A stretch of DNA of 64,000 nt, from assembly GCF_016863035.1 (NCBI RefSeq), contig NZ_BOOC01000031.1, forward strand, positions 62,001 to 126,000, written 5' to 3'. How positions within the stretch are numbered: the first letter of the stretch is position 1; every line of letters begins with the position of its first letter. This document shows, in pieces, positions 1 through 64,000 of the stretch. The notes beneath the pieces are model-generated. The model ran no database searches, was not told the DNA's origin, and worked only from the letters and a program-made list of their open reading frames with translations. The translations under genes and the position numbers were made by a program. The DNA comes from Microbispora corallina (lineage in GTDB: Bacteria > Actinomycetota > Actinomycetes > Streptosporangiales > Streptosporangiaceae).

Positions 1-1432
1 CGTGGAGGCCGCTGGTGAACGCGGCCCGGGCCGCGTCGAGCACGTCGGCGCCGAGCGCGGCCGGCAGCTCGCGGGCTGAGGCGACCGCGGCGGCGACGCC
101 GCCCTTCACCGCCTCGGCCGTCCGAGCCGGCAGGCCCGCCGGCAGCGCGAGGTGGGTGCGGTAGACGAGGGCGCCGAGGCTGCCCATGGCCGCGACGCCG
201 ACCGCCACCCCGAACTCGCCGCCCGTCTCCGACAGCGACGCGGCCGACCCGGCCCTCTCCGGCGGAGCCGAGCGGAGGAGCAGGCTCATCGTCAGCGACA
301 TGGGCAGGGCGACGCCGAAGGAGGCGAGCACCAGCCCGATCACCAGCAGCCCCACCCCGGCGACCTGGGTGTGCACCAGCAGCCCCACCGCCGCGATCGC
401 CAGGCCGAGCGCGATCACGTACGCCGGGGGGAGGCGGCGGGCGAGGACGGGGGCGACCACGGTGGCGGCGACCATCGCGACGTTCTGCGGGGCCAGCCAC
501 AGGCCCGCGCCCATCGGGGACAGCCCGGCGACGGTCTGCAGGTAGAGCGTCGACATCAGTGAGATACCGGCCATGACGATCCCGCCGATCAGCCCGACGG
601 CCAGTGCCATGGTGAAGACCGGGTTCCGGAACAGCCGCAGGTCGAGCAGGGGGCTGGTCAGACGACGCTGGCGCCGGACGAACACCACGGCCACGGCCGC
701 CCCGGCCACGACGGCCAGCACGGGTACGGCGTGCACGCCGTTCCTGGCCAGCTCCTTGAGTCCGTAGACGACCGGCAGGATGGCGCCCAGCGAGAGCGCC
801 ACGCTGGCCAGGTCGAGCCGCCCGGCCGCCGGGTCGCGGTGCTCGGGCAGCAGGATCGGCCCAGCCACCAGCAGGACCACCATGAACGGCACGCCGAGCA
901 GGAACGCCGAGCCCCACCAGAAGTGCTCCAGCAGCAGCCCGCCGACGAGCGGGCCGAGGGTCATGCCGCCGAGGAAGCAGCTGAACCAGACGCCCACGGC
1001 CTGCCCCATCTGACGCGGATCGTGGAACATGGTGCGGATCAGGGCCATCGTTGAGGGCATCAGCGTGGCCCCGGCGACCCCGAGCAGCGCCCGGGCCGCG
1101 ATCAGCATCGCCGGGCTCGTGGAGTACGCGGCGAGCACCGAGGCGAGGCCGAACCCGGCCGCGCCGGCGAGCAGCAGCCTGCGGCGGCCGATCCGGTCAC
1201 CGAGGGTGCCCATCGTGACGAGGAATCCCGCCAGCGCGAACGAGTAGACGTCGAGGATCCACAACTGCTCGGTGCCGTCGGCGCCGAGGTCCGCGCTCAG
1301 GTGCGGCAGCGCCAGGTAGAGCACGCTGATGTCGAGCGAGAGCAGGAGCGTGGGCAGGGCCAGCACCGCCAGCCCGATCCACTCGCGGCGGCCGGCGCGC
1401 GGGGCCGGTCCGGAGGCGCTGATCGTTTCCAT
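1..1432 (-). CDS. MFS drug efflux transporter (DHA2/SmvA-like), C-terminus outside window
   Basis: Proton-coupled multidrug efflux permease of the inner membrane, by family. The start ATG at 1432 has an AAAGGG ribosome site; the N-terminus reads METISASGPAPRAG and enters a first membrane helix with the LPTLLLSLDISVLYLALP pattern typical of DHA2 pumps. The loop between helices 2 and 3 carries GTLGDRIGRRRLLL, the MFS motif A. The frame stays open to base 1, about 477 residues, so little of the expected ~480-520 residues is missing. It lies downstream of an SRPBCC gene on the same strand with about 50 bases between them, so the two may be cotranscribed. The substrate cannot be read from sequence. 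Confidence 0.9.
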   Translation of the reverse strand, partial: METISASGPAPRAGRREWIGLAVLALPTLLLSLDISVLYLALPHLSADLGADGTEQLWILDVYSFALAGFLVTMGTLGDRIGRRRLLLAGAAGFGLASVLAAYSTSPAMLIAARALLGVAGATLMPSTMALIRTMFHDPRQMGQAVGVWFSCFLGGMTLGPLVGGLLLEHFWWGSAFLLGVPFMVVLLVAGPILLPEHRDPAAGRLDLASVALSLGAILPVVYGLKELARNGVHAVPVLAVVAGAAVAVVFVRRQRRLTSPLLDLRLFRNPVFTMALAVGLIGGIVMAGISLMSTLYLQTVAGLSPMGAGLWLAPQNVAMVAATVVAPVLARRLPPAYVIALGLAIAAVGLLVHTQVAGVGLLVIGLVLASFGVALPMSLTMSLLLRSAPPERAGSAASLSETGGEFGVAVGVAAMGSLGALVYRTHLALPAGLPARTAEAVKGGVAAAVASARELPAALGADVLDAARAAFTSGLH

Positions 1433-1483
1433 GGGATGACCCTTTCGATCCGGTCGTACGCGTGACGGTCGTGGAAGCCGCGG

Positions 1484-2248
1484 TCAGGCCGTGGCGGGGG
1501 CGGAGAACGACCGGTCGAGCCAGGAGCGCCAGGCCCGCTCGATCCCCTCGTGATCGGCGTCCTTGGCGAAGTTGTGGTGCTCCACGAGCACGGTGTCCTG
1601 GTAGCCGTGGACGAACGTGTAGAGGCCGTCGTCCACCCGCACGCCCACCGCGGTCGGCAGGTCGGCGAACTCCACCACGCCGTCCTGGGGGCCCAGCCCC
1701 TCGATCCGGAGCCGCACCGGGGCGCCCGCCGTGAGCGGTCCGGTCAGGCCGAGCGCGTCGCGGACCGCCGCCCACGTCCGCTCGCCGTCCGCCTGGGGGC
1801 CCGGCGCGAAGACGTTGTGGACCGAGGTGAGGCCGGGGAAGTGCTCCAGGTAGGCGGCCAGTTTGCGCAGGTAGACGCGGTCACCCTTGGTGAGCGCGTC
1901 GTACTCGGCCGCCCAGTCGCCCCCCAGGGCGCCGCTGTGGACCATGCGCAGGACGGTCGAGCCGCCCTCGCGCTCCTCCAGCAGGTACTCGAACGCCATG
2001 TAGGAGTCGTCCTGCGGGTTGGGGGCGCTGGAGTAGGCGAAACGGCGGCCCGGCTCCCAGGCCGTGATGGTCGACGTCTGGGTGAAGCCCAGCATCGTCA
2101 TGCGCGCGGCCCCGCCCACTCCGGGCTCGATCTCGGTGTGGCCCATCAGCCAGGAGTCGATCCCCGGCCCGGTGGCGATGGCCTCCCAGACCTGCTCCGG
2201 CGTGGCGGCCAGCTCGATCTCCTCGCGGATCGCGAACTCGTGCGACAT
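1484..2248 (-). CDS. SRPBCC (AHSA1-type) domain protein
   Basis: A START-like helix-grip protein of about 254 residues. The N-terminal half (residues ~5-145) is the activator-of-Hsp90/polyketide-cyclase type SRPBCC fold, with the opening FAIREEIELAATPEQVWEAI and later FAYSSAPNPQDDSYMAFEY. The C-terminal ~90 residues form a second, shorter SRPBCC-like segment (LYTFVHGYQDTVLVEHHNF). I chose the ATG at 2248 because AGGAG lies 7 bases upstream; a longer reading to 2290 has no ribosome site. Such genes often pair with ArsR repressors and ECF sigma factors, both of which occur just across the divergent intergenic region. Ligand unknown. Confidence 0.85.
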   Translation of the reverse strand: MSHEFAIREEIELAATPEQVWEAIATGPGIDSWLMGHTEIEPGVGGAARMTMLGFTQTSTITAWEPGRRFAYSSAPNPQDDSYMAFEYLLEEREGGSTVLRMVHSGALGGDWAAEYDALTKGDRVYLRKLAAYLEHFPGLTSVHNVFAPGPQADGERTWAAVRDALGLTGPLTAGAPVRLRIEGLGPQDGVVEFADLPTAVGVRVDDGLYTFVHGYQDTVLVEHHNFAKDADHEGIERAWRSWLDRSFSAPATA

Positions 2249-2317
2249 GTCACTGCTCCTTCGTCTCGTCTCAGCGGCCCTCCCGGGCACGGGTCAACCG
2301 TCCCATCCGAAGAGAAG

Positions 2318-2326
2318 GCTTGTCAA
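2318..2326 (-). promoter_or_regulatory. Possible -35 element upstream of the SRPBCC gene
   Basis: On the minus strand TTGACA occurs at 2326-2321, next to an A/T-rich run (AAAAAAATT at about 2331-2339) in otherwise GC-rich DNA, about 75 bases before the SRPBCC start. The -10 is not clear, so this is only a candidate. Confidence 0.3.
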
Positions 2327-2504
2327 GAATAAAAAAATTGTCGGAGCACGATCGGCTGCTTCGTCGTGACGGTCAGCCGGGCGTGGTTGACTGGTCGGGC
2401 CCGCCGGGGGACGCGCGGGCGCCGGCCCCAGCGCCGGTGAGGCGCCGGACCGCCGCACCGCCGTACGGGCCCGGACGGCGACGGAGACGACCTGGGACCC
2501 AGAC

Positions 2505-3782
2505 GTGATGACCGATGACCTCGGCGTCGAGGACCTGCTGCGCCGGCTCGCGCCGCAGGCGCTCGGCGCGCTCATCCGCAGGTACGGCCACTTCGACGCC
2601 TGCGAGGACGCGGTTCAGGAGGCGCTGCTGGCCGCGGCCGTCCAGTGGCCGGAGGAGGGCGTGCCCGGCAACCCGCTGGGCTGGCTCACCACGGTGGCCG
2701 GGCGGCGGCTGATCGACCAGTGGCGCAGCGACGAGGCCCGCAAGCAGCGCGAGGCGACGGTGGCCGCGCTGTCCCCGGCGGACGCCTTCACCGCCCCGGG
2801 ACCCGGCGACGACCTGCCGCCCGACGAGGACGACACGCTCACGCTGCTGTTCATGTGCTGCCATCCGGCCCTGTCGGCGCCCTCACAGGTGGCGCTCACG
2901 CTGCGGGCCGTCGGCGGTCTCACCACGGCCCAGATCGCGCGGGCCTTCTTCGTGCCCGAGGCCACGATGGCCCAGCGGATCAGCCGGGCCAAGCAGCGGG
3001 TGAAGAGCACCGGCATCCCGTTCGGCATGCCGCCCGAGCAGGAGCGCGAGGAGCGGCTGCGGGTGGTCCTGCACGTGCTGTACCTGATCTTCAACGAGGG
3101 CTACACCACCAGCTCGGGCCCCGACCTGCAGAGCCCCGAGCTGGCCGGCGAGGCGATCCGGCTGACCCGGTCGGTCCACCGGCTGCTCCCGGAGGACGGC
3201 GAGGTCGCCGGCCTGCTCGCGCTGATGCTGCTGACCGACGCCCGGCGCGGGGCGCGGACCAACCCCGACGGCACCCTCATCCCGCTCGCCGAGCAGGACC
3301 GAGGCCGGTGGAACCGCGACCAGATCGGCGAGGGCGTGGAGCTCATCACCGAGACCCTGTCCCGCGCGCCGCTCGGGCCGTACCAGCTGCAGGCGGCGAT
3401 CGCGGCCGTGCACGCCGAGGCGCCGCGGGCCGACGACACCGACTGGCCGCAGATCCTCGCGCTGTACGAGCTGCTCGGGCGGGTCTCCCCCAACCCCATG
3501 GTCACGCTCAACCACGCCATCGCCGCCGCCATGGTGAACGGCCCAGAATCGGGGCTGGAGATGCTCCGGGCGCTCGACGCCGACGACCGGCTGGCCGAAC
3601 ACCACCGTCTCGACGCCGTACGCGCCCACCTGCTGGAAATGGCCGGCGACCACCGGGCGGCGTGGGAGAGCTACCGCACCGCCGCCCGGCGGACCACGAG
3701 CCTGCCCGAGCAGCGTTACCTGGAGGCCCGGGCGGCCCGGCTCGCCCCCGAAGGAGGCGTGCGCGAGACGGCCGAGCCGTAG
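2505..3782 (+). CDS. ECF RNA polymerase sigma factor with long C-terminal extension (ECF42-like)
   Basis: Sigma factor of about 425 residues, twice the length of a minimal ECF sigma. Region 2 occupies residues ~10-90 (YGHFDACEDAVQEALLAA, then GWLTTVAGRRLIDQWRSD) and region 4 residues ~115-175 (ALTLRAVGGLTTAQIARAF, VPEATMAQRISRAK). The remaining ~240 residues are the helical, TPR-like extension seen in the ECF42/DUF6596 group (LYLIFNEGYTTSSG, then NPMVTLNHAIAAAMV). Known ECF42 members are usually encoded near YCII/DGPF proteins; here the neighbours are SRPBCC and ArsR genes instead. Start is GTG 2505 or ATG 2508. No anti-sigma gene is visible, consistent with control through the C-terminal extension (inference). 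Confidence 0.93.
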   Translation: MMTDDLGVEDLLRRLAPQALGALIRRYGHFDACEDAVQEALLAAAVQWPEEGVPGNPLGWLTTVAGRRLIDQWRSDEARKQREATVAALSPADAFTAPGPGDDLPPDEDDTLTLLFMCCHPALSAPSQVALTLRAVGGLTTAQIARAFFVPEATMAQRISRAKQRVKSTGIPFGMPPEQEREERLRVVLHVLYLIFNEGYTTSSGPDLQSPELAGEAIRLTRSVHRLLPEDGEVAGLLALMLLTDARRGARTNPDGTLIPLAEQDRGRWNRDQIGEGVELITETLSRAPLGPYQLQAAIAAVHAEAPRADDTDWPQILALYELLGRVSPNPMVTLNHAIAAAMVNGPESGLEMLRALDADDRLAEHHRLDAVRAHLLEMAGDHRAAWESYRTAARRTTSLPEQRYLEARAARLAPEGGVRETAEP

Positions 3783-3802
3783 GGGATCATCGTCTTATTC
3801 AG

Positions 3803-3824
3803 AGCTGACTTATATTCTGGCGTC
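3803..3824 (+). promoter_or_regulatory. Promoter for the ArsR gene
   Basis: The A/T-rich TTATATTC stretch lies only a few bases before the ATG at 3825 and there is no ribosome site, so the ArsR message is probably leaderless or nearly so. The core CTTATAT also occurs in the palindrome at 7342-7353 before the second SRPBCC region. Confidence 0.4.
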
Positions 3825-4190
3825 ATGCACGCGTTCGACGTCCTCGGGGATCCGGTGCGCCGCCGGATCCTCGAACTGCTCGCCGGCGGGGAGCGCTCGG
3901 CGGGCGAGATCGGCGCGGTGGTCCAGGAGGAGTTCGGGATCTCCCAGCCCGGGGTCTCCCAGCACCTGCGCGTGCTGCGCGAGACCGGCTTCACGACGGT
4001 CAGATCCGAGGGAACGCGCCGCCTGTACGCGGTGGACCCGGCGCCGCTGCGGGAGATCGACGGCTGGCTCGACAACTTCCGGAGGTTCTGGACCCAGCGT
4101 CTCGACGCGCTGGGCACCGAACTGGTCCGGGGCAGACGCGAGCGCCGCCTGGCCGAGGCACGGGAGGATCCCGCCGACCGGACCGGCTGA
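3825..4190 (+). CDS. ArsR-family winged-helix transcriptional repressor
   Basis: A 121-residue DNA-binding regulator. The winged helix covers residues ~1-75: FDVLGDPVRRRILELLAGG, a recognition helix with ISQPGVSQHLRVLRETG, and the wing VRSEGTRRLYAVDP. The C-terminus is a short charged helix. No metal-binding ELCVC motif is present, so it is not a metal sensor; this subgroup commonly represses SRPBCC and efflux genes. It follows the sigma factor on the same strand by 42 bases but has its own promoter-like sequence. Targets could be the divergent SRPBCC/MFS pair or the SRPBCC gene at 6.6-7.3 kb (inference). Confidence 0.93.
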   Translation: MHAFDVLGDPVRRRILELLAGGERSAGEIGAVVQEEFGISQPGVSQHLRVLRETGFTTVRSEGTRRLYAVDPAPLREIDGWLDNFRRFWTQRLDALGTELVRGRRERRLAEAREDPADRTG

Positions 4191-4196
4191 GGGGTG

Positions 4197-4234
4197 ACGC
4201 GGGCCCTCGTCGTCCGGTCAGGGACGGCCCGCGT
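4197..4234. terminator. Bidirectional terminator-like inverted repeat
   Basis: ACGCGGGCC (4197-4205) pairs with GGCCCGCGT (4226-4234) between the convergent ArsR and SMP-30 genes. It overlaps the last codons of the minus-strand gene and has no U-tract. Confidence 0.45.
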
Positions 4235-5024
4235 GGGCGACGGAGACCTCGGCGACCACCACCTGCCCAGTGCGGTGGGGCTCGTGGAGCCGGTCCATGC
4301 CGCGCCACTCGGCCGTGGTCATGAACAGCGTCCTCCCGTCCGGGCCCCCGAGGACGCAGGCGAAGCAGCCGCGGTCGAGATCGATCATCCGCAGCACCTC
4401 GCCGCCCTCCCGCACGCGGACGCAGCGCTGGTTCGGCACGTCGGCGTACCAGAGGGCGCCCTCGGCGTCGAGGCAGACGCCGTCGGGCGGCCCGTCGACC
4501 TCGGCCCACACCCGCCGGCCCGCCAGGCCGCCGTCCTCGGCGATGTCGAACGCGGTCAGCCTCCGGCCGTGGGACTCGGCGACGATCAGCGTCGAGCCGT
4601 CCTCCGTCACCGCCATGCCGTTGCCGAACGCGATGTCCCCGGCCACCTCCTGGGCCCGGCCGTCGGGCGTGACCAGGGCGACGATCGAGCCGTTGACGTA
4701 GGCGTTGCCCCGCGCGTCGACGACGATCTCGTTGAACACCTCCCCGAGGGCACGCAGGTCGGCGTGGGTCACCAGCGAGCCGTCGGGCTCCCGCCGCAGG
4801 ACGAGCGCCTCCTGGCCGGACACGACGAGCATGCGCCCGTCGGGCAGCCAGTCGAAGGAGTACGGGATGGTGGTCGGGATCTCGGCCACGACCTCGCTCG
4901 CGCCGTCGAGGCCGACGGTCAGGATCTGCCCGGTGCCCCAGTTGGCCACCCACAGGCGGCCGTCGTGCCAGCGCGGCGACTCGCCGTACATCAGGCCGGT
5001 CAGCAGGACGTTCGGTGCGGTCAT
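4218..5024 (-). CDS. SMP-30/gluconolactonase/LRE family protein
   Basis: A 268-residue six-bladed beta-propeller, by family a calcium- or zinc-dependent sugar-lactone hydrolase. The metal-ligand positions of the fold are recognisable: Glu in GESPRW (residue ~15), Asn in FNEIVVDARGNAYVN, Asn in FGNGMAVTEDGST, and Asp in DGPPDGVCLDAEGALW. There is no signal peptide, so it is cytoplasmic. ATG 5024 has GGAGG 8 bases upstream. The gene stands alone, convergent with ArsR and in tandem with the HxlR gene behind it. Substrate is not predictable; gluconolactone is only the family default. Confidence 0.88.
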   Translation of the reverse strand: MTAPNVLLTGLMYGESPRWHDGRLWVANWGTGQILTVGLDGASEVVAEIPTTIPYSFDWLPDGRMLVVSGQEALVLRREPDGSLVTHADLRALGEVFNEIVVDARGNAYVNGSIVALVTPDGRAQEVAGDIAFGNGMAVTEDGSTLIVAESHGRRLTAFDIAEDGGLAGRRVWAEVDGPPDGVCLDAEGALWYADVPNQRCVRVREGGEVLRMIDLDRGCFACVLGGPDGRTLFMTTAEWRGMDRLHEPHRTGQVVVAEVSVAHAGRP

Positions 5025-5050
5025 GGGGACCTCCGGGGCCCGTGGCGGGT

Positions 5051-5818
5051 TCAGCCGGCGCTCGCCGGCGGAGCCGCCGGGAGGTTCTCTGGCGGGGTCA
5101 TCGGCGGCGTCGCAGCGAGGGTCGCCTGTGGCGTCACACGCGGGGTCGTGGGCGGCGGGGTCGTGGACGGGGTCGCCGGGCGAGGGAAGCAGGCGACGAG
5201 GCGCTCGGCGGCGCGGACGTCGCCGGTCAGGCGCAGATCGCCGGACTCGACCGCGTCCGCGATCGGGCGGCCCGCGAACATCACATCGCGCAGCACCGGG
5301 GCGGAGACATCGAGGAGCGCGTCGGCGCGTCCCGCCGGCCCCCGGGCGATCCAGAACCGCCCCGAGACGATCTCGGCGTGGAACCGGTCGTCGCCGAACG
5401 CCAGCTCGTAGCGGGCGTCCAGGTCACCGGCCGCCGCCGGGTCGAACGTCGTCTTCAGGGCCAGCACCAGCGCGTCCACGCTGAGGTCGCCGCCTGCGGG
5501 CAGCGGCTCGCGGCTGCCCCACCGGGCCAGCGCGAGCAGCACGTCCTCCAGCTCCTGCCCGCGCGTGGTCAGCTCGTAGACCCCCGTCCCCACCGGCGGC
5601 CCCAGCCGGCGCCAGCGGACGATTCCGGCCTGCTCCAGCTCTCGCAGCCGCTGGGACAGCACGTTCGGACTCATGCCCGGCAGGCCCCGGGTCAGGTCGC
5701 CGAACCTCTTCGGCCCGAACACCAGCTCCCGCACGACCAGCAGCGCCCACCGGTCGCCGACGACGTCGAGAGCGCGCGCGATCCCACAGGGGTCGTCGTA
5801 GCCCCGTCTTCCCGCCAC
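5051..5818 (-). CDS. HxlR-family regulator with SCP2-like C-terminal domain and Pro/Thr-rich tail
   Basis: Transcriptional regulator of about 255 residues. The HxlR winged helix is residues ~1-110 (YDDPCGIARALDVVGDRWA, LLVVRELVFGPKRFGDLTRG, MSPNVLSQRLRELEQAG). Residues ~115-210 resemble the sterol-carrier-like domain often fused to HxlR. The last ~45 residues are low complexity, rich in Pro, Thr and Ala (TPP-type repeats), unusual for this family. Start is uncertain: GTG 5818 gives the family-like opening AGRRGYDDP; GTG 5854 adds 12 residues and sits directly on an AGGAG. It is divergent from an alpha/beta hydrolase, a likely target. Confidence 0.88.
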   Translation of the reverse strand: MAGRRGYDDPCGIARALDVVGDRWALLVVRELVFGPKRFGDLTRGLPGMSPNVLSQRLRELEQAGIVRWRRLGPPVGTGVYELTTRGQELEDVLLALARWGSREPLPAGGDLSVDALVLALKTTFDPAAAGDLDARYELAFGDDRFHAEIVSGRFWIARGPAGRADALLDVSAPVLRDVMFAGRPIADAVESGDLRLTGDVRAAERLVACFPRPATPSTTPPPTTPRVTPQATLAATPPMTPPENLPAAPPASAG

Positions 5819-5926
5819 GTCGTCAAGAATAGCTTGTGATTCCGCATGGACCACTCCTAATCTAGGACCGACTCGGAGGTGGTTTCGTGAACGACCCGAT
5901 GACGCCGGTCCTGGGGAGGCACTGAC

Positions 5927-6622
5927 ATGGCGACCTATGTGCTGGTCCCGGGCGCGGGAGGCGGGGTGTGGTTCTGGCACCGGCTCATCCCCGAACTCCG
6001 CGCGCTCGGCCACGAGGCGATCCCGGTGGATCTGCCGACGGGCGACGAGACGGCCGGGCTGAAGGAGTACGCGGACGCCGTGGTCGACGCCGTCGACGGC
6101 CGGCCCGGCACGATCGTGGTCGCCCAGTCGATGGGCGCGTTCAGCGCGCCGCTGGCCTGCGCGCGCGCGCCGATCGGCCTGCTGGTCCTGCTCAACCCCA
6201 TGATCCCCCGCCCCGGCGAGGCGGCCGACGACTGGTGGGCGGCGACCGGCATGGTCGCGGCCCGGGCTGAGCAGGCCGTGCGGGAGGGCCGCACGCCGCG
6301 GGAGGACGTGGACCTCCTCGTCGACTTCTTCCACGACGTCCCGCCCGACGTGACGGCCGAGGCCGTGGCCGCCGGTTCGCTTCCTCAGGCGAACAGGCCG
6401 TTCGGTGAGCCGTGGCCGGCGGCCGCGTGGCCCGAGGTGCCCACCCGGGTCCTCCAGGGCCGCGACGACCGCTTCTTCCCGCTCGACTTCCAACGACGCG
6501 TGGCCCGGGAACGGCTCGGCGTCGAGGTCGACGAGACGCCGGGCGGCCATCTCAGCGCCCTCAGCTACCCGGCCGAGCTCGCCGGCCACCTCGACCGCTA
6601 CCGGTCGGAGCTCGGCCTCTGA
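5927..6622 (+). CDS. Alpha/beta hydrolase
   Basis: A 231-residue cytoplasmic hydrolase of the salicylate-esterase-like alpha/beta group. It opens YVLVPGAGGGVWFWHRLIP, the oxyanion strand-loop. The nucleophile elbow is AQSMGAFSAP (Ser about residue 68), the acid is in QGRDDRFFP, and the catalytic His is in PGGHLSALSYP near residue 208, so the triad is complete. GGGAGG lies upstream of ATG 5927. It is transcribed away from the HxlR gene, so repression by that regulator with relief by a small ligand is a reasonable guess. Substrate unknown. Confidence 0.92.
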   Translation: MATYVLVPGAGGGVWFWHRLIPELRALGHEAIPVDLPTGDETAGLKEYADAVVDAVDGRPGTIVVAQSMGAFSAPLACARAPIGLLVLLNPMIPRPGEAADDWWAATGMVAARAEQAVREGRTPREDVDLLVDFFHDVPPDVTAEAVAAGSLPQANRPFGEPWPAAAWPEVPTRVLQGRDDRFFPLDFQRRVARERLGVEVDETPGGHLSALSYPAELAGHLDRYRSELGL

Positions 6623-6635
6623 ACTGCCGGAACGG

Positions 6636-7286
6636 TCAGGACGCGTCCGGCTCGCCGGGGACGCCGGTGTAGAAGGCGGTCGTGCGGTCGGCGGCGGCCC
6701 GCGCCTCGTCGGGGTCGGTGCCGGAGGCCGCGCTGGCCTCGCCCCACAGCTGACTGCTGAGGGTCATGTACCGCCGGCCGTCCTCGGAGGCCACCCAGGC
6801 GTTGACCTCGTCGCGATCGGGGAGGCCGCCGGACGTCAGGTGGAGAGCGAGGCCGAGCAGGCCCATGTCCCAGCCCACGCCGACCGCGCCGGGGCCGAAC
6901 TGCGCCCACCGCACGTCGTCCACGTGGGCGATGTGCTCCAGCTCGAACCGGGTCCGCCCGTCCGCCTCCCCGGTCACGCGCACCTCGATCCAGCTGACCT
7001 CGCCGCCCATCTCCCAGGTCGCGGCGTAGCTCCGCGGCGGGTCGCACCGCTCGACCGTGCCGCCCGCGTTGCCCTCCAGCTGGTAACGGCCGTGCAGCCG
7101 CAGGTCGCCGGAGACGGGGAGGAACCACCGCGAGATGCGCTCGGGGTTGGTGACCGCGTCCCAGACCTCGTCCACCGTCGCGTCGTAGGTCTGGCCGAGG
7201 GTCACGACGCGCGCCTCCCCCGCGTCGAGTACGCGCGTGCCGACGTGCCGGCGTACCGCGCTGATCTGCTCGTCCACCTTGATCAC
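6636..7286 (-). CDS. SRPBCC (AHSA1-type) domain protein
   Basis: A 216-residue protein with a single START-like domain at residues ~25-150 (VTLGQTYDATVDEVWDAVTN, PERISRWFLPVSGDL, YAATWEMGGEVSWIEV) and a helical C-terminal extension ending in a DRTTAFYTGVPGEPD motif typical of actinobacterial members. The start is GTG 7286 with GAGGAC about 9 bases upstream. It converges on the alpha/beta hydrolase with 13 bases between stops. Ligand unknown; often controlled by ArsR repressors, one of which is encoded at 3.8 kb. Confidence 0.9.
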   Translation of the reverse strand: MIKVDEQISAVRRHVGTRVLDAGEARVVTLGQTYDATVDEVWDAVTNPERISRWFLPVSGDLRLHGRYQLEGNAGGTVERCDPPRSYAATWEMGGEVSWIEVRVTGEADGRTRFELEHIAHVDDVRWAQFGPGAVGVGWDMGLLGLALHLTSGGLPDRDEVNAWVASEDGRRYMTLSSQLWGEASAASGTDPDEARAAADRTTAFYTGVPGEPDAS

Positions 7287-7341
7287 GGTCTTGTCCTCTC
7301 GTCGTGCCCGGTCGTGGACGGGACAGAAAGTATCACGACTA

Positions 7342-7353
7342 GCTTATATAAGC
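7342..7353. promoter_or_regulatory. Perfect palindrome GCTTATATAAGC, candidate operator/promoter
   Basis: A 12-base perfect palindrome about 56 bases upstream of the SRPBCC start and right behind the end of the coiled-coil gene. Its TATA core can act as a -10 on the minus strand. It shares CTTATAT with the promoter of the ArsR gene at 3.8 kb. Confidence 0.45.
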
Positions 7354-7358
7354 ACGCG

Positions 7359-8543
7359 CTATGAGCTCTGGTCCTCTCTGCCGGCGCGCAGCTCCGCGGC
7401 GACGGCGCGCTCCCGGAGCTGGGCGGCCTCGGACCTGGCCACATCCAGCTGGGCGCGCAGATCCGAGAGCCGCGCCCGCTCCAGAGCCAGCTCGGCCCGG
7501 ACCCGCTCCCGTTCCGCCGCGGCCGTACGGGCGTCCTCGACGGCCCGGGCGGTCTCCTCGGCGGACGCGCGCACGCGGGCCTCTGCCTGCGCCGCCTCCG
7601 CCGCGGCGCGCGCCGCGTCCGCGACCGCCTGCCCACGGGCCGACTCGGCCTCCTGGGCGCGGCCGAGCGCCCTGTCCCGCTCCTCGTGGGCGAGTGCGAC
7701 GGCCCGATCGCGTTCGGCCTCCGCGCGGGCGACCGCGCGGTCGCGCTCCGCCTCCGCCGCCTGGGCTCGGGCCAGGGCGGCGGCTGTGGCCTGTTCGGCC
7801 TCACGGTGGGCGCGGCGGGCCAGTTCCGCCTCGTCGCGGGCCTGGGCGGCGCCGGTCAGGGCGCGGTCGCGCTCCTCCTCCGCCCGCGCGGCGCGGCCCC
7901 GCGTCTCGGCGGCCTCGGCCTCGGCGCGGTCCACCCGGTCGGCCAGCTCGCGAACGGCCTGCTCGCGGGCCGACTCCGCCGCCTCCGCCCGCCGGACGGC
8001 CGCCGCCGTCTCCTGGCGGGCGCGCCGCTCGATGCTCGCGGCCTCCCGCAGCGCCGCCAGCGCCTGCTCCCGCGCCGTCTCGGCGTCGGCGAACGCCGTG
8101 TCGCGCTCGGTGTAGGCCTCCTCGGCCCGGCGCCGGGACTCCTCCGCCTCCCGGCGCGCCTCCTCAGCCGCCTCCCTGGCCAGCCGTACCTGCTCCAGGG
8201 CCTGCTCGCGTTCCGCCCGGGCGATCGCCACGCTCGTGTGGGCCTCGGCCTGGATCGCGCTGAGCTTCGCCTCGACACCCGCCGGGCTCAGCTCCTCGGA
8301 CAGCACCTGCGCCAACGGCTCGATGGCGGCGGCAAGGCCCTTCTCCATTCGCTCATACAGGTCCTCCACGCGCGCCAGCGCGCCCTCCAGCCCCGGGGTC
8401 GCCCGCCGCATCTCCCGCTCGCGCTTGGCAGCCGCCTGGCAGTCGCCGTCCGGGCAGTACTCCTTCGGCCTCCCCCGGCGCGCCTGCTGCTCGATCGACG
8501 CCCCGCAGTGCTTGCACGCCGTCCTGGTCGTGGAGATCGTCAC
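7359..8543 (-). CDS. Zinc-ribbon plus long coiled-coil protein, function unknown
   Basis: A 394-residue protein that I cannot assign to a characterised family. Residues ~9-36 form a small Cys cluster (CKHCGAS ... EYCPDGDC), probably a zinc ribbon; residues ~95-390 are an almost unbroken Ala/Arg/Glu coiled coil (EAEESRRRAEEAYTERD and similar heptads). There is no signal peptide or membrane segment. The plan resembles KfrA-type plasmid proteins and polar-growth scaffolds such as FilP, but the N-terminus is not their HTH. The start is a GTG at 8543 without a ribosome site; TACACT just upstream suggests a leaderless message. It marks the left edge of the accessory region. Confidence 0.7.
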   Translation of the reverse strand: MTISTTRTACKHCGASIEQQARRGRPKEYCPDGDCQAAAKREREMRRATPGLEGALARVEDLYERMEKGLAAAIEPLAQVLSEELSPAGVEAKLSAIQAEAHTSVAIARAEREQALEQVRLAREAAEEARREAEESRRRAEEAYTERDTAFADAETAREQALAALREAASIERRARQETAAAVRRAEAAESAREQAVRELADRVDRAEAEAAETRGRAARAEEERDRALTGAAQARDEAELARRAHREAEQATAAALARAQAAEAERDRAVARAEAERDRAVALAHEERDRALGRAQEAESARGQAVADAARAAAEAAQAEARVRASAEETARAVEDARTAAAERERVRAELALERARLSDLRAQLDVARSEAAQLRERAVAAELRAGREDQSS

Positions 8544-8561
8544 GGGCCAGAGTGTAGCTAT

Positions 8562-8580
8562 TTTCTGGATTTCTGGAAAT
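8562..8580. promoter_or_regulatory. Tandem TTTCTGGA repeat with overlapping inverted repeat, candidate operator
   Basis: TTTCTGGA occurs twice head to tail (8562-8569, 8570-8577), and ATTTC-TG-GAAAT forms a perfect inverted repeat at 8569-8580. It lies 20-35 bases before the GTG of the coiled-coil gene, next to its TACACT -10-like sequence, so it may be an operator for that gene. Confidence 0.45.
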
Positions 8581-8599
8581 CAATAGTCGAAAACATCAA

Positions 8600-8763
8600 T
8601 CCGTTGCGTGCCTGACGGGCGTCGATAGCTTGGGAGACGTGTAATTCTCGCAAGTTATCCAGACGTAGATCGACTTGAGCGGTGAGGCTGAGACCGACCT
8701 GAGAGTGGTCACCTAGTTGGGCAGGCGTTTCGTCACGACCGTCAGCGGGCTCCTCACGGCGTG
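8600..8763. other. Gene-free stretch next to the STAND remnant
   Basis: No convincing coding sequence. Just right of it, on the plus strand at about 8800-8930, a short frame (VWLIAQVPLFSGGQPVILK) looks protein-like; it may be a fragment of another gene or a shadow of the remnant. Confidence 0.3.
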
Positions 8764-9452
8764 TCAGCGGCTTAGCCGCCTGCTCGTCGCCTGAATGCCC
8801 CGTTCGTGGCGGCCGACGAGAACCGCATCGTGTGGCTGATCGCCCAGGTGCCGCTGTTCTCCGGCGGCCAGCCGGTGATCCTCAAGTCGGTCGCGAACGT
8901 CCCGGTGGAGTCGCTGCTCGGCAGTCCCTGCCTGCACCTGGCGGACGATATCGGCGAGGATTTCGTCATGTGCCCGAGGGATGTAGGCGGGCAGCTCCCC
9001 TAGGCCGCGATCGGAGGTGTCGACGCGAATGGCCGGATGGACTTCCAGGTCCAGCGGCCGGACCTGGCTGATGGGCCAGCCAGGTCCTGTGGTGGCCGGG
9101 GGTGCGGTGGCGGAAGCAGACATCGGGAGGGGGAAGGTCAGCGGTCGGCCGTTTTGCGCGTCGTCGTAGGCCTGCTTCCAGGCCGCCATGCTGCCCAGCA
9201 CGGTGTCGGGATCCCCGCGCTCATCGTCTTTCACCTTCTGGCGGTAGGCCTTAAGGAGGGGCTCGGCCTGCTCCGTCCAGTCCGGCAGTCGCTTACGCCT
9301 GCCGTTGATGAGCGATTCGACGGTGGTCTTCGGGATGCCCGAGTGGCGGGACAGCCACTGTGCCGGGGGTTCCAGGACGCCGACTGCGCCTGCATCAGGT
9401 AGCCGAGGAAGACACGCACGCCGTCGCCACGGTCGTTGGGCGGTCCCGCCAT
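8764..9452 (-). pseudogene. Frameshifted and truncated STAND-type HTH/NTPase protein
   Basis: Remnant of a large actinobacterial STAND protein. From ATG 9452 the frame reads MAGPPNDRGDGVRVFLGYL and then shifts near 9375; the next frame continues WLSRHSGIPKTTVESLINGR, then LPDWTEQAEPLLKAY, WPISQVRPLDLEVHPA and LPAYIPRAHDEILADIVRQV. The last two motifs normally precede a P-loop of the GGSSTGKT type, but here the similarity stops near 8940 and the NTPase domain is absent. It is thus broken twice, by a 1-base frameshift and by loss of everything after the linker. In full-length relatives the N-terminal HTH is followed by NTPase and TPR modules. Family call is from remembered motifs, not a search. 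Confidence 0.6.
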
Positions 9453-9564
9453 GTCGTGGCCCCTTCGCTGTCCTCCCCCGGCAGATCCCGGTACCGCCAC
9501 CTACGGTGGCGATCTCACCCTAAATCGGATCAGCGGCGCCGTACCGTAGTCGTCGGATACGGTA

Positions 9565-9583
9565 ACCCCGGATAATCCGGGGT
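9565..9583. promoter_or_regulatory. 19-base palindrome, candidate operator
   Basis: ACCCCGGAT and ATCCGGGGT flank a single central A. It lies between the divergent STAND remnant (start 9452) and the small gene at 9632, where an autoregulatory HTH protein would bind. Confidence 0.45.
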
Positions 9584-9631
9584 CGCCCTGCAAACCGGAC
9601 ACCGCAGGCTGTCGGCGGATGAAATCGTGCC

Positions 9632-9877
9632 ATGACCCGCTCGACTTTCCGCCCCGGCCGCGCCGCCGCGCTCGCGACCCTCGCGGCCGCCGTACCCGCT
9701 GCCGGCGGGGCCGTCCACCCCGCGCTGAGCACCGTCCTCGCCGGGCTCGAGGGCGCCGTCGGCCTCACCATCATGGCCACCGCTTTGTTCGGCTCCGACC
9801 GCCTCAGCGAGCGCGCCTTCCGGCTCCTACGCTGGATCGCCGACCGCCCCGAACCCTCCAAGCGCTCCCGTAGGTAG
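9632..9877 (+). CDS. Small hypothetical protein, possibly membrane-associated
   Basis: An 81-residue protein, MTRSTFRPGRAAALATLAAA at the start, then a hydrophobic stretch at residues ~33-52 (LAGLEGAVGLTIMATALFG) and a conserved-looking end FRLLRWIADRPEP. One membrane segment is likely. Similar small proteins are common in Streptosporangiaceae but their role is not known to me. ATG 9632 has no strong ribosome site. Confidence 0.55.
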   Translation: MTRSTFRPGRAAALATLAAAVPAAGGAVHPALSTVLAGLEGAVGLTIMATALFGSDRLSERAFRLLRWIADRPEPSKRSRR

Positions 9878-9998
9878 GCCACCACGTCAGTGCCTGGTGC
9901 ATTCAGGGGAACTGCCCGCCTTCCGCGTGGGGCCGCTCGTTCCGCATCCCCGAGGAGCTCTTGACGACCACCTTCGTTCCCCCTCCCAATTTCCGGCT

Positions 9999-10277
9999 AT
10001 GAGCGCCCGCATCCTCGGCGTGACGCCCGGCCGCGTGTCCCAGCGCCACAGCGATGCCCGGCGCCGCCTGGCCGACGGCCCGGTCGCCGCGTTCCACGAC
10101 CTCTTCCGGGAGGAGGAGAGGCTCCGGGCAGTCGCCGAAGACGCCCAGACGCCGCTGTTCGAAAGGGTCCGCGCCGGCTCCGTGGCCGCGGCGCTCAAGA
10201 AGGCCGCCCAGCGCCTGCTCGGCTCCATGTCCGTCGCCGCGAACCCGGAAATCCACCACGGGGCGGAGCTGTCCTGA
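9999..10277 (+). CDS. Hypothetical protein with sigma-region-4-like HTH
   Basis: About 92 residues from ATG 9999. The opening SARILGVTPGRVSQRHSDAR resembles the recognition helix of sigma factor region 4 (ILGVTPxRVSQxHxxA); the rest is helical. The first helices of such a domain are missing, so this may be a 5'-truncated remnant rather than an intact gene. No ribosome site is seen. It is convergent with the S8 peptidase. Confidence 0.35.
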   Translation: MSARILGVTPGRVSQRHSDARRRLADGPVAAFHDLFREEERLRAVAEDAQTPLFERVRAGSVAAALKKAAQRLLGSMSVAANPEIHHGAELS

Positions 10278-10314
10278 GCGGCCCCGCCCCGTCGTCAGAC
10301 ACAAGCCGGTGCGG

Positions 10315-13300
10315 TCACCTCAGTCCGAAGGCCCGCACGATGGTCTGGCTGACGCTGTTGCCCACGGTGTCCTTGGCGAACGTGCGCAGCGTGACGGCGC
10401 CGGCCGAGCCGGGGGCGCGGAGCTTCGCCGTCCATCCCTTGTTCGTGCGGTCGAGGTGCGCCCTGGTCCACGTCGCCCCGTCGTCGTACGAGATGTCCAC
10501 GGTGATCGTGTCGATCGGACCGTTGTCCACCGCGGTCGGGATGTGCAGAGGAGTGACCGTCAGGTCCGCACGGCGTCCCGCCCGTCCCGCCGCGTCCAGG
10601 TCGACGTCGTAGTCGAGCTGGATCAGGGGCAGGTCCCTCGACGAGTCGCTCTCGACGTACCCCGACGTGAAGTTCCACTCGGTCAGGGTCCGGGTCGAGT
10701 ACGGGTACACCGAGGCATCGCGGGAGGCCTCGTTGACGAGCCGGTAGGGCAGCCGGTCGGGGCTGACCAACGGCACCATGGACAGGCCACGGTCGAGCCG
10801 TTCCGTCTTCACCTGGTCCACGAGGTCGTCGCCCTGGTAGAGGGAGATGGTCTGCGTGGCATACGGGTTGAAGAGCGCCTCACCCGCGTGGCTCCCGCCG
10901 GAGTCACCCCATGAGGGGACGGTGATCGCGAGCGCGTCGCCGCCGCGGTTCGGGAACGAGACCGAGTTCATCCGCGGGCGCTGGATGGGGCCGAACCAGC
11001 GGACCGAGGTGGTCGTGCCGCCCACGTAGGCGAGCCTCTCCGAGGACTCCTGGATCTCCGCCGGGATGACGAGCGCGTTCTCGAACCACGTGACGCCGCC
11101 GTCCGCGGACACCCAGTCGGTGCGCCTGCTCTGGGCGGGCATGGCGGTGAGGTAGCCGCTGACGCCCGCGCGCCCGTCGGGCTGGATGTCGTAGCGGGAC
11201 TCCATGGCCCTGTCCTGCTGGTAGTTCTCGAAGGAGACGTCGACGCGGGCCAGGTCGCCCTGCTTCGGGCGGTATGTCGGATCGGCCGGGACCGCTCCGT
11301 CCCACCAGTGCACGAGGTCGAAGAGATAGGCGACCTCCGGGTGGGAGACCACGTGCAGCGGCGTCCTCCCGTGCTGGACGCGGGAGATCAGCTGCTCGCC
11401 CTCGTCCCGGGTGATCGACGCCACCGGCAGCGGGGCGTCCGTCTGCACCGCGTCCCACGCGTCGAGCCGGCCGTACCCCGTGTTCACGATCAGGAGCAGC
11501 TTGGCCCCCGCCTTCGCGGCGGCGTCGGCCTGCGCCTCCGGCGCGACGTTGCCGGTCCAGCGCACCACGGCGACCTTGTCCCGGGCCTTCACCCGGGCGA
11601 AGTCCGCCGCGGAGCCCTCACCCGCGAAGACCGTGTCAAAGGTCCGCTGCCCCTCGGGCAGCGGCTTGAAGCGGGTCTGGAGGAGCAGGTCGTCGTAGTC
11701 GCGATCTCCCGTGGACACCGCGAGGCGGGGCTGCTCGTCACGCCAGCGCGCGCCGAAACGCAACGCCCCGTCGGTCGCCTTGTCGGTGGGCTGCGCCCAC
11801 ATGCTGTCGTACTGCCGGCCGAGCAGGTAGGAGTCGCCGATGCCGCCGTTGCCGAATCCGCGGAGGAAGTCGATCCTGGACTCCGCCGTGGTCCTCGGCT
11901 GGTCCCCGTCCGGGGGCAGGATGGTCCTGACCTGGTGTGCGGTGGAGGCGTCCAGGGTGACCTCCGTGTCGGCGGCGAGGTCGATCCGGGGCTTGCCGAG
12001 CAGGACCTTGCCGAGGGAGTACGGGCCGTGGACGCCCTGTACGTCGCCCCACATCCAGATGGCGTAGGTGCCGGTCGCCACTCGCAGCTCCGTTGTGCCG
12101 GAAGCGTCGACCGAGTAGTAGTCGATCGACTGGTGGCCGTTGGGCAGAAGGCGGGTCACCAGCAGGTCTCCGGCGAGGGGCTTGCCGTCCCTGTCCTTGG
12201 CGTGGACGGTGAGCCGCGCCCGCTCACCTTCCTTGTAGAAGCCGATCACGGTGTGGGCCAGCAGGGCGCCCTGGGCGTCGGACGCCTCGATCCGAGCGCT
12301 GAAGTGGCTGTCGAGATCCGCCCGGTCCAGGTTGGCTCTTACGGTCACGGTGCTCGTCCCGTGGGCCGGGATGGTGACCTGGGGCGTGGACAGCTCGAAC
12401 AGGCCCGCCGGGGCCCCGCCCGAGACGGCGAGGTCGAGGGTGACCGGGCTGTCACCCGTGTTGGTGTAGGTCACCGGACGCTCGGCCCGCTGGCCTGCCG
12501 TGTACGGCCACTTCGCCGCGATGAACGCCGTGCCGGTGGCGAAGACCGTGTTCCGAGCGGCCGACGCGACGTCGAGGAGGCCGCCGCCCACCTGGTATGC
12601 GTTGTACTGCCGGAGCAGTTTGCTGGTGCTGATCAGACCGTCCTTGAGCTGCTGCCCGGTCCAGTCCGGGTGAGCGGCCGCCAGCAGCGCGGCGGCTCCC
12701 GCGACATGCGGGGTGGCCATCGAGGTGCCGCTGAGGGTCTGGTAGGAGCCCTCGCCCTCGGACGTGTACTGCGACCGGGCGGCCAGCACGTTCACGCCGG
12801 GCGCGGCGATCTCCGGCTTGGGGGCGGAGTCGCCGACGCGCGGGCCGCGGCTGGAGAACGACGCGAGGGCCGTGCCCTTCGCGCCGACGCTCACGGCCGC
12901 CACCGAGAGCGCGGCGTCGGCGGTGCTCGGCGTGCTGACGGTCCCGGGCTCCGGGCCCGCGTTGCCGGCCGCGATGGTGAAGAGCGCGCCGGTCTCGGTG
13001 CTGAGCTTGTTGACGGCCTGGCTCAGCGGGTCGGTGCCGTCGGTGGGGCCGGCGCCGAGGCTCATGCTGATGACCTTGGCGTGCTGGTCGCGGGCGGCCC
13101 ATTCCATACCGGCGATGATCCAGGAGTCCTGGCCGCTTCCCGCGTTGGAGAGCACCTTGCCGATCAGGAGGTTCGCGCCGGGGGCGACGCCCCTTTCCAG
13201 TCCCCCCGAGGCTGCGCCGGTGCCGGCGATGGTCGAGGCGACATGAGTGCCGTGGCCGTTGTAGTCCTTGATGTCCTCATCGGGGACGAAGACGGCGGTG

Positions 13301-14118
13301 GCCGTGACCCTGTCCTTGAGGTCGGGGTGGTCGGCGTCGACTCCGGTGTCGAGGACGGCGATCTTGACGCCCTCGCCGGTGTTGCCCGCCGCCCACACCT
13401 CGGGGGCGCCGATCTGCGGGACGGTGTCGGCCAGGTCCGCCTTCGCCTTGCCGTCCAGCCAGATCTTGGCGATCCCGCCGGTCAGGGACGGCGCGGCGGA
13501 CGTCTTGCGTGCCGAGTCCCCCGGGGCGGAGCCGGTGAGGGAGGTCCAGAAGCCGGCGGCGCTGTCGTGGTCGGCGGACAGCGCGGCGCCCTGGATGCTG
13601 CTGAGGGTGCGGACCTTCCTGGCCCCGCCCGGCACCGTCTCGGCCTGCTTGCGGGCGGCCGCGTCCGTGTAGGTGACGATCAGCGGCAGATGGTCGCTCC
13701 GCGCGTCGTCGTAGCCGTCGGCGACGAGCTCGGTGACGTCGAAGAGACCCTTGTCGAGCAGTCCCGCCGCGACGTACGGCACGGCCGAGTCGGGGAAGAC
13801 GTAAAGATGATCGTCGACGGTGGTCACCCTGGCGCCGGCCCGCCCGCCGTTCGGGCCCTGGATGGAGACGCCCGCGGGGCCGGAGGTCCCACCCCTGAGC
13901 GAGACCTTGTCACCCGTGATCAGCGTTACGGTGCGTGTGGTGGCGCCGGCCGCGGCGGCCAGGGCGGCGGTCTTGTCCGGGGGAGGTGAGGTCGTGGCCG
14001 CGAGGACCGGCGAGGCCGCCATGACCGCCGTTAGGGCGGCGGAGAGGACGGTCAGCCCACGCCGATGAGAGAGGGGGTTGCGCAAGGAGTTTCTCCCGAA
14101 ATGGGGCATAAAGAGCAC
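10315..14118 (-). CDS. Secreted S8 (subtilisin-like) serine peptidase, large
   Basis: Extracellular endopeptidase of about 1,267 residues. A signal peptide spans residues ~1-40 (LTVLSAALTAVMAASPVLA), then a propeptide (~41-230). The catalytic triad is complete: Asp257 in VAVLDTGVDADHPDL-type context (IAVLDTGVD), His289 in NGHGTHVAS, Ser466 in LSGTSMATPHVAG, with oxyanion Asn in AAGNAGPEPG. A protease-associated-like insertion and beta-rich C-terminal modules make up the rest, far longer than a minimal ~400-residue subtilase. Start is GTG 14118 or the more usual ATG 14109; neither has a good ribosome site. It converges on a small gene and is monocistronic. Confidence 0.93.
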   Translation of the reverse strand: MLFMPHFGRNSLRNPLSHRRGLTVLSAALTAVMAASPVLAATTSPPPDKTAALAAAAGATTRTVTLITGDKVSLRGGTSGPAGVSIQGPNGGRAGARVTTVDDHLYVFPDSAVPYVAAGLLDKGLFDVTELVADGYDDARSDHLPLIVTYTDAAARKQAETVPGGARKVRTLSSIQGAALSADHDSAAGFWTSLTGSAPGDSARKTSAAPSLTGGIAKIWLDGKAKADLADTVPQIGAPEVWAAGNTGEGVKIAVLDTGVDADHPDLKDRVTATAVFVPDEDIKDYNGHGTHVASTIAGTGAASGGLERGVAPGANLLIGKVLSNAGSGQDSWIIAGMEWAARDQHAKVISMSLGAGPTDGTDPLSQAVNKLSTETGALFTIAAGNAGPEPGTVSTPSTADAALSVAAVSVGAKGTALASFSSRGPRVGDSAPKPEIAAPGVNVLAARSQYTSEGEGSYQTLSGTSMATPHVAGAAALLAAAHPDWTGQQLKDGLISTSKLLRQYNAYQVGGGLLDVASAARNTVFATGTAFIAAKWPYTAGQRAERPVTYTNTGDSPVTLDLAVSGGAPAGLFELSTPQVTIPAHGTSTVTVRANLDRADLDSHFSARIEASDAQGALLAHTVIGFYKEGERARLTVHAKDRDGKPLAGDLLVTRLLPNGHQSIDYYSVDASGTTELRVATGTYAIWMWGDVQGVHGPYSLGKVLLGKPRIDLAADTEVTLDASTAHQVRTILPPDGDQPRTTAESRIDFLRGFGNGGIGDSYLLGRQYDSMWAQPTDKATDGALRFGARWRDEQPRLAVSTGDRDYDDLLLQTRFKPLPEGQRTFDTVFAGEGSAADFARVKARDKVAVVRWTGNVAPEAQADAAAKAGAKLLLIVNTGYGRLDAWDAVQTDAPLPVASITRDEGEQLISRVQHGRTPLHVVSHPEVAYLFDLVHWWDGAVPADPTYRPKQGDLARVDVSFENYQQDRAMESRYDIQPDGRAGVSGYLTAMPAQSRRTDWVSADGGVTWFENALVIPAEIQESSERLAYVGGTTTSVRWFGPIQRPRMNSVSFPNRGGDALAITVPSWGDSGGSHAGEALFNPYATQTISLYQGDDLVDQVKTERLDRGLSMVPLVSPDRLPYRLVNEASRDASVYPYSTRTLTEWNFTSGYVESDSSRDLPLIQLDYDVDLDAAGRAGRRADLTVTPLHIPTAVDNGPIDTITVDISYDDGATWTRAHLDRTNKGWTAKLRAPGSAGAVTLRTFAKDTVGNSVSQTIVRAFGLR

Positions 14119-14226
14119 TCGACATGATCGAGAGCACCTAGGGAGTAATCAACTCCAGCTCTTGGCGGCTTTGCGACATGTCGCGGTTTCGACAGTCAGC
14201 GGCGAAACCAGATGCCCCGCAGGCGG

Positions 14227-14724
14227 TCATCCGGCATCGTGGTCGCCGACGTGCCGGTAGACCGGCCGGCGGTAGCGCTGGGCATGCTTGAAGATCTTTC
14301 CCGTTCGCAGCCAGCTCTCCACGATCGGGTGGCCGTACTCCAGCTGTCTTCTCGCCAGCTGCTTCCACCGCTCGCCCCTGAAACCGTCACGGCCGAGGAT
14401 CTCCACGATTCGCCGCTCAGCGACGAGCCGCCTGTGTCGCATTCCCGGGCTGTCACGGGCCACGCCCGGGGCGTGCTCTCTCTCGATCTCATGGAGATCG
14501 TTAGGTGAGAGTTCCACCGGCTCGACGTCGGCGCCGTCCACCCGGTTGTCGCCCGCCTCAGAGCTGTCGCCTTCTGGCCCATCGCCGTCTTCATGACTAC
14601 CATCCGCCGTCCCCTCCCCACTTCGCGACTCCTCTTGAAGGAATTGGCTGACCTCCGAGAGGTCCGATCCAGGTGTCGCACGCGCCACGGGATCCCTGCT
14701 GGGCGGAGATGTGTGCGACACCAT
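14227..14724 (-). CDS. Hypothetical protein, probably a truncated member of a longer family
   Basis: About 165 residues from ATG 14724, which has a strong GAGGAGG 7 bases upstream (an earlier start at 14775 has none). The first ~70 residues are acidic and low complexity; the second half is well structured: RHRRLVAERRIVEILGRDGF, GERWKQLARRQLEYGHPIVE, SWLRTGKIFKHAQRYRRPV. In relatives I recall from actinobacteria this segment is followed by a sigma-factor-like domain; here the gene stops soon after, so it may be 3'-truncated. Upstream of the S8 peptidase gene on the same strand, but about 110 bases away. Confidence 0.55.
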   Translation of the reverse strand: MVSHTSPPSRDPVARATPGSDLSEVSQFLQEESRSGEGTADGSHEDGDGPEGDSSEAGDNRVDGADVEPVELSPNDLHEIEREHAPGVARDSPGMRHRRLVAERRIVEILGRDGFRGERWKQLARRQLEYGHPIVESWLRTGKIFKHAQRYRRPVYRHVGDHDAG

Positions 14725-14902
14725 GAACGCCTCCTCGCGGGGGAGGGACGGGCGCGGCTCGCCATCGAGCCGCACCTATAGGTGTAAGCCGAGGGCCTGC
14801 GCCATCACGGCCGGGACATGACCAGGCCGCTGACGCTCTTCGGACTCACGTGATCATTCCCGACCGATCGCGAGAACGACGGAGCCCTGGGGAAGCGGCA
14901 GC

Positions 14903-15559
14903 CTACTTCCGGGCGTCGCCTTCGGGCCGCTCTCTTGGGGTCAGCCGCCCGGCGACAGGCGGTAGTTCCAGGAATCCCAGCGCCAGCAGCAGTGCGGATA
15001 TGGCGGTCAGCACCCCGCCTGCGACGTCGGGGGGGTAGTGCACTCCCAGGTACATCCGGGCCAGCGCCACCCCGGCCGTCACCAATGCCCCGAGTACCGC
15101 TGCCAGGGCTCGAGCGCGCCCGCGCAGCACGAGGACCAGGGCGAGCGCCACGGCTGCGGCGATCGTGGTGTGCCCACTGGGGAAGCTCTGCGCATTGTCC
15201 GGAGCTTCGACCCACAGCCGGGCCGGTGGGCGGTGCTCAGATACCGTTACCTTCGCCACGAGGGCCAGAACCAGCGCCCCGCAGAGGGCGAGCAGCACCC
15301 GGACCGCATCCCGCCGCCGGTGCAGCATCCACAGCACTGAGGGAATCAGTATGGCCAGCGCCACCCCGACCAAGGTCTGCGACGCGTCCGTCGCCGATTT
15401 CGCCAGCCATGTCAGTGCACCGTCACGCCGTTCGGCGAGTTGCTCGTCGAAGGCTATGTCCCACCGTGTCAATACGGCCGTTTTAGCCGCCAGCCCCAGC
15501 CCGAACAGCGCCGCCAGCACGACCAGGCCACTGGTCAGCTTTTTTCCACCTGAGGTCAC
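14903..15559 (-). CDS. PAP2-family membrane phosphatase
   Basis: A 218-residue integral membrane phosphatase with about six helices, probably acting on undecaprenyl- or phosphatidyl-phosphates at the outer face of the membrane. The three catalytic blocks are all present: KVTVSEHRPP (C1), SFPSGHTT (C2) and RMYLGVHYPPDV (C3), supplying the Arg, Ser/His and Arg/His/Asp residues. The start GTG at 15559 gives MTSGGKKLTSG followed at once by the first helix. No neighbours on the same strand suggest an operon. Confidence 0.92.
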   Translation of the reverse strand: MTSGGKKLTSGLVVLAALFGLGLAAKTAVLTRWDIAFDEQLAERRDGALTWLAKSATDASQTLVGVALAILIPSVLWMLHRRRDAVRVLLALCGALVLALVAKVTVSEHRPPARLWVEAPDNAQSFPSGHTTIAAAVALALVLVLRGRARALAAVLGALVTAGVALARMYLGVHYPPDVAGGVLTAISALLLALGFLELPPVAGRLTPRERPEGDARK

Positions 15560-15877
15560 GTCACGTCCTTATCACGGCCGGCTATCTTCGCCGCCGAATA
15601 CTTCCTGGGTGAGCGAGCGCAGTAGTGATGGACCAAGAACGCACACTCCTGCCTATTGGCGATTGCGCGGTTTTCCCATGCACCGAGAAAGAATTTTTTA
15701 GCGCCCCAGGCTGCAATATCTGTAATGTCGCGTCCGCATTGCGGCCTATGAGGAAATCTGAATCAAACGCTCTGCCGCACTAAACCCGGCGCAGCTGCTG
15801 CAGTAGGCAGGCAACGCCCCAAGCGCGCGTCCGACCTCGGCATACCCAAAGCTAAGAGTCACGCCCCCGGGTGACGA
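15560..15877. other. Gene-free stretch, 318 bases, locally AT-rich
   Basis: Only short frames without protein-like pattern. Base composition falls around 15690-15770 (GAAAGAATTTTTTAGCG), typical of laterally acquired or non-coding DNA between the PAP2 gene and the SDR remnant. Confidence 0.5.
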
Positions 15878-16552
15878 TCACGCGTTCCAGCCGCCGTCTA
15901 CGCGGATTTCTCCGCCGGTCGTGTAGGAGGCATCGGGGCTCGCCAGGAAGGCGATCACACCGGCTACTTCGTCGGGAGACGCGTAGCGGTGGTAGGGCAG
16001 GAGGCCAAGGAGAAACTTGCCGAGGTCGCTTTCCTGGGGGATTCCCATGTCGGTGTCCGAGGGGCCGGGCAGGACCGCGTTGACCGTGATCCGCCGGGGT
16101 GCCAGGTCGTGGGCCCAGGAGCGTGTGTAGGCCGACACTGCGGCTTTCGTCGCCGCATAGTCCACGAGGCCGGCGGCGGCGCTGCGTTCCCCGTTGACAG
16201 AACCCATGTTGATGATGCGCCCGCCGTCAGGCATGGACTTGACCGCTTCCAGCGTGGTCGCGACCAAGCCCTGCACGTTCACGGCCCACTGGCGCGTGAT
16301 GTCGTCGAGTGACAGCGAGCCGATCGGGCCGGTGACGAAGACACCGGCATTGTTGACGAGTACGTCGATGCGGCCGAAGCGGTCCGCGACACCGCGCACC
16401 ATGCCGATGACCTCGTCCGGCTTGCCCTGGTCGGCCTGGAACGCCGCCGCTTTCACCCCGAGGCTGGTCAGCTCGTCGACCACTGCCTCGGCCTTGTCCT
16501 TCTCGTGGACGTAGGTGAGGGCGACATCTGCGCCTTCCCGTGCGAGGCGATC
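15878..16552 (-). pseudogene. SDR-family oxidoreductase, 5'-truncated by a Tn3 transposase fragment
   Basis: The C-terminal ~225 residues of an NAD(P)-dependent 3-oxoacyl-reductase-like SDR. Visible are RLAREGADVALTYVHEKDKA, the NNAGV motif, the Ser of MGSVNGERS, the catalytic YAATK (Tyr/Lys) and the C-terminal TTGGEIRVDGGWNA. The N-terminal strand and TGxxxGIG nucleotide loop (about 25-30 residues) are gone; at ~16550 the sequence switches to a transposase fragment on the opposite strand. The frame remains open beyond the junction but that extension is only the antisense of the transposase. Without the glycine-rich loop the enzyme should be inactive. Confidence 0.85.
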
Positions 16553-17131
16553 AACCTTAAGAAGATCATCACTTGGTGGCCGGACATGCTGCGCGTGGCC
16601 GGGTCGCTGATCACCAACCAGGTCCGCGCCTATGACCTGCTGCGCATGTTCGGCCGCGAAGGCCGCCCCACGCCGCTCGGGCAGGCCTTCGAGGAGTACG
16701 GCCGCATCGCCAAGACTCTCCATCTCCTCGCCGTGATCGACCCGGTCGATGACACCTACCGGCGCCGGGTCAACCGGCAGCTCACTATCCAAGAAGCCCG
16801 CCACACGCTGGCCCGGGAGATCTGCCACGGTCGACGCGGCCGTATCCACCAGGCGTACCGTGAGGGCCAGGAGGATCAGCTCGGATCCCTCGGCCTTATC
16901 CTGAACGCGATTGTCCTGTGGAACAGCCGCCACCTGGATGCCGCCGTGGAACAGCTGCGTGCCCATCCGCCCAAGGACCGAGAAGTGCTCGACGAGGACG
17001 TGGCCCGGCTCTCACCCCTCGGCTATAAGCACATCAACACGCTGGGCCGCTACAACTTCATCGCCTCCCAGCCCGGCGAAGGCCTTCGCCCGCTACGAGA
17101 CCCCTCCCAGCACGAAGAAGACGAGGGCTGA
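16549..17131 (+). pseudogene. tnpA: Tn3-family transposase, C-terminal fragment
   Basis: About 190 residues matching the C-terminal third of Tn3-family transposases: LITNQVRAYDLLRMFGREG, RRRVNRQLTIQEARHTLARE, GSLGLILNAIVLWNSRHLD, and the terminal DVARLSPLGYKHINTLGRYN. Full proteins are ~950-1,000 residues, so about 80% including the first catalytic acidic residues is missing. The left end joins directly to the interrupted SDR gene. The natural stop (17131) appears preserved. A serine recombinase with a res-like site lies 2.3 kb away and could be a leftover of the same transposon (inference). Confidence 0.85.
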
Positions 17132-17174
17132 TTGCAGGCCTTAACCCGCCCATGAGGGGTCGTAAGTAAGAGGC

Positions 17175-17400
17175 ATGCGCCCAGCCGCCAAATTCGTGAT
17201 CATGGCGACCCCGTCCGACCTTGTCCAGGATTGGGATTTCGTTCCAAATCACTCCGACCCCCTCAACCGTGCGGGCAAGATCGATCGTCGAGCGCTCGCC
17301 AAGGTGCTCGATCCCGCACTCCCCCACCCGGACGCAACACGCAACCCTCACGTTGTGCCGTTCACTGGCACGGGCGGGACGGATACGGGAAACTGTCCCA
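17175..17400 (+). other. Short open frame of uncertain status before the DinB-like gene
   Basis: An ATG at 17175 opens 78 codons (FVIMATPSDLVQDWDFVPN, then AGKIDRRALAKVLDPALP). The second piece faintly recalls acyl-CoA synthetase C-termini but is too short to call. Could be leader DNA only. Confidence 0.2.
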
Positions 17401-18165
17401 ATGCCTGCTGAGTACACCCAAAGTGACCAGTTCCGTGGTGCCCGCATCCACCTGAGCGACCTCTCCGGCCTCGAGATTCGCGATTGCGACGTCACCGGCC
17501 TGAAGATCGTGGACTGCTATGGGGGCAACGTCTCCCTCGGTGGCGGCTTCGAGCGTGTCGTTGTCAACGACGTCGACGTGACCGCCTACGTCGAGGCCGA
17601 GCTCGACCGGCTGCATCCCAACCGGGTGCTGGCCCGTGAGGCCACGTCCGCCGCCGAATACCGGGCCGCTTGGGATGCCATCGAGAAGCAATGGGAGGAG
17701 ACGCTCGACCGCGCCAGGCGCCTACCCGAGGCGAAGCTGCACGAGCAGGTCGACGGCGAGTGGTCGTTCGTCGAGACGCAGCGGCATCTGCTGATGGCCA
17801 GCGATGCCTGGATCGGCAACGCCGTACTCGAGGAGGACGCGCCGTACCACCCGTTGGGCCTTCCTAGCGGCGGGATGCCGGCCGAAGCATCGGCGAAGCT
17901 CGGGCTCACCCTCGATGCCACCCCGACGCTCGACGAGGTACTCGCGCCGCGGCTCGCCCGCATGGCCACAATGCGCCGGGTCGTCGACGAGCTCACCGAG
18001 GCCGAGCTCGACCGGGTATGTGGTCGCAAGCCGGCCGACCCCTACCCGGACAAGGAGTACGTCGTGCGCCGCTGCCTCACAGTGGTGTCCAAGGAAGAGG
18101 CCGAGCATCACCGGTATGCGGTCCGCGACCTCACCGTGCTCGAGGCCGGTGCCCGAACCGAGTGA
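17401..18165 (+). CDS. Pentapeptide-like/DinB-superfamily protein
   Basis: A 254-residue cytoplasmic protein from ATG 17401. Residues ~10-60 are a short run of pentapeptide-like strands (FRGARIHLSDLSGLEIRDCD, VTGLKIVDCYGGNVSLGGG). Residues ~85-245 are a DinB four-helix bundle: EQVDGEWSFVETQRHLLMAS supplies the first His and KEEAEHHRYAVRDL the paired His residues, so the metal triad is present. DinB proteins include mycothiol-dependent transferases; actinobacteria make mycothiol, so such a role is plausible but not shown. This pentapeptide-DinB fusion is a known actinobacterial arrangement. Confidence 0.85.
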   Translation: MPAEYTQSDQFRGARIHLSDLSGLEIRDCDVTGLKIVDCYGGNVSLGGGFERVVVNDVDVTAYVEAELDRLHPNRVLAREATSAAEYRAAWDAIEKQWEETLDRARRLPEAKLHEQVDGEWSFVETQRHLLMASDAWIGNAVLEEDAPYHPLGLPSGGMPAEASAKLGLTLDATPTLDEVLAPRLARMATMRRVVDELTEAELDRVCGRKPADPYPDKEYVVRRCLTVVSKEEAEHHRYAVRDLTVLEAGARTE

Positions 18166-18616
18166 AGGCGCGTCCCGGCAACGGACGGCGATCTCGCGAT
18201 CCTGCGCTTGACCAGCCCATCTTGCTGTCGGAGCCCCTCATCGCACCCGCACTGCCCAGCCAGGGCGCGGTGCCGACCGGCGAGGTAGTCCCGACCGGCG
18301 AGGTAGTCACGACCGGCTACGGAAAGACCAGCAATGCGGGCTTCCCCAACGAACGACGCGAGGTCTTCCTCGATGTCACGCCGAGGTGGACCTGCGAAGG
18401 CATCCACCAGTTCGTGAAGCCGATCACGCCCGGAATGAACTGCACCCGCAAATCCGGCCAGACGACCCGAGCATGCGGCACTGGGTGATGTCGTCATCGG
18501 AATCGACTCCTGAAATATCTCTGGCCAGTGCGGCAACCGACCTATCCCACCGTGATTAGGAATGTTTCTCAGCACCGAACCTGGATAAGCGGCAACGTGG
18601 GGAGGTAGCCGGCGGT
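18166..18616. other. Gene-free stretch with an 18-base tandem repeat
   Basis: No gene I can support. Two 18-base units beginning GACCGGCGAGGTAGTC (18275-18292, 18293-18310) plus a partial third (from 18311) lie here; the units differ at one base. A plus frame reading VFLDVTPRWTCEGIHQFVK (about 18360-18420) looks weakly protein-like and may be a gene fragment. Confidence 0.5.
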
Positions 18617-19015
18617 TCATCCCCCTGCCTTCAGCCGGAACGCGAGGCGGCGGGGCGCCTGCACGCGATAGCTGTCCGTCACCAGCTCGGCAACCTCGAC
18701 CCAGTCCGTCTCGTCGTCCAGCACCATTCCCACGACATTCACACCCCAGTCGGCCCGGAAGAACGGAGGGCCGGCATGCGCCAGCGCGGCCGACTCCCCG
18801 GGCGGCGCCCGGAAGGTCATCAGGATGGCCGGATCGTCCATATCGATGTACGCCGACCCCCTCACGTCGGTGGTGTAGACGTGCAGGAACGTCCGCCGGC
18901 GAATCCGCCACCGCAAGCCGATCCACGCCGGCTCCTCGTACGCCTCGGGCAGTTCCCCGCAGATCACCCGGAGCCGGCCCACAACGGCGGGTGGAACGTC
19001 CGCGATGTCACTCAT
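18617..19015 (-). CDS. MmcQ/YjbR-family protein
   Basis: A 132-residue protein of the MmcQ/YjbR fold (double-wing, proposed DNA-binding). It shows RLRVICGELPEAYEEPAWIG, RTFLHVYTTD, then FRAPPGESAALAHAGPPFF and the C-terminal VAELVTDSYRVQAPRRLA, the usual order of this family. ATG 19015 has GGGAGG 5 bases upstream. It is a lone gene with remnants on both sides; no operon. Confidence 0.82.
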   Translation of the reverse strand: MSDIADVPPAVVGRLRVICGELPEAYEEPAWIGLRWRIRRRTFLHVYTTDVRGSAYIDMDDPAILMTFRAPPGESAALAHAGPPFFRADWGVNVVGMVLDDETDWVEVAELVTDSYRVQAPRRLAFRLKAGG

Positions 19016-19107
19016 CTATACCTCCCGCGCCCATCCTGCCCGCCGGGTAGGACATCAGCACATCAGAGTCTCCGGGGTTGGCGGGGCCGCGCCGACGTCA
19101 TAGGACT

Positions 19108-19261
19108 ATCGGGCCCTGGGCGCGCGCTTCACGTGGCCGATCTTGACGCCCTGGATGGCACGCCGGTGCTGGACATCAAACCGTACCTCCGCGAGTTCGC
19201 GCCGCAGGACGAGGTACGGCAAGCCCCCTGGGCAACCAACCTGATGCATCAGTACTACTAA
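19108..19261 (+). pseudogene. TrmO (tRNA m6t6A methyltransferase) 3' end fragment
   Basis: The last ~50 codons of a TrmO/YaeB-type protein: LHVADLDALDGTPVLDIKPY, then FAPQDEVRQAPWATNLMHQ and a stop at 19261. LDxLDGTPVLDIKPY is the hallmark of the family's C-terminal part. The methyltransferase domain (about 120-190 residues) is missing and nothing upstream in frame belongs to it. Confidence 0.75.
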
Positions 19262-19373
19262 AACTGGATCGCGGGCCCCGGAAGATCTCGTCCCACAGAA
19301 CCGGTCGGCTGAAGGCTGGGCCCGCGAGATCACTTCCGGTCGATCCCGGCGGGCGTTTGATAGACGAGCACAC

Positions 19374-19466
19374 ATGAAACAGTTCTCACCGGAGATCGCG
19401 AACAGGGCATTCGCCGTTTCATAGGTCGTTTCAAAACTGTAGCCACATGAAACGACCCCATGAAAC
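19374..19466. promoter_or_regulatory. Putative res site: repeated GTTTCAT motifs
   Basis: GTTTCAT or its complement occurs at 19374-19380, 19416-19422, 19428-19433 (six bases), 19447-19453 and 19460-19466. Two composite units, GTTTCATAGGTCGTTTCA (19416-19433) and the inverted 19448-19466, form a large imperfect inverted repeat ending 10 bases before the recombinase start. This is what a resolvase binding/recombination site, or an autoregulatory operator, should look like. Confidence 0.6.
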
Positions 19467-19475
19467 ACTCACCGG

Positions 19476-20345
19476 GTGAATGACGGGTACCTCAGCGTGG
19501 AAACCCACGGCTGCCCCATGTCCAGCTGTGCCGCGCCTGCCGGGTCACCTTGCCGGACCAGCAAGGGCAGGGTGGCGATCAACTACCACACCGCCCGGTT
19601 CCGCCTCGTCCCCTCGCTCGCCAAGGCCCTGACGGTTGTCACCCCGCCGATCCGCAAGCCGGGCACTCCGTGGGTCGAACTGCCCCGCCCCGCAAGCTCC
19701 GGGGCCGAGCTGAGCGGGCACGTCCGGATCGGGTACGCTCGCGCGTCCACAGCCCGACAGTCGCTCGACACCCAGCTCGACTCTCTCACCGCCGCGGGCG
19801 TGACGAAGATCTTCTCCGAGAAGATCTCAACCCGCGCCGTCAGTCGTCCCGAGCTCGACCGTGCGGTGGAGTTCGCGCGGGAGCTGCGGGCCGCCAGCCT
19901 CGGTGTCACGCTAGTGGTCCACGAGCACAAGCGCCTCGGACGCGGCCTGGCCCTGGCTGAGCTCGCCGAGCAGCTCAAGTCCTATGGCGTCGCCCTGGAA
20001 TTCCTCACCGGCGAACTTCAGGGCAACCACAACCCGTCCGGCATCGTGTTCACCGTGCTCGCCGCGCTTTCCGGCATGGAACGCGAGTACATCCGCGACC
20101 GCAGCCTGGAAGGCCACGAGTCAGCCCGTACCCGCGGCCAGACCATCGGCGGCGCCACCGTCACCGACGACGCCATGCTCTCCCTGGCCCTCCACCTGCG
20201 CGAGAAGAACCTCAGCCTGCGCGAGATCGCGGCCAAACTCGTCATCACCAAGGGCAAGAAGAAGGGCCGACATCCCTCGCCCGCGACCGTCCTGCGGATG
20301 CTCCGCGAACACGACGAAGCCGATGAAGATCATTCTCACCGCTAA
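19476..20345 (+). CDS. Serine recombinase (resolvase family) with N-terminal zinc finger
   Basis: A 289-residue site-specific recombinase. Residues ~13-45 carry a Cys/His cluster (CPMSSCAAPAGSPCRTSKG, later YHTARF) like the phage/mobile-element DNA-binding zinc finger of actinobacteria. The resolvase catalytic domain follows (~83-215): GYARASTARQSLDTQLDSL with the nucleophile Ser, RPELDRAVEF, EHKRLGRGLALAELAEQL and the long E helix GMEREYIRDRSLEGHESAR. A C-terminal HTH ends the protein (LSLREIAAKLVITKGKKKGR). Start is GTG 19476. The upstream GTTTCAT repeats are its probable site of action. Confidence 0.88.
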   Translation: MNDGYLSVETHGCPMSSCAAPAGSPCRTSKGRVAINYHTARFRLVPSLAKALTVVTPPIRKPGTPWVELPRPASSGAELSGHVRIGYARASTARQSLDTQLDSLTAAGVTKIFSEKISTRAVSRPELDRAVEFARELRAASLGVTLVVHEHKRLGRGLALAELAEQLKSYGVALEFLTGELQGNHNPSGIVFTVLAALSGMEREYIRDRSLEGHESARTRGQTIGGATVTDDAMLSLALHLREKNLSLREIAAKLVITKGKKKGRHPSPATVLRMLREHDEADEDHSHR

Positions 20346-20364
20346 TGGCTGTACCGCTGTTCCT

Positions 20365-20500
20365 CAACCCCGGGCCCGCTGGGGTCAGCACCAGCAGGGA
20401 CGATCGGCGGTCGTCCGGGTTGGCCTTGCGCCGACACCAGCCCTTGGCCTCGAGCCGGTCGACGACGGGCGGCCCCTCGCAGTTGTCCGTGTCGTGGATG
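20365..20500 (-). pseudogene. MarR-family regulator, C-terminal half fragment
   Basis: On the minus strand this stretch reads VVDRLEAKGWCRRKANPDDR followed by RSSLLVLTPAGPGL, the recognition helix and wing of MarR regulators (VDRLEAxGxVxRRxxPDDRR). Nothing recognisable as the N-terminal dimerisation helices lies upstream, and the end is not a normal C-terminus. A gene fragment. Confidence 0.65.
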
Positions 20501-20747
20501 ACGACGCGGCGCGACGCCGCCGATATCCGTACACATCAGAGACGGCCGCGGCGGCCGCGCCGATGTCGCCGGCCGCGAGCGGGAGGACCTACTGGACGAT
20601 TCGGCGCTGTATCTCCTGTCGATCGGCCTCCCAGGTGCGTCCGGGCACGGTCGCCAGGACCGTGGTCACGACTTCGCCGCACCCTCGCAGCGAGTATGAC
20701 CAGGTCCTGGCGTCCTTCAGTTGTCGAAAGGGATGTGCCGGCAGGGC

Positions 20748-22202
20748 TCAGCGGGCCGTGCGCAGCGTCGTGGGCGCCGGCTCGCCGGTGGCCACCGGAA
20801 CGTCGGCCGTGCGTGCGGCGGCCAGGCTGCTGGTGATCGGACGTCCTCCGGCGACGGTGAAGGTTCCCTCGTTGAACGTGCTGCCCGAGGGGGCCGTCGC
20901 CACCGCGAAGGCGGCGAAGGCGTTGCCGCCGGGGATGACCGAGGTGGAGATGTAGTCGCCCACCATGCGGCCCTGCGAGGTGTCGGCGATCCAGGACAGC
21001 GACATCGGCCCCTGGATCTGGGTGGGCGCCGCCCAGCTCGATCCGCCGTTCGTGGATGAGGTGGCGGCGACGGTGAGCTGGCAGGTGGCGGCCGTACAGC
21101 TGGAGGCCGGGTAGCGGTAGTAGGTGAGCGCCAACCGGGCGGTGGCGCCGGAGGTGGTGCGGTCGACGCCGAGACCGGGGATGAAGTGGTCGCCGCCGTC
21201 GCTGGTGATCCGGGTGACCGCGCCCCAGGTGGTCTCGCTGGTGGACTTGCTCATCACGATGTCGTTGCCGGCGCAGCCGGACTGGAAGCGGCAGTCCTGC
21301 CAGGCCACGTATGCGGTCCCGGCGGAGTCGATCTCGGCCGTCGGCAGCGGCTCGCTGCGCAGGCCGCCCGCGACGGTGTGGTCCTGCACGGCCGACACCA
21401 GGACGGAGGCCCGCCAGGAGACGCCGCCGTCGATGGAGCGGAAGGAGCGGATCTGGTTGTTGTTGCTCAGGTACGGCACCAGCACGGTGCCGTTCGGCCG
21501 CACCACCGGCTGTCCGCCGAGGCCGGTCGACGAGGTGCCGACCACGGTCCAGCTCGCGCCGCCGTCGCTGGAGCGCGCCATCCTGATGGCGTTGCCCGCA
21601 CCGTTGTCGTCGAACTCCGTGTAGCAGCGGCCGAAGAACGGGCTGGTGGAGGTGTTGTCGCAGACGATCCAGTTCTTGTCCAAGTTGGCCGATCCGGTGG
21701 CCGCGGCGGTGGTGACCGGACTGCCCCAGGTGTGTCCGCCGTCGGTGCTGCGGCTGGTCAGGACAGCCGCGCCGGCGACCCCAGAGGTGTCGGTGATCGC
21801 GAGCGTGGAGATCATCCAGACGTTGTCCCGGGCGTCGAAGGCCACGGACGCGTCGCTGACCCGGTTGAACCTGCCTCCCGAGAAGGTGGTGATGCCGGGC
21901 AGGTTGCCCCGTGTCCAGGTGACGCCGTTGTCGCCGGAGGTGGCGAAGGCGACGTCGGACGCGCCGCCGTCGAAGAACCGGCCGGTCTGCTGGGCGGTGA
22001 CGATGGTGCTGCCGAACTGGAAGGTGTCCGGTTCCACCTGGGTGCGATGCTGGCTGGTGGAGTTGGTGAACGTGTCGGCCCCGATCTCGGTCACGGCGAC
22101 GTTCGCCAGTGCGGGGGTGGCGGCGAGGATCAGAGCCGCGGCGATGACGACCGGTGAGGTGGTCAGGGCGGCGATTCCTCGGCGCCCGGCGGGGGTGGGC
22201 AT
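20748..22202 (-). CDS. Secreted sialidase-like (BNR/Asp-box) beta-propeller protein
   Basis: A 484-residue exported protein. Signal peptide at residues ~1-33 (VVIAAALILAATPALA). The body contains four or more Asp boxes of sialidase propellers: TSGDNGVTWTRG, STDGGHTWGSP, SSDGGASWTVV, SIDGGVSWRAS and TNGGSSWAAP. The arginine triad of true sialidases is not evident, so it may be a non-sialidase exo-enzyme or a binding propeller. ATG 22202. It stands alone between remnants; surface glycan binding or breakdown is the likely role (inference). Confidence 0.85.
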   Translation of the reverse strand: MPTPAGRRGIAALTTSPVVIAAALILAATPALANVAVTEIGADTFTNSTSQHRTQVEPDTFQFGSTIVTAQQTGRFFDGGASDVAFATSGDNGVTWTRGNLPGITTFSGGRFNRVSDASVAFDARDNVWMISTLAITDTSGVAGAAVLTSRSTDGGHTWGSPVTTAAATGSANLDKNWIVCDNTSTSPFFGRCYTEFDDNGAGNAIRMARSSDGGASWTVVGTSSTGLGGQPVVRPNGTVLVPYLSNNNQIRSFRSIDGGVSWRASVLVSAVQDHTVAGGLRSEPLPTAEIDSAGTAYVAWQDCRFQSGCAGNDIVMSKSTSETTWGAVTRITSDGGDHFIPGLGVDRTTSGATARLALTYYRYPASSCTAATCQLTVAATSSTNGGSSWAAPTQIQGPMSLSWIADTSQGRMVGDYISTSVIPGGNAFAAFAVATAPSGSTFNEGTFTVAGGRPITSSLAAARTADVPVATGEPAPTTLRTAR

Positions 22203-22371
22203 CTGTCCGTCTCCAAGGGGGTGGGAGGAGTACCGCGCCGAGACCGGAGTATGGCCTCGGCACGGCGGATGACCTGTTTAATGGCGTTTCAAGGGGATCG
22301 CGCAGTGGCCGTGACGGTCTGCGTGTCATCGGCGAGGTCGGCCCATGACGCGGGTTCGGTACCGGGAGCAA

Positions 22372-22433
22372 GGGCGGGACACAGGGCAGGCCGATGCCGA
22401 CGGCCTGGGCGGGACACAGCGCAGGCCGGTGCC
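22372..22433. repeat. 27-base imperfect direct repeat
   Basis: GGGCGGGACACAG(G/C)GCAGG begins at 22372 and again at 22407; each unit is 27 bases with two differences and 8 bases lie between. It sits upstream of the sialidase-like gene on its 5' side. Confidence 0.7.
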
Positions 22434-22730
22434 CGCGGCCGTACCCGTGACGGGGGACGTCGAGGAACGCGCCCGGGGCGGCCGCTTGAGCGCACGCCGA
22501 AATCGCATCCTGCCTCCGTGGGACGACGGGACGACGCCGGGCACTCCCGACAGCTTCCCGACCACGAAGGAAGGACCCGAGAACGTGACGGTATGCCGGG
22601 CTTCCCGGTCCGCCAAGGCCCAATAATCGGCCGCACGCGGACCGGGGCCGGACGGCGTACGCCCCCAGGCATCGGCCTCACGGTTGCGGACGGCGATCAG
22701 ATCCCCGATGAGGTGGCTGAGCGTCGGCCC
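22434..22730. other. Gene-free stretch between sialidase-like gene and GMC remnant
   Basis: No frame with protein-like pattern on either strand; GC-rich and without a clear terminator. Confidence 0.4.
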
Positions 22731-23329
<599 letters not shown>

Positions 23330-23402
23330 GGCGCGTATCGGGTTGTGATCAATGATCGGGATTCGCCCTTGCGGCAGGGCCTGATCCGGTAGGTCGTCAT
23401 GG

Positions 23403-25681
<2,279 letters not shown>

Positions 25682-25757
25682 GTGCGGTCTCCAGCTCCTC
25701 CCTCCCCAACCCCAGGTCTCATCAGCCGCTCTCACATGAGGGAGCAACTGGGCGAGG

Positions 25758-25784
25758 GTCCCGGAAACGCACCGTTTCCGGGAC
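25758..25784. repeat. Palindrome GTCCCGGAAACG / CGTTTCCGGGAC, copy 1
   Basis: A perfect 12-base stem with a 3-base loop (CAC). The same 12-base arms recur at 60829-60854 with a different loop. Its intergenic location suggests a terminator or a dispersed repeat. Confidence 0.7.
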
Positions 25785-25952
25785 GCTCGTCTCCGGGGGT
25801 GGAGCTCTCCGGGCCGGGCTGATGACGCGCGTCGCGGTAGCGGCCCACGCGATCGCCGCGTTATGACAGGCCCGCTCTTCGTACCGTTGCGCGCTGGCGC
25901 CTCCACTATTGCCCGGTGCGACCATATAGCCGCACCGGGCGTCACCCGCAAT

Positions 25953-26234
25953 CTAGGCCAGATCGAGCAGCAGGGCCCGAAGTTCGGGATCCGGCTCGCT
26001 CTCCCTCTCTTCGTGCTTGAGCCGGCCGTCCGGCTGTCTTACGACCTCGCTACGAATGAGCCGGCCGCCGAGTGAGGCGATGGCGGCGGCCTGCCAGGCG
26101 ATCTCCTCTGGGACCCCGCAGGCAGCGGCGGCCTCGTCGACGGAGCGGCGGGCCTTGATCTCTTCCACAAAGCGCGCTTCGAGCGCCCGCGGCAGCAGGT
26201 TCTTCGGCCGCTGCAGATCCTCATGCGCGTTCAT
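25953..26234 (-). CDS. Hypothetical protein
   Basis: 93 residues from ATG 26234. It reads MNAHEDLQRPKNLLPRALEA, RFVEEIKARRSVDEAAAACG, VPEEIAWQAAAIASLGGRLI, a helical HTH-like pattern (SVDEAAAACGVPEEIAWQAA) that could bind DNA. The C-terminus is acidic. No strong ribosome site. Family not recognised; it lies amid remnants, so it could itself be a relic. Confidence 0.5.
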   Translation of the reverse strand: MNAHEDLQRPKNLLPRALEARFVEEIKARRSVDEAAAACGVPEEIAWQAAAIASLGGRLIRSEVVRQPDGRLKHEERESEPDPELRALLLDLA

Positions 26235-26450
26235 AGCGGTAGGGGTACCAGACGAACGAACTAAGGTCGCGCCTGAACGTGCGTGAGAGGCCGCAAGCGA
26301 GCCGGTGTGATAACGCTGGCGCCGCTCCCCCACCGTGCCCAAGGTGACCACGGCGAAGCACAGCGGCTAGGCCACATCTGCTGCAACCAGAAGGGCCTGT
26401 CAGTACCCAGTGAGCTTGTTCCGCTTTGACGGACACCGTTGGTGTGGTGG
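26235..26450. other. Intergenic stretch including the displaced DUF4352 end
   Basis: The right edge near 26440-26500 holds the out-of-frame C-terminal codons of the DUF4352 gene. The remainder has no gene. Confidence 0.4.
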
Positions 26451-27068
26451 TCAGGCCGCGCGGCACCTCGAACGCCAGCACCCCACGAACCCGGCCCGCC
26501 AGGCTATGAGGTCATAGAACATGGCCGTGTCGAAGTAGGCCCCCGCCTCTGGGACAGCGGAGTAGCGCTGGTCCTGAGCGTCGAACAGGGCTTGGTTCTC
26601 GTCCATGAGCTGTCCCCGCACGCCGCCGAGGTTCGTCATCGTGATGTGGTCGATGACGAACTGCCCCTGAGCTGTCCGGCCGAGGTTGTACGCCAGCTTG
26701 CCGAACAGCTCGGGCACTACCCGGCGGGCGGACTCGACCTTGTCCACCCAGAGCTCCAACGAGCCGTCCCGCACTGGGAGGTTGTTCCACGTCGCGGTCG
26801 CGACCGGCTCGGCGCCGGCGAGCCGGGTCGCCTCGGCGGTCGCGGCGGGTTGCGCACCGCCTCCGATGGCGCCGGCGGAGATGAGCACCCAGCCCGCAGC
26901 CCCGACGACGACAGCGGCTACCGCGAGCGCGGCGATCACGACCACGAGGTTCACGGACCAGCGCGGCGGTGCGGCCGAGAAGTCGCCCCCCAGCAGCGGC
27001 GTGAAACGACGCCTGCCCTGGCTCTGCCCGCCGCCCTGCCGCTGTCCCATCACCACGTTCTCAGACAT
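26451..27068 (-). CDS. DUF4352-type membrane-anchored protein, C-terminus frameshifted
   Basis: A 205-residue protein with one membrane helix at residues ~38-65 (VNLVVVIAALAVAAVVVGAA) and an extracytoplasmic Ig-like DUF4352 domain (GQFVIDHITMTNLGGVRGQL, DENQALFDAQDQRYSAVP). Near 26505 the frame leaves the family pattern (FYDLIAWRAGFVGCW); the adjacent frame carries the expected ending GRVRGVLAFEVPRG at about 26450-26495. So the gene probably has a 1-base indel just before its final beta strands, and the present product may be misfolded. Confidence 0.65.
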   Translation of the reverse strand: MSENVVMGQRQGGGQSQGRRRFTPLLGGDFSAAPPRWSVNLVVVIAALAVAAVVVGAAGWVLISAGAIGGGAQPAATAEATRLAGAEPVATATWNNLPVRDGSLELWVDKVESARRVVPELFGKLAYNLGRTAQGQFVIDHITMTNLGGVRGQLMDENQALFDAQDQRYSAVPEAGAYFDTAMFYDLIAWRAGFVGCWRSRCRAA

Positions 27069-27241
27069 CTACGTGGGTGCCATCAGCGACGGGCACCCCG
27101 GCGACGATGATGAGGCCCGAGCGTGACATTTCTCTTTACTTACGGCCAGAAGAATCAAGCATCATGCCCGATAGCCCGTTTCGTGATTAACCACGATCCT
27201 CGCCGTGGCATCCGGTCATGCCCTGACGGCGAGGGGACGAC

Positions 27242-29494
27242 GTGCTGTTCTCCAGACGACGCGAACGCAGGGAGATCCACAACTGGGCGCGGGGCCTGCT
27301 GACCTCCCTGCGCGATGATCAGCAGGCAGGACAGTACCTGCTCGAGCGCGCGACTGCGGCGACGCACCGCGCTCGGCAGATCATGCGCGATCACAAGATC
27401 GAGGCTCGGCTCGCCCAGCTTTCTGTGCAGCGCCTGGACTATGACGGGCACAGAGTTCCCGCCGCTCCCCTGCAGGCTGCCGGACTCCACTCTGCGGCCG
27501 ACATCTACCACCACCAGCACCGTTTGACTCAGTTCGAGGGCATCGGGCCGAAAAACGCGGCCAAACTCCGTCAAGGTCTCGCCAACGCTCTTCGTCCTGT
27601 GGCGGAGGACCTGCGGCCTTCGCTGGACGAGCGTGCTTGGCAGGCGCACGAGGTGGACGTGGCCAGAGCCCTGTACGCCCTGCACGCGGCGAGAAATCTC
27701 GCCCAGGCTCCGGCGTGGCAGGTTCTCGAGCCCCTGATGGACGACCTGCGCGGGCTGGTTAACGCGACACGACGACGGTCGTGGTTCACCGCCGCCGATG
27801 ATCGCCGGCGGCGGCTGCTCATCGAACATCAGACGCTGTGGGAGCGAGCGCATGCTCCGTCCACCGGCATGCTCTTGGCTGAGGTGAGACGACGACGCGA
27901 TCTGGTGGAGGCACTCCTACAGACACCCCTGGCCAGCGATGAGGTCAAGACTGCATGGAAGCAGCACAACGCAAGGCTGATGGCCCTGCTCGAACAGCTC
28001 ACCGTGCACGAGGGCGACCGCAGTGAGCAGGAGGTCATCCTGGAGCGTGCGAGCCCCCGTTCGATCCCGGCCGACCTCGCCAGTCAGATAACCGCCCTCC
28101 ACCTCGACCGCTCGCTGCTACGCAAGGAGCTTCGCCTCTACCAGGAACTGGGTGCGTCCTTCGCGCTCGTGGTGGGGCGGGCCATCCTGGGGGACGAGAT
28201 GGGGTTAGGTAAGAGCGTGCAGGCGCTGGCGGCGATCGGGCATGTCATCGCGCGTGAGCGACAGCATCACCACCTCATCATCTGCCCGGCCTCGGTGATC
28301 GACACCTGGGTGCGGGAAATCGCCGAAACAGTGCCGGACGTGCCGGCCTTCACCTACCGCGGCCCGGACGCTGACACCAACCTGCGCCGCTGGATGGCTG
28401 GACGCGGCATCATGGTCGTCTCCTACAACAAGGCCGCGGCACTGGTCGACCTCCGGCTCCCGCACCTGGGTTTCGCCGTCGTCGACGAGGCCCGTCTGGT
28501 CAAGAACCCCGCCAGCCAGCGCACGCAGGTGACCGCCGCATTGATTGCCCCGGCACAACGGTGCCTGCTCATGGACGGCACTCCACTGGAGAACGACGCC
28601 AGCGAATTTCTTAACGTGATCGAACTGGCGAATTCGGACAAAGGTCGCACGCTGCGCAGGATCTTCGAGCGGGGAGAGCGTGCCCACCGTGAGCCCGACC
28701 GCTTCCGCCGCGCCGTCGCCGACGTCTACCTGCGGCGCAACAAGGAAGAGGTGATGCAGGAGCTGCCACCGCTCACATTGCACGACGAGCTCATCCCCCT
28801 GACAAGCACCGAACAGCGCGAGTATGAGCAGGTCGCTCTCACTCAGCACGTCATGACCGTCCGGAACAAGCTGACCACGCTTGGCGGCAATACATCCAGC
28901 AAAATGCAGCGGCTGCGCGAAATCGCCGCAGAATGCCGCGCGAATGACCAGAAGCTACTGGTGTTCAGCTTCTTCCGTGAGGCACTCGTTTTGGCCGAGG
29001 CGGTCTTGGGATCCAATTGCTCGGTTCTGCATGGAGACGTACGTTCTCCCGAAAGAGCTCGGCAGGTCGAGGCCTTCGAACGTGCGCCTGGCTTTGCCGC
29101 TCTCGTCGCGCAGATCACTGTCGGCGGCCAGGGCCTGAACCTCCACAGCGCCTCCGTGATCGTCATCCTGGAACCGCAGGACAAGCCCAGCACTGAATGG
29201 CAGGCCGCCGGGCGCGCTCACCGGATCGGCCAGACGCGCCCCGTCACGGTCCATCGGCTCATCGCCCTGAAATCGCTGGAGGAAAAGCTGGTGCAGCGTG
29301 GGCACGTCAAAGCGGAGATCTTCAACCGGGTGGCGCGCCCGAGCGACCTGGCCGAAGACATCGAGGCGCGGTTCGTCGCGCCGGACCTCGACCTCGACGC
29401 GCTCCTCGAAGAGGAACGACAGCAAATCCGCCTCCGGAAGCTGTCCCCCGCTGCGACGGGCAATCCACATGGAGATCCCGACCGGCCCGCCTGA
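27242..29494 (+). CDS. SNF2-family helicase/ATPase with N-terminal helix-hairpin-helix
   Basis: A 750-residue DNA translocase, probably cytoplasmic. Residues ~95-115 contain a helix-hairpin-helix (LTQFEGIGPKNAAKLRQGL). The helicase motor follows: motif I GDEMGLGKS (317-325), Ia ICPASVIDTW, II VVDEAR (413-418), III LMDGTPLEN, V ITVGGQGLNLHSA, VI QAAGRAHRIGQTRPV. Motif II ends in Arg instead of the usual His, and motif III has Asp where Thr is common. No nuclease or methylase domain is fused. The start GTG 27242 has GAGGGGAC upstream. It stands alone; the nearest partner-like remnants are an HNH fragment 2 kb upstream and a CRISPR array 1 kb downstream. Confidence 0.9.
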   Translation: MLFSRRRERREIHNWARGLLTSLRDDQQAGQYLLERATAATHRARQIMRDHKIEARLAQLSVQRLDYDGHRVPAAPLQAAGLHSAADIYHHQHRLTQFEGIGPKNAAKLRQGLANALRPVAEDLRPSLDERAWQAHEVDVARALYALHAARNLAQAPAWQVLEPLMDDLRGLVNATRRRSWFTAADDRRRRLLIEHQTLWERAHAPSTGMLLAEVRRRRDLVEALLQTPLASDEVKTAWKQHNARLMALLEQLTVHEGDRSEQEVILERASPRSIPADLASQITALHLDRSLLRKELRLYQELGASFALVVGRAILGDEMGLGKSVQALAAIGHVIARERQHHHLIICPASVIDTWVREIAETVPDVPAFTYRGPDADTNLRRWMAGRGIMVVSYNKAAALVDLRLPHLGFAVVDEARLVKNPASQRTQVTAALIAPAQRCLLMDGTPLENDASEFLNVIELANSDKGRTLRRIFERGERAHREPDRFRRAVADVYLRRNKEEVMQELPPLTLHDELIPLTSTEQREYEQVALTQHVMTVRNKLTTLGGNTSSKMQRLREIAAECRANDQKLLVFSFFREALVLAEAVLGSNCSVLHGDVRSPERARQVEAFERAPGFAALVAQITVGGQGLNLHSASVIVILEPQDKPSTEWQAAGRAHRIGQTRPVTVHRLIALKSLEEKLVQRGHVKAEIFNRVARPSDLAEDIEARFVAPDLDLDALLEEERQQIRLRKLSPAATGNPHGDPDRPA

Positions 29495-30212
29495 TCACCG
29501 AGTGGACACCAAGACGACACCTGCAGATCGCCGGCGGCGGCAGGCCAATGTTTGAGACGAAGGCGTGAGGAGCGGTCATCCTTCCGACGACCAGGTTTCC
29601 ACGCTATTACCCGAGGTAGAGCGTCAAAACTGGTCACCTACGAAGTCCAACGCTCGAGGCGATGCCGCTGACGCAGGTACACGAGACCGTCGACCAGGCC
29701 GCCGGCGTAGGCGTCGCGCCAACAACGGTTCACAGTCACCACCACCGGGCCACTTCCCTAACCCACGCCCTTAGACGCCAAGCAATCGACTGGCGCACCG
29801 AGTGGGACCGGAGAAAGCTTCACCAGCGGAAACGACAGGCTTTGGCAGTGGCGGCGCCAAGTTTTGTCAGCAGTCAGCAACCTCGCGCCATGTTCTGTCA
29901 CCAGCCCCACGAGCTCTTACCAACAGGAAAGATCGGGAGTCCCAATTAAGATGGTCAGCTTGAATGCGATCCAAGCAGGTCAACGCACCTTCGGAGGAAG
30001 AGGCAGAGCCTCCCAGTGACAAAACTTGGCGCTAGTAGTGTCAATAACTTTACGCTCAACACTCGTCGCCGCCGGTCTCGCCGACCGGGGCGAGATCAAC
30101 GGCGTTCAGCGCGCCGTCCTGCACGGTTACGACGAGTCGGCATGAGCGACCCCGGCACAGATCACCGCCCGCCCTCACCGTAGCCCGCTGACCTGTACGT
30201 TCAGGAGAAACT
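29495..30212. other. Gene-poor stretch of ~700 bases between SNF2 gene and CRISPR region
   Basis: AT-richer than its surroundings. It contains the inverted/direct repeat set described separately and, at about 30050-30145 on the plus strand, a short protein-like frame (STLVAAGLADRGEINGVQRA, then VLHGYDESA and stop) that looks like the 3' end of a lost gene. Confidence 0.5.
29854..30032. repeat. 179-bp element bounded by 16-base inverted repeats, with an internal direct copy
   Basis: GCGCCAAGTTTTGTCA at 29854-29869 is repeated inverted at 30017-30032, perfectly. A third copy in direct orientation, GCGCCATGTTCTGTCACCAG (29885-29904), matches the first 20 bases at 17 positions with 31-base spacing. 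No open frame lies inside. It could be a miniature transposon end set or binding sites for a lost transposase; no target duplication is seen. Confidence 0.55.
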
Positions 30213-30503
30213 ATGATCGCGGGGACACACCACTACAAGGGCCGCTTCAAGCAGGAGTGCATGACGTTCAGCATCGCGGCCGCCATCATCGGGCCGAACA
30301 CGATGTTGCGCTCATCCTCGCGTCCTGGGACATGCCCAACCCCAGCAGGTCACAGCCGACATCGTCAGCTAGTTAATGCTGGAGGGCTGGCGGCCGACCG
30401 CCACCCCGCCTCGCTCTTCCCATCCCGACCAGACATCCGGTCGCCTCTCCCGAGATCTCCCGCCGCGGCGCCGACTTCATGTCGGGAGACTTGCGCCGGT
30501 TCA
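30213..30503. other. Stretch upstream of the CRISPR array
   Basis: No gene. A normal type I-E leader is AT-rich and directly precedes the first repeat; this stretch is GC-rich near the array, so the leader seems eroded or replaced. Confidence 0.4.
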
Positions 30504-30775
30504 GGATCATCCCCGCGTGCGCGGGGCTTCAGGGCCGGGCCGTCCAATGTGCTGGCCTGCATGGGATCATCCCCGCGTGCGCGGGGCCGACTTCCCGGAG
30601 GACTTCGACCCGACCGAGGGCCTGTGGATCATCCCCGCGTGCGCGGGGCCGACGAGGTGGAGTTCCGCAGGGTGCCGGTCGTGTAGGGATCATCCCCGCG
30701 TGCGCGGGGCCGACGCCCGGCACGCCGTGGTGATGCGCGGCCGCGAGGGATCATCCCCGCGTGCGCGGCGCGGCT
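30504..30775 (+). CRISPR. Orphan type I-E-like CRISPR array, five repeats and four spacers
   Basis: Repeats of 28 bases begin GGATCATCCCCGCG and continue TGCGCGGGGCCGAC, at 30504, 30564, 30626, 30687 and 30748. The first repeat differs in its last five bases and the fifth is degenerate after about 21 bases. Spacers are 32, 34, 33 and 33 bases, giving the ~61-base period of type I-E. The internal inverted repeat (CCCCGCG / CGCGGGG) gives the expected hairpin. No cas1, cas2, cas3 or Cascade gene is present in this window. A degenerate last repeat suggests plus-strand orientation with leader to the left, but both ends are eroded. Confidence 0.93.
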
Positions 30776-30997
30776 CGACGCGGGCGAGCGCTACCGGTCC
30801 CCGTCGGCGCAACGGCCCGACGAACTCCCGGTCGTGTACATCGACGGAGCCGTGCCACCCGTTCTGGAGTCGCTCGCGCGGGCCGTGATCGGCACCGCGG
30901 AGTCCCGGCGGGCGCACACCTGCGCCGAGGCCTACGCGCGTTCGCGGCGCCGGGGCGGGACGGCGGGCGGACCGCCCCGGCGGTCGCCGGCGGACAC
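30776..30997. other. Stretch right of the CRISPR array with a protein-like fragment
   Basis: The last repeat merges into a plus frame reading DELPVVYIDGAVPPVLESLA, RAVIGTAESRRAHTCAEAYA. It looks like coding DNA but has no start and no recognised family; probably a gene fragment whose 5' end was replaced by the array. Confidence 0.35.
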
Positions 30998-31561
30998 TCA
31001 GTCCTTGTTCGACTGCCGCCAGTCGCGCACCGCGTCACGGACCTTGTCGAACACCGCCACAGGCGGGCCGACCAGCATGTTCGCGGTGGCGGACTCGCCG
31101 GCGCCCGGGTGCGGGCGGGTGGGCGAGACCGCCTCGGCGGCCCGGACGGCCCCGGCCATCCGGCGCAGCCGATCAGGTGACGTCTCCTGTCGCAGCCGCG
31201 GAAACTCCTCCAGTTCCTCGTGCGTGGCGTGGTCGAGGACCGCCTTCTCCAGCGCGGCGAGCCGCACGTCGAACTCGGGGTGCTCGACGCCGAGGTCGTA
31301 CAGGTCGGAAAGCGCGTGCTTCGCCTCGTTCTCCTCGTTCAGCCGGGCCTCCACGATCTCGTCTCCCGCCTTCGACCGCGCCGCCGGGTGCACGACCTGC
31401 TCCTCGGCGCTCTCGTGCACGGCCAGCAGCCGCACCAGGTCGTGGAACAGCTCGCGCCTGCGGTCACCCCGCGCGCCGGCGACCTCCGCGAACATGGCCT
31501 TGATCTCGTTGTGCTGCGCCAGCAGCAGGTCGACGACGTCCTGCTCTCCGGTAGTGGTCAC
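30998..31561 (-). CDS. Hemerythrin HHE-domain protein
   Basis: A 187-residue cytoplasmic protein, by family a di-iron O2/NO or redox sensor. The HHE four-helix bundle covers residues ~8-150: LLLAQHNEIKAMF, LLAVHESAEEQVVHPAARS, LDHATHEELEEFPRL, which supply the iron-binding His and Glu set. The C-terminus holds SPTRPHPGAGESATANMLVG and a helix DKVRDAVRDWRQ. I chose GTG 31561 (MTTTGEQDVV) since GAAGGG lies 8 bases upstream; GTG 31570 is the alternative. A diverged copy of its C-terminal end occurs at 37.1 kb. Confidence 0.88.
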   Translation of the reverse strand: MTTTGEQDVVDLLLAQHNEIKAMFAEVAGARGDRRRELFHDLVRLLAVHESAEEQVVHPAARSKAGDEIVEARLNEENEAKHALSDLYDLGVEHPEFDVRLAALEKAVLDHATHEELEEFPRLRQETSPDRLRRMAGAVRAAEAVSPTRPHPGAGESATANMLVGPPVAVFDKVRDAVRDWRQSNKD

Positions 31562-31853
31562 TGCCGTCACCCTTCGACTCGGGGACTGCCACCCCCGCTG
31601 CCCGGCCCCCGTTCCGCTACACCCGCGAGCGGATCCCGCTCCGTACGAGACCGGCCGTCTCGGCGCCCGGCAGAACCAGGACACGGGCAGCAGGGCGTCG
31701 AGATCCTGCCGTCGGCGACCCGGAATCCGCTTCCGCGGGCGTAGATCATGTGGCGGGGAATCTGTAACATCTCATCGCACCGTGGATCTCTGGCGTGGTC
31801 GCCGGCTCGCGCTCCGGCGGCCGGCGTGAGCGCCGGAAGGACCGGAGGATGCC

Positions 31854-34739
31854 ATGATCGATGGCGGCTCGGCGAGTTTGGGTGGCGTCCGGCCGGTAGG
31901 GCCTGAGCTGGTCGGGCGGGACGACGAGACGGCCACGATCGAGGCCGCCGTCGCCGGCGGGGCGGACGGCGCCTGCCGCCTGCTGCTGATCGACGGCGAG
32001 CCGGGGGTGGGCAAGACCCGGTTGCTCGCGTACCTGGTCGAGCGGGCGCACGCGGCGGGGCGCACGGTGCTCGCCGGCGGCGCCGCCGAGTTCGAGCGCC
32101 TCGTCCCGTTCGGCATGTACGTGGACGCCTTCACCCGCCTGTCGGACGAGTACGGCACCCCGGGCGCCGGGCCGGCCGCCGGCACCGGGCCCGGCGACCT
32201 GGCGGAGGCGGCGCTGCGCACCCTGCTGTCGGCGGGCGCCACCGATCAGGGACAGTTGGACCGTTATCACACCTATCGGGGGATCCGAGCGCTCCTGGCC
32301 CACCTGGCCGCCGACCGCGGCGCCGTGCTGGCGCTCGACGACCTGCACTGGGCGGACGCCCCGTCGCTCGAACTGACCGAGTTCCTGATCCGCCGCCCGC
32401 CGGCCACCGGGTTGCTGCTGGCGCTCGCGTGCCGGTCGAGCATGATCCCGCCGGTGGTCGCCGACGCCGTGGCGCGGCGTGACCCGCACGTCGTCCGGCT
32501 GAGCCTGGCACCGCTGGACGAGGACGCGGCGGCGTCGCTGATGCCGCCGGACGTGGACCCGCGCCGGCGGCGGTCTATGTACCGGGTCAGCGGCGGCAAC
32601 CCGCTGTTCCTGCGGGCGTTGCTGGACGCCGACGACACCACGCTGGCCGAGCTGGCCGACGGCCGTCCGGGGGCGACGCTCGCCCTCGAGCAGACGCTGC
32701 TGGCGGTGCTGGGCCGCGAGCTGGACCGGCTCAGCCCGGACGGGCGCCGGGCGGCGCAGGCGGGGGCGGTCGCGGGCGAGCTGGCCTCGCCTGTCGTCAT
32801 CTCCCACGTGGCCGAGCTCGACGCTCCGGCCGCGGCCGCCGCCTTGGACGAGCTGTGCGGGCAGGGGCTCGGGACGCTGACGGGCCCGCGGTTCGCGTTC
32901 CGGCACCCGCTGGTGCGCGCCGCCGCGTACGACACGTGCGGCGCGGGCTGGCGCGTCGCGGCCCACGCCAGGGTCGCCGACTACCTGCGCCGCACCGACG
33001 GGTCGCTGGCGTTGCTCGCCCACCACACCGAGCGGTGCGCCGAGCACGGGGACGAGCAGGCGGCCCGGACGCTGGGCGACGCGGGCATCGCGTACCTGAA
33101 CTCGGCGCCGGCGACCGCGGTGCGGCTGCTCCGCGAGGCCCTGCGGGTGCTGCCCGAACGCGACGACCTGGTGCCGTACCGCGGCCAGTTGCTCACCGGC
33201 CTGGCGCGGGGCACCGGCGTCATGGGCTCCCTGGCCGAGAGCCGCCAGATCCTCCACCAGGTCATCCACCTGCCGCACGAGGTGGCCGCCGCGGCGGTGG
33301 CCTTCTCCTCGGTCATCTCGCGGATGCTCGGCCGGCTGGACGAGGCTCGGGCCCTGCTCAGCACGCGGACGCGCGAGGCCGGGTACGACCAGCGGGTGCG
33401 GGCCCAGCTCCTGGTGGAGCTGGCCGCCGTGGCGGTGTTGCGGGCGGACACCGGCGAGGCGCGCCGGCACGCGCTCGACGCCATCGCGCTGCTGTCGAAG
33501 ACGACCGATCCGGCGCTCGGCGCCTCGGCGTACGCGTTGCTGGCCCTGGCGTGCCTGCAGGAAGGCGACGTGACCACGGCGCGGGCGCACAGCAGGCGGG
33601 GCGGATGGCTGATGGACAGCGCGTCGGACACCGCCATCGTGCCGCACGTGGAGATCGCCGCGCCGCTGGCCTGGAGCGAGATCCTCCTCCAACGTCCGGC
33701 CGACGCCGCGCGCCACCTGGCCAGGGGCATCGACCCGGCGACCATGTCCGGCCGCAGTTACGCGATGCCGTACCTGCTGATCACCCAGGCCCACCACCAG
33801 GCCCGGGCCGGCCGCCTGACGGAGGCCATCGGCATCGCGGAGCACGCCGCCGCCGCGTCCGAGTACCTCCGCAGCAGCGAGACACTGGCGATGGGCCGGT
33901 GCGTCATGCTGCTGCCGGTGCTGTGGCGGCACGGTGTCCGTCCCGCCACGGCGCTCGCGGACCGGCTCGCCGACGCCGCCCCAGGTTCGGCCTGGTGGCG
34001 GGCGATGGCCCATGTCTCCGTGGCCAGGGTCCGGCTCGCCGCCGGCCAGGCCGGGGCCGGCCACGGGCCGCCGCTGCCACCGGTCCTCTCCCGGGACACC
34101 GAGGTGGAACGGCTGGCGGTGCGGTCGCTCCGCGCCGGGGCCGACGGTGACGCCCGGACCGCGCTCTCCCTGGCGGACGCGGCGGTCGCCGCGGCCGCCG
34201 CCACCGGCCTCTCCTACCACCTCGGCACCGCCTACGACGCCTGGGCGCGCGCGTCGTCCGGCTGTGACGACCTGGACGGGGCCGCGGAGGCCGCCCGGGC
34301 CGCAGTCGAGCGGTTCGGCGAATGCGGCGCCGTCGTCGAGCGGGGCCTCGCACATCAGCTCCTCGCCTCCGTCCAGGACCGCATGGGGGACGAGGTGGCG
34401 TGCCGCGCCGAGGTCGGCCGGGCCAAGGCCGCCTACCGGGACTCGGGCGCGGACTGGCTCGCCGGCGGGCTCGCCCGGATGGAGCGGCGGCTCGCCGCAC
34501 GGGGGCCCCGGCAGGCGGCGCGGCGCACGGCGGGCCCGCCGGTGCTGACCGCGCGGGAGCGCCAGGTGGCCGATCTCATCGGCCAGGGTTTGACCAACCG
34601 GGAGGTCGCGGAGCGTCTCCAGGTCAGCCAGAAGACGGTGGAGACGCACGTCGCGAACATGTTCAGCAAGTTCGACGTGCGGTCGCGGGCGGCGCTGGCC
34701 AGCCGGCTGGCGAGGGGGCACATCCCGGTCGTCGGATGA
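31854..34739 (+). CDS. LuxR-family regulator of the LAL (MalT-like ATPase) type
   Basis: A 961-residue transcription activator. Walker A is GEPGVGKT at residues 48-55, Walker B is AVLALDDLHWAD near 160, followed by a STAND-type ATPase and a long TPR-like helical middle (residues ~330-880). The C-terminal ~65 residues are a LuxR HTH: LTARERQVADLIGQGLTNRE, VAERLQVSQKTVETHVANMF. LAL proteins commonly switch on secondary-metabolite or sugar genes in response to ATP and an unknown inducer. The start ATG 31854 is preceded by GGAGG. No biosynthetic cluster adjoins it; the convergent neighbour is a secreted SGNH hydrolase. Confidence 0.92.
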   Translation: MIDGGSASLGGVRPVGPELVGRDDETATIEAAVAGGADGACRLLLIDGEPGVGKTRLLAYLVERAHAAGRTVLAGGAAEFERLVPFGMYVDAFTRLSDEYGTPGAGPAAGTGPGDLAEAALRTLLSAGATDQGQLDRYHTYRGIRALLAHLAADRGAVLALDDLHWADAPSLELTEFLIRRPPATGLLLALACRSSMIPPVVADAVARRDPHVVRLSLAPLDEDAAASLMPPDVDPRRRRSMYRVSGGNPLFLRALLDADDTTLAELADGRPGATLALEQTLLAVLGRELDRLSPDGRRAAQAGAVAGELASPVVISHVAELDAPAAAAALDELCGQGLGTLTGPRFAFRHPLVRAAAYDTCGAGWRVAAHARVADYLRRTDGSLALLAHHTERCAEHGDEQAARTLGDAGIAYLNSAPATAVRLLREALRVLPERDDLVPYRGQLLTGLARGTGVMGSLAESRQILHQVIHLPHEVAAAAVAFSSVISRMLGRLDEARALLSTRTREAGYDQRVRAQLLVELAAVAVLRADTGEARRHALDAIALLSKTTDPALGASAYALLALACLQEGDVTTARAHSRRGGWLMDSASDTAIVPHVEIAAPLAWSEILLQRPADAARHLARGIDPATMSGRSYAMPYLLITQAHHQARAGRLTEAIGIAEHAAAASEYLRSSETLAMGRCVMLLPVLWRHGVRPATALADRLADAAPGSAWWRAMAHVSVARVRLAAGQAGAGHGPPLPPVLSRDTEVERLAVRSLRAGADGDARTALSLADAAVAAAAATGLSYHLGTAYDAWARASSGCDDLDGAAEAARAAVERFGECGAVVERGLAHQLLASVQDRMGDEVACRAEVGRAKAAYRDSGADWLAGGLARMERRLAARGPRQAARRTAGPPVLTARERQVADLIGQGLTNREVAERLQVSQKTVETHVANMFSKFDVRSRAALASRLARGHIPVVG

Positions 34740-34807
34740 CGGCCGCGCGTCCGCCTGGACGCGAGCGACCGACCGGGCCGATCGTCCGACGGCCATGAAC
34801 GGTGACG

Positions 34808-34845
34808 GGAGCCGCCGGGCGGGGTGCGGCCCGCCCGGCGGCTCC
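34808..34845. terminator. Strong bidirectional terminator hairpin
   Basis: A 16-base perfect stem (arms at 34808-34823 and 34830-34845, GCCGCCGGGCGGG core) with a 6-base loop, between the convergent LuxR and SGNH genes. There is no U-tract, as is common in actinobacteria. Confidence 0.8.
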
Positions 34846-34868
34846 GGTCATGGAACGCCGGTCACTCC

Positions 34869-36908
34869 TCAGGCGGCGTTATTCCACCAGCTGTCACCAC
34901 CGAGCGTGTCGTAGATGGTCGGGTCGCAGGGGTCGCGCTCCGGGACGATGTCCTCCTTCAGGAACGCGGCCCAGGTGACGTTCCTGGGCAGGCGCAGCGG
35001 ACCGCCCTGCACCACGGACGTCTGGGCCACGAAGGCCCAACCGCCCGAGATGCCGCCGCCGGGATCCTGCGCGGGGTTGCAGGGGTCTCCGGTGGGGGTG
35101 TTCGTGATCCCGCCCCCGCCGCCACCGCCGGTGCCGCCGGTACCACCAGTGCCACCGGTCCCGCCGGTCCCACCTTCGCCGGTACCCCCGGTGCCGCCCT
35201 CGCCGGTACCCCCGGTGCCGCCTTCGCCGGTCCCGCCTTCGCCAGTGCCACCGATCCCACCGGTCCCACCGGTCCCACCGGTCCCACCGGTGCCACCGGT
35301 CCCGCCGGTGCCACCGGTCCCGCCGGTGCCGCCGCCGGATCCACCGCCGCCGTAGCCACCGCCGTAGCCGCCGCCCAGGCCCGAGCCGGGAAGTCCGGGC
35401 GGGCCGTTGGTGTAGGTGGCGGGAATCCAGTTCCAGTCGCCGCCGCCGGAGCCGCCGCTTCCACCGCCTCCGACGGTCGGAGCTCCCGGGAGCGGGTCAA
35501 GCGGGATGGGGTTGTTCATGACGTCGACCGGGAACACGATGCCGTCGGGGCCGACGAAGTGGCAGATGCTGTCGGGGAGGGCCTCTTCACACCCCTCCTC
35601 CGGGTGGGCGAGGGCGTACTCCTCGAGCTTCTGGTGGGTCTCCGGGTCTTCCTCGGCGTAGTCCGCGCTGACCTGCAGGAGGTTGAAGTCCGGGCCCTTC
35701 GGCCAGTACTGCGGGAACTCCTTCGCCATCCAGACCGCCAGCGCCTTGCCGATCGCCACCGAACCCGGCTCGTTGGGGTGGAAGCTCTCCTGGAAGATCT
35801 TGAACAGCTTGTAGTGCCCCAAGAGCTTCCATCGGAACCGCGGCCCGTTGAAGTACGACTCCGGCTGGCCCATCTCATGGCCGGCCACGATGCTGCCGCC
35901 GTTCGGCCCCGCCGTGTTGGGGTCGAAGACGTGCACCTTGACGCCCGGGTTCTTGGCCTGGAACGACGCGACCGCGTTCCTGACCGCCTTGTTCACCTCG
36001 ACGGCGAACGGATACATGCGGTCCAGGGCGGCCCCGACCATCTCGGGTGTGTCGGCGTTCCCGGACTGTTTGACGCCCAGGGGGTAGAGCGCCACGATGA
36101 TCTCGGCGTCCTTCGCCTTCTCATGTGTCAGCTCCAGTCCCCGTTCGATGTTCGCGGTGGCCGGCTCGATGCGCTTGAGCAGCTTGGCCACTTCGAGCTC
36201 GACGGCGCGGATCTGGAGCGGCACCCAGTTGCGGTGGATGTTCTTGTAGTACGTCGACAGCGCGGTCTCCATCAGCGACCCGAAACCCACGTCGTTGCCG
36301 CCGAAGCCGAAGTAGACGATGTTGCTGTCCGAGGGAACCCCGTCGAGCTGGGGAGGGTTGCGCACCACGGTCCTGGCCTCGTCCTCGTACTGTGGCTCCA
36401 GCAGGTGTTTGGTCGCGGCGCCGGACGAGGCGTTGAAGTGGAAGCTGTCGCTGCCCCAGGTGGACAGGAATTCGGTGTCCTTGATCGTGTAGGGCGCCAG
36501 CGATTGTTTGCCCAGTTCCAGGGCGGCCCACGCCACGTGGATGGGCGCGCGGCCGTTCTGGTGCCGGAAGTCCTCGGTGCCGTCCGCGTTGCCCCGGTAG
36601 GTGTGGTTCTTGCTCGCGCCCTCACCACTGCTGAAGCTGTCGCCGATCGCGGCGGTGATGTTCGGCTTGGGCGGCGTCGTCGGCGGCGGGTCGGTCGGTG
36701 TGGGGGCCGGGGTGAACGGAGGGAGCGTAGGTATTGGGGGCACCGGCACGAACGTCGGGCTGGTCGGTGGGGTGGTCGGCCGGGGGATCACGGGCCCGGC
36801 GCTCGCAGGACCGCTCGACAGCAGGGCAGCGGCGAGCACGGCGACGGACCCGATCAGGAACAGATGCCACGGCAGGCGCCATCGCCGTGACCGGCGGGGA
36901 GGACGCAT
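34869..36908 (-). CDS. Secreted SGNH/GDSL hydrolase with Gly-Gly-Thr repeat region
   Basis: A ~679-residue exported esterase/lipase-like protein. ATG 36908 has GGAAGG upstream and yields RRSRRWRLPWHLFLIGSVAV, a signal peptide (~1-38). A Pro/Thr linker (~40-82) precedes the SGNH domain: block I AAIGDSFSSGEGA (Ser91), block III FGFGGNDVGFG, and His in SFHPNEPGS. Residues ~530-620 are GGT/GGTGGEGG repeats, then a Cys-containing C-terminus (DPCNPAQDPGG, WAFVAQTSVVQGGPLRLPRN). The repeat may be a flexible spacer or cell-wall linker. It faces the LAL regulator but shares no promoter. Confidence 0.88.
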   Translation of the reverse strand: MRPPRRSRRWRLPWHLFLIGSVAVLAAALLSSGPASAGPVIPRPTTPPTSPTFVPVPPIPTLPPFTPAPTPTDPPPTTPPKPNITAAIGDSFSSGEGASKNHTYRGNADGTEDFRHQNGRAPIHVAWAALELGKQSLAPYTIKDTEFLSTWGSDSFHFNASSGAATKHLLEPQYEDEARTVVRNPPQLDGVPSDSNIVYFGFGGNDVGFGSLMETALSTYYKNIHRNWVPLQIRAVELEVAKLLKRIEPATANIERGLELTHEKAKDAEIIVALYPLGVKQSGNADTPEMVGAALDRMYPFAVEVNKAVRNAVASFQAKNPGVKVHVFDPNTAGPNGGSIVAGHEMGQPESYFNGPRFRWKLLGHYKLFKIFQESFHPNEPGSVAIGKALAVWMAKEFPQYWPKGPDFNLLQVSADYAEEDPETHQKLEEYALAHPEEGCEEALPDSICHFVGPDGIVFPVDVMNNPIPLDPLPGAPTVGGGGSGGSGGGDWNWIPATYTNGPPGLPGSGLGGGYGGGYGGGGSGGGTGGTGGTGGTGGTGGTGGTGGTGGIGGTGEGGTGEGGTGGTGEGGTGGTGEGGTGGTGGTGGTGGTGGGGGGGITNTPTGDPCNPAQDPGGGISGGWAFVAQTSVVQGGPLRLPRNVTWAAFLKEDIVPERDPCDPTIYDTLGGDSWWNNAA
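35105..35345. repeat. Imperfect 9-base tandem repeats encoding Gly-Gly-Thr
   Basis: Plus strand shows runs of CCACCGGTC and close variants; minus strand encodes GGT triplets with GGEG interruptions. A region prone to length variation by slippage. Confidence 0.8.
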
Positions 36909-37038
36909 GGAGAGCCTTCCTTTTCGCGGGGGGTTCGAAATGGGCGGGCAGTGCTGCACGAATCATCCACCGCCGGGCGAGCGCTAGCATCGGGTGTTAC
37001 CCGCACGACCACCCCGAGATCCAACACCCCGAATCCGG

Positions 37039-37165
37039 TCAGGCGTTGCGGAGACCCTCCCCGGCGAAGGCCGCCACGGCGTCGAGGCCGATGTAGACCA
37101 GGCCGGGTGCGGGCGGGTGGGCGAGATCGCCTCGGCGGCCCGGACCGCGCCGGCCCCCATTCTCG
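37039..37165 (-). pseudogene. Hemerythrin C-terminal fragment (paralog of the 31 kb gene)
   Basis: On the minus strand the stretch reads GAVRAAEAISPTRPHP, almost identical to GAVRAAEAVSPTRPHP in the hemerythrin at 31 kb; the plus-strand DNA is likewise near identical (GTGCGGGCGGGTGGGCGAGA). After a 1-base shift it continues GLVYIGLDAVAAFAGEGLRN and stops at 37039. Only the tail of the gene remains. Confidence 0.7.
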
Positions 37166-37590
37166 ATTTCTCCGCTTTGCCGGCATTCCTCGGTCTCGGT
37201 GTCATAGCGACCGGGCCGTCGGCCTATCGCGGCACGCGGGGCCCGCTCACACTGAAGCCGTGCCCAGTCTGGACGGCGAGTGGCCGCTTGTCGGCCGGGA
37301 CGGTTTCACTGGGAATCCTTCCCGTCGATGGTGTGATGTGCCTCCATCAATCTCGGCGCGATTCATGCTCAACCAGCCCGGGCACCAGCCACACGGCTTG
37401 GCTGGAGTCCACCGCGCCTGACCACCGGCCGGCCGTGCTGTTCCTCGGCGTCGGCGGCGGTCTCAGCATCAAGCGCGGCGCCTGCCTGGGCTGCGAATGG
37501 GAGGGCCCCGACCGGTCCAGGGAGACCGAAGCCGTCGAGGACGCGCACGACCACGCATGGCCCGGCTGGAATTGTCCACCTGTGCGCTGG
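37166..37590. other. Gene-free stretch
   Basis: Several overlapping frames on both strands, none with recognisable motifs or a ribosome site. It contains no support for a gene. Confidence 0.4.
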
Positions 37591-37591
37591 A

Positions 37592-37626
37592 GCCCGCCCG
37601 GCAGGCGGGGCGGGCCGTCTTTTTTG
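37592..37626 (+). terminator. Intrinsic terminator with T-run
   Basis: GCCCGCCC (37592-37599) pairs with GGGCGGGC (37608-37615), followed by CGTC and a run of six T. It reads on the plus strand, just upstream of the VOC gene; no intact plus-strand gene precedes it, so it may have terminated a lost one. Confidence 0.7.
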
Positions 37627-37673
37627 CCCGGAGCAGGCCGTTCCCCTCGGAAGCGGCGGCATAAGCTGAGACC

Positions 37674-38024
37674 GTGATCAATGGCGTGCACATGATCCTC
37701 TACAGCCGTGACGCGGAAGCGGATCGCGACTTCCTCCGGAACGTGCTCGGATTCCCGTGGGTCGACGCGGGCGACGGCTGGCTCATCTTCAAGACGCCGC
37801 CCGGCGAGGCCGCCGTCCACCCGACCGACGGTCCGGGGCACCACGAGATCTACCTGATGTGCGACGACATCAAGAGCACCGAGGCGGAGCTCGCGGACAA
37901 GGGCGTCCGGCTCGCCCGGCCGGTTTCCGACCAGGGCTGGGGCCTGCTGTCCGCGGTCAGGCTGCCCGGCGGCGGCGAGCTCGGGCTGTACGAGCCGCGT
38001 CACCCCACCGCCCACGATCTCTGA
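37674..38024 (+). CDS. VOC-superfamily (glyoxalase/bleomycin-resistance-like) protein
   Basis: A 116-residue cytoplasmic protein with the two beta-alpha-beta-beta-beta modules of the VOC fold: GVHMILYSRDAEADRDFLRN, VLGFPWVDAGDGWLIFKTPP, then HHEIYLMCDDIKSTEAELAD and GGGELGLYEP. Metal ligands could be His6 and Glu near the end. Start is GTG 37674. Substrate unknown. Confidence 0.88.
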   Translation: MINGVHMILYSRDAEADRDFLRNVLGFPWVDAGDGWLIFKTPPGEAAVHPTDGPGHHEIYLMCDDIKSTEAELADKGVRLARPVSDQGWGLLSAVRLPGGGELGLYEPRHPTAHDL

Positions 38025-38497
38025 CGCGCGATCGCATTCACCCGATCCGTCGCCGATGTCGGCGAACGGACGCGGGACGGCTCAGCCGGCGACGGCCGGG
38101 GGGACCGTTCTGGTTCAGCCGGAAGAGGTTGTCCGGATCCCACTCGCTTGCTCCGCACATCCGCTCGATCAACGCCGCCGCCAGCCACCGCGTCGGGTGG
38201 TACGACTGCATCCCCGGCTTCGCCCCGTCGTACCGGGGGCGGAAGATCCCCATCGGCGCGGTCGTCGAGGTCAAGGAAACGACCTTAGCCGCGGGTGGAA
38301 GGGCCGGATCGTCGAGCACATGATGTGGCACGGTGGTGACTACACCGGGCTGTCCATCGCCGAATGCCTCGACACCGGCGGCATCCTCAACAAGGTCGTC
38401 GGCCGGGCCGACCAGGTGGAGATCACCCACTGCAAGATCACCCCTTTGCGGACGAACCGGTGAACTTGAGGTGCGACCCAAATCCAGCCTCCGTCGG
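38025..38497. other. Degenerate coding region, two plus-strand frames with protein-like pieces
   Basis: Frame 2 reads RVGWYDCIPGFAPSYRGRKI, PIGAVVEVKETTLAAG; frame 1 then continues WKGRIVEHMMWHGGDYTGLS, IAECLDTGGILNKVVGRADQ, ending at 38463. The opposite strand also has a protein-like run (SYHPTRWLAAALIERM). A frameshift near 38290 could join the first two, but the family is unknown to me and no start is evident. Confidence 0.3.
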
Positions 38498-38761
38498 TCA
38501 GTCGGCCGGAGCGCAGATCGCGTACACCTCGACGTCGATCTTCTGCCGCGTTGGGTTCACCACAACGAAGTCCCAGGCGTCCTGGACCGCGCCGGGGGCG
38601 TCGCTCGCGCTGCCGGGGGCGCTGACCGGGAAGGCCACGGGCGAGCGCGGATCGTGAGCGCCGCGGAAGGCGTGGCCGCCGCCGATGGCGCGCCTGCCCT
38701 TCTCGCAGACCACATTCGTGCTCAGGAGGCCCGGTCCCTCGACACTTCGTGTCTGCTTCAC
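38498..38761 (-). pseudogene. C-terminal fragment of a secreted protein
   Basis: Reads VVCEKGRRAIGGGHAFRGAH, SPVAFPVSAPGSASDAPG, then WDFVVVNPTRQKIDVEVYAI ending CAPAD. The CxxGxRAIGGG and final VxAVCA-like pattern are common in actinobacterial exported proteins of unknown function. No signal peptide or start lies upstream, so the 5' part is lost. Confidence 0.5.
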
Positions 38762-38910
38762 GATGGTCCGTCACCGGAACATACGACGGCCGGCACGCCA
38801 CCGGCTCCAGCTACGTCGAAGTCACCAACAGCCGGTAATTGCTACAACCGGCGTGCCCGGGCCGGGAAGCCCGGGCACGCACAGTCCTCGGGGGGCGCCG
38901 GGGGGCTCCG

Positions 38911-39423
38911 TCAGCCGACGCCGAGCACCGCGTGCAGCCCGGGGCTCGACGGTGAGGCCTCGTCGGGCGAGCCTGGCGTGCGTCGCAAGAACCCGTCCAC
39001 CACCTCGTAGTGCCCGATGGCGCGCAGCGGCGGCGAATAGACGTGGATCGTGATCGCACCCGCCTCGTGATCCATCCGATGGATGCCGGTCCCAGGGAAG
39101 GAGAACGACTCGCCGGCTCGATAGAACCCGAGACGCCGCGTGCCTCCGATCGGAAGCCCTTCGTTGGACACCCTGCCCGCCAGGACGTACACACCGACCG
39201 CCGATCCGTCGTGGTCGTGGAAACCGGTGTCACGAGCCTCCCACCAGGTGTTGAGCCAGGCGATGGAGTGCTCGTCAGACCACAGCAGCACATATCCCCC
39301 GGGCCCGCTCCGCGGCAGGTCTTCGACGTCGACGAACTCCGCGGCGCGACGGGCGAGCTCAGCGCATTCCTCCGGCTCGTACGGCCGATGGGTGGCGGCG
39401 AGGGCGGAGAAATCGGTGCTCAT
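38911..39423 (-). CDS. Cysteine-dioxygenase-like cupin (operon gene 8)
   Basis: A 170-residue cytoplasmic, non-heme iron thiol dioxygenase-like protein. Iron ligands match cysteine dioxygenase: His69 and His71 in GFHDHDG and His115 in GIHRMDHE, with the TIHVYSPP motif (His127/Tyr129) of the outer-sphere triad. Cysteine itself is not the certain substrate; related enzymes act on mercaptopropionate and other thiols. ATG 39423 overlaps the stop of the DUF427 gene (ATGA). It is last in the eight-gene operon, which suggests it acts on a product released by the preceding enzymes. Confidence 0.85.
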   Translation of the reverse strand: MSTDFSALAATHRPYEPEECAELARRAAEFVDVEDLPRSGPGGYVLLWSDEHSIAWLNTWWEARDTGFHDHDGSAVGVYVLAGRVSNEGLPIGGTRRLGFYRAGESFSFPGTGIHRMDHEAGAITIHVYSPPLRAIGHYEVVDGFLRRTPGSPDEASPSSPGLHAVLGVG

Positions 39424-40202
39424 GACCCAAGCTTTCTGAGGCGTTCGGAGAACAGGGTGGTCGGGCGCTCCAGTTTCACGCCGTCCACGATGATGTCGAC
39501 CGCTTCGTTGTAGAAGGCGACGTGGTCCTTGATCTGCGCGGCGGCAGGGATCGGCTCGGGGTAGGCCCAAGCTACATTCGGCGGAGCCGTACCCGCCTCC
39601 TTCGCAGACCAGTAGGACGCGATCCCTTTGTACGGGCAACGGGTGTGCTCGTCGGTGGATTCGAGCAGGTCGAAGTTCACATCGTCCGGTGGGATGTAGT
39701 AGCGGATCGGCAGGCCGGTCTCGAACAGCAGGACAGGACGGCGGGTGTCGGCGACCACCTGCCCGTCGACCTCCACCCGGACGTGCCGGCTGCTCGGGAT
39801 GGGATCGATCCGCTTGTACGGGTCCCGGGGGTGCACGAAGATCTCCTCGTCCTCCTCATACCAGTGGTCCAGCACTCGGCCGGGATGGTTGAACCACTCG
39901 AAGGCGATGTACTCGGACAACTGCGCGATCGGGTAACTCCACGCCGCGTTCTCGACGACTTCGTCGCCGACGAGCAGGTCGTAGAACACCGTGGCGCCGG
40001 CATGCGCGCCGACCGGCGGGTTCGCGCTGGGGCGCAACAGGTCGGTGCGTACCTCGGATGTGGGGAAGGCGTAACGAGGTACCGGGTGGCCGGGCTCCCA
40101 GACCAGGACTGGGTGAGGGCTGTCGACGATCGTCGTGTCGCCCCTCACTCCGCGGACCCAGCGCTCGCTCGGCTCCCAGTTGAGCGTGTCGGAGGCGGGC
40201 AT
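39420..40202 (-). CDS. Tandem DUF427 protein (operon gene 7)
   Basis: A 260-residue protein with two DUF427 beta-barrels, residues ~10-120 (TTIVDSPHPVLVWEPGHPVP, VFYDLLVGDEVVENAAWSYP) and ~140-250 (HVRVEVDGQVVADTRRPVLL, CPYKGIASYWSAKEAG, VAFYNEAVDIIVDG). DUF427 has no established activity. The start ATG 40202 follows the 2OG gene by 5 bases with GGAGGC inside the end of that gene. Its stop overlaps the dioxygenase start, so translation is coupled. Its place between two oxygenases suggests handling of an intermediate (inference). Confidence 0.85.
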   Translation of the reverse strand: MPASDTLNWEPSERWVRGVRGDTTIVDSPHPVLVWEPGHPVPRYAFPTSEVRTDLLRPSANPPVGAHAGATVFYDLLVGDEVVENAAWSYPIAQLSEYIAFEWFNHPGRVLDHWYEEDEEIFVHPRDPYKRIDPIPSSRHVRVEVDGQVVADTRRPVLLFETGLPIRYYIPPDDVNFDLLESTDEHTRCPYKGIASYWSAKEAGTAPPNVAWAYPEPIPAAAQIKDHVAFYNEAVDIIVDGVKLERPTTLFSERLRKLGS

Positions 40203-40207
40203 CGCGG

Positions 40208-41245
40208 CTACGCCTCCGCCTCGGCGAGTTCGGCGACGTACGGCCGGCCTTCGCGCCACGCGGCGACCTGCTCGGGACGCCCGAACACCTGGAGGTAGTC
40301 CTCGACGTTGTCCTTGACGTCGTCCCACAGCAGGGTGGGCTCGAAGTCGGTCCCTTCCGAGCGGACGAACGGCGCGAGCGGCTCGATGACCGTGTCGAGG
40401 CTGGGGTGCCAGAAGACGGCGGTCGAGCGCCGTGTCACGGTGCCGCCGGCGACGACGCGATGCCGGCCTGGGCGCAGCAGGCCGTTGGTCCATTTGGTGA
40501 GCAGCGTGCCGGAGAAGACCTGTAGGGCGCCGGGCACGATGGGCACCGGGATCCACGACCCGTCGGGGGCCTGGCCTTGCAGTCCCTCGTAGTCGCCGCG
40601 CTGGTGCAGCACGGTGAGCGCGGACCCGTCGGCGTGTTCGAGGAGGAGCAGCTTGTCCTCGTCTGCGGTCGACCCGTTGTCGGTATACGTCCAGGTCGGG
40701 TAGTTGTTCACGACGAAGCTGGTGTAGTACGGCCGGCCTGCCGTCGGAAACGCCGAGACCGGCACGTCCAGCACGCGGGCGTACAACGCGAGCACCTTCT
40801 CGGCCACGCCGACCGAGGCGTCGTGGTATCGCCGGGCGACGTCGGCCAGGCTGGGGTCGTCCTCGGGCCACACGTTGGCGTGTTCGTACAGCTTGGCGTA
40901 CTCCTCGGGAAGACCGGCCGCCACAGCCTCGTCAGGGGTGGCGAACTGGCCGATGGAGAATCGTTCCAGCTCCAGGCGGCCGAAGTCGTCGGGCCACTGC
41001 CGCCAGCCCCGATATGGGTGTCCGGTGGGGCTGGCCAGCGCCTTCTTGTCCTCGCGCGGGAGATCGAGGATGCGGCCGACCCGTTCGTGGAACTCGTCGA
41101 TCAGTTCGGCGGGGACGCCGTGGTTGACGACCTGGATGATCCCGACCTGCTCGGCGGCCGCACGGGCCGCGTCGAGCAGATCCGCGGGGGCGTCGTCGCT
41201 CAGCGCCAACTCGAGGTCGATGACGGGAAGCTTGGTGATGGTCAT
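40208..41245 (-). CDS. 2OG-Fe(II) oxygenase, isopenicillin-N-synthase family (operon gene 6)
   Basis: A 345-residue mononuclear iron oxygenase. Iron ligands His204-x-Asp206 (LLEHADGSALT) and His262 (PGRHRVV), and the 2-oxoglutarate-binding Arg272-x-Ser274 (RRST) are all present, so 2OG-dependent hydroxylation or C-heteroatom cleavage is expected. The N-terminal DIOX_N part (PVIDLELALSDDAP, GIIQVVNHGVPAELI) is complete. ATG 41245 overlaps the hydrolase-like gene's stop. Substrate not known; the importer upstream suggests a transported small molecule. Confidence 0.92.
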   Translation of the reverse strand: MTITKLPVIDLELALSDDAPADLLDAARAAAEQVGIIQVVNHGVPAELIDEFHERVGRILDLPREDKKALASPTGHPYRGWRQWPDDFGRLELERFSIGQFATPDEAVAAGLPEEYAKLYEHANVWPEDDPSLADVARRYHDASVGVAEKVLALYARVLDVPVSAFPTAGRPYYTSFVVNNYPTWTYTDNGSTADEDKLLLLEHADGSALTVLHQRGDYEGLQGQAPDGSWIPVPIVPGALQVFSGTLLTKWTNGLLRPGRHRVVAGGTVTRRSTAVFWHPSLDTVIEPLAPFVRSEGTDFEPTLLWDDVKDNVEDYLQVFGRPEQVAAWREGRPYVAELAEAEA

Positions 41246-42165
41246 GCGAGTCTCCCTTGGAATCGATCGAAAGTGGAAAGAACGTCGTGGATGAGTTCGG
41301 CAAGACGCAGTGACTGATCGGACTCGACAACTCCCGTGGATTCGGCGAGCGTGACGACCCGTGCCGTGACCACTCGCCGGCGCAGTTCACCCAGAGACGC
41401 CTCCTTCAGGCGGCTGCCTGTGCCCGGCCGTACCACCACGATCGGCACTCCGCGTGCGGCGACGGCTGCGAGCAGGTCCCACAGCGTCTCGTCGTCCAGG
41501 CCGTCGCTGTCCTCCGCGGGCAGGTTGCCCAGGTGGTGCCGCCAGGTCCACGAACCGTCGGATTCCTGCGTCGTCTCGTGGCGAACGTCCGCGGCGGTCA
41601 CCTCCGGCGGCGCCCACGGACTGGTCTCACGCAGCCACGCGAGCGCCTGCTCCCGGGAAGCGAACCGCGTCGGGCCCTCGGCCGGGCGGCCAGGAAGGGT
41701 TCCAGGCAACGTGTCGATCAGTACGAGCCCATGAACCAGGTCCGGGTGGCGCGCGTTCAGCGCGATCGCGGTGAGCGCGCCGAGTCCGGTCCCGGCGATC
41801 ACTTTGGCGCTGGGTGCGAAGGACTTGATGGCCTCGGCGACGGCGGGCGCCAGCTTGCGCGGGGTATAGACGCCGTCCTTACGCCAGTTGGATCGGCCGT
41901 GCCCGGGCAGATCCAACGCCAGCGTGGGGATGTCGAGGGCGAGTGCCAGTGCATCCCAGGCCCGGGCGCTGCGCCGCGCGTCATGCAGTAGGACCGCCTG
42001 GGCCGAGCCGGTGCCCCAGGAGACACCGCTGACGTGGCCCCCGGTGATGACGTTGACCCATCGCCGCTGAACGGCCGGCGCGTCCACCCGGCTCAGGCCG
42101 AGATCGTCCGCGATCGCGGTCAGATCGGTGAACTCGTTTTCCGCCACGGCTTGCTTGGATGTCAT
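41242..42165 (-). CDS. Alpha/beta-hydrolase-fold protein without catalytic Ser and His (operon gene 5)
   Basis: A 307-residue protein with the fold's landmarks: LALDLPGHGRSNW (strand 4 turn), the nucleophile elbow KVIAGTGLGALTAIAL, and IVVVRPGTGSRL. At the elbow the Ser position (G-x-S-x-G) is Gly127, since the sequence is GTGLG. The C-terminal His loop, normally G-H-x-V-x-S-D-Q, reads STGVVESDQS with Gly in place of His. Thus two of three triad residues are absent and hydrolase activity is unlikely by the usual mechanism. ATG 42165 overlaps the ATPase stop. Possible role: ligand-binding or chaperone, or a cofactor-free chemistry. Confidence 0.9.
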   Translation of the reverse strand: MTSKQAVAENEFTDLTAIADDLGLSRVDAPAVQRRWVNVITGGHVSGVSWGTGSAQAVLLHDARRSARAWDALALALDIPTLALDLPGHGRSNWRKDGVYTPRKLAPAVAEAIKSFAPSAKVIAGTGLGALTAIALNARHPDLVHGLVLIDTLPGTLPGRPAEGPTRFASREQALAWLRETSPWAPPEVTAADVRHETTQESDGSWTWRHHLGNLPAEDSDGLDDETLWDLLAAVAARGVPIVVVRPGTGSRLKEASLGELRRRVVTARVVTLAESTGVVESDQSLRLAELIHDVLSTFDRFQGRLA

Positions 42166-44135
42166 GTTTCTCCTTCCAGTGCGGTGGCCTCAGGAAGCCC
42201 GGTGGCGTCGAGATGGCACCGCACGGTGTGGTCGTTCGCGAGCGTGATCAGGGGCGGATCCTCGTTTTCGCAGAGCCCGTCGACGCGAAGCGGACAGCGA
42301 GCAGCGAACCGGCAGCCGACCGCGTCCTTCGCCGTCACGTCGCCCACGGCGTACGCATCGGCCTTGCCGAGCGGCGCGAGCGACGCCTCCACCAGAGAGG
42401 CGGTATAGGGATGGTGAGGGCCGGCCAGGACATCGTCGGCGGGGCCCTGCTCGACGATCTGCCCGCGATACATGACCGCGATACGGTCGGCCAGGTAGCC
42501 GACCACAGCGAGGTCGTGCGAGATGAACAGGTAGGACGTTCGCGTGCGGCGCTGCTGGTCGGCCAGCAACCGGAGCACCCCGGCCTGGACGCTCACATCG
42601 AGGGCTGAGACAGGCTCGTCGCACACCACCAGTTCCGGGTCGCCGGCGAAGGCGCGGGCAATGGCCACGCGCTGCTTCTGGCCGCCCGACAGCCGGTCGG
42701 TGCGGGAGTCCAACAGGTACGCGTCGAGATCGGCGCGTGCGGCCAGTTCGCCTGGCGCGAGTGTGCCCCGGAGACTGCGCCGCGCCCTGGCCAGCACGGT
42801 CCGCACCGTATGGCTGGGGTTCAGCGACGCGTCCGGGTTCTGGAACACCATCTGGACGGCACGCCGGATCCTTGCGTCACGCCTCCCGACACCAGCCGCG
42901 AGTTCGCGCCCATCGAGCCGGATGACACCGCTCCCCTGCGGCCCCAATCCTGCGACGGCTCGCGCCAGCGTCGTCTTGCCGCTCCCCGACTCCCCGACCA
43001 GTCCCAGCACTTCACCGCGGTTAATCGTCAGATCGACGTCGTCCACTACCGGAGTCCCGCCGTAGTGACGGGTCAGCCCCTGGATCTCCAGCAACCGCCC
43101 GCCGCCGTCAACCGCGGTCGGCTCCGCACGTGCCGCGGGGCCGTCGTGGCTCAGATCGATCAGGTTGGCGGCGTGGTGACAGCGGACCGTACGCCTCCCG
43201 CTGACCATGTCGAGCGGAGGCAGACCAGCCCGGCACGTGTCGTCCGCGTACGTGCAGCGGGGCGCGAAGGCGCAGCCCGTGCCGGCCTCGCCGGGCGCGG
43301 GAGGACGGCCTGGAATGGCGGCGAGAGGATGCGTCCTTCGTGTCCGGCCCAGTTGAGGAGCACTCGCGAGCAGCGCCGACGTGTAGGGGTGCCGGGGCGT
43401 GGCCAGCACCTCGCCCGCTGGGCCCTCCTCGATCAGTCGGCCCGCGTAGAGCACGCCGACCCGGTCGCACAGCCGCCCGACGAGGGCCAGGTCGTGGCTG
43501 ATGAACACGACGGCGGCGCCGAGTTCGGCACGCAGGGCCCAGATCAGGCCGAGGATCTCGTGCTGGACCGTGGCGTCCAAGCCTGTGGTCGGCTCGTCGA
43601 GGACAAGCAGGCGCGGCCGGGCCGCCAGCGCCTGCGCGATCACCACGCGCTGTTGCTGGCCACCTGAGAGCTGGTGCGGGTAGCGCCGGGCGATGGCCTC
43701 CGGATCAGGCAGCCGTACGCGATCGAGCAACCGTGGCACCTGCATCCGCGCCTCACGCCGGGTGCGCCCCTGCAGCCGCAGCACCTCGGCGAGCTGCGCG
43801 CCGATCCGCATCGTCGGGTCGAGCGCGCTTCCCGCCTCCTGGTGGACGACGGCCAGCGAGGACGCTCGCCACCGGCGCAGTTCCGCGGGCGCCAGCGCGA
43901 GCACGTCGGTCCCGTCCACGCTCACCCGGCCGCCCGTGATCGCGCCCCCCCGCGGCAGATGCCGGCCGAGCGCCCGGCCCAGCGTCGTCTTGCCACAGCC
44001 GGACTCGCCCACCAAGCCGTACGTCTCCCCCGCCGCGACCTCGAACGACACGTCGGAGACCGCCTCGACCGGACCGCGAGCCGTCTCGTACGCCACCGTC
44101 AACCCGTCGACCCTCAGGCCGCGTTCTCCGCTCAT
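42162..44135 (-). CDS. Fused double ABC ATPase (DppD-DppF type; operon gene 4)
   Basis: A 657-residue cytoplasmic ATPase containing two nucleotide-binding domains in one chain, the two that peptide/nickel importers usually encode separately. Walker A sites are GESGCGKT (~43-50) and GESGSGKTT; signatures are LSGGQQQR and LSGGQKQR; Walker B ends are LLVLDEPTTGLD and LVVCDEPVSALD. Each half ends in the Cys-rich Oligo_HPY motif (FAPRCTYADDTC, FAARCPLRVDGLC). ATG 44135 overlaps the permease stop. It should power the importer formed by genes 1-3. Confidence 0.94.
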   Translation of the reverse strand: MSGERGLRVDGLTVAYETARGPVEAVSDVSFEVAAGETYGLVGESGCGKTTLGRALGRHLPRGGAITGGRVSVDGTDVLALAPAELRRWRASSLAVVHQEAGSALDPTMRIGAQLAEVLRLQGRTRREARMQVPRLLDRVRLPDPEAIARRYPHQLSGGQQQRVVIAQALAARPRLLVLDEPTTGLDATVQHEILGLIWALRAELGAAVVFISHDLALVGRLCDRVGVLYAGRLIEEGPAGEVLATPRHPYTSALLASAPQLGRTRRTHPLAAIPGRPPAPGEAGTGCAFAPRCTYADDTCRAGLPPLDMVSGRRTVRCHHAANLIDLSHDGPAARAEPTAVDGGGRLLEIQGLTRHYGGTPVVDDVDLTINRGEVLGLVGESGSGKTTLARAVAGLGPQGSGVIRLDGRELAAGVGRRDARIRRAVQMVFQNPDASLNPSHTVRTVLARARRSLRGTLAPGELAARADLDAYLLDSRTDRLSGGQKQRVAIARAFAGDPELVVCDEPVSALDVSVQAGVLRLLADQQRRTRTSYLFISHDLAVVGYLADRIAVMYRGQIVEQGPADDVLAGPHHPYTASLVEASLAPLGKADAYAVGDVTAKDAVGCRFAARCPLRVDGLCENEDPPLITLANDHTVRCHLDATGLPEATALEGET

Positions 44136-44989
44136 GGCGCCTCCCAACGGCTGCGGAGGGCGTCGGCGACCAGCGCCGTGGCCACCACGAGCGACGCGAT
44201 GGCCAATGCGGGAGCGAGCACGGTCCACGGGGCGATCTGCAGCCAGGTCCGGTTGTCCGATACGGAAGCGCCCCACTCGGGCGAGCCCGGCGGCTGCCCC
44301 AGGCCCAGGAACGACAGCGTGGCCGCCGCGAAGATCGCGTCGCCGAAGCGGGAGGTGGCCTCCACCAGAACGGTCGTGGTGACGTTGGGGAGGATCTCGC
44401 GCAGCATCAGCGACCAGGACCGCTCGCCGCGCAGGCGGGCCGCCTCGACATAGGCCTTCTCGCGCTCGACCAGCGTCGCCGCTCGTACGCTGCGGGCCAC
44501 GATCGTGGTGAACGACGCGGCGATCACCAGCACCACGGCCGTCACCGAACGCCCGGACAGCGCGACGAACAGCACCGCCGCGATGATCGTCGGGAAGACC
44601 ACGATCGCGTCGAGCACCCGCATCACGACCTCGTCGACGAGCCCGCCGAAGGTGCCCGCCACCAGACCGACCACGGTGCCGGCCAGGGTGCCCAGCGCGG
44701 TCGCCAGCGGTGCGACCTGAAGCACCGGACGCGCCCCGGCCAGCATCCGGGACAAGGTGTCGCGCCCGAACTGGTCAGTGCCCAGCCAGTGGCCTGGACC
44801 GGGCGGGGCGAAGCGGTGCAGCGGGTCCTGGTGGACGGGATCGTAAGGAGCCAGATGCGGCCAGAACAGCGCGATCACCGCCCAGGCCAGGATCAGCGTT
44901 CCGCCGACGGCCAGCGCCACCCGCGAGCGACCCCCCACCCCGCGCGAGATCCTCGGCACAATGCCTTTGGCGATGACGCTTGTGGTCAT
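44132..44989 (-). CDS. ABC importer permease, DppC type (operon gene 3)
   Basis: A 285-residue inner-membrane permease with about six helices. The N-terminal helix is LAVGGTLILAWAVIALFWP, followed by the GPGHWLGTDQFGRDTLSRML signature of DppC/OppC. The EAA loop, coupling to the ATPase, is EKAYVEAARLRGERSWSLML and IFAAATLSFLGLGQPPGSPE is the family's C-terminal motif. ATG 44989 overlaps the stop of gene 2 (ATGA). Confidence 0.94.
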   Translation of the reverse strand: MTTSVIAKGIVPRISRGVGGRSRVALAVGGTLILAWAVIALFWPHLAPYDPVHQDPLHRFAPPGPGHWLGTDQFGRDTLSRMLAGARPVLQVAPLATALGTLAGTVVGLVAGTFGGLVDEVVMRVLDAIVVFPTIIAAVLFVALSGRSVTAVVLVIAASFTTIVARSVRAATLVEREKAYVEAARLRGERSWSLMLREILPNVTTTVLVEATSRFGDAIFAAATLSFLGLGQPPGSPEWGASVSDNRTWLQIAPWTVLAPALAIASLVVATALVADALRSRWEAP

Positions 44990-45942
44990 CGGGCGGCCAC
45001 CCCCAGCCGTACGCGCGGGTCGAGCACGCGGTAGACCACGTCGGCGCCGAGCACGACCAGCATGTACAGAATCCCCAGCACCATCGCGGTGGTCTGCAAC
45101 GTCGGGAGGTCCTTGTCGATGGCCGACTGCAGGAGCAGCGCGCCGATGCCGGGGTAGTTGAACAGCAGCTCCACGGCGACAAGACCACCCAGCAGGAACT
45201 GCAACTGCACGCCGAGCGCGCTGGTGGCGGGCACGGTCGCGTTGCGCAGGACGTGCCGCCGAACGACCTGCGCCCGGGTGAAGCCGCGCAGTTCGGCGGC
45301 TCGGGCGTACGCGCTCTCGACGGCCGTCACCGTGCTCGCGCGGACATGGCGGGCCACGTATCCGGTGCACAGGATCACCAGCGACAGCGCCGGCAGCAGC
45401 AGGTGGTTGAGGGCCTCCACCGGCGATGCGTCCGGCGGTATCTGCGCCGAGGCGGGCAACCAGCGCAGCTTCACAGAAAACACCACCAGCAGGATCACAC
45501 CCGTGACGAACTCCGGAGTCGCGCCGAACGTGAGACCCGTGACGCTGATGACGCGGTCCGCCGGGCGGTCGTGGTTGATCCCGGCGACCAGTCCCAAAGT
45601 CACCGCCACCGGGACCAGCAGCACGAACGCGAGCAGCGCCAGCAGCAAAGACGCCCCGAGCCTGTCGAGCACCAGATCACGTACGGGGACCTTGAGCGTG
45701 TAGGAGTCCCCCCACCGCCCGGTGACGAACCCGCCCAGCCAGTCGACGTAGCGTGTCGCCGCGGGCCGGTCCAGCCCGAGCTGGACGCGCAACGCACGGA
45801 CGGCCGATTCGCTCGCCTCACGCCCGAGGATCGCGCGGGCCACGTCGCCAGGGATGAGCTCGGTGGCCGCGAAGACGAGCGCGGACACCGCGACCAGCGT
45901 GAGCGGGATCGCCGCCAGCCGCCGCAGCAGGAATCGCCTCAT
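44986..45942 (-). CDS. ABC importer permease, DppB type (operon gene 2)
   Basis: A 318-residue inner-membrane permease. It opens with the DppB motif RRFLLRRLAAIPLTLVAVSA and FAATELIPGDVARAILG; GRWGDSYTLKVPVRDLVLDR follows, and the EAA loop is ESAYARAAELRGFTRAQVVR. The C-terminal FNYPGIGALLLQSAIDKD is typical of the family. The start is 6 bases from the stop of the binding-protein gene. Confidence 0.94.
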   Translation of the reverse strand: MRRFLLRRLAAIPLTLVAVSALVFAATELIPGDVARAILGREASESAVRALRVQLGLDRPAATRYVDWLGGFVTGRWGDSYTLKVPVRDLVLDRLGASLLLALLAFVLLVPVAVTLGLVAGINHDRPADRVISVTGLTFGATPEFVTGVILLVVFSVKLRWLPASAQIPPDASPVEALNHLLLPALSLVILCTGYVARHVRASTVTAVESAYARAAELRGFTRAQVVRRHVLRNATVPATSALGVQLQFLLGGLVAVELLFNYPGIGALLLQSAIDKDLPTLQTTAMVLGILYMLVVLGADVVYRVLDPRVRLGVAAR

Positions 45943-45948
45943 CGCCGT

Positions 45949-47562
45949 CTAAAGCGCCGACACCGACGTAAAGTCCACGTAACTGGCCGGATGCGCCTGG
46001 ACCCCGGTGAACTTCTTTCCGTTGTACGCCCGCACGTTGCCGCTCCAGACACTGATGATCACGGGCACGTCGTCGTTCAGCGCCTTGGCGATGATCTCTG
46101 CCTGAGCCTTGCGGTCGGCATCGGTGGTCGCCGCGTCGTAGGCGGTAGCGGCGGCGTCCAGCGCCGGGTTGGCGTACTTGGACCCGTTCCACACTGCCTT
46201 GCTCTTGACCATCGGGATGATGAACTGGCTGGGCACCGCTCGCCCGGCCCAGCCCACCAGGTTGGCCTTGGTGAACAGCCAGGGCGTGTCCTTCTCCTGG
46301 TCGCCGCCGTAGAAGTCGGCCGAGGTGCGCTGGTCCAGCGTCACCTCGATGCCCACCTCCTTGAGCTGGCTCTGGACCGTCAGGGCGTAGTCCTTGCTCG
46401 GGGGGTCGAAGGTCAGCGGGAATGAGAGCTTGCTCACCCCAGCAGCGGCGAGGAGGGCGGCGACCTTGGCCGGGTCCTTGGCCCGCTGCGGGAGGTCGGT
46501 CGGCGCCGCGGGGAACAGCGCGGCGAACAGGTGGTCGTTGCCGAGCGCGCCGATGCCGTCGTAGGTCGTGGCGTTCACGCCGGGCCGGTCGAGCGCGTAC
46601 GCGACCGCCTGCCTGACTTCCTTTCTGTCGAACGGCGCCTGGTCGGTGCGCAGCGTCAGGGCGATGAACCCGGTGCTCTTGACCTGGTCGATCGCGATGT
46701 CCCCGGCGCCTTTCAGCGGGCTCACCAGGGCGGGACGGCTGAGGATCTGCGTGTCGACGTCCCCGCCCTGCAGCGCGAGCAGGTCGGCCTGGTCGTCGGC
46801 GTAGAACTTGATCTCCACGCCGTCGAGGTACGGCTTGCCCTGCTCCCAGTACTTGGGATTGCGCACAAGGGTGGCACCCTTGGACGGGTCGTAGGACTGC
46901 AGCAGGAACGGCCCGGTGCCGATCGGCTTCTTGGTGAAGTCGCCCGCGTAGTCCTTCTTGAGGATCAGCGTGTTGTAGTTGCCGGCCGACACCAGATACG
47001 GGAAGTCGGAGAACGCCCGCTCCAGCGTGAAGACGACCGTCGACGGGTCCTTGACGGCGACCCCGCCCTTGGCCAGCACGGTGTCGAACGCCGACAACGC
47101 GGCGGACTTGTTGTCGGGGTCCAGCAGCCGGTCGAAGGACGCCTTGACGGTCTCGGCGTCCAGTGGCGTGCCATCGGAGAAGACGACACCATGCCGAAGG
47201 GCGAACGACCAGGTCTTGCCGCCGTCCGGGGTCTCCCAGCGCTCGGCCAGTCGCGGCACCAGCGTGAAGTCCTTGTCCAGCCAGATGAGGTAGTCGGCGA
47301 CAAGCTGGACGATGGCGATCGCGGTTCCGTCGTACATGGTGATCGGGTCGACCGCGGTCGGCGGCGGCGGAGAGCCGGCGCGTAGCGTTCCCCCGCGCTT
47401 GGAGGTGGCAGGGAGCGAACCTGTGGCGGATTGCTGAGAGCTCGCTCCGGTGCTCGTGCCGGCGCCACCCGAGCAGGCGGCGACCAGGGCGAGCAGCCCT
47501 GCCACCCCCGATCCGGCCAGGAAGCGGCGCCGGTCAAGCAGGTTCTGGCTGTGCATATCCAT
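45949..47562 (-). CDS. Tat-type lipoprotein substrate-binding protein of ABC importer (operon gene 1)
   Basis: A ~537-residue peptide/nickel-type (SBP family 5) lipoprotein. The N-terminus has a twin-arginine motif (DRRRFLAGSG) followed by a hydrophobic segment and the lipobox LVAAC; it is exported folded and anchored in the membrane. Family landmarks: GTAIAIVQLVADYLIWLDKD, WETPDGGKTWSFALRHGVVF, PIGTGPFLLQSYDPSKGATL. The start is ATG 47562 or, if leaderless, ATG 47556; an earlier in-frame codon (to 47592) overlaps the promoter. It decides what the operon imports. Ligand not predictable. Confidence 0.9.
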   Translation of the reverse strand: MDMHSQNLLDRRRFLAGSGVAGLLALVAACSGGAGTSTGASSQQSATGSLPATSKRGGTLRAGSPPPPTAVDPITMYDGTAIAIVQLVADYLIWLDKDFTLVPRLAERWETPDGGKTWSFALRHGVVFSDGTPLDAETVKASFDRLLDPDNKSAALSAFDTVLAKGGVAVKDPSTVVFTLERAFSDFPYLVSAGNYNTLILKKDYAGDFTKKPIGTGPFLLQSYDPSKGATLVRNPKYWEQGKPYLDGVEIKFYADDQADLLALQGGDVDTQILSRPALVSPLKGAGDIAIDQVKSTGFIALTLRTDQAPFDRKEVRQAVAYALDRPGVNATTYDGIGALGNDHLFAALFPAAPTDLPQRAKDPAKVAALLAAAGVSKLSFPLTFDPPSKDYALTVQSQLKEVGIEVTLDQRTSADFYGGDQEKDTPWLFTKANLVGWAGRAVPSQFIIPMVKSKAVWNGSKYANPALDAAATAYDAATTDADRKAQAEIIAKALNDDVPVIISVWSGNVRAYNGKKFTGVQAHPASYVDFTSVSAL

Positions 47563-47592
47563 ACTATCTAGGTAGGAATAATAGGTTGTCAA
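47556..47592 (-). promoter_or_regulatory. Promoter and candidate operator of the eight-gene operon
   Basis: Minus strand: TTGACA (47592-47587), 16 bases, TAGATA (47570-47565), placing the start of RNA at about 47557-47560, i.e. at the ATG, so the message would be leaderless. An imperfect inverted repeat ATTCCTAC-N7-GTATGGAT overlaps the -10. Its CCTAC core loosely resembles Rrf2/CymR-type sulfur-control sites (inference). Confidence 0.55.
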
Positions 47593-47616
47593 TAAGCGCG
47601 CCGGCTAGACGAGACG

Positions 47617-47791
47617 ATGGACCTGGCGATGGCTGAGGGCTTCCAGTTCGTCGCCACGGCCCGCGCCCTGCTCCCGCGAGCCCGACCTGGTCGACCGCAT
47701 GCGCCGGGGCGCCACCACCCGGTCACTGTGCGTCCACTGCAAGAAGTGCATGCCGACGATCTACACCGGCACCCACTGCGTCCTCTCCTGA
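47617..47791 (+). pseudogene. NADH:flavin oxidoreductase (old yellow enzyme) C-terminal fragment
   Basis: The first frame reads AMAEGFQFVATARALL; after a 1-base shift the next reads REPDLVDRMRRGATTRSLCV, HCKKCMPTIYTGTHCVL and stops at 47791. The CxHCxKCMxTxYxGTxCV ending is that of old-yellow-enzyme-type reductases. About 85% of the gene is missing. Confidence 0.75.
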
Positions 47792-48037
47792 GGCAAGGGC
47801 CCGCCCGAGGACGTCTCCGCAGACGCGGGGCCGCGGGCGCCGCGGGCGCCCGGGGCGCGGGGGGCCGCCGGGGGCGCTGTCCGCCCTCTCCGGCCGGCGC
47901 CAACTGGCCGCCTCCAGGGAAAGCCTGGTCAAACCTTCTCCGGGTGTGATCTGCGCCATATTTCGGTCCGGCCGGAATCCTTCTTTCGACGCGGGATGTT
48001 GCCATTCCGGACAATTACCCCAAAGAAGGACCAAGAC

Positions 48038-49639
48038 GTGCCCTTGCCCGCGGCGACGCTGCGCTCCCTTCGTCATCACAACTACCGCCTCTGGGCAGGA
48101 GCAGACCTGGTCTCGGTCACCGGCACCTGGATGCAGGTGCTGGGGGTCAACTGGCTGATCCTCTCGGCCACCGGGTCGGCGACCAGCGTGGGCCTCAGCC
48201 TGGTCCTCCAGGCCGCGCCCACGCTCCTGCTGGGGCTGTGGGGCGGCTCCCTGGCCGACCGGCTCCCCGCCCGCCCGGTCGTGCTCGCCACGCAGGTGGC
48301 CCAGGCGGCGCTCGCCGCTCTCCTCGCGCTCGCCGCCGCGGGCGCCCCCGGCTCGGTGGCACCGGTGTACGCCATCGTGTTCGCGAGCGGCGTCGTGAAC
48401 GCCATCGGCGGCCCGGCCCTCGGCAGATTCGGCGCCGAGGTGGTCCCTGCACGTGACCTGCCGAACACCTTCGCGCTGGGATCGATCATCAATTCGGCCG
48501 GCCGCATTCTCGGCATGAGCCTGGCCGGGGCCCTTCTCCCGCTCACCGGCACGGCCGGCCTGTTCCTTGTCAACGCCCTGAGCTTCGCCGCCGTCATCGT
48601 GGCCGTCTTCGCCATGCGCGCCTCCGAGATGCACCGGCTCCTGCGCTCCGAGACGGACCGGGGCGGGGTGCGGGCCGGCCTGTCCTACGTGCTTCGCACG
48701 CCCTGGCTCGTGGTGCTGCTGGCGCTCGCGCTGATTCTGGGCAGCCTGGGCCGCAACTACCAGGTCACCATGGCGGCGATGAGCTCCGGACCGCTGGCCG
48801 CGGGCGCCGGAGGATACGGGCTGCTGTCGACGATCTTCGCGATCGGCACCGTGATCGGCGGGGTGATCGCCGCCGGACGTCCCCGCCTCACGGTGGCCCT
48901 GCTGCTCGTCACCGCGCTACTGACCGGCGTGGGCCAGAGCGTCAGCGCCTTCATGCCCGGCCTGGCCTCCTTCGCCGTGCTCATGCTGCCGATCGCCGCC
49001 GGCGCTGTGATCATCGACACCACCCTCGCGACCCGCGCCCAGCTGGACAGCCCCGAGCACATGCGCGGCCGGGTCATCGCCGTCCAGGGCGTGGTCAGCG
49101 CGGGCGCGGGGGCCATTGGCGGGCCGCTCCTCGGCCTGCTCTGCGACATCGTGGGCCCCCGCGTGACTTTGCAGGTCACCGGTGTCGCGGTGGTCCTGGC
49201 CACCGTGGCCGCAGGGCTCGCCCTGGCCCGGCTGCGCGGGCGCGCGCCGGCCCGGCCCGCACTCGCGCACGCGGCTCCCCTCCAGTTGCCGCCCGTGCCT
49301 GAGCCACCCGCCCGGGAGCCCGCCCAGCAGCGTGTCCCCGCCGGTGTGGCGGCCGGCGTGGCGTCCGGTTCGGCCGAGCAGGCGCCGGCGTCGAGCAACC
49401 TATGGACGCGCCTTCTCACTGAGCATCGCCATTCAGGACTGTGGCCGCTCCTACAGCCGATCCGAACTGTTCCTGAGCGTCGCAGCCCCACCAACCACCA
49501 TGGACGAGCGCTCCACATCGCCGCCGAACACTTCGCGCTGTGTCCGGACCACATCTGGCAGGGGCAGAAGCCGTACAACCTGACCGGCTACGCCGAACGA
49601 CTCATGGGATCCAACGCATGGGAATCCTTGTGGGATTGA
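48038..49639 (+). CDS. MFS transporter (DHA3-like) with C-terminal tail derived from a DUF4253 protein
   Basis: A 533-residue membrane protein. GTG 48038 has GAAGGA 8 bases upstream. Residues ~10-415 are a 12-helix MFS transporter (HHNYRLWAGADLVSVTGTWM, GLWGGSLADRLPARPVVLAT with motif A, SPEHMRGRVIAVQGVVSAGA). After ~residue 440 a Pro/Ala linker leads to SNLWTRLLTEHRHSGLWPLL and HIAAEHFALCPDHIWQGQKP, YAERLMGSNAWESLWD; both are DUF4253 signatures. Between them the DUF4253 middle is in another frame (ELFLSVAAPPTTMD). So the tail is a degraded DUF4253 gene read through, not a true domain. Confidence 0.85.
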   Translation: MPLPAATLRSLRHHNYRLWAGADLVSVTGTWMQVLGVNWLILSATGSATSVGLSLVLQAAPTLLLGLWGGSLADRLPARPVVLATQVAQAALAALLALAAAGAPGSVAPVYAIVFASGVVNAIGGPALGRFGAEVVPARDLPNTFALGSIINSAGRILGMSLAGALLPLTGTAGLFLVNALSFAAVIVAVFAMRASEMHRLLRSETDRGGVRAGLSYVLRTPWLVVLLALALILGSLGRNYQVTMAAMSSGPLAAGAGGYGLLSTIFAIGTVIGGVIAAGRPRLTVALLLVTALLTGVGQSVSAFMPGLASFAVLMLPIAAGAVIIDTTLATRAQLDSPEHMRGRVIAVQGVVSAGAGAIGGPLLGLLCDIVGPRVTLQVTGVAVVLATVAAGLALARLRGRAPARPALAHAAPLQLPPVPEPPAREPAQQRVPAGVAAGVASGSAEQAPASSNLWTRLLTEHRHSGLWPLLQPIRTVPERRSPTNHHGRALHIAAEHFALCPDHIWQGQKPYNLTGYAERLMGSNAWESLWD

Positions 49640-49646
49640 GCCTTCT

Positions 49647-49767
49647 GAGAGCTTCGCGCACCTGAAGACCTGGCGCATCCTCACCCAACTCCGCACGGGC
49701 CCCCGCCCGCGCCACCCACCTGCTCCGCGCCCTGCTCGTCCTGACGGACCTCGAACTCGACCGCTGA
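49647..49767 (+). pseudogene. IS5-like transposase C-terminal fragment
   Basis: Reads SFAHLKTWRILTQLRTG, then after a frameshift ATHLLRALLVLTDLELDR and a stop at 49767, the usual end of actinobacterial IS5-family transposases (LKxWRILTxLR ... ALLVLTxLE). Follows the MFS/DUF4253 gene by 7 bases. Confidence 0.7.
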
Positions 49768-49813
49768 CAGACGATCAAGACCGAAGACAGCCGCCCACGA
49801 CTGGGGACCCCGG

Positions 49814-50107
49814 TCAGTCGATGCCTTCGACGATGCGGAAGTCGCGCTCGACGCCGTCAGAGAGGGCGACCAGCGCCTCCTGGTAGGCCGCACTCTCATG
49901 CGCCGCGACGGCCTGCTCGAAGCTGTCGAACTCGATCAGGACGGTGCGCTCGGCGATTCCGGCGTCATGCGCCACGACCCGACTGCCACGGGCGAGGATC
50001 CGACCGCCCCCGGCCTTGACGGCCGGACCGGCCAGCTTGTTGTAAGCAGCCAGCTTCTCAGGGTCTGAAATGGTGCGGTAGGCGCTGACCCAGTAGCCCT
50101 TGGGCAT
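49814..50107 (-). CDS. DUF1330 family protein
   Basis: A 97-residue ferredoxin-like-fold protein: KGYWVSAYRTISDPEKLAAY, NKLAGPAVKAGGGRILARGS, RTVLIEFDSFEQAVAAHESA and AYQEALVALSDGVERDFRIV, the full length expected for DUF1330. ATG 50107 has GGAGG upstream. It is downstream of the MFS gene on the same strand with a 33-base gap and might be cotranscribed. Function not established. Confidence 0.9.
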   Translation of the reverse strand: MPKGYWVSAYRTISDPEKLAAYNKLAGPAVKAGGGRILARGSRVVAHDAGIAERTVLIEFDSFEQAVAAHESAAYQEALVALSDGVERDFRIVEGID

Positions 50108-50140
50108 GGAACCTCCAGTGTTGGGATGAGTGCATCTGAC

Positions 50141-51574
50141 TTACGGGTTGGTCTCGGACGAGCGTCGGCGGGCGAGAGCGAGGCTAGTCAGCGTCGTGAT
50201 CGCCATGGCGCCGATGCCGACCAGCGCCGCGGTGGTGTAGGCGCTGTCGTCGGGGAAGAGGTGGCCGGGGCCGGTGCCCGCGGCGAGGATCAGGCCACAG
50301 ATGGCGCTGCCCAGGGAGTACCCGACGCTGCGGACGACGTAGTTGAAGCTCATGGCGCTCGACGTCTCGCTCTTGGGGGTGACGGCCAGGATGACGCCGG
50401 GCATCGCGGCCGAGAAGCCGCCGACGCCGAAGCCGAGCACGCCCATCGCCGCGAACAGTTCGGCCAGGTCCGACCGGGCCGCCGCGAACAGGGCGAACCC
50501 GCCGCCGACCACGACGGCGCTGCCGGCCAGGAGCAGGGGGTCGGCGATCCGCGCCCGGACCCGCGGCGTGAGCTTGCCGGCGACGAACCCCAGCACCGAG
50601 AACGGGATGAGGACCAGCCCGGCGACGAAGGTCGTCAGCCCGAAGCCGTAGCCGGCGCCGTGCGGCGTCTGCGCGTACCGGGTGATGAGCGTGAGCAGGA
50701 GGTACATGCCGATTCCGCCGACGAACATGGCGAGGTTCGCCCCGGCGACCGCCGGGTGCCGCACCGCCCGCACATCGACCAGGGGCGTCGTGCTGCGCAG
50801 CTCGATGACGGCCCAGACGCAGAGCAGCACCACCGCGACGACGGCGAGGCCCGCCGCCACGGCGAGGTGCCCGCTCCACAGATTCCGTTCGCCGGCGAGG
50901 AACAGCACCAGGAGCAACGCAGCGGCCAGGACGACCGCGCCTGCCACGTCCACGTGGGCGGAGCGGCCTTCGGGGGCTTCGGGCATGGAGCGCCACGCGG
51001 TCAGGAGGGCGGCGGCAGTGACGACCAGGCCGAGGCCGTAGGCGGCCCGTACCCCGCCGAGCTCGGCGAGCAGTGCGGCCAGCGGGTAGCCGACGCCGGC
51101 CCCGATGATCGAGACCACCGAGATCAGGGCGATCACGGCCGCACTGCGCTCCTCGGGGAGGTGATCCCGGGCCACGCCCATCATCAGCGCCGTAAGCCCG
51201 AGCCCGACGCCCTGGGCCGCCCTGCCGGCCAGCAGCCACGCGAACGGCAGCGGCAGCACGGTGAGCGCGCTGCCGGCGACGACGACCGCCAGCGTGGCGA
51301 GGATCGTGGCCCGCCGGTGCGGGCCGGCTCCGAGCCGGCCCAGGACCGGCGTGGCGACGGCGCCGCTGAGCAGCGCGACGGTCAGCGTCCACTGCGCGCT
51401 GCCGAGCGAGACGTGGAACGAGGTCGCCACGCTGGTGATGAGCGGCGTCCCGAGGCTGGCGACCGCTGCCACGACCAGAGCGATGAACATCAGGGCGGGG
51501 ACCAGCAGCCGCGCTTCGGAACGCGCCACCGGGAATGCCTTCACCGCGCCACCGCCGACCGGCTGCCCGGTCAC
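50141..51574 (-). CDS. MFS drug efflux transporter (DHA2-type)
   Basis: A 477-residue, 14-helix-type MFS pump. It opens SEARLLVPALMFIALVVAAV, carries TSVATSFHVSLGSAQWTLTV, RAAQGVGLGLTALMMGVARD (motif C-like region) and PKSETSSAMSFNYVVRSVGY near the end. The GTG start at 51574 overlaps the MarR stop (GTGA), so it is translationally coupled to its probable regulator. Substrates unknown; typically hydrophobic drugs or antiseptics. Confidence 0.93.
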   Translation of the reverse strand: MTGQPVGGGAVKAFPVARSEARLLVPALMFIALVVAAVASLGTPLITSVATSFHVSLGSAQWTLTVALLSGAVATPVLGRLGAGPHRRATILATLAVVVAGSALTVLPLPFAWLLAGRAAQGVGLGLTALMMGVARDHLPEERSAAVIALISVVSIIGAGVGYPLAALLAELGGVRAAYGLGLVVTAAALLTAWRSMPEAPEGRSAHVDVAGAVVLAAALLLVLFLAGERNLWSGHLAVAAGLAVVAVVLLCVWAVIELRSTTPLVDVRAVRHPAVAGANLAMFVGGIGMYLLLTLITRYAQTPHGAGYGFGLTTFVAGLVLIPFSVLGFVAGKLTPRVRARIADPLLLAGSAVVVGGGFALFAAARSDLAELFAAMGVLGFGVGGFSAAMPGVILAVTPKSETSSAMSFNYVVRSVGYSLGSAICGLILAAGTGPGHLFPDDSAYTTAALVGIGAMAITTLTSLALARRRSSETNP

Positions 51575-52029
51575 TGCTTCGGCCCTTCGCGGTCCTGGCT
51601 TTCGAGCTCTTCCAGATGCTTCAGCGCCGGAAGGGCCGCCACCAGCGCCTCGACCTCGTCGCAGGTGAGCTCGCCGATCAACCGCTCGAACGCGTGGACG
51701 CCCGCCTGGCGCCGCGTCCGGACATAGGAGGCGCCGGCCTCGGTCAGGCACACCAGCGTGACCCGCTTGTCAGACGCGTCGCCCCGCCGCTCGACCAGGC
51801 CGGACTCCTCCATCACCCGGACCAGGGCGGTCATCGCGGGCTGGGTGACGCCCTCGACCGCGGCCAGATCGCTGATGCGCCGCGGGCCGGTCCGGTCCAG
51901 GGTGGCCAGGGTGGCGGCGGACGTCAGGCTCATGTCCCGGGGCAGGCGTCTCGCGGCCCTGGTGGCCAGGCCGTAGAGGGCTGCCCCGATGGCGGCGGAC
52001 GCGCCAGGAGCGGTGTCTTGACGACTCAC
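51571..52029 (-). CDS. MarR-family transcriptional regulator
   Basis: A 152-residue dimeric winged-helix repressor: SLTSAATLATLDRTGPRRIS, DLAAVEGVTQPAMTALVRVM (recognition helix), EESGLVERRGDASDKRVTLV (wing), and a C-terminal dimerisation helix. GTG 52029 start. It lies directly upstream of, and overlaps, the DHA2 pump; ligand-induced derepression of the pair is the usual mode. Confidence 0.94.
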   Translation of the reverse strand: MSRQDTAPGASAAIGAALYGLATRAARRLPRDMSLTSAATLATLDRTGPRRISDLAAVEGVTQPAMTALVRVMEESGLVERRGDASDKRVTLVCLTEAGASYVRTRRQAGVHAFERLIGELTCDEVEALVAALPALKHLEELESQDREGPKQ

Positions 52030-52037
52030 GCTCGAAG

Positions 52038-52065
52038 CATAACATTTTTATATTCATAGTTTATG
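52038..52065 (-). promoter_or_regulatory. Promoter/operator of the MarR-MFS pair
   Basis: An AT-rich block (CATAACATTTTTATATTC) upstream of the GTG. CATAA (52038-52042) and TTATG (52061-52065) form a wide inverted repeat, and TATGCT gives a -10. Likely the MarR autoregulatory site. Confidence 0.5.
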
Positions 52066-52430
52066 GATATCCTTTGGCGAGCTCTACCCTTCTGCCTGCC
52101 GACAGGCTGCGCGCAGGGCCACCATCCGCGCCGTTCGGGGCCAATGACAGCGTTCTTACCGGCACCCCGACATTCCGGCCCGGGGTCTTTCCCCGATCGT
52201 CGGGCGCGGTGCCCAGCGGCGGAGGCCTCCTCCCGTCCCATGCGTGGGCGGAACGGCGAGGTCAGCCACTCTGGGATATCCCATCTTCCCCATGATCTTG
52301 TAGGCCGGCCTCCATCTGAACCACTATTCCGGCAAGGCTTGGCCGGCACAGACCTCGCGGACACATCGGTCTCAGTTTCCGCTGGACTGGCCGAGCAAGT
52401 GGTCATGGAGCGACATGAAGGGGTTCGGCG
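52066..52430. other. Gene-free stretch
   Basis: Overlapping frames on both strands lack protein-like pattern; no repeat or clear terminator. Confidence 0.45.
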
Positions 52431-52859
52431 ATGCGAAGCACGATCGCATGGAGGATGTCGAAGGGTGCAGCACTCTCGGCAGCGGTAGCCGGCATGGTCC
52501 TCTTATCGCCGGCACCGCAGGCGAACGCGGGGACCTGCACTCTCGGATTCATCTGCGGCTACGTCGAGAACTACCTGCCAAGTTCGTACACGATGAAGAT
52601 CGCGGAGCTCGGGGTCGGCTCGGAGACGTGCGTGACCCAAGAGGGGACCTTCACCTGCAAGACGTACTGGCTGCCCAGCGGAAAGAAGAGCAAGGACATC
52701 GGCGTCAAGGACGCCGACGCGTTGACGGTCGAGAACGCCGCATGGACCACGAATAACAACAGCACCTGGTTCGCCGCGGGCGCCTGGCAGAGGATCCACG
52801 ACGACCAGGGGCGTGTTTGCAGCGTGGTGGACGGGCATCCGGCCTGCTATCAGAACTGA
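52431..52859 (+). CDS. Small secreted cysteine-containing protein
   Basis: A 142-residue exported protein with a signal peptide at residues ~1-33 (GAALSAAVAGMVLLSPAPQA, cleavage near ANA). The mature part has six Cys (TCTLGFICGYV, ETCVTQEGTFTCKTYW, GRVCSVVDGHPACYQN), suggesting three disulfides and a compact fold such as an inhibitor or binding module. AAGGGG lies upstream of ATG 52431. No family recognised. Confidence 0.72.
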   Translation: MRSTIAWRMSKGAALSAAVAGMVLLSPAPQANAGTCTLGFICGYVENYLPSSYTMKIAELGVGSETCVTQEGTFTCKTYWLPSGKKSKDIGVKDADALTVENAAWTTNNNSTWFAAGAWQRIHDDQGRVCSVVDGHPACYQN

Positions 52860-53010
52860 CGCTCCCCGGGAAACCTATGCGGCTGGGTGGCCTCGACGGC
52901 TGCAACGCGGGCGGCGTATACCCGGTGCGCCTTGTGCTCAGCCGGGCCCGGCGCTGTCGGCGGCGGCAGCACTTGGCTCCAGCATGGTGCGGTGAAGTGC
53001 AAGCGGGGCC
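52860..53010. other. Short stretch between secreted protein and Tn3 remnant
   Basis: No gene supported; ambiguous frames on both strands. Confidence 0.35.
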
Positions 53011-53756
53011 ACTATGCGGACCGAATAGCCGGGGCCGCGGCGGATGTTCCGTCCTGGGACGAGGGCCAGGCGGACGACCTCGTCCCCAGCGATGCGCAGG
53101 AGATCGGCGAGTCGTCCGGGCAGGTCGAGGACCACGTCCACTTGTGGAGCGAGCACATCGTCCAGCTCGCCGGAACGGAATGGGGGCATGTCGAGCGGGC
53201 CAGACAGGTAGCGGGCGCCGGCGGCGTCGAGAACGCGGCGGATACCGCCGCGGCGAGCGTGGCCGAGTGCTTAACCAATTTCGGATGCTGGCGTACCCGC
53301 TCCTTGTCGGTCGCGGTCGCGTCGCGGTCGCGGTCGCGGTCTCGGCCTTGCCGCCGAGCTCGGTGGTGACGAGCAGGTCCAGCATCTCCAGACAGTCGTC
53401 GACCGCCTTGCCCTCCAGGGAGATCACCGTGGCCAGCAATGTGGGGAGCTCGCGGGAGGGGCCATGGCGGCGCAAAGCGTTCGCCGTGGCCTGCATGCCG
53501 TACCGCGCCAGATCGACCATCCGCCGGTGCGGCACCTCCGGCGGCAGTGGCATGGCCCCCAGCCCCGCTCCGAGGATTTCCCCGGCGAGTTCCAGCGCCT
53601 TCTCCAGATTCCTGCCCGAGGGCGCCGGGCCCTTGCGCCAGCGTTCCAGGTCCGAGGAGCGCCGGCCTTCGGGCACCTCCAGCAGTATCTCCAGGATCAC
53701 CCGCTGCCGCGGCGCCAGCACCCCGCGCAGCGTGTCATAGAGCCGGTAGGTGGCCT
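53011..53756 (-). pseudogene. tnpA: Tn3-family transposase, N-terminal-region (DUF4158) fragment, frameshifted
   Basis: The minus strand reads APRQRVILEILLEVPEGRRS, LEKALELAGEILGAGLGAMP, PPEVPHRRMVDLARYGMQAT, LRRHGPSRELPTLLATVISL, EGKAVDDCLEMLDLLVTTEL, all typical of the region between DUF4158 and the Tn3 catalytic part. At a GGTCGC repeat near 53300 the frame shifts; the next frame resumes VRQHPKLVKHSATLAAAV before decaying. Nothing of the catalytic domain remains. It abuts an IS-end remnant at 53757. Confidence 0.85.
53295..53345. repeat. Hexanucleotide GGTCGC microsatellite
   Basis: About six copies of (C)GGTCG(C) in tandem, with one shortened unit. It occupies the position of the frameshift in the Tn3 transposase fragment and encodes TATATATRPRP on the minus strand, so slippage here probably broke the gene. 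Confidence 0.75.
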
Positions 53757-53779
53757 AGGGGCTGTCTTCGAAGTGGTGG

Positions 53780-53850
53780 CTAGAGCCAGAGCAGGAGTGC
53801 TGCGATGGTGACCACGGCGGTGTATGAGGTGACGGTCTTGTCGTAGCGGG
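53780..53850 (-). pseudogene. IS5-like transposase C-terminal end
   Basis: Minus strand: TRYDKTVTSYTAVVTIAALL followed by LWL and a stop at 53780, the usual end of IS5-type transposases. Only about 25 codons remain. Confidence 0.65.
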
Positions 53851-54010
53851 TCCTCGACCGTGGTGGATGCCGGGACTCGGACCGGAGATGTGGCTGGGCG
53901 CCCGATTACCACCGACCCACGCGACTGCTCGGTGGTCCCCGACGAGGCGGGTGGCGCGATCAATTTACAAACCGCCCGTGCTCGTCGGGCGGCCTGATCT
54001 CCTGCGGCGG
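53851..54010. other. Intergenic stretch, no gene
   Basis: No frame of note; ends at the LuxR regulator's stop. Confidence 0.4.
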
Positions 54011-55030
54011 TCACTCGTCGTACGGCTCCAGCCAGCCGCGGCTGCGGGCGGTCAGGGCGATCTGGAAGCGGGTCCTGGCGCCCAGCGCCTTGGCTGCGTC
54101 GCTGATGTGCTTCTGCACGGTGCGCCGGCTGAGCCCGAGGACCCGGGCCACCGCGTCGTCCTTCATGCCGGCGGCCAGCAGGCGCAGGATGTCCCGCGTG
54201 CGGCCGTCGAGTCCCTCCGGCAGGCCGCTCCCCCCGGGCACGGCGGGCTCGGGCGTGTTCAGCGCGACCGGCACCGCGCGCTCCCAGACGCTCTCGAACA
54301 GCGCGATCAGCACCTCCAGCAGGGCCGGGGAGTGGATCAGGAGGGAGCCCGCAGCCGGGTCGTCCGGACGCAGCGGCATGATGGCCGCCGTCCGGTCGAA
54401 GACGACCAGCTTCATCGGCACGCCGGCGCACACCCGCAGCCGGCCGCCGATGGCGGTGCCGCGCAGCACGGTCTCCAGCGACCTCTCGTCGGTCAGCCCG
54501 TCGGTGTCGTACACCGACCGGAACAGGACGCGCTCCCCCCAGGTGAGGTCCGCGTTCCCCGACGGCTCCCGCAAGGAGGTCACGTACGGCGGCTTGGCCA
54601 GGTGCAGCACCTGGTCGCGGCTGGATCTCAGCAGGTGGGCGTAGCGGGCGGCGACCTCCTCGGGCGACTCGAGGGCCTCGAACAGGTCGGAGGCCACGTA
54701 GCGGCCGGCGGCGGCCCGGTACGCCTCGTGCAGCCGTTCCATGTGCAGCTCGGCCAGCGCCAGCTCCTCCCGCCTGCGGGCGAGCAGTGAGCCGAGGCCG
54801 CTGCGGGGCGGGCTGGCGCGCCAGCGGACGGGGGATTCGCCGATCCGCACCGCCAGGCACTCGGCTTCGAGCGAGGTGAGGGCGGCCCGGACGTCGTCCG
54901 GCGGTAGGCCGACGGCCGCGGCGACCGCCTCCTCGGCGGAGGCCGGATGAGCGACCAGGTGTTCCAGCACCCGCCCGGCCAGGGAGGGCAGACCCGTCCC
55001 CGCCCACGACCCTCCGGGCGACAGGTCCAT
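54011..55030 (-). CDS. LuxR-type regulator with N-terminal TrmB-like HTH
   Basis: A 339-residue regulator. Residues ~15-75 form a TrmB-like winged helix (AGRVLEHLVAHPASAEEAVA, DDVRAALTSLEAECLAVR). A central phospholipase-D-like/sensor part follows (RSSRDQVLHLAKPPYVTSL). The C-terminal HTH is LDGRTRDILRLLAAGMKDDA, VARVLGLSRRTVQKHISDAA. ATG 55030 has AGGAG 7 bases upstream. It is divergent from the S8-like peptidase gene, a pairing commonly seen in Streptosporangiaceae, and probably regulates it. Confidence 0.9.
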   Translation of the reverse strand: MDLSPGGSWAGTGLPSLAGRVLEHLVAHPASAEEAVAAAVGLPPDDVRAALTSLEAECLAVRIGESPVRWRASPPRSGLGSLLARRREELALAELHMERLHEAYRAAAGRYVASDLFEALESPEEVAARYAHLLRSSRDQVLHLAKPPYVTSLREPSGNADLTWGERVLFRSVYDTDGLTDERSLETVLRGTAIGGRLRVCAGVPMKLVVFDRTAAIMPLRPDDPAAGSLLIHSPALLEVLIALFESVWERAVPVALNTPEPAVPGGSGLPEGLDGRTRDILRLLAAGMKDDAVARVLGLSRRTVQKHISDAAKALGARTRFQIALTARSRGWLEPYDE

Positions 55031-55199
55031 CGCGTGCTCCTACAGACCCTGACGAAGTGGCGGGGTTGATCGTACGCCCCCTCGCCGGGCCGGATGACCC
55101 GGCCCTCCCCTTCCTTTCTCACCTGCGCAACTGCGCGAACCCGCAGCGGTCAAGTCCTTGTCCCCGGGACGGCGCCGCGCGATGGTGATCGACGGCTGA

Positions 55200-55248
55200 T
55201 CGGACAAAAGGGATCAGTTTACATGTTTGACATTTTGAAGGGACACAG
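55200..55248 (+). promoter_or_regulatory. Promoter region of the S8-like peptidase gene
   Basis: AT-rich TTTACATGTTTGACATTTTG lies just upstream of GAAGGGACACAG and the ATG. TTGACA occurs at 55229-55234, close to the start, so the exact start of RNA is unclear. Confidence 0.35.
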
Positions 55249-58200
55249 ATGTCCATAGGTTTCAGACGTGTTCCGGCCTTATTCGTGGCCGGGACGCTGC
55301 TGACCACCACGATGTTCACCGGCGCGGCCGCCTCGGCCGACGACGGCCCGGCGGAGACGGACGCGCCGGCGGCGCACTCCGTCACGCTGGCCGACGGGTC
55401 GGTGGTGCGCTGGTTCGACGACGGCACCGGAACGCTGACCGACAAGGCCGGCAGGACGCGCGCCTTCCCCGTCCCGCAGACGCGCGGCCGGACCGGTCTC
55501 GGCACCCCCCTGAACCCGACCGCCGCCATGCTGCAGCGCCGCGTGGACGCCGCCCGCCTCGCGCCCTACACCGTGGGCTCGGACACCGGCGCCGCCGGGT
55601 CTGCGGTGCGTCCCCAGACCATGAACTACGGGCCGGTCACGCTGCCCGCCTCCGCCCTGTCGGCCGGCCGCGCCTTCGCGCGCGCGACTCCCAAGGGCGC
55701 GACCCCCAAGCCCGGCCCCTCCCCCGCGCCCGGCGCGCTGCCGGCCAACGAGGGCCTCACGACCTCCTTCCAGTCGTACCTCAACGCCGGAGGCGTCAAC
55801 GCCGTCGGCGCCTTCGCCGACACGGCCGCCTACCTGCACGCGCTTCCCGGCACCGGTCAGATCATCACCAACGTGTCCCTCGGCGACCTGACCGACCAGT
55901 CGATGGCCGACGCCGGCGACGACTATGTGCGGTCGTACGGCCCGACCACGATCGTGAAGGACGGCCAGCGCTACCTCGACTATCCGTCGATGCCGCTGAT
56001 CCCCACCTACACCACCGACAACGACGGCCGTCTCGACCCGACCGGCGCGACCGAGGGGCAGGACCCCAACCTGGCCGAGGTCCTCATGGACTTCTCGCTC
56101 ATGGCGCCCCTGCCGCACGACCGGCAGCGCCCAGAGGCGACCGGCAGCGGTGCCACCGACCTGCTCGGCATCGCCCCCGGCGCCCAGTACCGCCTGGTCG
56201 TGCCGAAGGAGCCCTCGTCCCACGGCATCGCCGTCGCGTTGCGCGCCGCCGCCGGCCAGCGGCCGCGCCCGAACGTCATCACCGCCAGCCTCGGCTTCGG
56301 CACGGACATGTCCATCGGCTTCCCCTCGCGGTGGCTGGAGGACGACCCGGAGGTCCGCGCCGCCCTTGAGGACGTCGTCGACTCGGGCATCGTCGTGGTC
56401 GTGTCCGCCAACGACGGCACGCGGCTGGCCCTGCCCGTCTCGATCGGTCCCGACGGCGGCAGCACCCCCACCGAGCGGACCGACCGCGCGTCCGAGCAGA
56501 CCAGCATCGACGACGTCGGTCCCACCACGACGCCGTCCCGCGTACGGGACACCGGCGTGATCGACGCCGGCGCGACCACCGTGGACGACACCCTGACCTC
56601 GTCCGACGTCCGCACCGCGGTCTATCCGACGACCCGCTACAACGGCTCGGCCGGCTACTCCAGCGGGTTCGGCAGCCGGGTCGACCTGGCGGCGCCGGGC
56701 GACAACCTGCCGACGCTGATCCACACCCCGGACGGCCCGGGCCTGGTGTTGAACGGCGGCACCTCCGCCTCGGCGCCCATGATCGCGGCCGCCGCGGCGA
56801 ACGTGCTGGCCGCCGCCTCGGCCACGCACCAGGAGCTCACGCCGGCCCAGGTGCGCGACCTGCTGATCTCGACCGGACGGCCGGTGGCCCAGCCGCCCCA
56901 GGCCGACCAGGATCTGCACATCGGCCCGCAGCTGGACGTCACCGCCGCCGTGGAGAAGGTGCTCGCCAAGCACTTCCCCATCGCGACCTCCGCCGTCCGG
57001 CTGTCGGTGGCCCACCGGCAGTTGCTGTCGTCCGACACCGTGACGTCCTTCGTCGAGGCCACCGACCCGGCCCACCTGGACCTGAACGGACCCGCCGACT
57101 TCTGGGGCACCCCCTCCGGCCAGAACGTCGTCGCACCGATCACCTTCGGGCTCGACATGACCGGCCGCGGCGACGACCTGACCTACCGGCTGCGCGTCGG
57201 CGACCACGGCGTGATCCCCTCGACGGGCCCGAGCCTGCGGCTGCTTCCTGGGGAGATTCTCGCGGCCGCCGGGCTGCCGGCGGCCTCCGACGCCGAGCGG
57301 ACCGTCCCTGTGGTCTTCGAGGCGCTCGACCACGGCAAGGTCGTCGCCGCGCAGTCGCAGCAGCTCACCTTCTCCGCGACGGACGGCACCTACACGGGAG
57401 CACTGGCGCCCGACCTGCCCGGCTCGGTGCCGCTCGGCCGCCCGGTCACCGTGCGGTACGACCTCACCGGCGTGCGGAACCTGACCGACCCGGCCCTGGT
57501 GCTGTCGTCCGTGGGCCACTGGAGCCCCCTGTCGACCAGCGAGAAGTTCCGCGCGCAGTGGAGCACCCCGCTCACCGCCCCCAAGGGGACGGTGACGATC
57601 CCCGCCTCCGCCTTCGCTCCGGGCGGCGCCGGAATCTACGGCGTCGGCATCGTGCAGCAGGGGGTGATCTTCGGTGACTTCCGGGCCCTCCGCGTCGGCG
57701 TGGGGGCCGACCAGCGGCCCGAAGCGCCGATCCTGTCCGCCGGTGACACCAAGCAGGCGCACGCCGTCGCCCTGACGCTCGCCGCGCCCAAACTCACGGT
57801 GTCGTGGGACGTTCACAAGGTGCCCGGCGCCGATGGGGCGTCGATCGAGTTCCTCACCCCCGCCCCCACCCTGTACGGCTCGCTGAACACCACCACCAAC
57901 CAGAACGGCAGCGGCCGCGACGACAACGGGGTCGACCACGTCTCCACGCTGCTGCGGCCGCTGCCCTCGGTCAAGGGCACCACCGTGCTGGACCTGAACG
58001 CCCTGGGCCTGCCCACCGGCGTGCAGTACCCGGTGCGCGTCCTCGCCACGAGCAAGGGCAGGCCGGTCGGCCAGGCGTCCCCCACGTCGTTCGTGGAGTA
58101 CCGCGACGGCGACCTGGTCACGGGCGCGCTGGAGAACTTCGACGTGTCCGGCGGCACCGCGCTCATCGCCACCGACGAGTTCGCGGACGGCGACGACGGC

Positions 58201-59214
58201 TGGACGCACGTCCAGGCCTCGGCGACGACGCCGTACACGCTGAAGACCGGCACGCTGGGCGCCCCGCTCGCCCGGGAGTCGGGCGACGGACGGATGCAGC
58301 GGGTGATCGGGACCGACCCGGGCACCGGCCACACGCTCATCGTGCGGCCCCCGTTCCTGGTCGACGCGCCGGCGCTGGTCGAGTTGCGGGACACCCGTAC
58401 CGGGGCGCTGGTCGCCCAGGCCTCGCTCGGGGATGGTCCCGACGCGCCGCGGACCCTGTTCCAGGGCGCCGCGATCGACCTCACCCGTCACCGGGCGGGC
58501 CTCGTGACGTACGACGTGAACAACGGCCTGGCCGCTCTGTGGCCGTTCGACATGAAGACGGGCGCAGTCGGCAGCCCCATCCCGGTGAACCCGGCGAACA
58601 CGGGACGCGCCTTCAGCAACGTCAGCGTCGACGAGTCGACCGGCACGTTCTTCGTCGCCACCTCCGGCACCCTCGGCACGTGCCTGTCCGGTCGGGCGCC
58701 GTACTGGGGAGTGCGAGTGAACCTGGACGCCACGACCGCGTCCCCGGTCACCACCCTCCCCCTCTGCACGGCCGGGCTGCTCCCGGACGGCAGGGGCGGC
58801 CGTCTCTACGTGCTCAGCGGGGCGGTCACCCCCGACTACTACAGCGGCGAGTTCCCGACCAGCAGCTGGATCGCCGGTGACCAGTCCACGCTCACCGGGC
58901 CGTCCCCCGCCGACCTCGGCGCCCGGGGCCCCGCCTGGGCCGCGCTCGACGACATGAACCACGTCGCGATCGTCGCCCACCTGTACGAGGTCGGCACCAT
59001 CGACGACAACAACGCGCAGAGCGAGATCACGGTCGTCGACCCGGCGACCGGCAAGGTGCTGGCCCGCCACCCGGTCGTCAACCTCGGCAACTCCACCCTC
59101 AGCACGTCGAACTTCGACTTCACGAGCCGTCGCGGGCTCTTCCTCGACCCCGCGACCCGTACGGGTTACGTCGTCAACCCGTACGGCAACGGCCTGGAGC
59201 GGTTCCGCTACTGA
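55249..59214 (+). CDS. Secreted S8-family (divergent subtilase) serine peptidase, large
   Basis: A 1,321-residue exported protein. Signal peptide ~1-33 (RRVPALFVAGTLLTTTMFTG). The peptidase is divergent: candidate triad residues are Asp213 (NVSLGDLTD), His290 (PLPHDRQRP) and Ser506 (GGTSASAPM), with VVSANDG as the oxyanion Asn region. The DTG and HGTH consensus motifs are replaced. The C-terminal ~750 residues are beta-rich repeats. GAAGGG precedes ATG 55249. A LuxR-type regulator lies divergently upstream. Confidence 0.88.
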   Translation: MSIGFRRVPALFVAGTLLTTTMFTGAAASADDGPAETDAPAAHSVTLADGSVVRWFDDGTGTLTDKAGRTRAFPVPQTRGRTGLGTPLNPTAAMLQRRVDAARLAPYTVGSDTGAAGSAVRPQTMNYGPVTLPASALSAGRAFARATPKGATPKPGPSPAPGALPANEGLTTSFQSYLNAGGVNAVGAFADTAAYLHALPGTGQIITNVSLGDLTDQSMADAGDDYVRSYGPTTIVKDGQRYLDYPSMPLIPTYTTDNDGRLDPTGATEGQDPNLAEVLMDFSLMAPLPHDRQRPEATGSGATDLLGIAPGAQYRLVVPKEPSSHGIAVALRAAAGQRPRPNVITASLGFGTDMSIGFPSRWLEDDPEVRAALEDVVDSGIVVVVSANDGTRLALPVSIGPDGGSTPTERTDRASEQTSIDDVGPTTTPSRVRDTGVIDAGATTVDDTLTSSDVRTAVYPTTRYNGSAGYSSGFGSRVDLAAPGDNLPTLIHTPDGPGLVLNGGTSASAPMIAAAAANVLAAASATHQELTPAQVRDLLISTGRPVAQPPQADQDLHIGPQLDVTAAVEKVLAKHFPIATSAVRLSVAHRQLLSSDTVTSFVEATDPAHLDLNGPADFWGTPSGQNVVAPITFGLDMTGRGDDLTYRLRVGDHGVIPSTGPSLRLLPGEILAAAGLPAASDAERTVPVVFEALDHGKVVAAQSQQLTFSATDGTYTGALAPDLPGSVPLGRPVTVRYDLTGVRNLTDPALVLSSVGHWSPLSTSEKFRAQWSTPLTAPKGTVTIPASAFAPGGAGIYGVGIVQQGVIFGDFRALRVGVGADQRPEAPILSAGDTKQAHAVALTLAAPKLTVSWDVHKVPGADGASIEFLTPAPTLYGSLNTTTNQNGSGRDDNGVDHVSTLLRPLPSVKGTTVLDLNALGLPTGVQYPVRVLATSKGRPVGQASPTSFVEYRDGDLVTGALENFDVSGGTALIATDEFADGDDGWTHVQASATTPYTLKTGTLGAPLARESGDGRMQRVIGTDPGTGHTLIVRPPFLVDAPALVELRDTRTGALVAQASLGDGPDAPRTLFQGAAIDLTRHRAGLVTYDVNNGLAALWPFDMKTGAVGSPIPVNPANTGRAFSNVSVDESTGTFFVATSGTLGTCLSGRAPYWGVRVNLDATTASPVTTLPLCTAGLLPDGRGGRLYVLSGAVTPDYYSGEFPTSSWIAGDQSTLTGPSPADLGARGPAWAALDDMNHVAIVAHLYEVGTIDDNNAQSEITVVDPATGKVLARHPVVNLGNSTLSTSNFDFTSRRGLFLDPATRTGYVVNPYGNGLERFRY

Positions 59215-59220
59215 GGGCCC

Positions 59221-59251
59221 CGGCGCCGCCGCCCGCATGGCGGCGGCGCCG
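59221..59251 (+). terminator. Terminator hairpin behind the S8-like peptidase
   Basis: CGGCGCCGCCGCC (59221-59233) pairs with GGCGGCGGCGCCG (59239-59251) around a 5-base loop, beginning 7 bases after the stop codon. Confidence 0.8.
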
Positions 59252-59280
59252 CACCGCCGGCGTGCTTCAGGTGAGCCGGG

Positions 59281-59368
59281 TCAGTCCAGGCAGAACTCGT
59301 TGCCCTTGGGGGTCGGTCATCACGATGTGGCCGGCCTCCAGCGGAGGAGCGGGCTCATACCGGCGTAC
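59281..59368 (-). pseudogene. VOC-protein C-terminal fragment
   Basis: Minus strand: PAPPLEAGHIVMTDPQG, then after a 1-base shift at a CCCCC run KGNEFCLD and stop at 59281. xMTDPxGNEFCL is the usual end of VOC-superfamily proteins. Confidence 0.65.
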
Positions 59369-59423
59369 CCGCGTCCGAGGTATCCCGCCGATCCGCTCAC
59401 GCCGCGGGCCGCGCCGCCGCCGG

Positions 59424-59689
59424 CCGGCAAAGCTCCACGGCGACAAGGGATACGACTACGCCCACTTGCGCGCCTTCCTCCGCGGCCGTGGCATGATCCC
59501 GCGATCGCCCGCCGCGGGATCGAGTCCAGCCAACGCCTGGGCCGCCACCGCTGGGTCGTGGAGCGGACCGTCTCCTAGCTGGCCGGCTGCCGCCGCCTGC
59601 ACCGCCGCTACGAACGCCGGGCCGACCATTTCGCGTCCTTCGTCGCCATCGCCGCCGCCCTCATTTGCTACCGCCGACTGGCCAAATGA
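59424..59689 (+). pseudogene. IS5-family transposase C-terminal fragment with frameshift and stop
   Basis: Reads KLHGDKGYDYAHLRAFLRGR, then (shifted) ARRGIESSQRLGRHRWVVER, a TAG, and LAGCRRLHRRYERRADHFAS, FVAIAAALICYRRLAK. The DKGYD and E-containing WVVER motifs are the second and third catalytic sites of IS5 transposases. Not functional. Confidence 0.8.
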
Positions 59690-59740
59690 GACGACGTCTT
59701 AAGAGGGCGTTTGATCCTGCGGGTTCCGTCTGATGTGGTT

Positions 59741-60577
59741 TCAGGTGCCGCGCCAGGTAGGGGTGGATTCGCCGGTGAGTCGGCGGGCCATGAGGTCGAC
59801 CATGGCGAGATGGATCATGGCTTCGGAGCGGGCGGGCAAGGCTTCGTAGTCGCGGACCAGGCGGCGGTGGAGCATTAGCCAGCCGAAGGTGCGCTCTACC
59901 GTCCAGCGGCGTGGCAGAGGAGTGAATCCCCTGGTGGCGGGGTCTTTGCGGACGACTTCCAGGTCGATGCCGAGCGTGGCGCTGTGTTCGATGACGCTGG
60001 TGCGGTAGGCGCTGTCGGCCCAGGTCTTGGTGATCGTGGGGTGGGTGGCGGCGACCTGGGTGAGCAGGTGGCGGCCGGCGGTGGGATCGGACACGCTGGC
60101 GGCGGTGACCAGCACCGCGAGCAACAGGCCGAGGGTGTCGGTGACGATGCTGCGCTTGCGGCCGACGATTTTCTTGCCCGCGTCGATGCCCTGGGTGGCG
60201 GAGACGTTGGTCGAGGTCTTGACGCTCTGGGCGTCGATCACGCAGGCGGTCGGTTCGGGATCGTGGCCCTCGGCCGTGCGGACTAATCGCCGTAACATGC
60301 CGCTGAGCTGGGCGAATACGCCGTCTTTCTGCCAGTGGGCGAAGTAGCCGTAGACGGTGGCCCAGGGCGGGTGGTCGTGGGGCAGGTAGCGCCAAGGGAT
60401 GCCGGTGCGGTCGACGTAGAGGATGGCGTTGAAGATGGCACGCAGGTCGTGCTCGGGAGGGCGTCCGATGTCCAGGCCTCTGCCCCGGCGTTCGGTGCGC
60501 CAGGCGGTCAGCACGGGTTCAACGAGCTTCCAGCGGGCGTCGGACAGATCGCTGGGGTACGGTCGCTGTTGGGTCAT
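59741..60577 (-). CDS. IS5-family transposase
   Basis: A 278-residue DDE transposase in one frame: SDARWKLVEPVLTAWRTERR, YVDRTGIPWRYLPHDHPPWA, Asp in CVIDAQSVKTS, Asp in TWADSAYRTS and Glu in WTVERTFGWLMLHRRLVRDY, ending near TWRGT. Complete in length and motifs, so the element may be active. Confidence 0.94.
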   Translation of the reverse strand: MTQQRPYPSDLSDARWKLVEPVLTAWRTERRGRGLDIGRPPEHDLRAIFNAILYVDRTGIPWRYLPHDHPPWATVYGYFAHWQKDGVFAQLSGMLRRLVRTAEGHDPEPTACVIDAQSVKTSTNVSATQGIDAGKKIVGRKRSIVTDTLGLLLAVLVTAASVSDPTAGRHLLTQVAATHPTITKTWADSAYRTSVIEHSATLGIDLEVVRKDPATRGFTPLPRRWTVERTFGWLMLHRRLVRDYEALPARSEAMIHLAMVDLMARRLTGESTPTWRGT

Positions 60578-60802
60578 GTTCTGGGCGTAGCGCGTGAGAT
60601 GGCGGGCCGCCCAGATCTGTACGGGTTTCCGTCACCAGCGGGTAAGCCACAGACCGCCGCATCTTGGGATGAGACAGGATTTTCTGCCACAGAACGACCC
60701 CTGACCGCCCAGGTGCTTGGCTGCGACGGCTAGCAGATCACGCGAAACCCATCAAAAACGACACTCGATCAATCCGTCGACTCCGGCGAAACACGGATTG
60801 AT
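60578..60802. other. Non-coding part of the second IS
   Basis: 225 bases between transposase start and right end, without a gene; unusually long for a compact IS and may hold the promoter. Confidence 0.4.
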
Positions 60803-60824
60803 CAGGATCAAACACCCTCTTAGG

Positions 60825-60858
60825 GGCCGTCCCGGAAACGGTCGTTTCCGGGACGGCC
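60825..60858. terminator. Perfect 34-base hairpin containing the shared palindrome, copy 2
   Basis: GGCCGTCCCGGAAACG (60825-60840) pairs with CGTTTCCGGGACGGCC (60843-60858) around GT. The inner 12-base arms are identical to those at 25758-25784. It lies at the right border of the second IS and 87 bases from the TetR stop, a likely terminator. Confidence 0.75.
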
Positions 60859-60944
60859 GTCGAAGTCCTCCTCCGCGGGCGTGCGGACCACTCGCCGCAG
60901 CGCCCCTTCCCTGGTGAGGAAGCCGTTCGTGGGGGTTCTTCCGG

Positions 60945-61592
60945 TTAGGGCTCGCCTTCCACGTCGGCGAAGCGTGTGGTGATCTGCTGGCCGGACAGCC
61001 GCGGTGTCCCACCCAGCTCCAGCGACGCCGGCACTGTTGCCGCAGCCCGCAACCCCGCCAGGGCCACCTGGAGAACACGTTCCCGCTGCCCCTCGTCGAC
61101 GTACTCGACCGTGCTGATGCCTGAGATCATCCGCAGGACGTCGTCAATCGAGACCTCCTGGCGCGCGGCGCCTACCCGCTGTGCCCGTTCGAGCAGGGGC
61201 TCGCCGGCCGCGCGCATCGCCCTGCGTCCGGCCTGGAAGCCGTCGGTGCTGCGGTTGAGCGCGTCGGCGAAGGCCAGCTTGGTGCCGATGTACTCGACGA
61301 ACCGGTGCAGCCACGCGACCAGCGCCTCCCACGGCTCCAGCTCGACGACGACCTCGGCCTCGTGGCACAACGCCTCCACCTCCTCACGGTGGACCTCCTC
61401 GACCAGATCCTCCCGGGTGGGGAAGTTGCGGTACAGCGTGGCGATGCTCACTCCGGCGCGGCGCGCGACGTCCTCGAGGGAGGTCTGCGCACCCTTCTCG
61501 GCGAATGTGTCGCGGGCCGCCGCGACCAGGGCGTCGAAGTTGCGGCGCGCGTCCGCGCGCTTCGGCCGCCGAGACACCAGCCCAGGCTCCAT
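60945..61592 (-). CDS. TetR-family transcriptional repressor
   Basis: A 215-residue repressor. The HTH is residues ~18-65: FDALVAAARDTFAEKGAQTS, LEDVARRAGVSIATLYRNFP, TREDLVEEVHREEVEALC. The ligand domain follows (RFVEYIGTKLAFADALNRST). ATG 61592 gives the opening EPGLVSRRPKRADA. It is divergent from an SDR gene and a near-perfect operator lies between them, so it most likely represses that gene and itself. Confidence 0.95.
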   Translation of the reverse strand: MEPGLVSRRPKRADARRNFDALVAAARDTFAEKGAQTSLEDVARRAGVSIATLYRNFPTREDLVEEVHREEVEALCHEAEVVVELEPWEALVAWLHRFVEYIGTKLAFADALNRSTDGFQAGRRAMRAAGEPLLERAQRVGAARQEVSIDDVLRMISGISTVEYVDEGQRERVLQVALAGLRAAATVPASLELGGTPRLSGQQITTRFADVEGEP

Positions 61593-61610
61593 GCCACCGT
61601 CCGCCCTTTC

Positions 61611-61640
61611 TTGACAACCGTAGGGTCCCTACGGTTAAAG
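61611..61640 (+). promoter_or_regulatory. SDR promoter with TetR operator between -35 and -10
   Basis: TTGACA (61611-61616) and TTAAAG (61635-61640) bracket the palindrome AACCGTAGGG (61616-61625), T, CCCTACGGTT (61627-61636), with perfect 10-base arms. Binding there would block RNA polymerase directly. A partial copy, GTAGGGG, follows at 61642-61648. Confidence 0.85.
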
Positions 61641-61676
61641 TGTAGGGGTACTTTCAGTTTACCTGAGGAGTGAAAG

Positions 61677-62420
61677 ATGGTGTCGTCCATCGAGAGCATC
61701 GCCCTGGTCACGGGTGCCAACAAGGGACTGGGCCTGGCCACGGCCCGGCAGCTCGCCGAACGTGGCTGCACCGTGCTGCTCGGCAGCCGCGACGCCGAGC
61801 GCGGCGCCGTGGCGGCCAGGGAACTCACCGAGTCCGGGCTCATGGTGCGCCCCGTGCGCATCGACGTCACGGACGACACCTCCGTGACCGAGGCCGCCGC
61901 GTTCGTCGACCGCGAGTACGGCCGCCTCGACGTGCTGGTGAACAACGCCGGCGTGCTCGCGCGCAAGCCCGCTACCGAGGTGTCGGCCGACGACCTGCGC
62001 CCAGAGTTCGAGACCAACGTCTTCGGGATGGTGCGGGTCGTGCACGCGATGTTGCCGCTACTGCGCCGCTCCCCGTCCCCGCGCATCGTGAACGTCTCCA
62101 GCGACTCCGCCACCTTCGCCAACGCCACCGAGCAGGGCTCCATGTTCGCCCGCTCGCACGACTCGTTCGCGTACTCGGCGACGAAGGCCGCGGTGAACAT
62201 GCTGACGGTCAAGTACGCCAACGCCTTCCTCGACGACCCGGAACTGGCCCATGTGAAGATCAACGCCGTGACGCCCGGGTACGTCGCGACTGATCTGAAC
62301 GGCTTCAAAGGCGTGCGCAGCACCGACGAGGGCGCCCGCGCCGCGGTGCACTGGGCCACGGTCGGCGACGACGGCGAGACGGGCGGCTTCTTCGACGAGC
62401 ACGGCCGCGCCCCCTGGTGA
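61677..62420 (+). CDS. SDR-family oxidoreductase
   Basis: A 247-residue NADP(H)-type short-chain dehydrogenase/reductase. TGANKGLG nucleotide loop (residues ~12-19), NNAGV, catalytic Ser in NVSSDSATF and Tyr/Lys in YSATKAAVN are all present. GAGGAG precedes ATG 61677. A carbonyl or quinone reductase role for detoxification fits its TetR control, but the substrate is unknown. Confidence 0.95.
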   Translation: MVSSIESIALVTGANKGLGLATARQLAERGCTVLLGSRDAERGAVAARELTESGLMVRPVRIDVTDDTSVTEAAAFVDREYGRLDVLVNNAGVLARKPATEVSADDLRPEFETNVFGMVRVVHAMLPLLRRSPSPRIVNVSSDSATFANATEQGSMFARSHDSFAYSATKAAVNMLTVKYANAFLDDPELAHVKINAVTPGYVATDLNGFKGVRSTDEGARAAVHWATVGDDGETGGFFDEHGRAPW

Positions 62421-62618
62421 CGCCTCGGACGATCTCACTCCGGCCGAGTCCATCCCGGGTCCACCTTTCTTCCCCGGGAACGGGCCCGGCCGGTAAATCC
62501 TCTCCGGCCCCAAGTGTTGGGAGAACGGCGTTCAGGACAGTTGACAAGGCCGCCCGGCCCCGTGCGACGCTGATGCGCGAAGCTCCTGATCACCCTTCCC
62601 CCCAGTCACGGAGCGCGC
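62421..62618. other. Intergenic stretch, no gene
   Basis: GC-rich, with a CCCCGGGAAC-type segment near 62473 but no clear terminator hairpin. Confidence 0.4.
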
Positions 62619-64000
62619 ATGGTCCGTCTCGCCCTCTCCCCCAAGATCCTTCACGGTCTCGACTTCGGCGCGCCGGCCGCCGAGCGGGACATCGGGCGGG
62701 GACTGGAGAAGTACTTCGTCGAGTCGCCCGCCTACCGGCGCGTCGAGGCCGGCGACAAGACGATCGTCATCGGCAGCCGGGGCTCGGGGAAGAGCGCGAT
62801 CTTCCAGATGCTGGCCAGGCGGGAGAGGTCCAGGGGCACCCGGGTGATCGAGCTCAGCCCCGACGACTACTCGTACGAGCTGCTGAGCGCGACGATGGCG
62901 GCGGAGGACGCGGGCTCGTGGGCGAAGCACGGCGCGTACGCCGCGGCCTGGAAATACCTGCTCTACGTCCTCATCATGAAGGAGGTCGCGCGCAAGGGGA
63001 TGCGGCTGGCCCGCGGCGGCGCCGACATCCATCGCTACATCCGCGACAACCACTCCACGGTGGGGATGGGGCCCCTCTCGCTCCTCGTCTCCTACCTGAA
63101 GCGCCTGGAGACCGTGAAGCTCGGCCCGATAGAGGCCGGGGCCAGGACCAGGGAGCTGGACAGGCTCTACAAGCTCGAGGAGATCCACAACCTGCTGCCG
63201 TCGCTCAGGCGCGTCCTCGACGGCGTCCGGGTCGTCGTGCTGGTGGACGAGCTCGACCGCGGGTGGGACTCGTCGGAGGACGCCCAGGCCTTCGTGTCCG
63301 GCCTCTTCCAGGCGTGCGTCTCCATCAACGGGCTCCACGACAACCTGCGCGTCTACGTCTCCCTGAGACAGGAGCTGTACGACGACATCCCGGCCCTGTA
63401 CGAGGACGCGCAGAAGCACCGCGACCTGCTCGAGACGGTTCGATGGTCGCCGGACTCCCTGCTCAAGCTCATCGCCAGGCGGATCCGCCACTCGGCCAGG
63501 GAGATGGGCTACGACCGCGACGTCCTCGACCGGGCCGGTGACCTGAGTTGCTGGAACGCGGTGTTCGGCAATCCGCCGGGGATCCCGGCCGCCGGCTCGT
63601 TCGCCTACGTCGCCGAGCGGACCCTGCACCGCCCCCGGGAGATCATCGAGTTCTGCACGGCGGCGCTCGACGCGGCTCGGGACCGGCACCCCACGCTGCC
63701 GCTCCCCCTCGGCGCCATCGGCTGGGCGGAGCCGGGCTACTCCGCCGACCGCGCCCAGGACATCGCCGCCGAGTTCCGCTTCCAGTACCCGGGCCTACTG
63801 GGCGTGTTCGACGCCTTCCGCGGCCGCGGTCCGGTCGTCGACCGCGACGACCTCGAGTTCGTCTGCCTGGAGCTCGTCACCGGTGAGATCCGGGTGAGCG
63901 CCGCCTCCTGGTGGCTGCGGGAACGCAGCCCGGAGAACCTGATCGAGATCCTCTGGCAGGTCGGCTTCCTGAAGGCCAAGCCCAACGGCGACGACTCGCC
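62619..64000 (+). CDS. P-loop ATPase, Sll1717-like, C-terminus outside window
   Basis: At least 460 residues of a cytoplasmic ATPase. ATG 62619 has GGAG 6 bases upstream. Walker A GSRGSGKSAIFQMLARRERS (residues ~52-58) and Walker B VVVLVDELDRGWDS near 210 are clear, with TIVIGSRGSGKSA following an opening FGAPAAERDIGRGLEKYFVE. Later TLHRPREIIEFCTAALDAAR resembles the sensor/winged region of Sll1717-type proteins. The frame runs past base 64000. Such stand-alone ATPases are sometimes linked to phage defence, but the context here gives no support. Confidence 0.8.
   Translation, partial: MVRLALSPKILHGLDFGAPAAERDIGRGLEKYFVESPAYRRVEAGDKTIVIGSRGSGKSAIFQMLARRERSRGTRVIELSPDDYSYELLSATMAAEDAGSWAKHGAYAAAWKYLLYVLIMKEVARKGMRLARGGADIHRYIRDNHSTVGMGPLSLLVSYLKRLETVKLGPIEAGARTRELDRLYKLEEIHNLLPSLRRVLDGVRVVVLVDELDRGWDSSEDAQAFVSGLFQACVSINGLHDNLRVYVSLRQELYDDIPALYEDAQKHRDLLETVRWSPDSLLKLIARRIRHSAREMGYDRDVLDRAGDLSCWNAVFGNPPGIPAAGSFAYVAERTLHRPREIIEFCTAALDAARDRHPTLPLPLGAIGWAEPGYSADRAQDIAAEFRFQYPGLLGVFDAFRGRGPVVDRDDLEFVCLELVTGEIRVSAASWWLRERSPENLIEILWQVGFLKAKPNGDDS

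Follow-up and report, generated by a model that had tools for sequence, protein, structure and literature searches.

A probable leaderless remnant of a type I-E CRISPR array in the draft genome of Microbispora corallina

Introduction

The presence of a short series of evenly spaced, near-identical repeats in the middle of a stretch of Microbispora corallina DNA raises the question of whether it is a CRISPR array that the cell can still use or what is left of one. The array lies at positions 30504-30775 of the window, by which we mean the whole stretch of 64,000 nucleotides that was analysed (NZ_BOOC01000031.1, positions 62,001 to 126,000). The first-pass annotation, made from the letters of the window, took it for an orphan type I-E-like array that a cas locus elsewhere might still serve in trans, and proposed that it should count as a dead relic if the genome held no I-E cas genes and the spacers had no matches. 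We studied the array itself, the cas genes of the genome, the relatives of the repeat, the flanks of the array, and the possible targets of its spacers.

Results

Anatomy of the array

The array consists of five I-E-type repeats and four spacers with a period of 60-62 bases. The 23-base core of the repeat, GGATCATCCCCGCGTGCGCGGGG, starts at 30504, 30564, 30626, 30687, and 30748 (spacing of 60, 62, 61, and 61), the fifth copy with one mismatch. The minus-strand consensus is GTCGGCCCCGCGCACGCGGGGATGATCC, completed by a single base that varies (from copy 5 to copy 1: C, C, A, C, and T); a length of 29 bases is the layout of I-E repeats. With repeats of 29 bases the spacers measure 31, 33, 32, and 32 bases; with repeats of 28 bases each is one base longer, which agrees with the five repeats and four spacers of 32-34 bases counted in the first-pass annotation. 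From left to right, and all on the minus strand, the array comprises the leader-distal repeat copy 1 (30503-30531), spacer 4 (31 bases, 30532-30562), copy 2 (30563-30591), spacer 3 (33 bases, 30592-30624), copy 3 (30625-30653), spacer 2 (32 bases, 30654-30685), copy 4 (30686-30714), spacer 1 (32 bases, 30715-30746), which is the closest to the expected site of the leader, and the leader-proximal copy 5 (30747-30775).

Copies 2 to 4 are intact and identical over all 28 bases. The two end copies have diverged, as had been claimed, but not in the manner of an array eroded from both outer edges: the changes fall on the right-hand side in both, and in copy 1 this side faces the interior of the array. 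The last five plus-strand bases, CCGAC in the intact copies, read CTTCA in copy 1 (four of five changed, towards spacer 4) and CGGCT in copy 5 (three of five changed), which also has one change in the hairpin. Both copies keep the 3' handle, and their end changes are among the five outermost 5' bases. The hairpin, CCCCGC/GCGGGG, is also present in copy 1 when it is folded, and the predicted folding energies are -14.9 kcal/mol for the intact repeat, -12.9 for copy 1, and -9.2 for copy 5, the weaker fold.

We searched the whole genome for the 23-mer with up to three mismatches and found six matches, which are the five copies of the array and one stray match with two mismatches in a selA gene on contig C18; the 3 kb locus around the latter holds no second repeat, and the backward control pattern gave no match in the whole genome. 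No other array with this repeat turned up in the draft genome, which measures 8.36 Mb in 121 contigs and is 97.94% complete.

Type and relatives of the repeat

The exact 28-base repeat occurs in four stretches of genome_contigs from three named species: Actinomadura sp. NBRC 104425 (two stretches), Actinomadura viridilutea, and Streptosporangium violaceochromogenes. In one of the former (L190, NZ_BSTN01000038.1), I-E cas7-cas5-cas6 precede the repeats, all above the curated I-E cut-offs, and neither cas1 nor cas2 gave a match within 8 kb. Because an identical repeat adjoins I-E genes in this other actinobacterium, the comparison shows the repeat of our array to be of type I-E, and the original typing stands. 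The two loci share a 61-base period and one identical 28-base copy, in L190 among near-identical ones. They differ in that L190 has cas7-cas5-cas6 and another of its repeats (locus position 2695) follows the leader motif GGTCAGCAAGT, whereas the array has neither. Another close relative is an array of the congener G014 (L073), whose repeat is one base apart (ATGTTCC for ATGATCC). It resembles ours in having no cas match in 19.9 kb and no Cas7e in its genome, but its matching repeats number twelve and its leader motif is intact.

More broadly, the repeat core is found with up to two mismatches in 21 of 60 genomes, including that of M. corallina. Cas7e scores above its cut-off in only 4 of the 15 genomes of the genus (G001, G005, G008, and G010; our genome is among the 15), and its absence is therefore common in the genus. 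In G001 all eight I-E genes stand in one run. Five 3 kb loci of the same genus or family (L014, L016, L017, L020, and L012) carry one or two I-E-type repeats, which are possibly solo relics or chance occurrences. Two I-E-type arrays are also present in the Saccharomonospora phage PIS 136 (L092, JX006077.1; record positions 12840-13050 and 15680-15890). Each has four repeats behind the leader motif GGTCAGGAAGT, and one repeat of the eight is partly diverged; we found no Cas match in the 12 kb around them, and no literature connecting this phage with CRISPR.

Missing leader and edges of the array

The position of the handle makes the minus strand the crRNA strand, with a transcript running from right to left, and the leader is therefore expected beyond the right end of copy 5. 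At 11 array starts of related loci (L073, L084, L086 twice, L087, L189, L008, L092 twice, L190, and L192), a motif resembling GGTCAG-N-AAG directly abuts the first repeat, at some of them with one or two changes; other array ends in relatives lack it, among them those of L013, L014, L024, and L026 and one in L190. The motif is absent from the 300 bases before copy 5, where even the closest matches differ at 4 of 10 positions and none ends at the repeat. This bears out the earlier observation that there is no leader. We had taken as marks of a type I-E array repeats of 28-29 bases, a C/G hairpin, a 3' handle, a 61-base period, spacers of 32-33 bases, and a leader directly before the first repeat. 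The array has the repeat length, the hairpin, the handle, a period of about 61 bases, and spacers of 31-33 bases; it has no such leader, and we therefore classed it as a remnant and not as a complete array.

On the left, the array may once have extended further. A stretch at 30455-30475 (minus strand) aligns locally to the repeat with small indels and a score of 26, which was reached by none of 1,000 shuffles of a 74-base stretch and by 32 of 1,000 shuffles of a 301-base stretch, and also by 0.8% of 1,711 pieces of the window (1.2% on the other strand). These frequencies make a sixth, decayed terminal repeat at this end suggestive only. On the right, a candidate further repeat at 30798-30821 was rejected: 142 of 1,000 shuffles score as high.

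The right edge is also where, according to the first-pass annotation, the last repeat merges with a gene fragment, and we recovered this junction. A plus-strand fragment without its 5' part abuts copy 5 (30774-30998). From 30774 on the sequence is coding-like, with a G+C content of 0.79/0.67/0.91 at the three codon positions. Its own 75 amino acids have no Pfam match. They are 48% identical over 44 amino acids (E 1.6e-6; 21 of 42 residues identical) to a protein of the congener G012, with the similarity falling on residues 344-385 of 486. The G012 protein belongs to PF10011 (DUF2254, E 1.2e-51), the domain match covering its residues 29-355, and of the whole protein only residues 318-404 match the window significantly, at the site of the fragment. 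We thus describe the fragment as related to the genes of DUF2254 membrane proteins, an assignment made through its G012 relative.

Several other features lie near the array or elsewhere in the window. A MITE-like element, outside the array and to its left, spans 29853-30033 (perfect inverted repeats of 16 bases, separated by 147 bases; no strand assigned); its inverted repeats in their 17-base form are expected to match zero times by chance in the window, and among the loci checked (L0xx, L19x, and L2xx) the exact 16-mer occurs only in those overlapping this site. A piece of 53 bases at 37103-37155 resembles part of the hemerythrin gene, with identities of 90.6-94.3% to the gene in five congeners and of 88% to the genome's hemerythrin copy on contig C15; the window has its own hemerythrin gene (30998-31684) about 5.5 kb away. 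Further to the left, a GMC oxidoreductase gene is apparently split: its C-terminal domain is at 22838-23446 (minus strand, E 4.8e-42), a weak N-terminal match below the cut-off is at 24322-25443 (minus strand), and a DDE transposase frame (PF01609, E 4.3e-15) lies between the two parts at 23399-24391 (plus strand). We searched for the conserved position of the array in 11 stretches around arrays and hemerythrin relatives; at E 1e-10, only the hemerythrin gene, the 37103-37155 piece, and the arrays matched. No intact or empty version of the site was found in these stretches, nor with 229 bases of the right flank in 15 genomes.

cas genes in the genome

The window contains no cas gene at E 1e-4 in a tblastn search with 16 Cas proteins of two congeners, and in the rest of the genome we found only a fragment of Cas7e and matches to Cas3 below the cut-off. 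The array is thus an orphan, as described. Profile searches of the genome gave no match for Cse1, Cas1, or Cas6e. The Cas3 core model gave five matches to helicases, all below its curated cut-off (17.8-35.2 versus 102.45 bits). In 14 control genomes, this model had matches in all, 6 of them above the cut-off. The Cse1 and Cas6e models (PF09481 and PF08798) matched in only 2 of the 14 and missed Escherichia coli, which carries an I-E system, so that these models evidently miss divergent members. The Cas1 model matched in 10 of the 14, E. coli included, and the negative result for Cas1 is stronger than those for Cse1 and Cas6e.

The single Cas7e match is below the cut-off and covers profile positions 283-325. 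It corresponds to an 83-residue C-terminal stump on the minus strand of a separate contig (G000:C62:15766-16014; L083:9767-10015), which shares 77% identity with residues 306-388 of Cas7e from the congener G008. Its neighbours are an N-terminal fragment of an integrase (PF14659, E 1.4e-11) and a gene with a STAS domain. When the 9.2 kb cas operon of G008 was used as a DNA query, it retrieved 211 bp of the stump (82% identity) and a 59-base match on contig C36 (78%, E 1.3e-4); 40 of the 389 first-look candidates were scored, and Cse2, Cas5e, and Cas2 were covered by this query alone. The C36 match is probably due to chance because the 3 kb locus around it (L187) gave no match to any of the 16 Cas proteins.

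The gene set of a functional I-E system (cas3, cse1, cse2, cas7, cas5, cas6e, cas1, and cas2) was thus not found, nor an I-E cas operon accompanied by the same repeat, for which the first-pass annotation had proposed to search the genome. Because the genome is a draft that is 97.94% complete, the case for the absence of the operon is strong but not final. We dropped a link between the stump and the array through the type of repeat, since the latter is not firmly coupled to the type of Cas7e. The operon of G008, whose Cas7e is nearest to the stump, has a different repeat type from the array; G010 has the repeat type of G008, yet its Cas7e is only 33% identical. The stump and the array may therefore come from one system or from two.

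Spacer targets

We compared the spacers one at a time with phage and plasmid sequences (E up to 10) and considered 8 listed rows of the 8 to 275 records per search, with 40 further rows spread over the 275 records of the phage search of spacer 3. Among the matches listed for phages, plasmids, and viral_contigs, none of the four spacers has a significant full-length match. This gives no support to spacers that would be recognisable phage genes (the first-pass annotation had called their open frames consistent with phage genes), and the proposed comparison with phage and plasmid sequences returned no significant full-length target. The lowest E-values among the matches listed are those of spacer 3 with the ParB gene of Synechococcus phage MinM1 (E 0.002; ungapped 26/33) and with gp42 of Arthrobacter phage HunterDalle (E 0.007; 25/33), and that of spacer 1 with an Enterobacter plasmid (E 0.005; 26/32). 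The longest plasmid matches among those listed are also of spacer 1: all 32 bases at 87.5% with one gap in the gene of an iron ABC transporter permease (Tsukamurella plasmid, E 0.2), and its full length at 84.4% in that of a LacI regulator (Burkholderia plasmid, E 0.7). For spacer 2, the match is to FG-GAP protein genes on plasmids of Streptomyces and is 29 bases long (89.7%, E 0.06). The 40 spread rows for spacer 3 fall in unrelated genes. We read these phage and plasmid matches as coincidences among coding sequences in G+C-rich DNA. Eight half-spacer scans of viral_contigs gave at least 93 stretches (5, 3, 3, 0, at least 80, 0, 2, and 0), and the best full-length match among 93 of them is 26/32.

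The spacers do read as open frames, as stated (23 of 24 frames). This is uninformative because it is expected at this G+C content: random 32-base pieces of the window are open in 86% of frames. By the rule that was set for a dead relic, under which the genome has no I-E cas genes and the spacers match nothing, the array is one. Most CRISPR spacers have no known target, however, and the lack of targets is therefore weak evidence on function.

Discussion

Taken together, these results make it very probable that we see a dead relic: what is left of a type I-E array after the loss of its leader and cas operon. In the scenario that we infer, a rearrangement would have removed the leader and, presumably, an adjoining cas operon, and would have joined the array to the truncated DUF2254-related gene; its right-hand breakpoint would fall on the 5' side of the last remaining leader-proximal repeat or close to it. 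Without a leader and Cas1-Cas2, spacer gain would be impossible in cis, which agrees with the initial view that adaptation is unlikely at this locus. Without Cas6e and Cascade, a transcript, if any were made, would be neither processed nor used; the locus would then be silent and without function. Since decay has reached the end repeats but the three inner ones are still identical, the loss is probably not very old. Against a relic stand the perfect conservation of the inner repeats, such as a living array would show, and the missing part of the draft, in which a cas operon could sit. The limits of the Cse1 and Cas6e models and of the operon query, the lack of an intact or empty site among the sequences compared, and the array ends of relatives that have no leader motif also weigh against it.

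The intact inner repeats and the draft state of the genome favour the best of the alternatives, in which the array is dormant but could still be used: it would be transcribed from outside, and I-E Cas proteins encoded either in an unassembled part of the genome or on an incoming plasmid or integrative element would serve it in trans. The stable hairpin of the inner repeats, the I-E cas genes next to the same repeat elsewhere, and the four congeners with Cas7e above the cut-off would also fit such an array. But the stump of Cas7e is the only Cas gene found, no spacer has a significant target, and the leader, which usually also holds the promoter, is missing. We consider this reading improbable. 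The service in trans suggested at first finds no provider in the genome as searched, where Cse1, Cas1, and Cas6e gave no match, Cas3 stays below the cut-off, and Cas7e is a stump. The more specific idea that the leaderless array is a small store of I-E guides, expressed from a promoter nearby and used only after the arrival of a mobile element that carries an I-E operon with a compatible Cas6e, is more doubtful still.

Orphan arrays directed against I-F systems have been reported (Almendros et al. 2016, as cited in PMC6737040). An array whose spacers target cas genes and thereby exclude active I-E systems would explain why it is kept in a genome without them. We compared the spacers with seven cas loci (116,546 bases), the window with the array masked, three stretches of the same genome (one, L077, overlapping the first 7 kb of the window), and ten loci that come from relatives, from Actinomadura viridilutea, and from phage PIS 136, in 16 tests with 40 shuffled spacers each. 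The best matches to the cas loci, 22, 22, 22, and 20 of 31-33 bases, were equalled by 27, 5, 25, and 40 of the 40 shuffled spacers, which makes an anti-cas role very unlikely. Nothing in the 16 tests rose clearly above the shuffled spacers, for cas genes or for self-targeting; the strongest results, both in stretches of the same genome, were 22/31 for spacer 4 (2 of 40 shuffles) and 23/33 for spacer 3 (3 of 40). Finally, although the array lies within long open frames in a G+C-rich region, as a non-CRISPR repeat inside a gene might, its strict period of 60-62 bases, its unrelated spacers, and the identity over 28 bases with repeats that lie next to I-E cas genes in another genus refute this reading.

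The leaderless remnant that we favour is an ordinary and known kind of element. In the account of orphan CRISPR arrays that PMC6737040 gives, arrays without cas genes are described as likely remnants of earlier systems. The present one resembles them in lacking cas genes and in its interpretation as what an earlier system left behind, and differs from that account in that its right edge is fused to a gene fragment and a cas stump stands elsewhere in the genome. As one more example of the decay of I-E systems, it has little significance alone. It does illustrate one state of this decay, in which the leader is gone, cas genes are not found, and the end repeats are eroding while the inner ones are still identical, and it shows that a draft genome can carry the remnant of an array and a stump of Cas7e on separate contigs.
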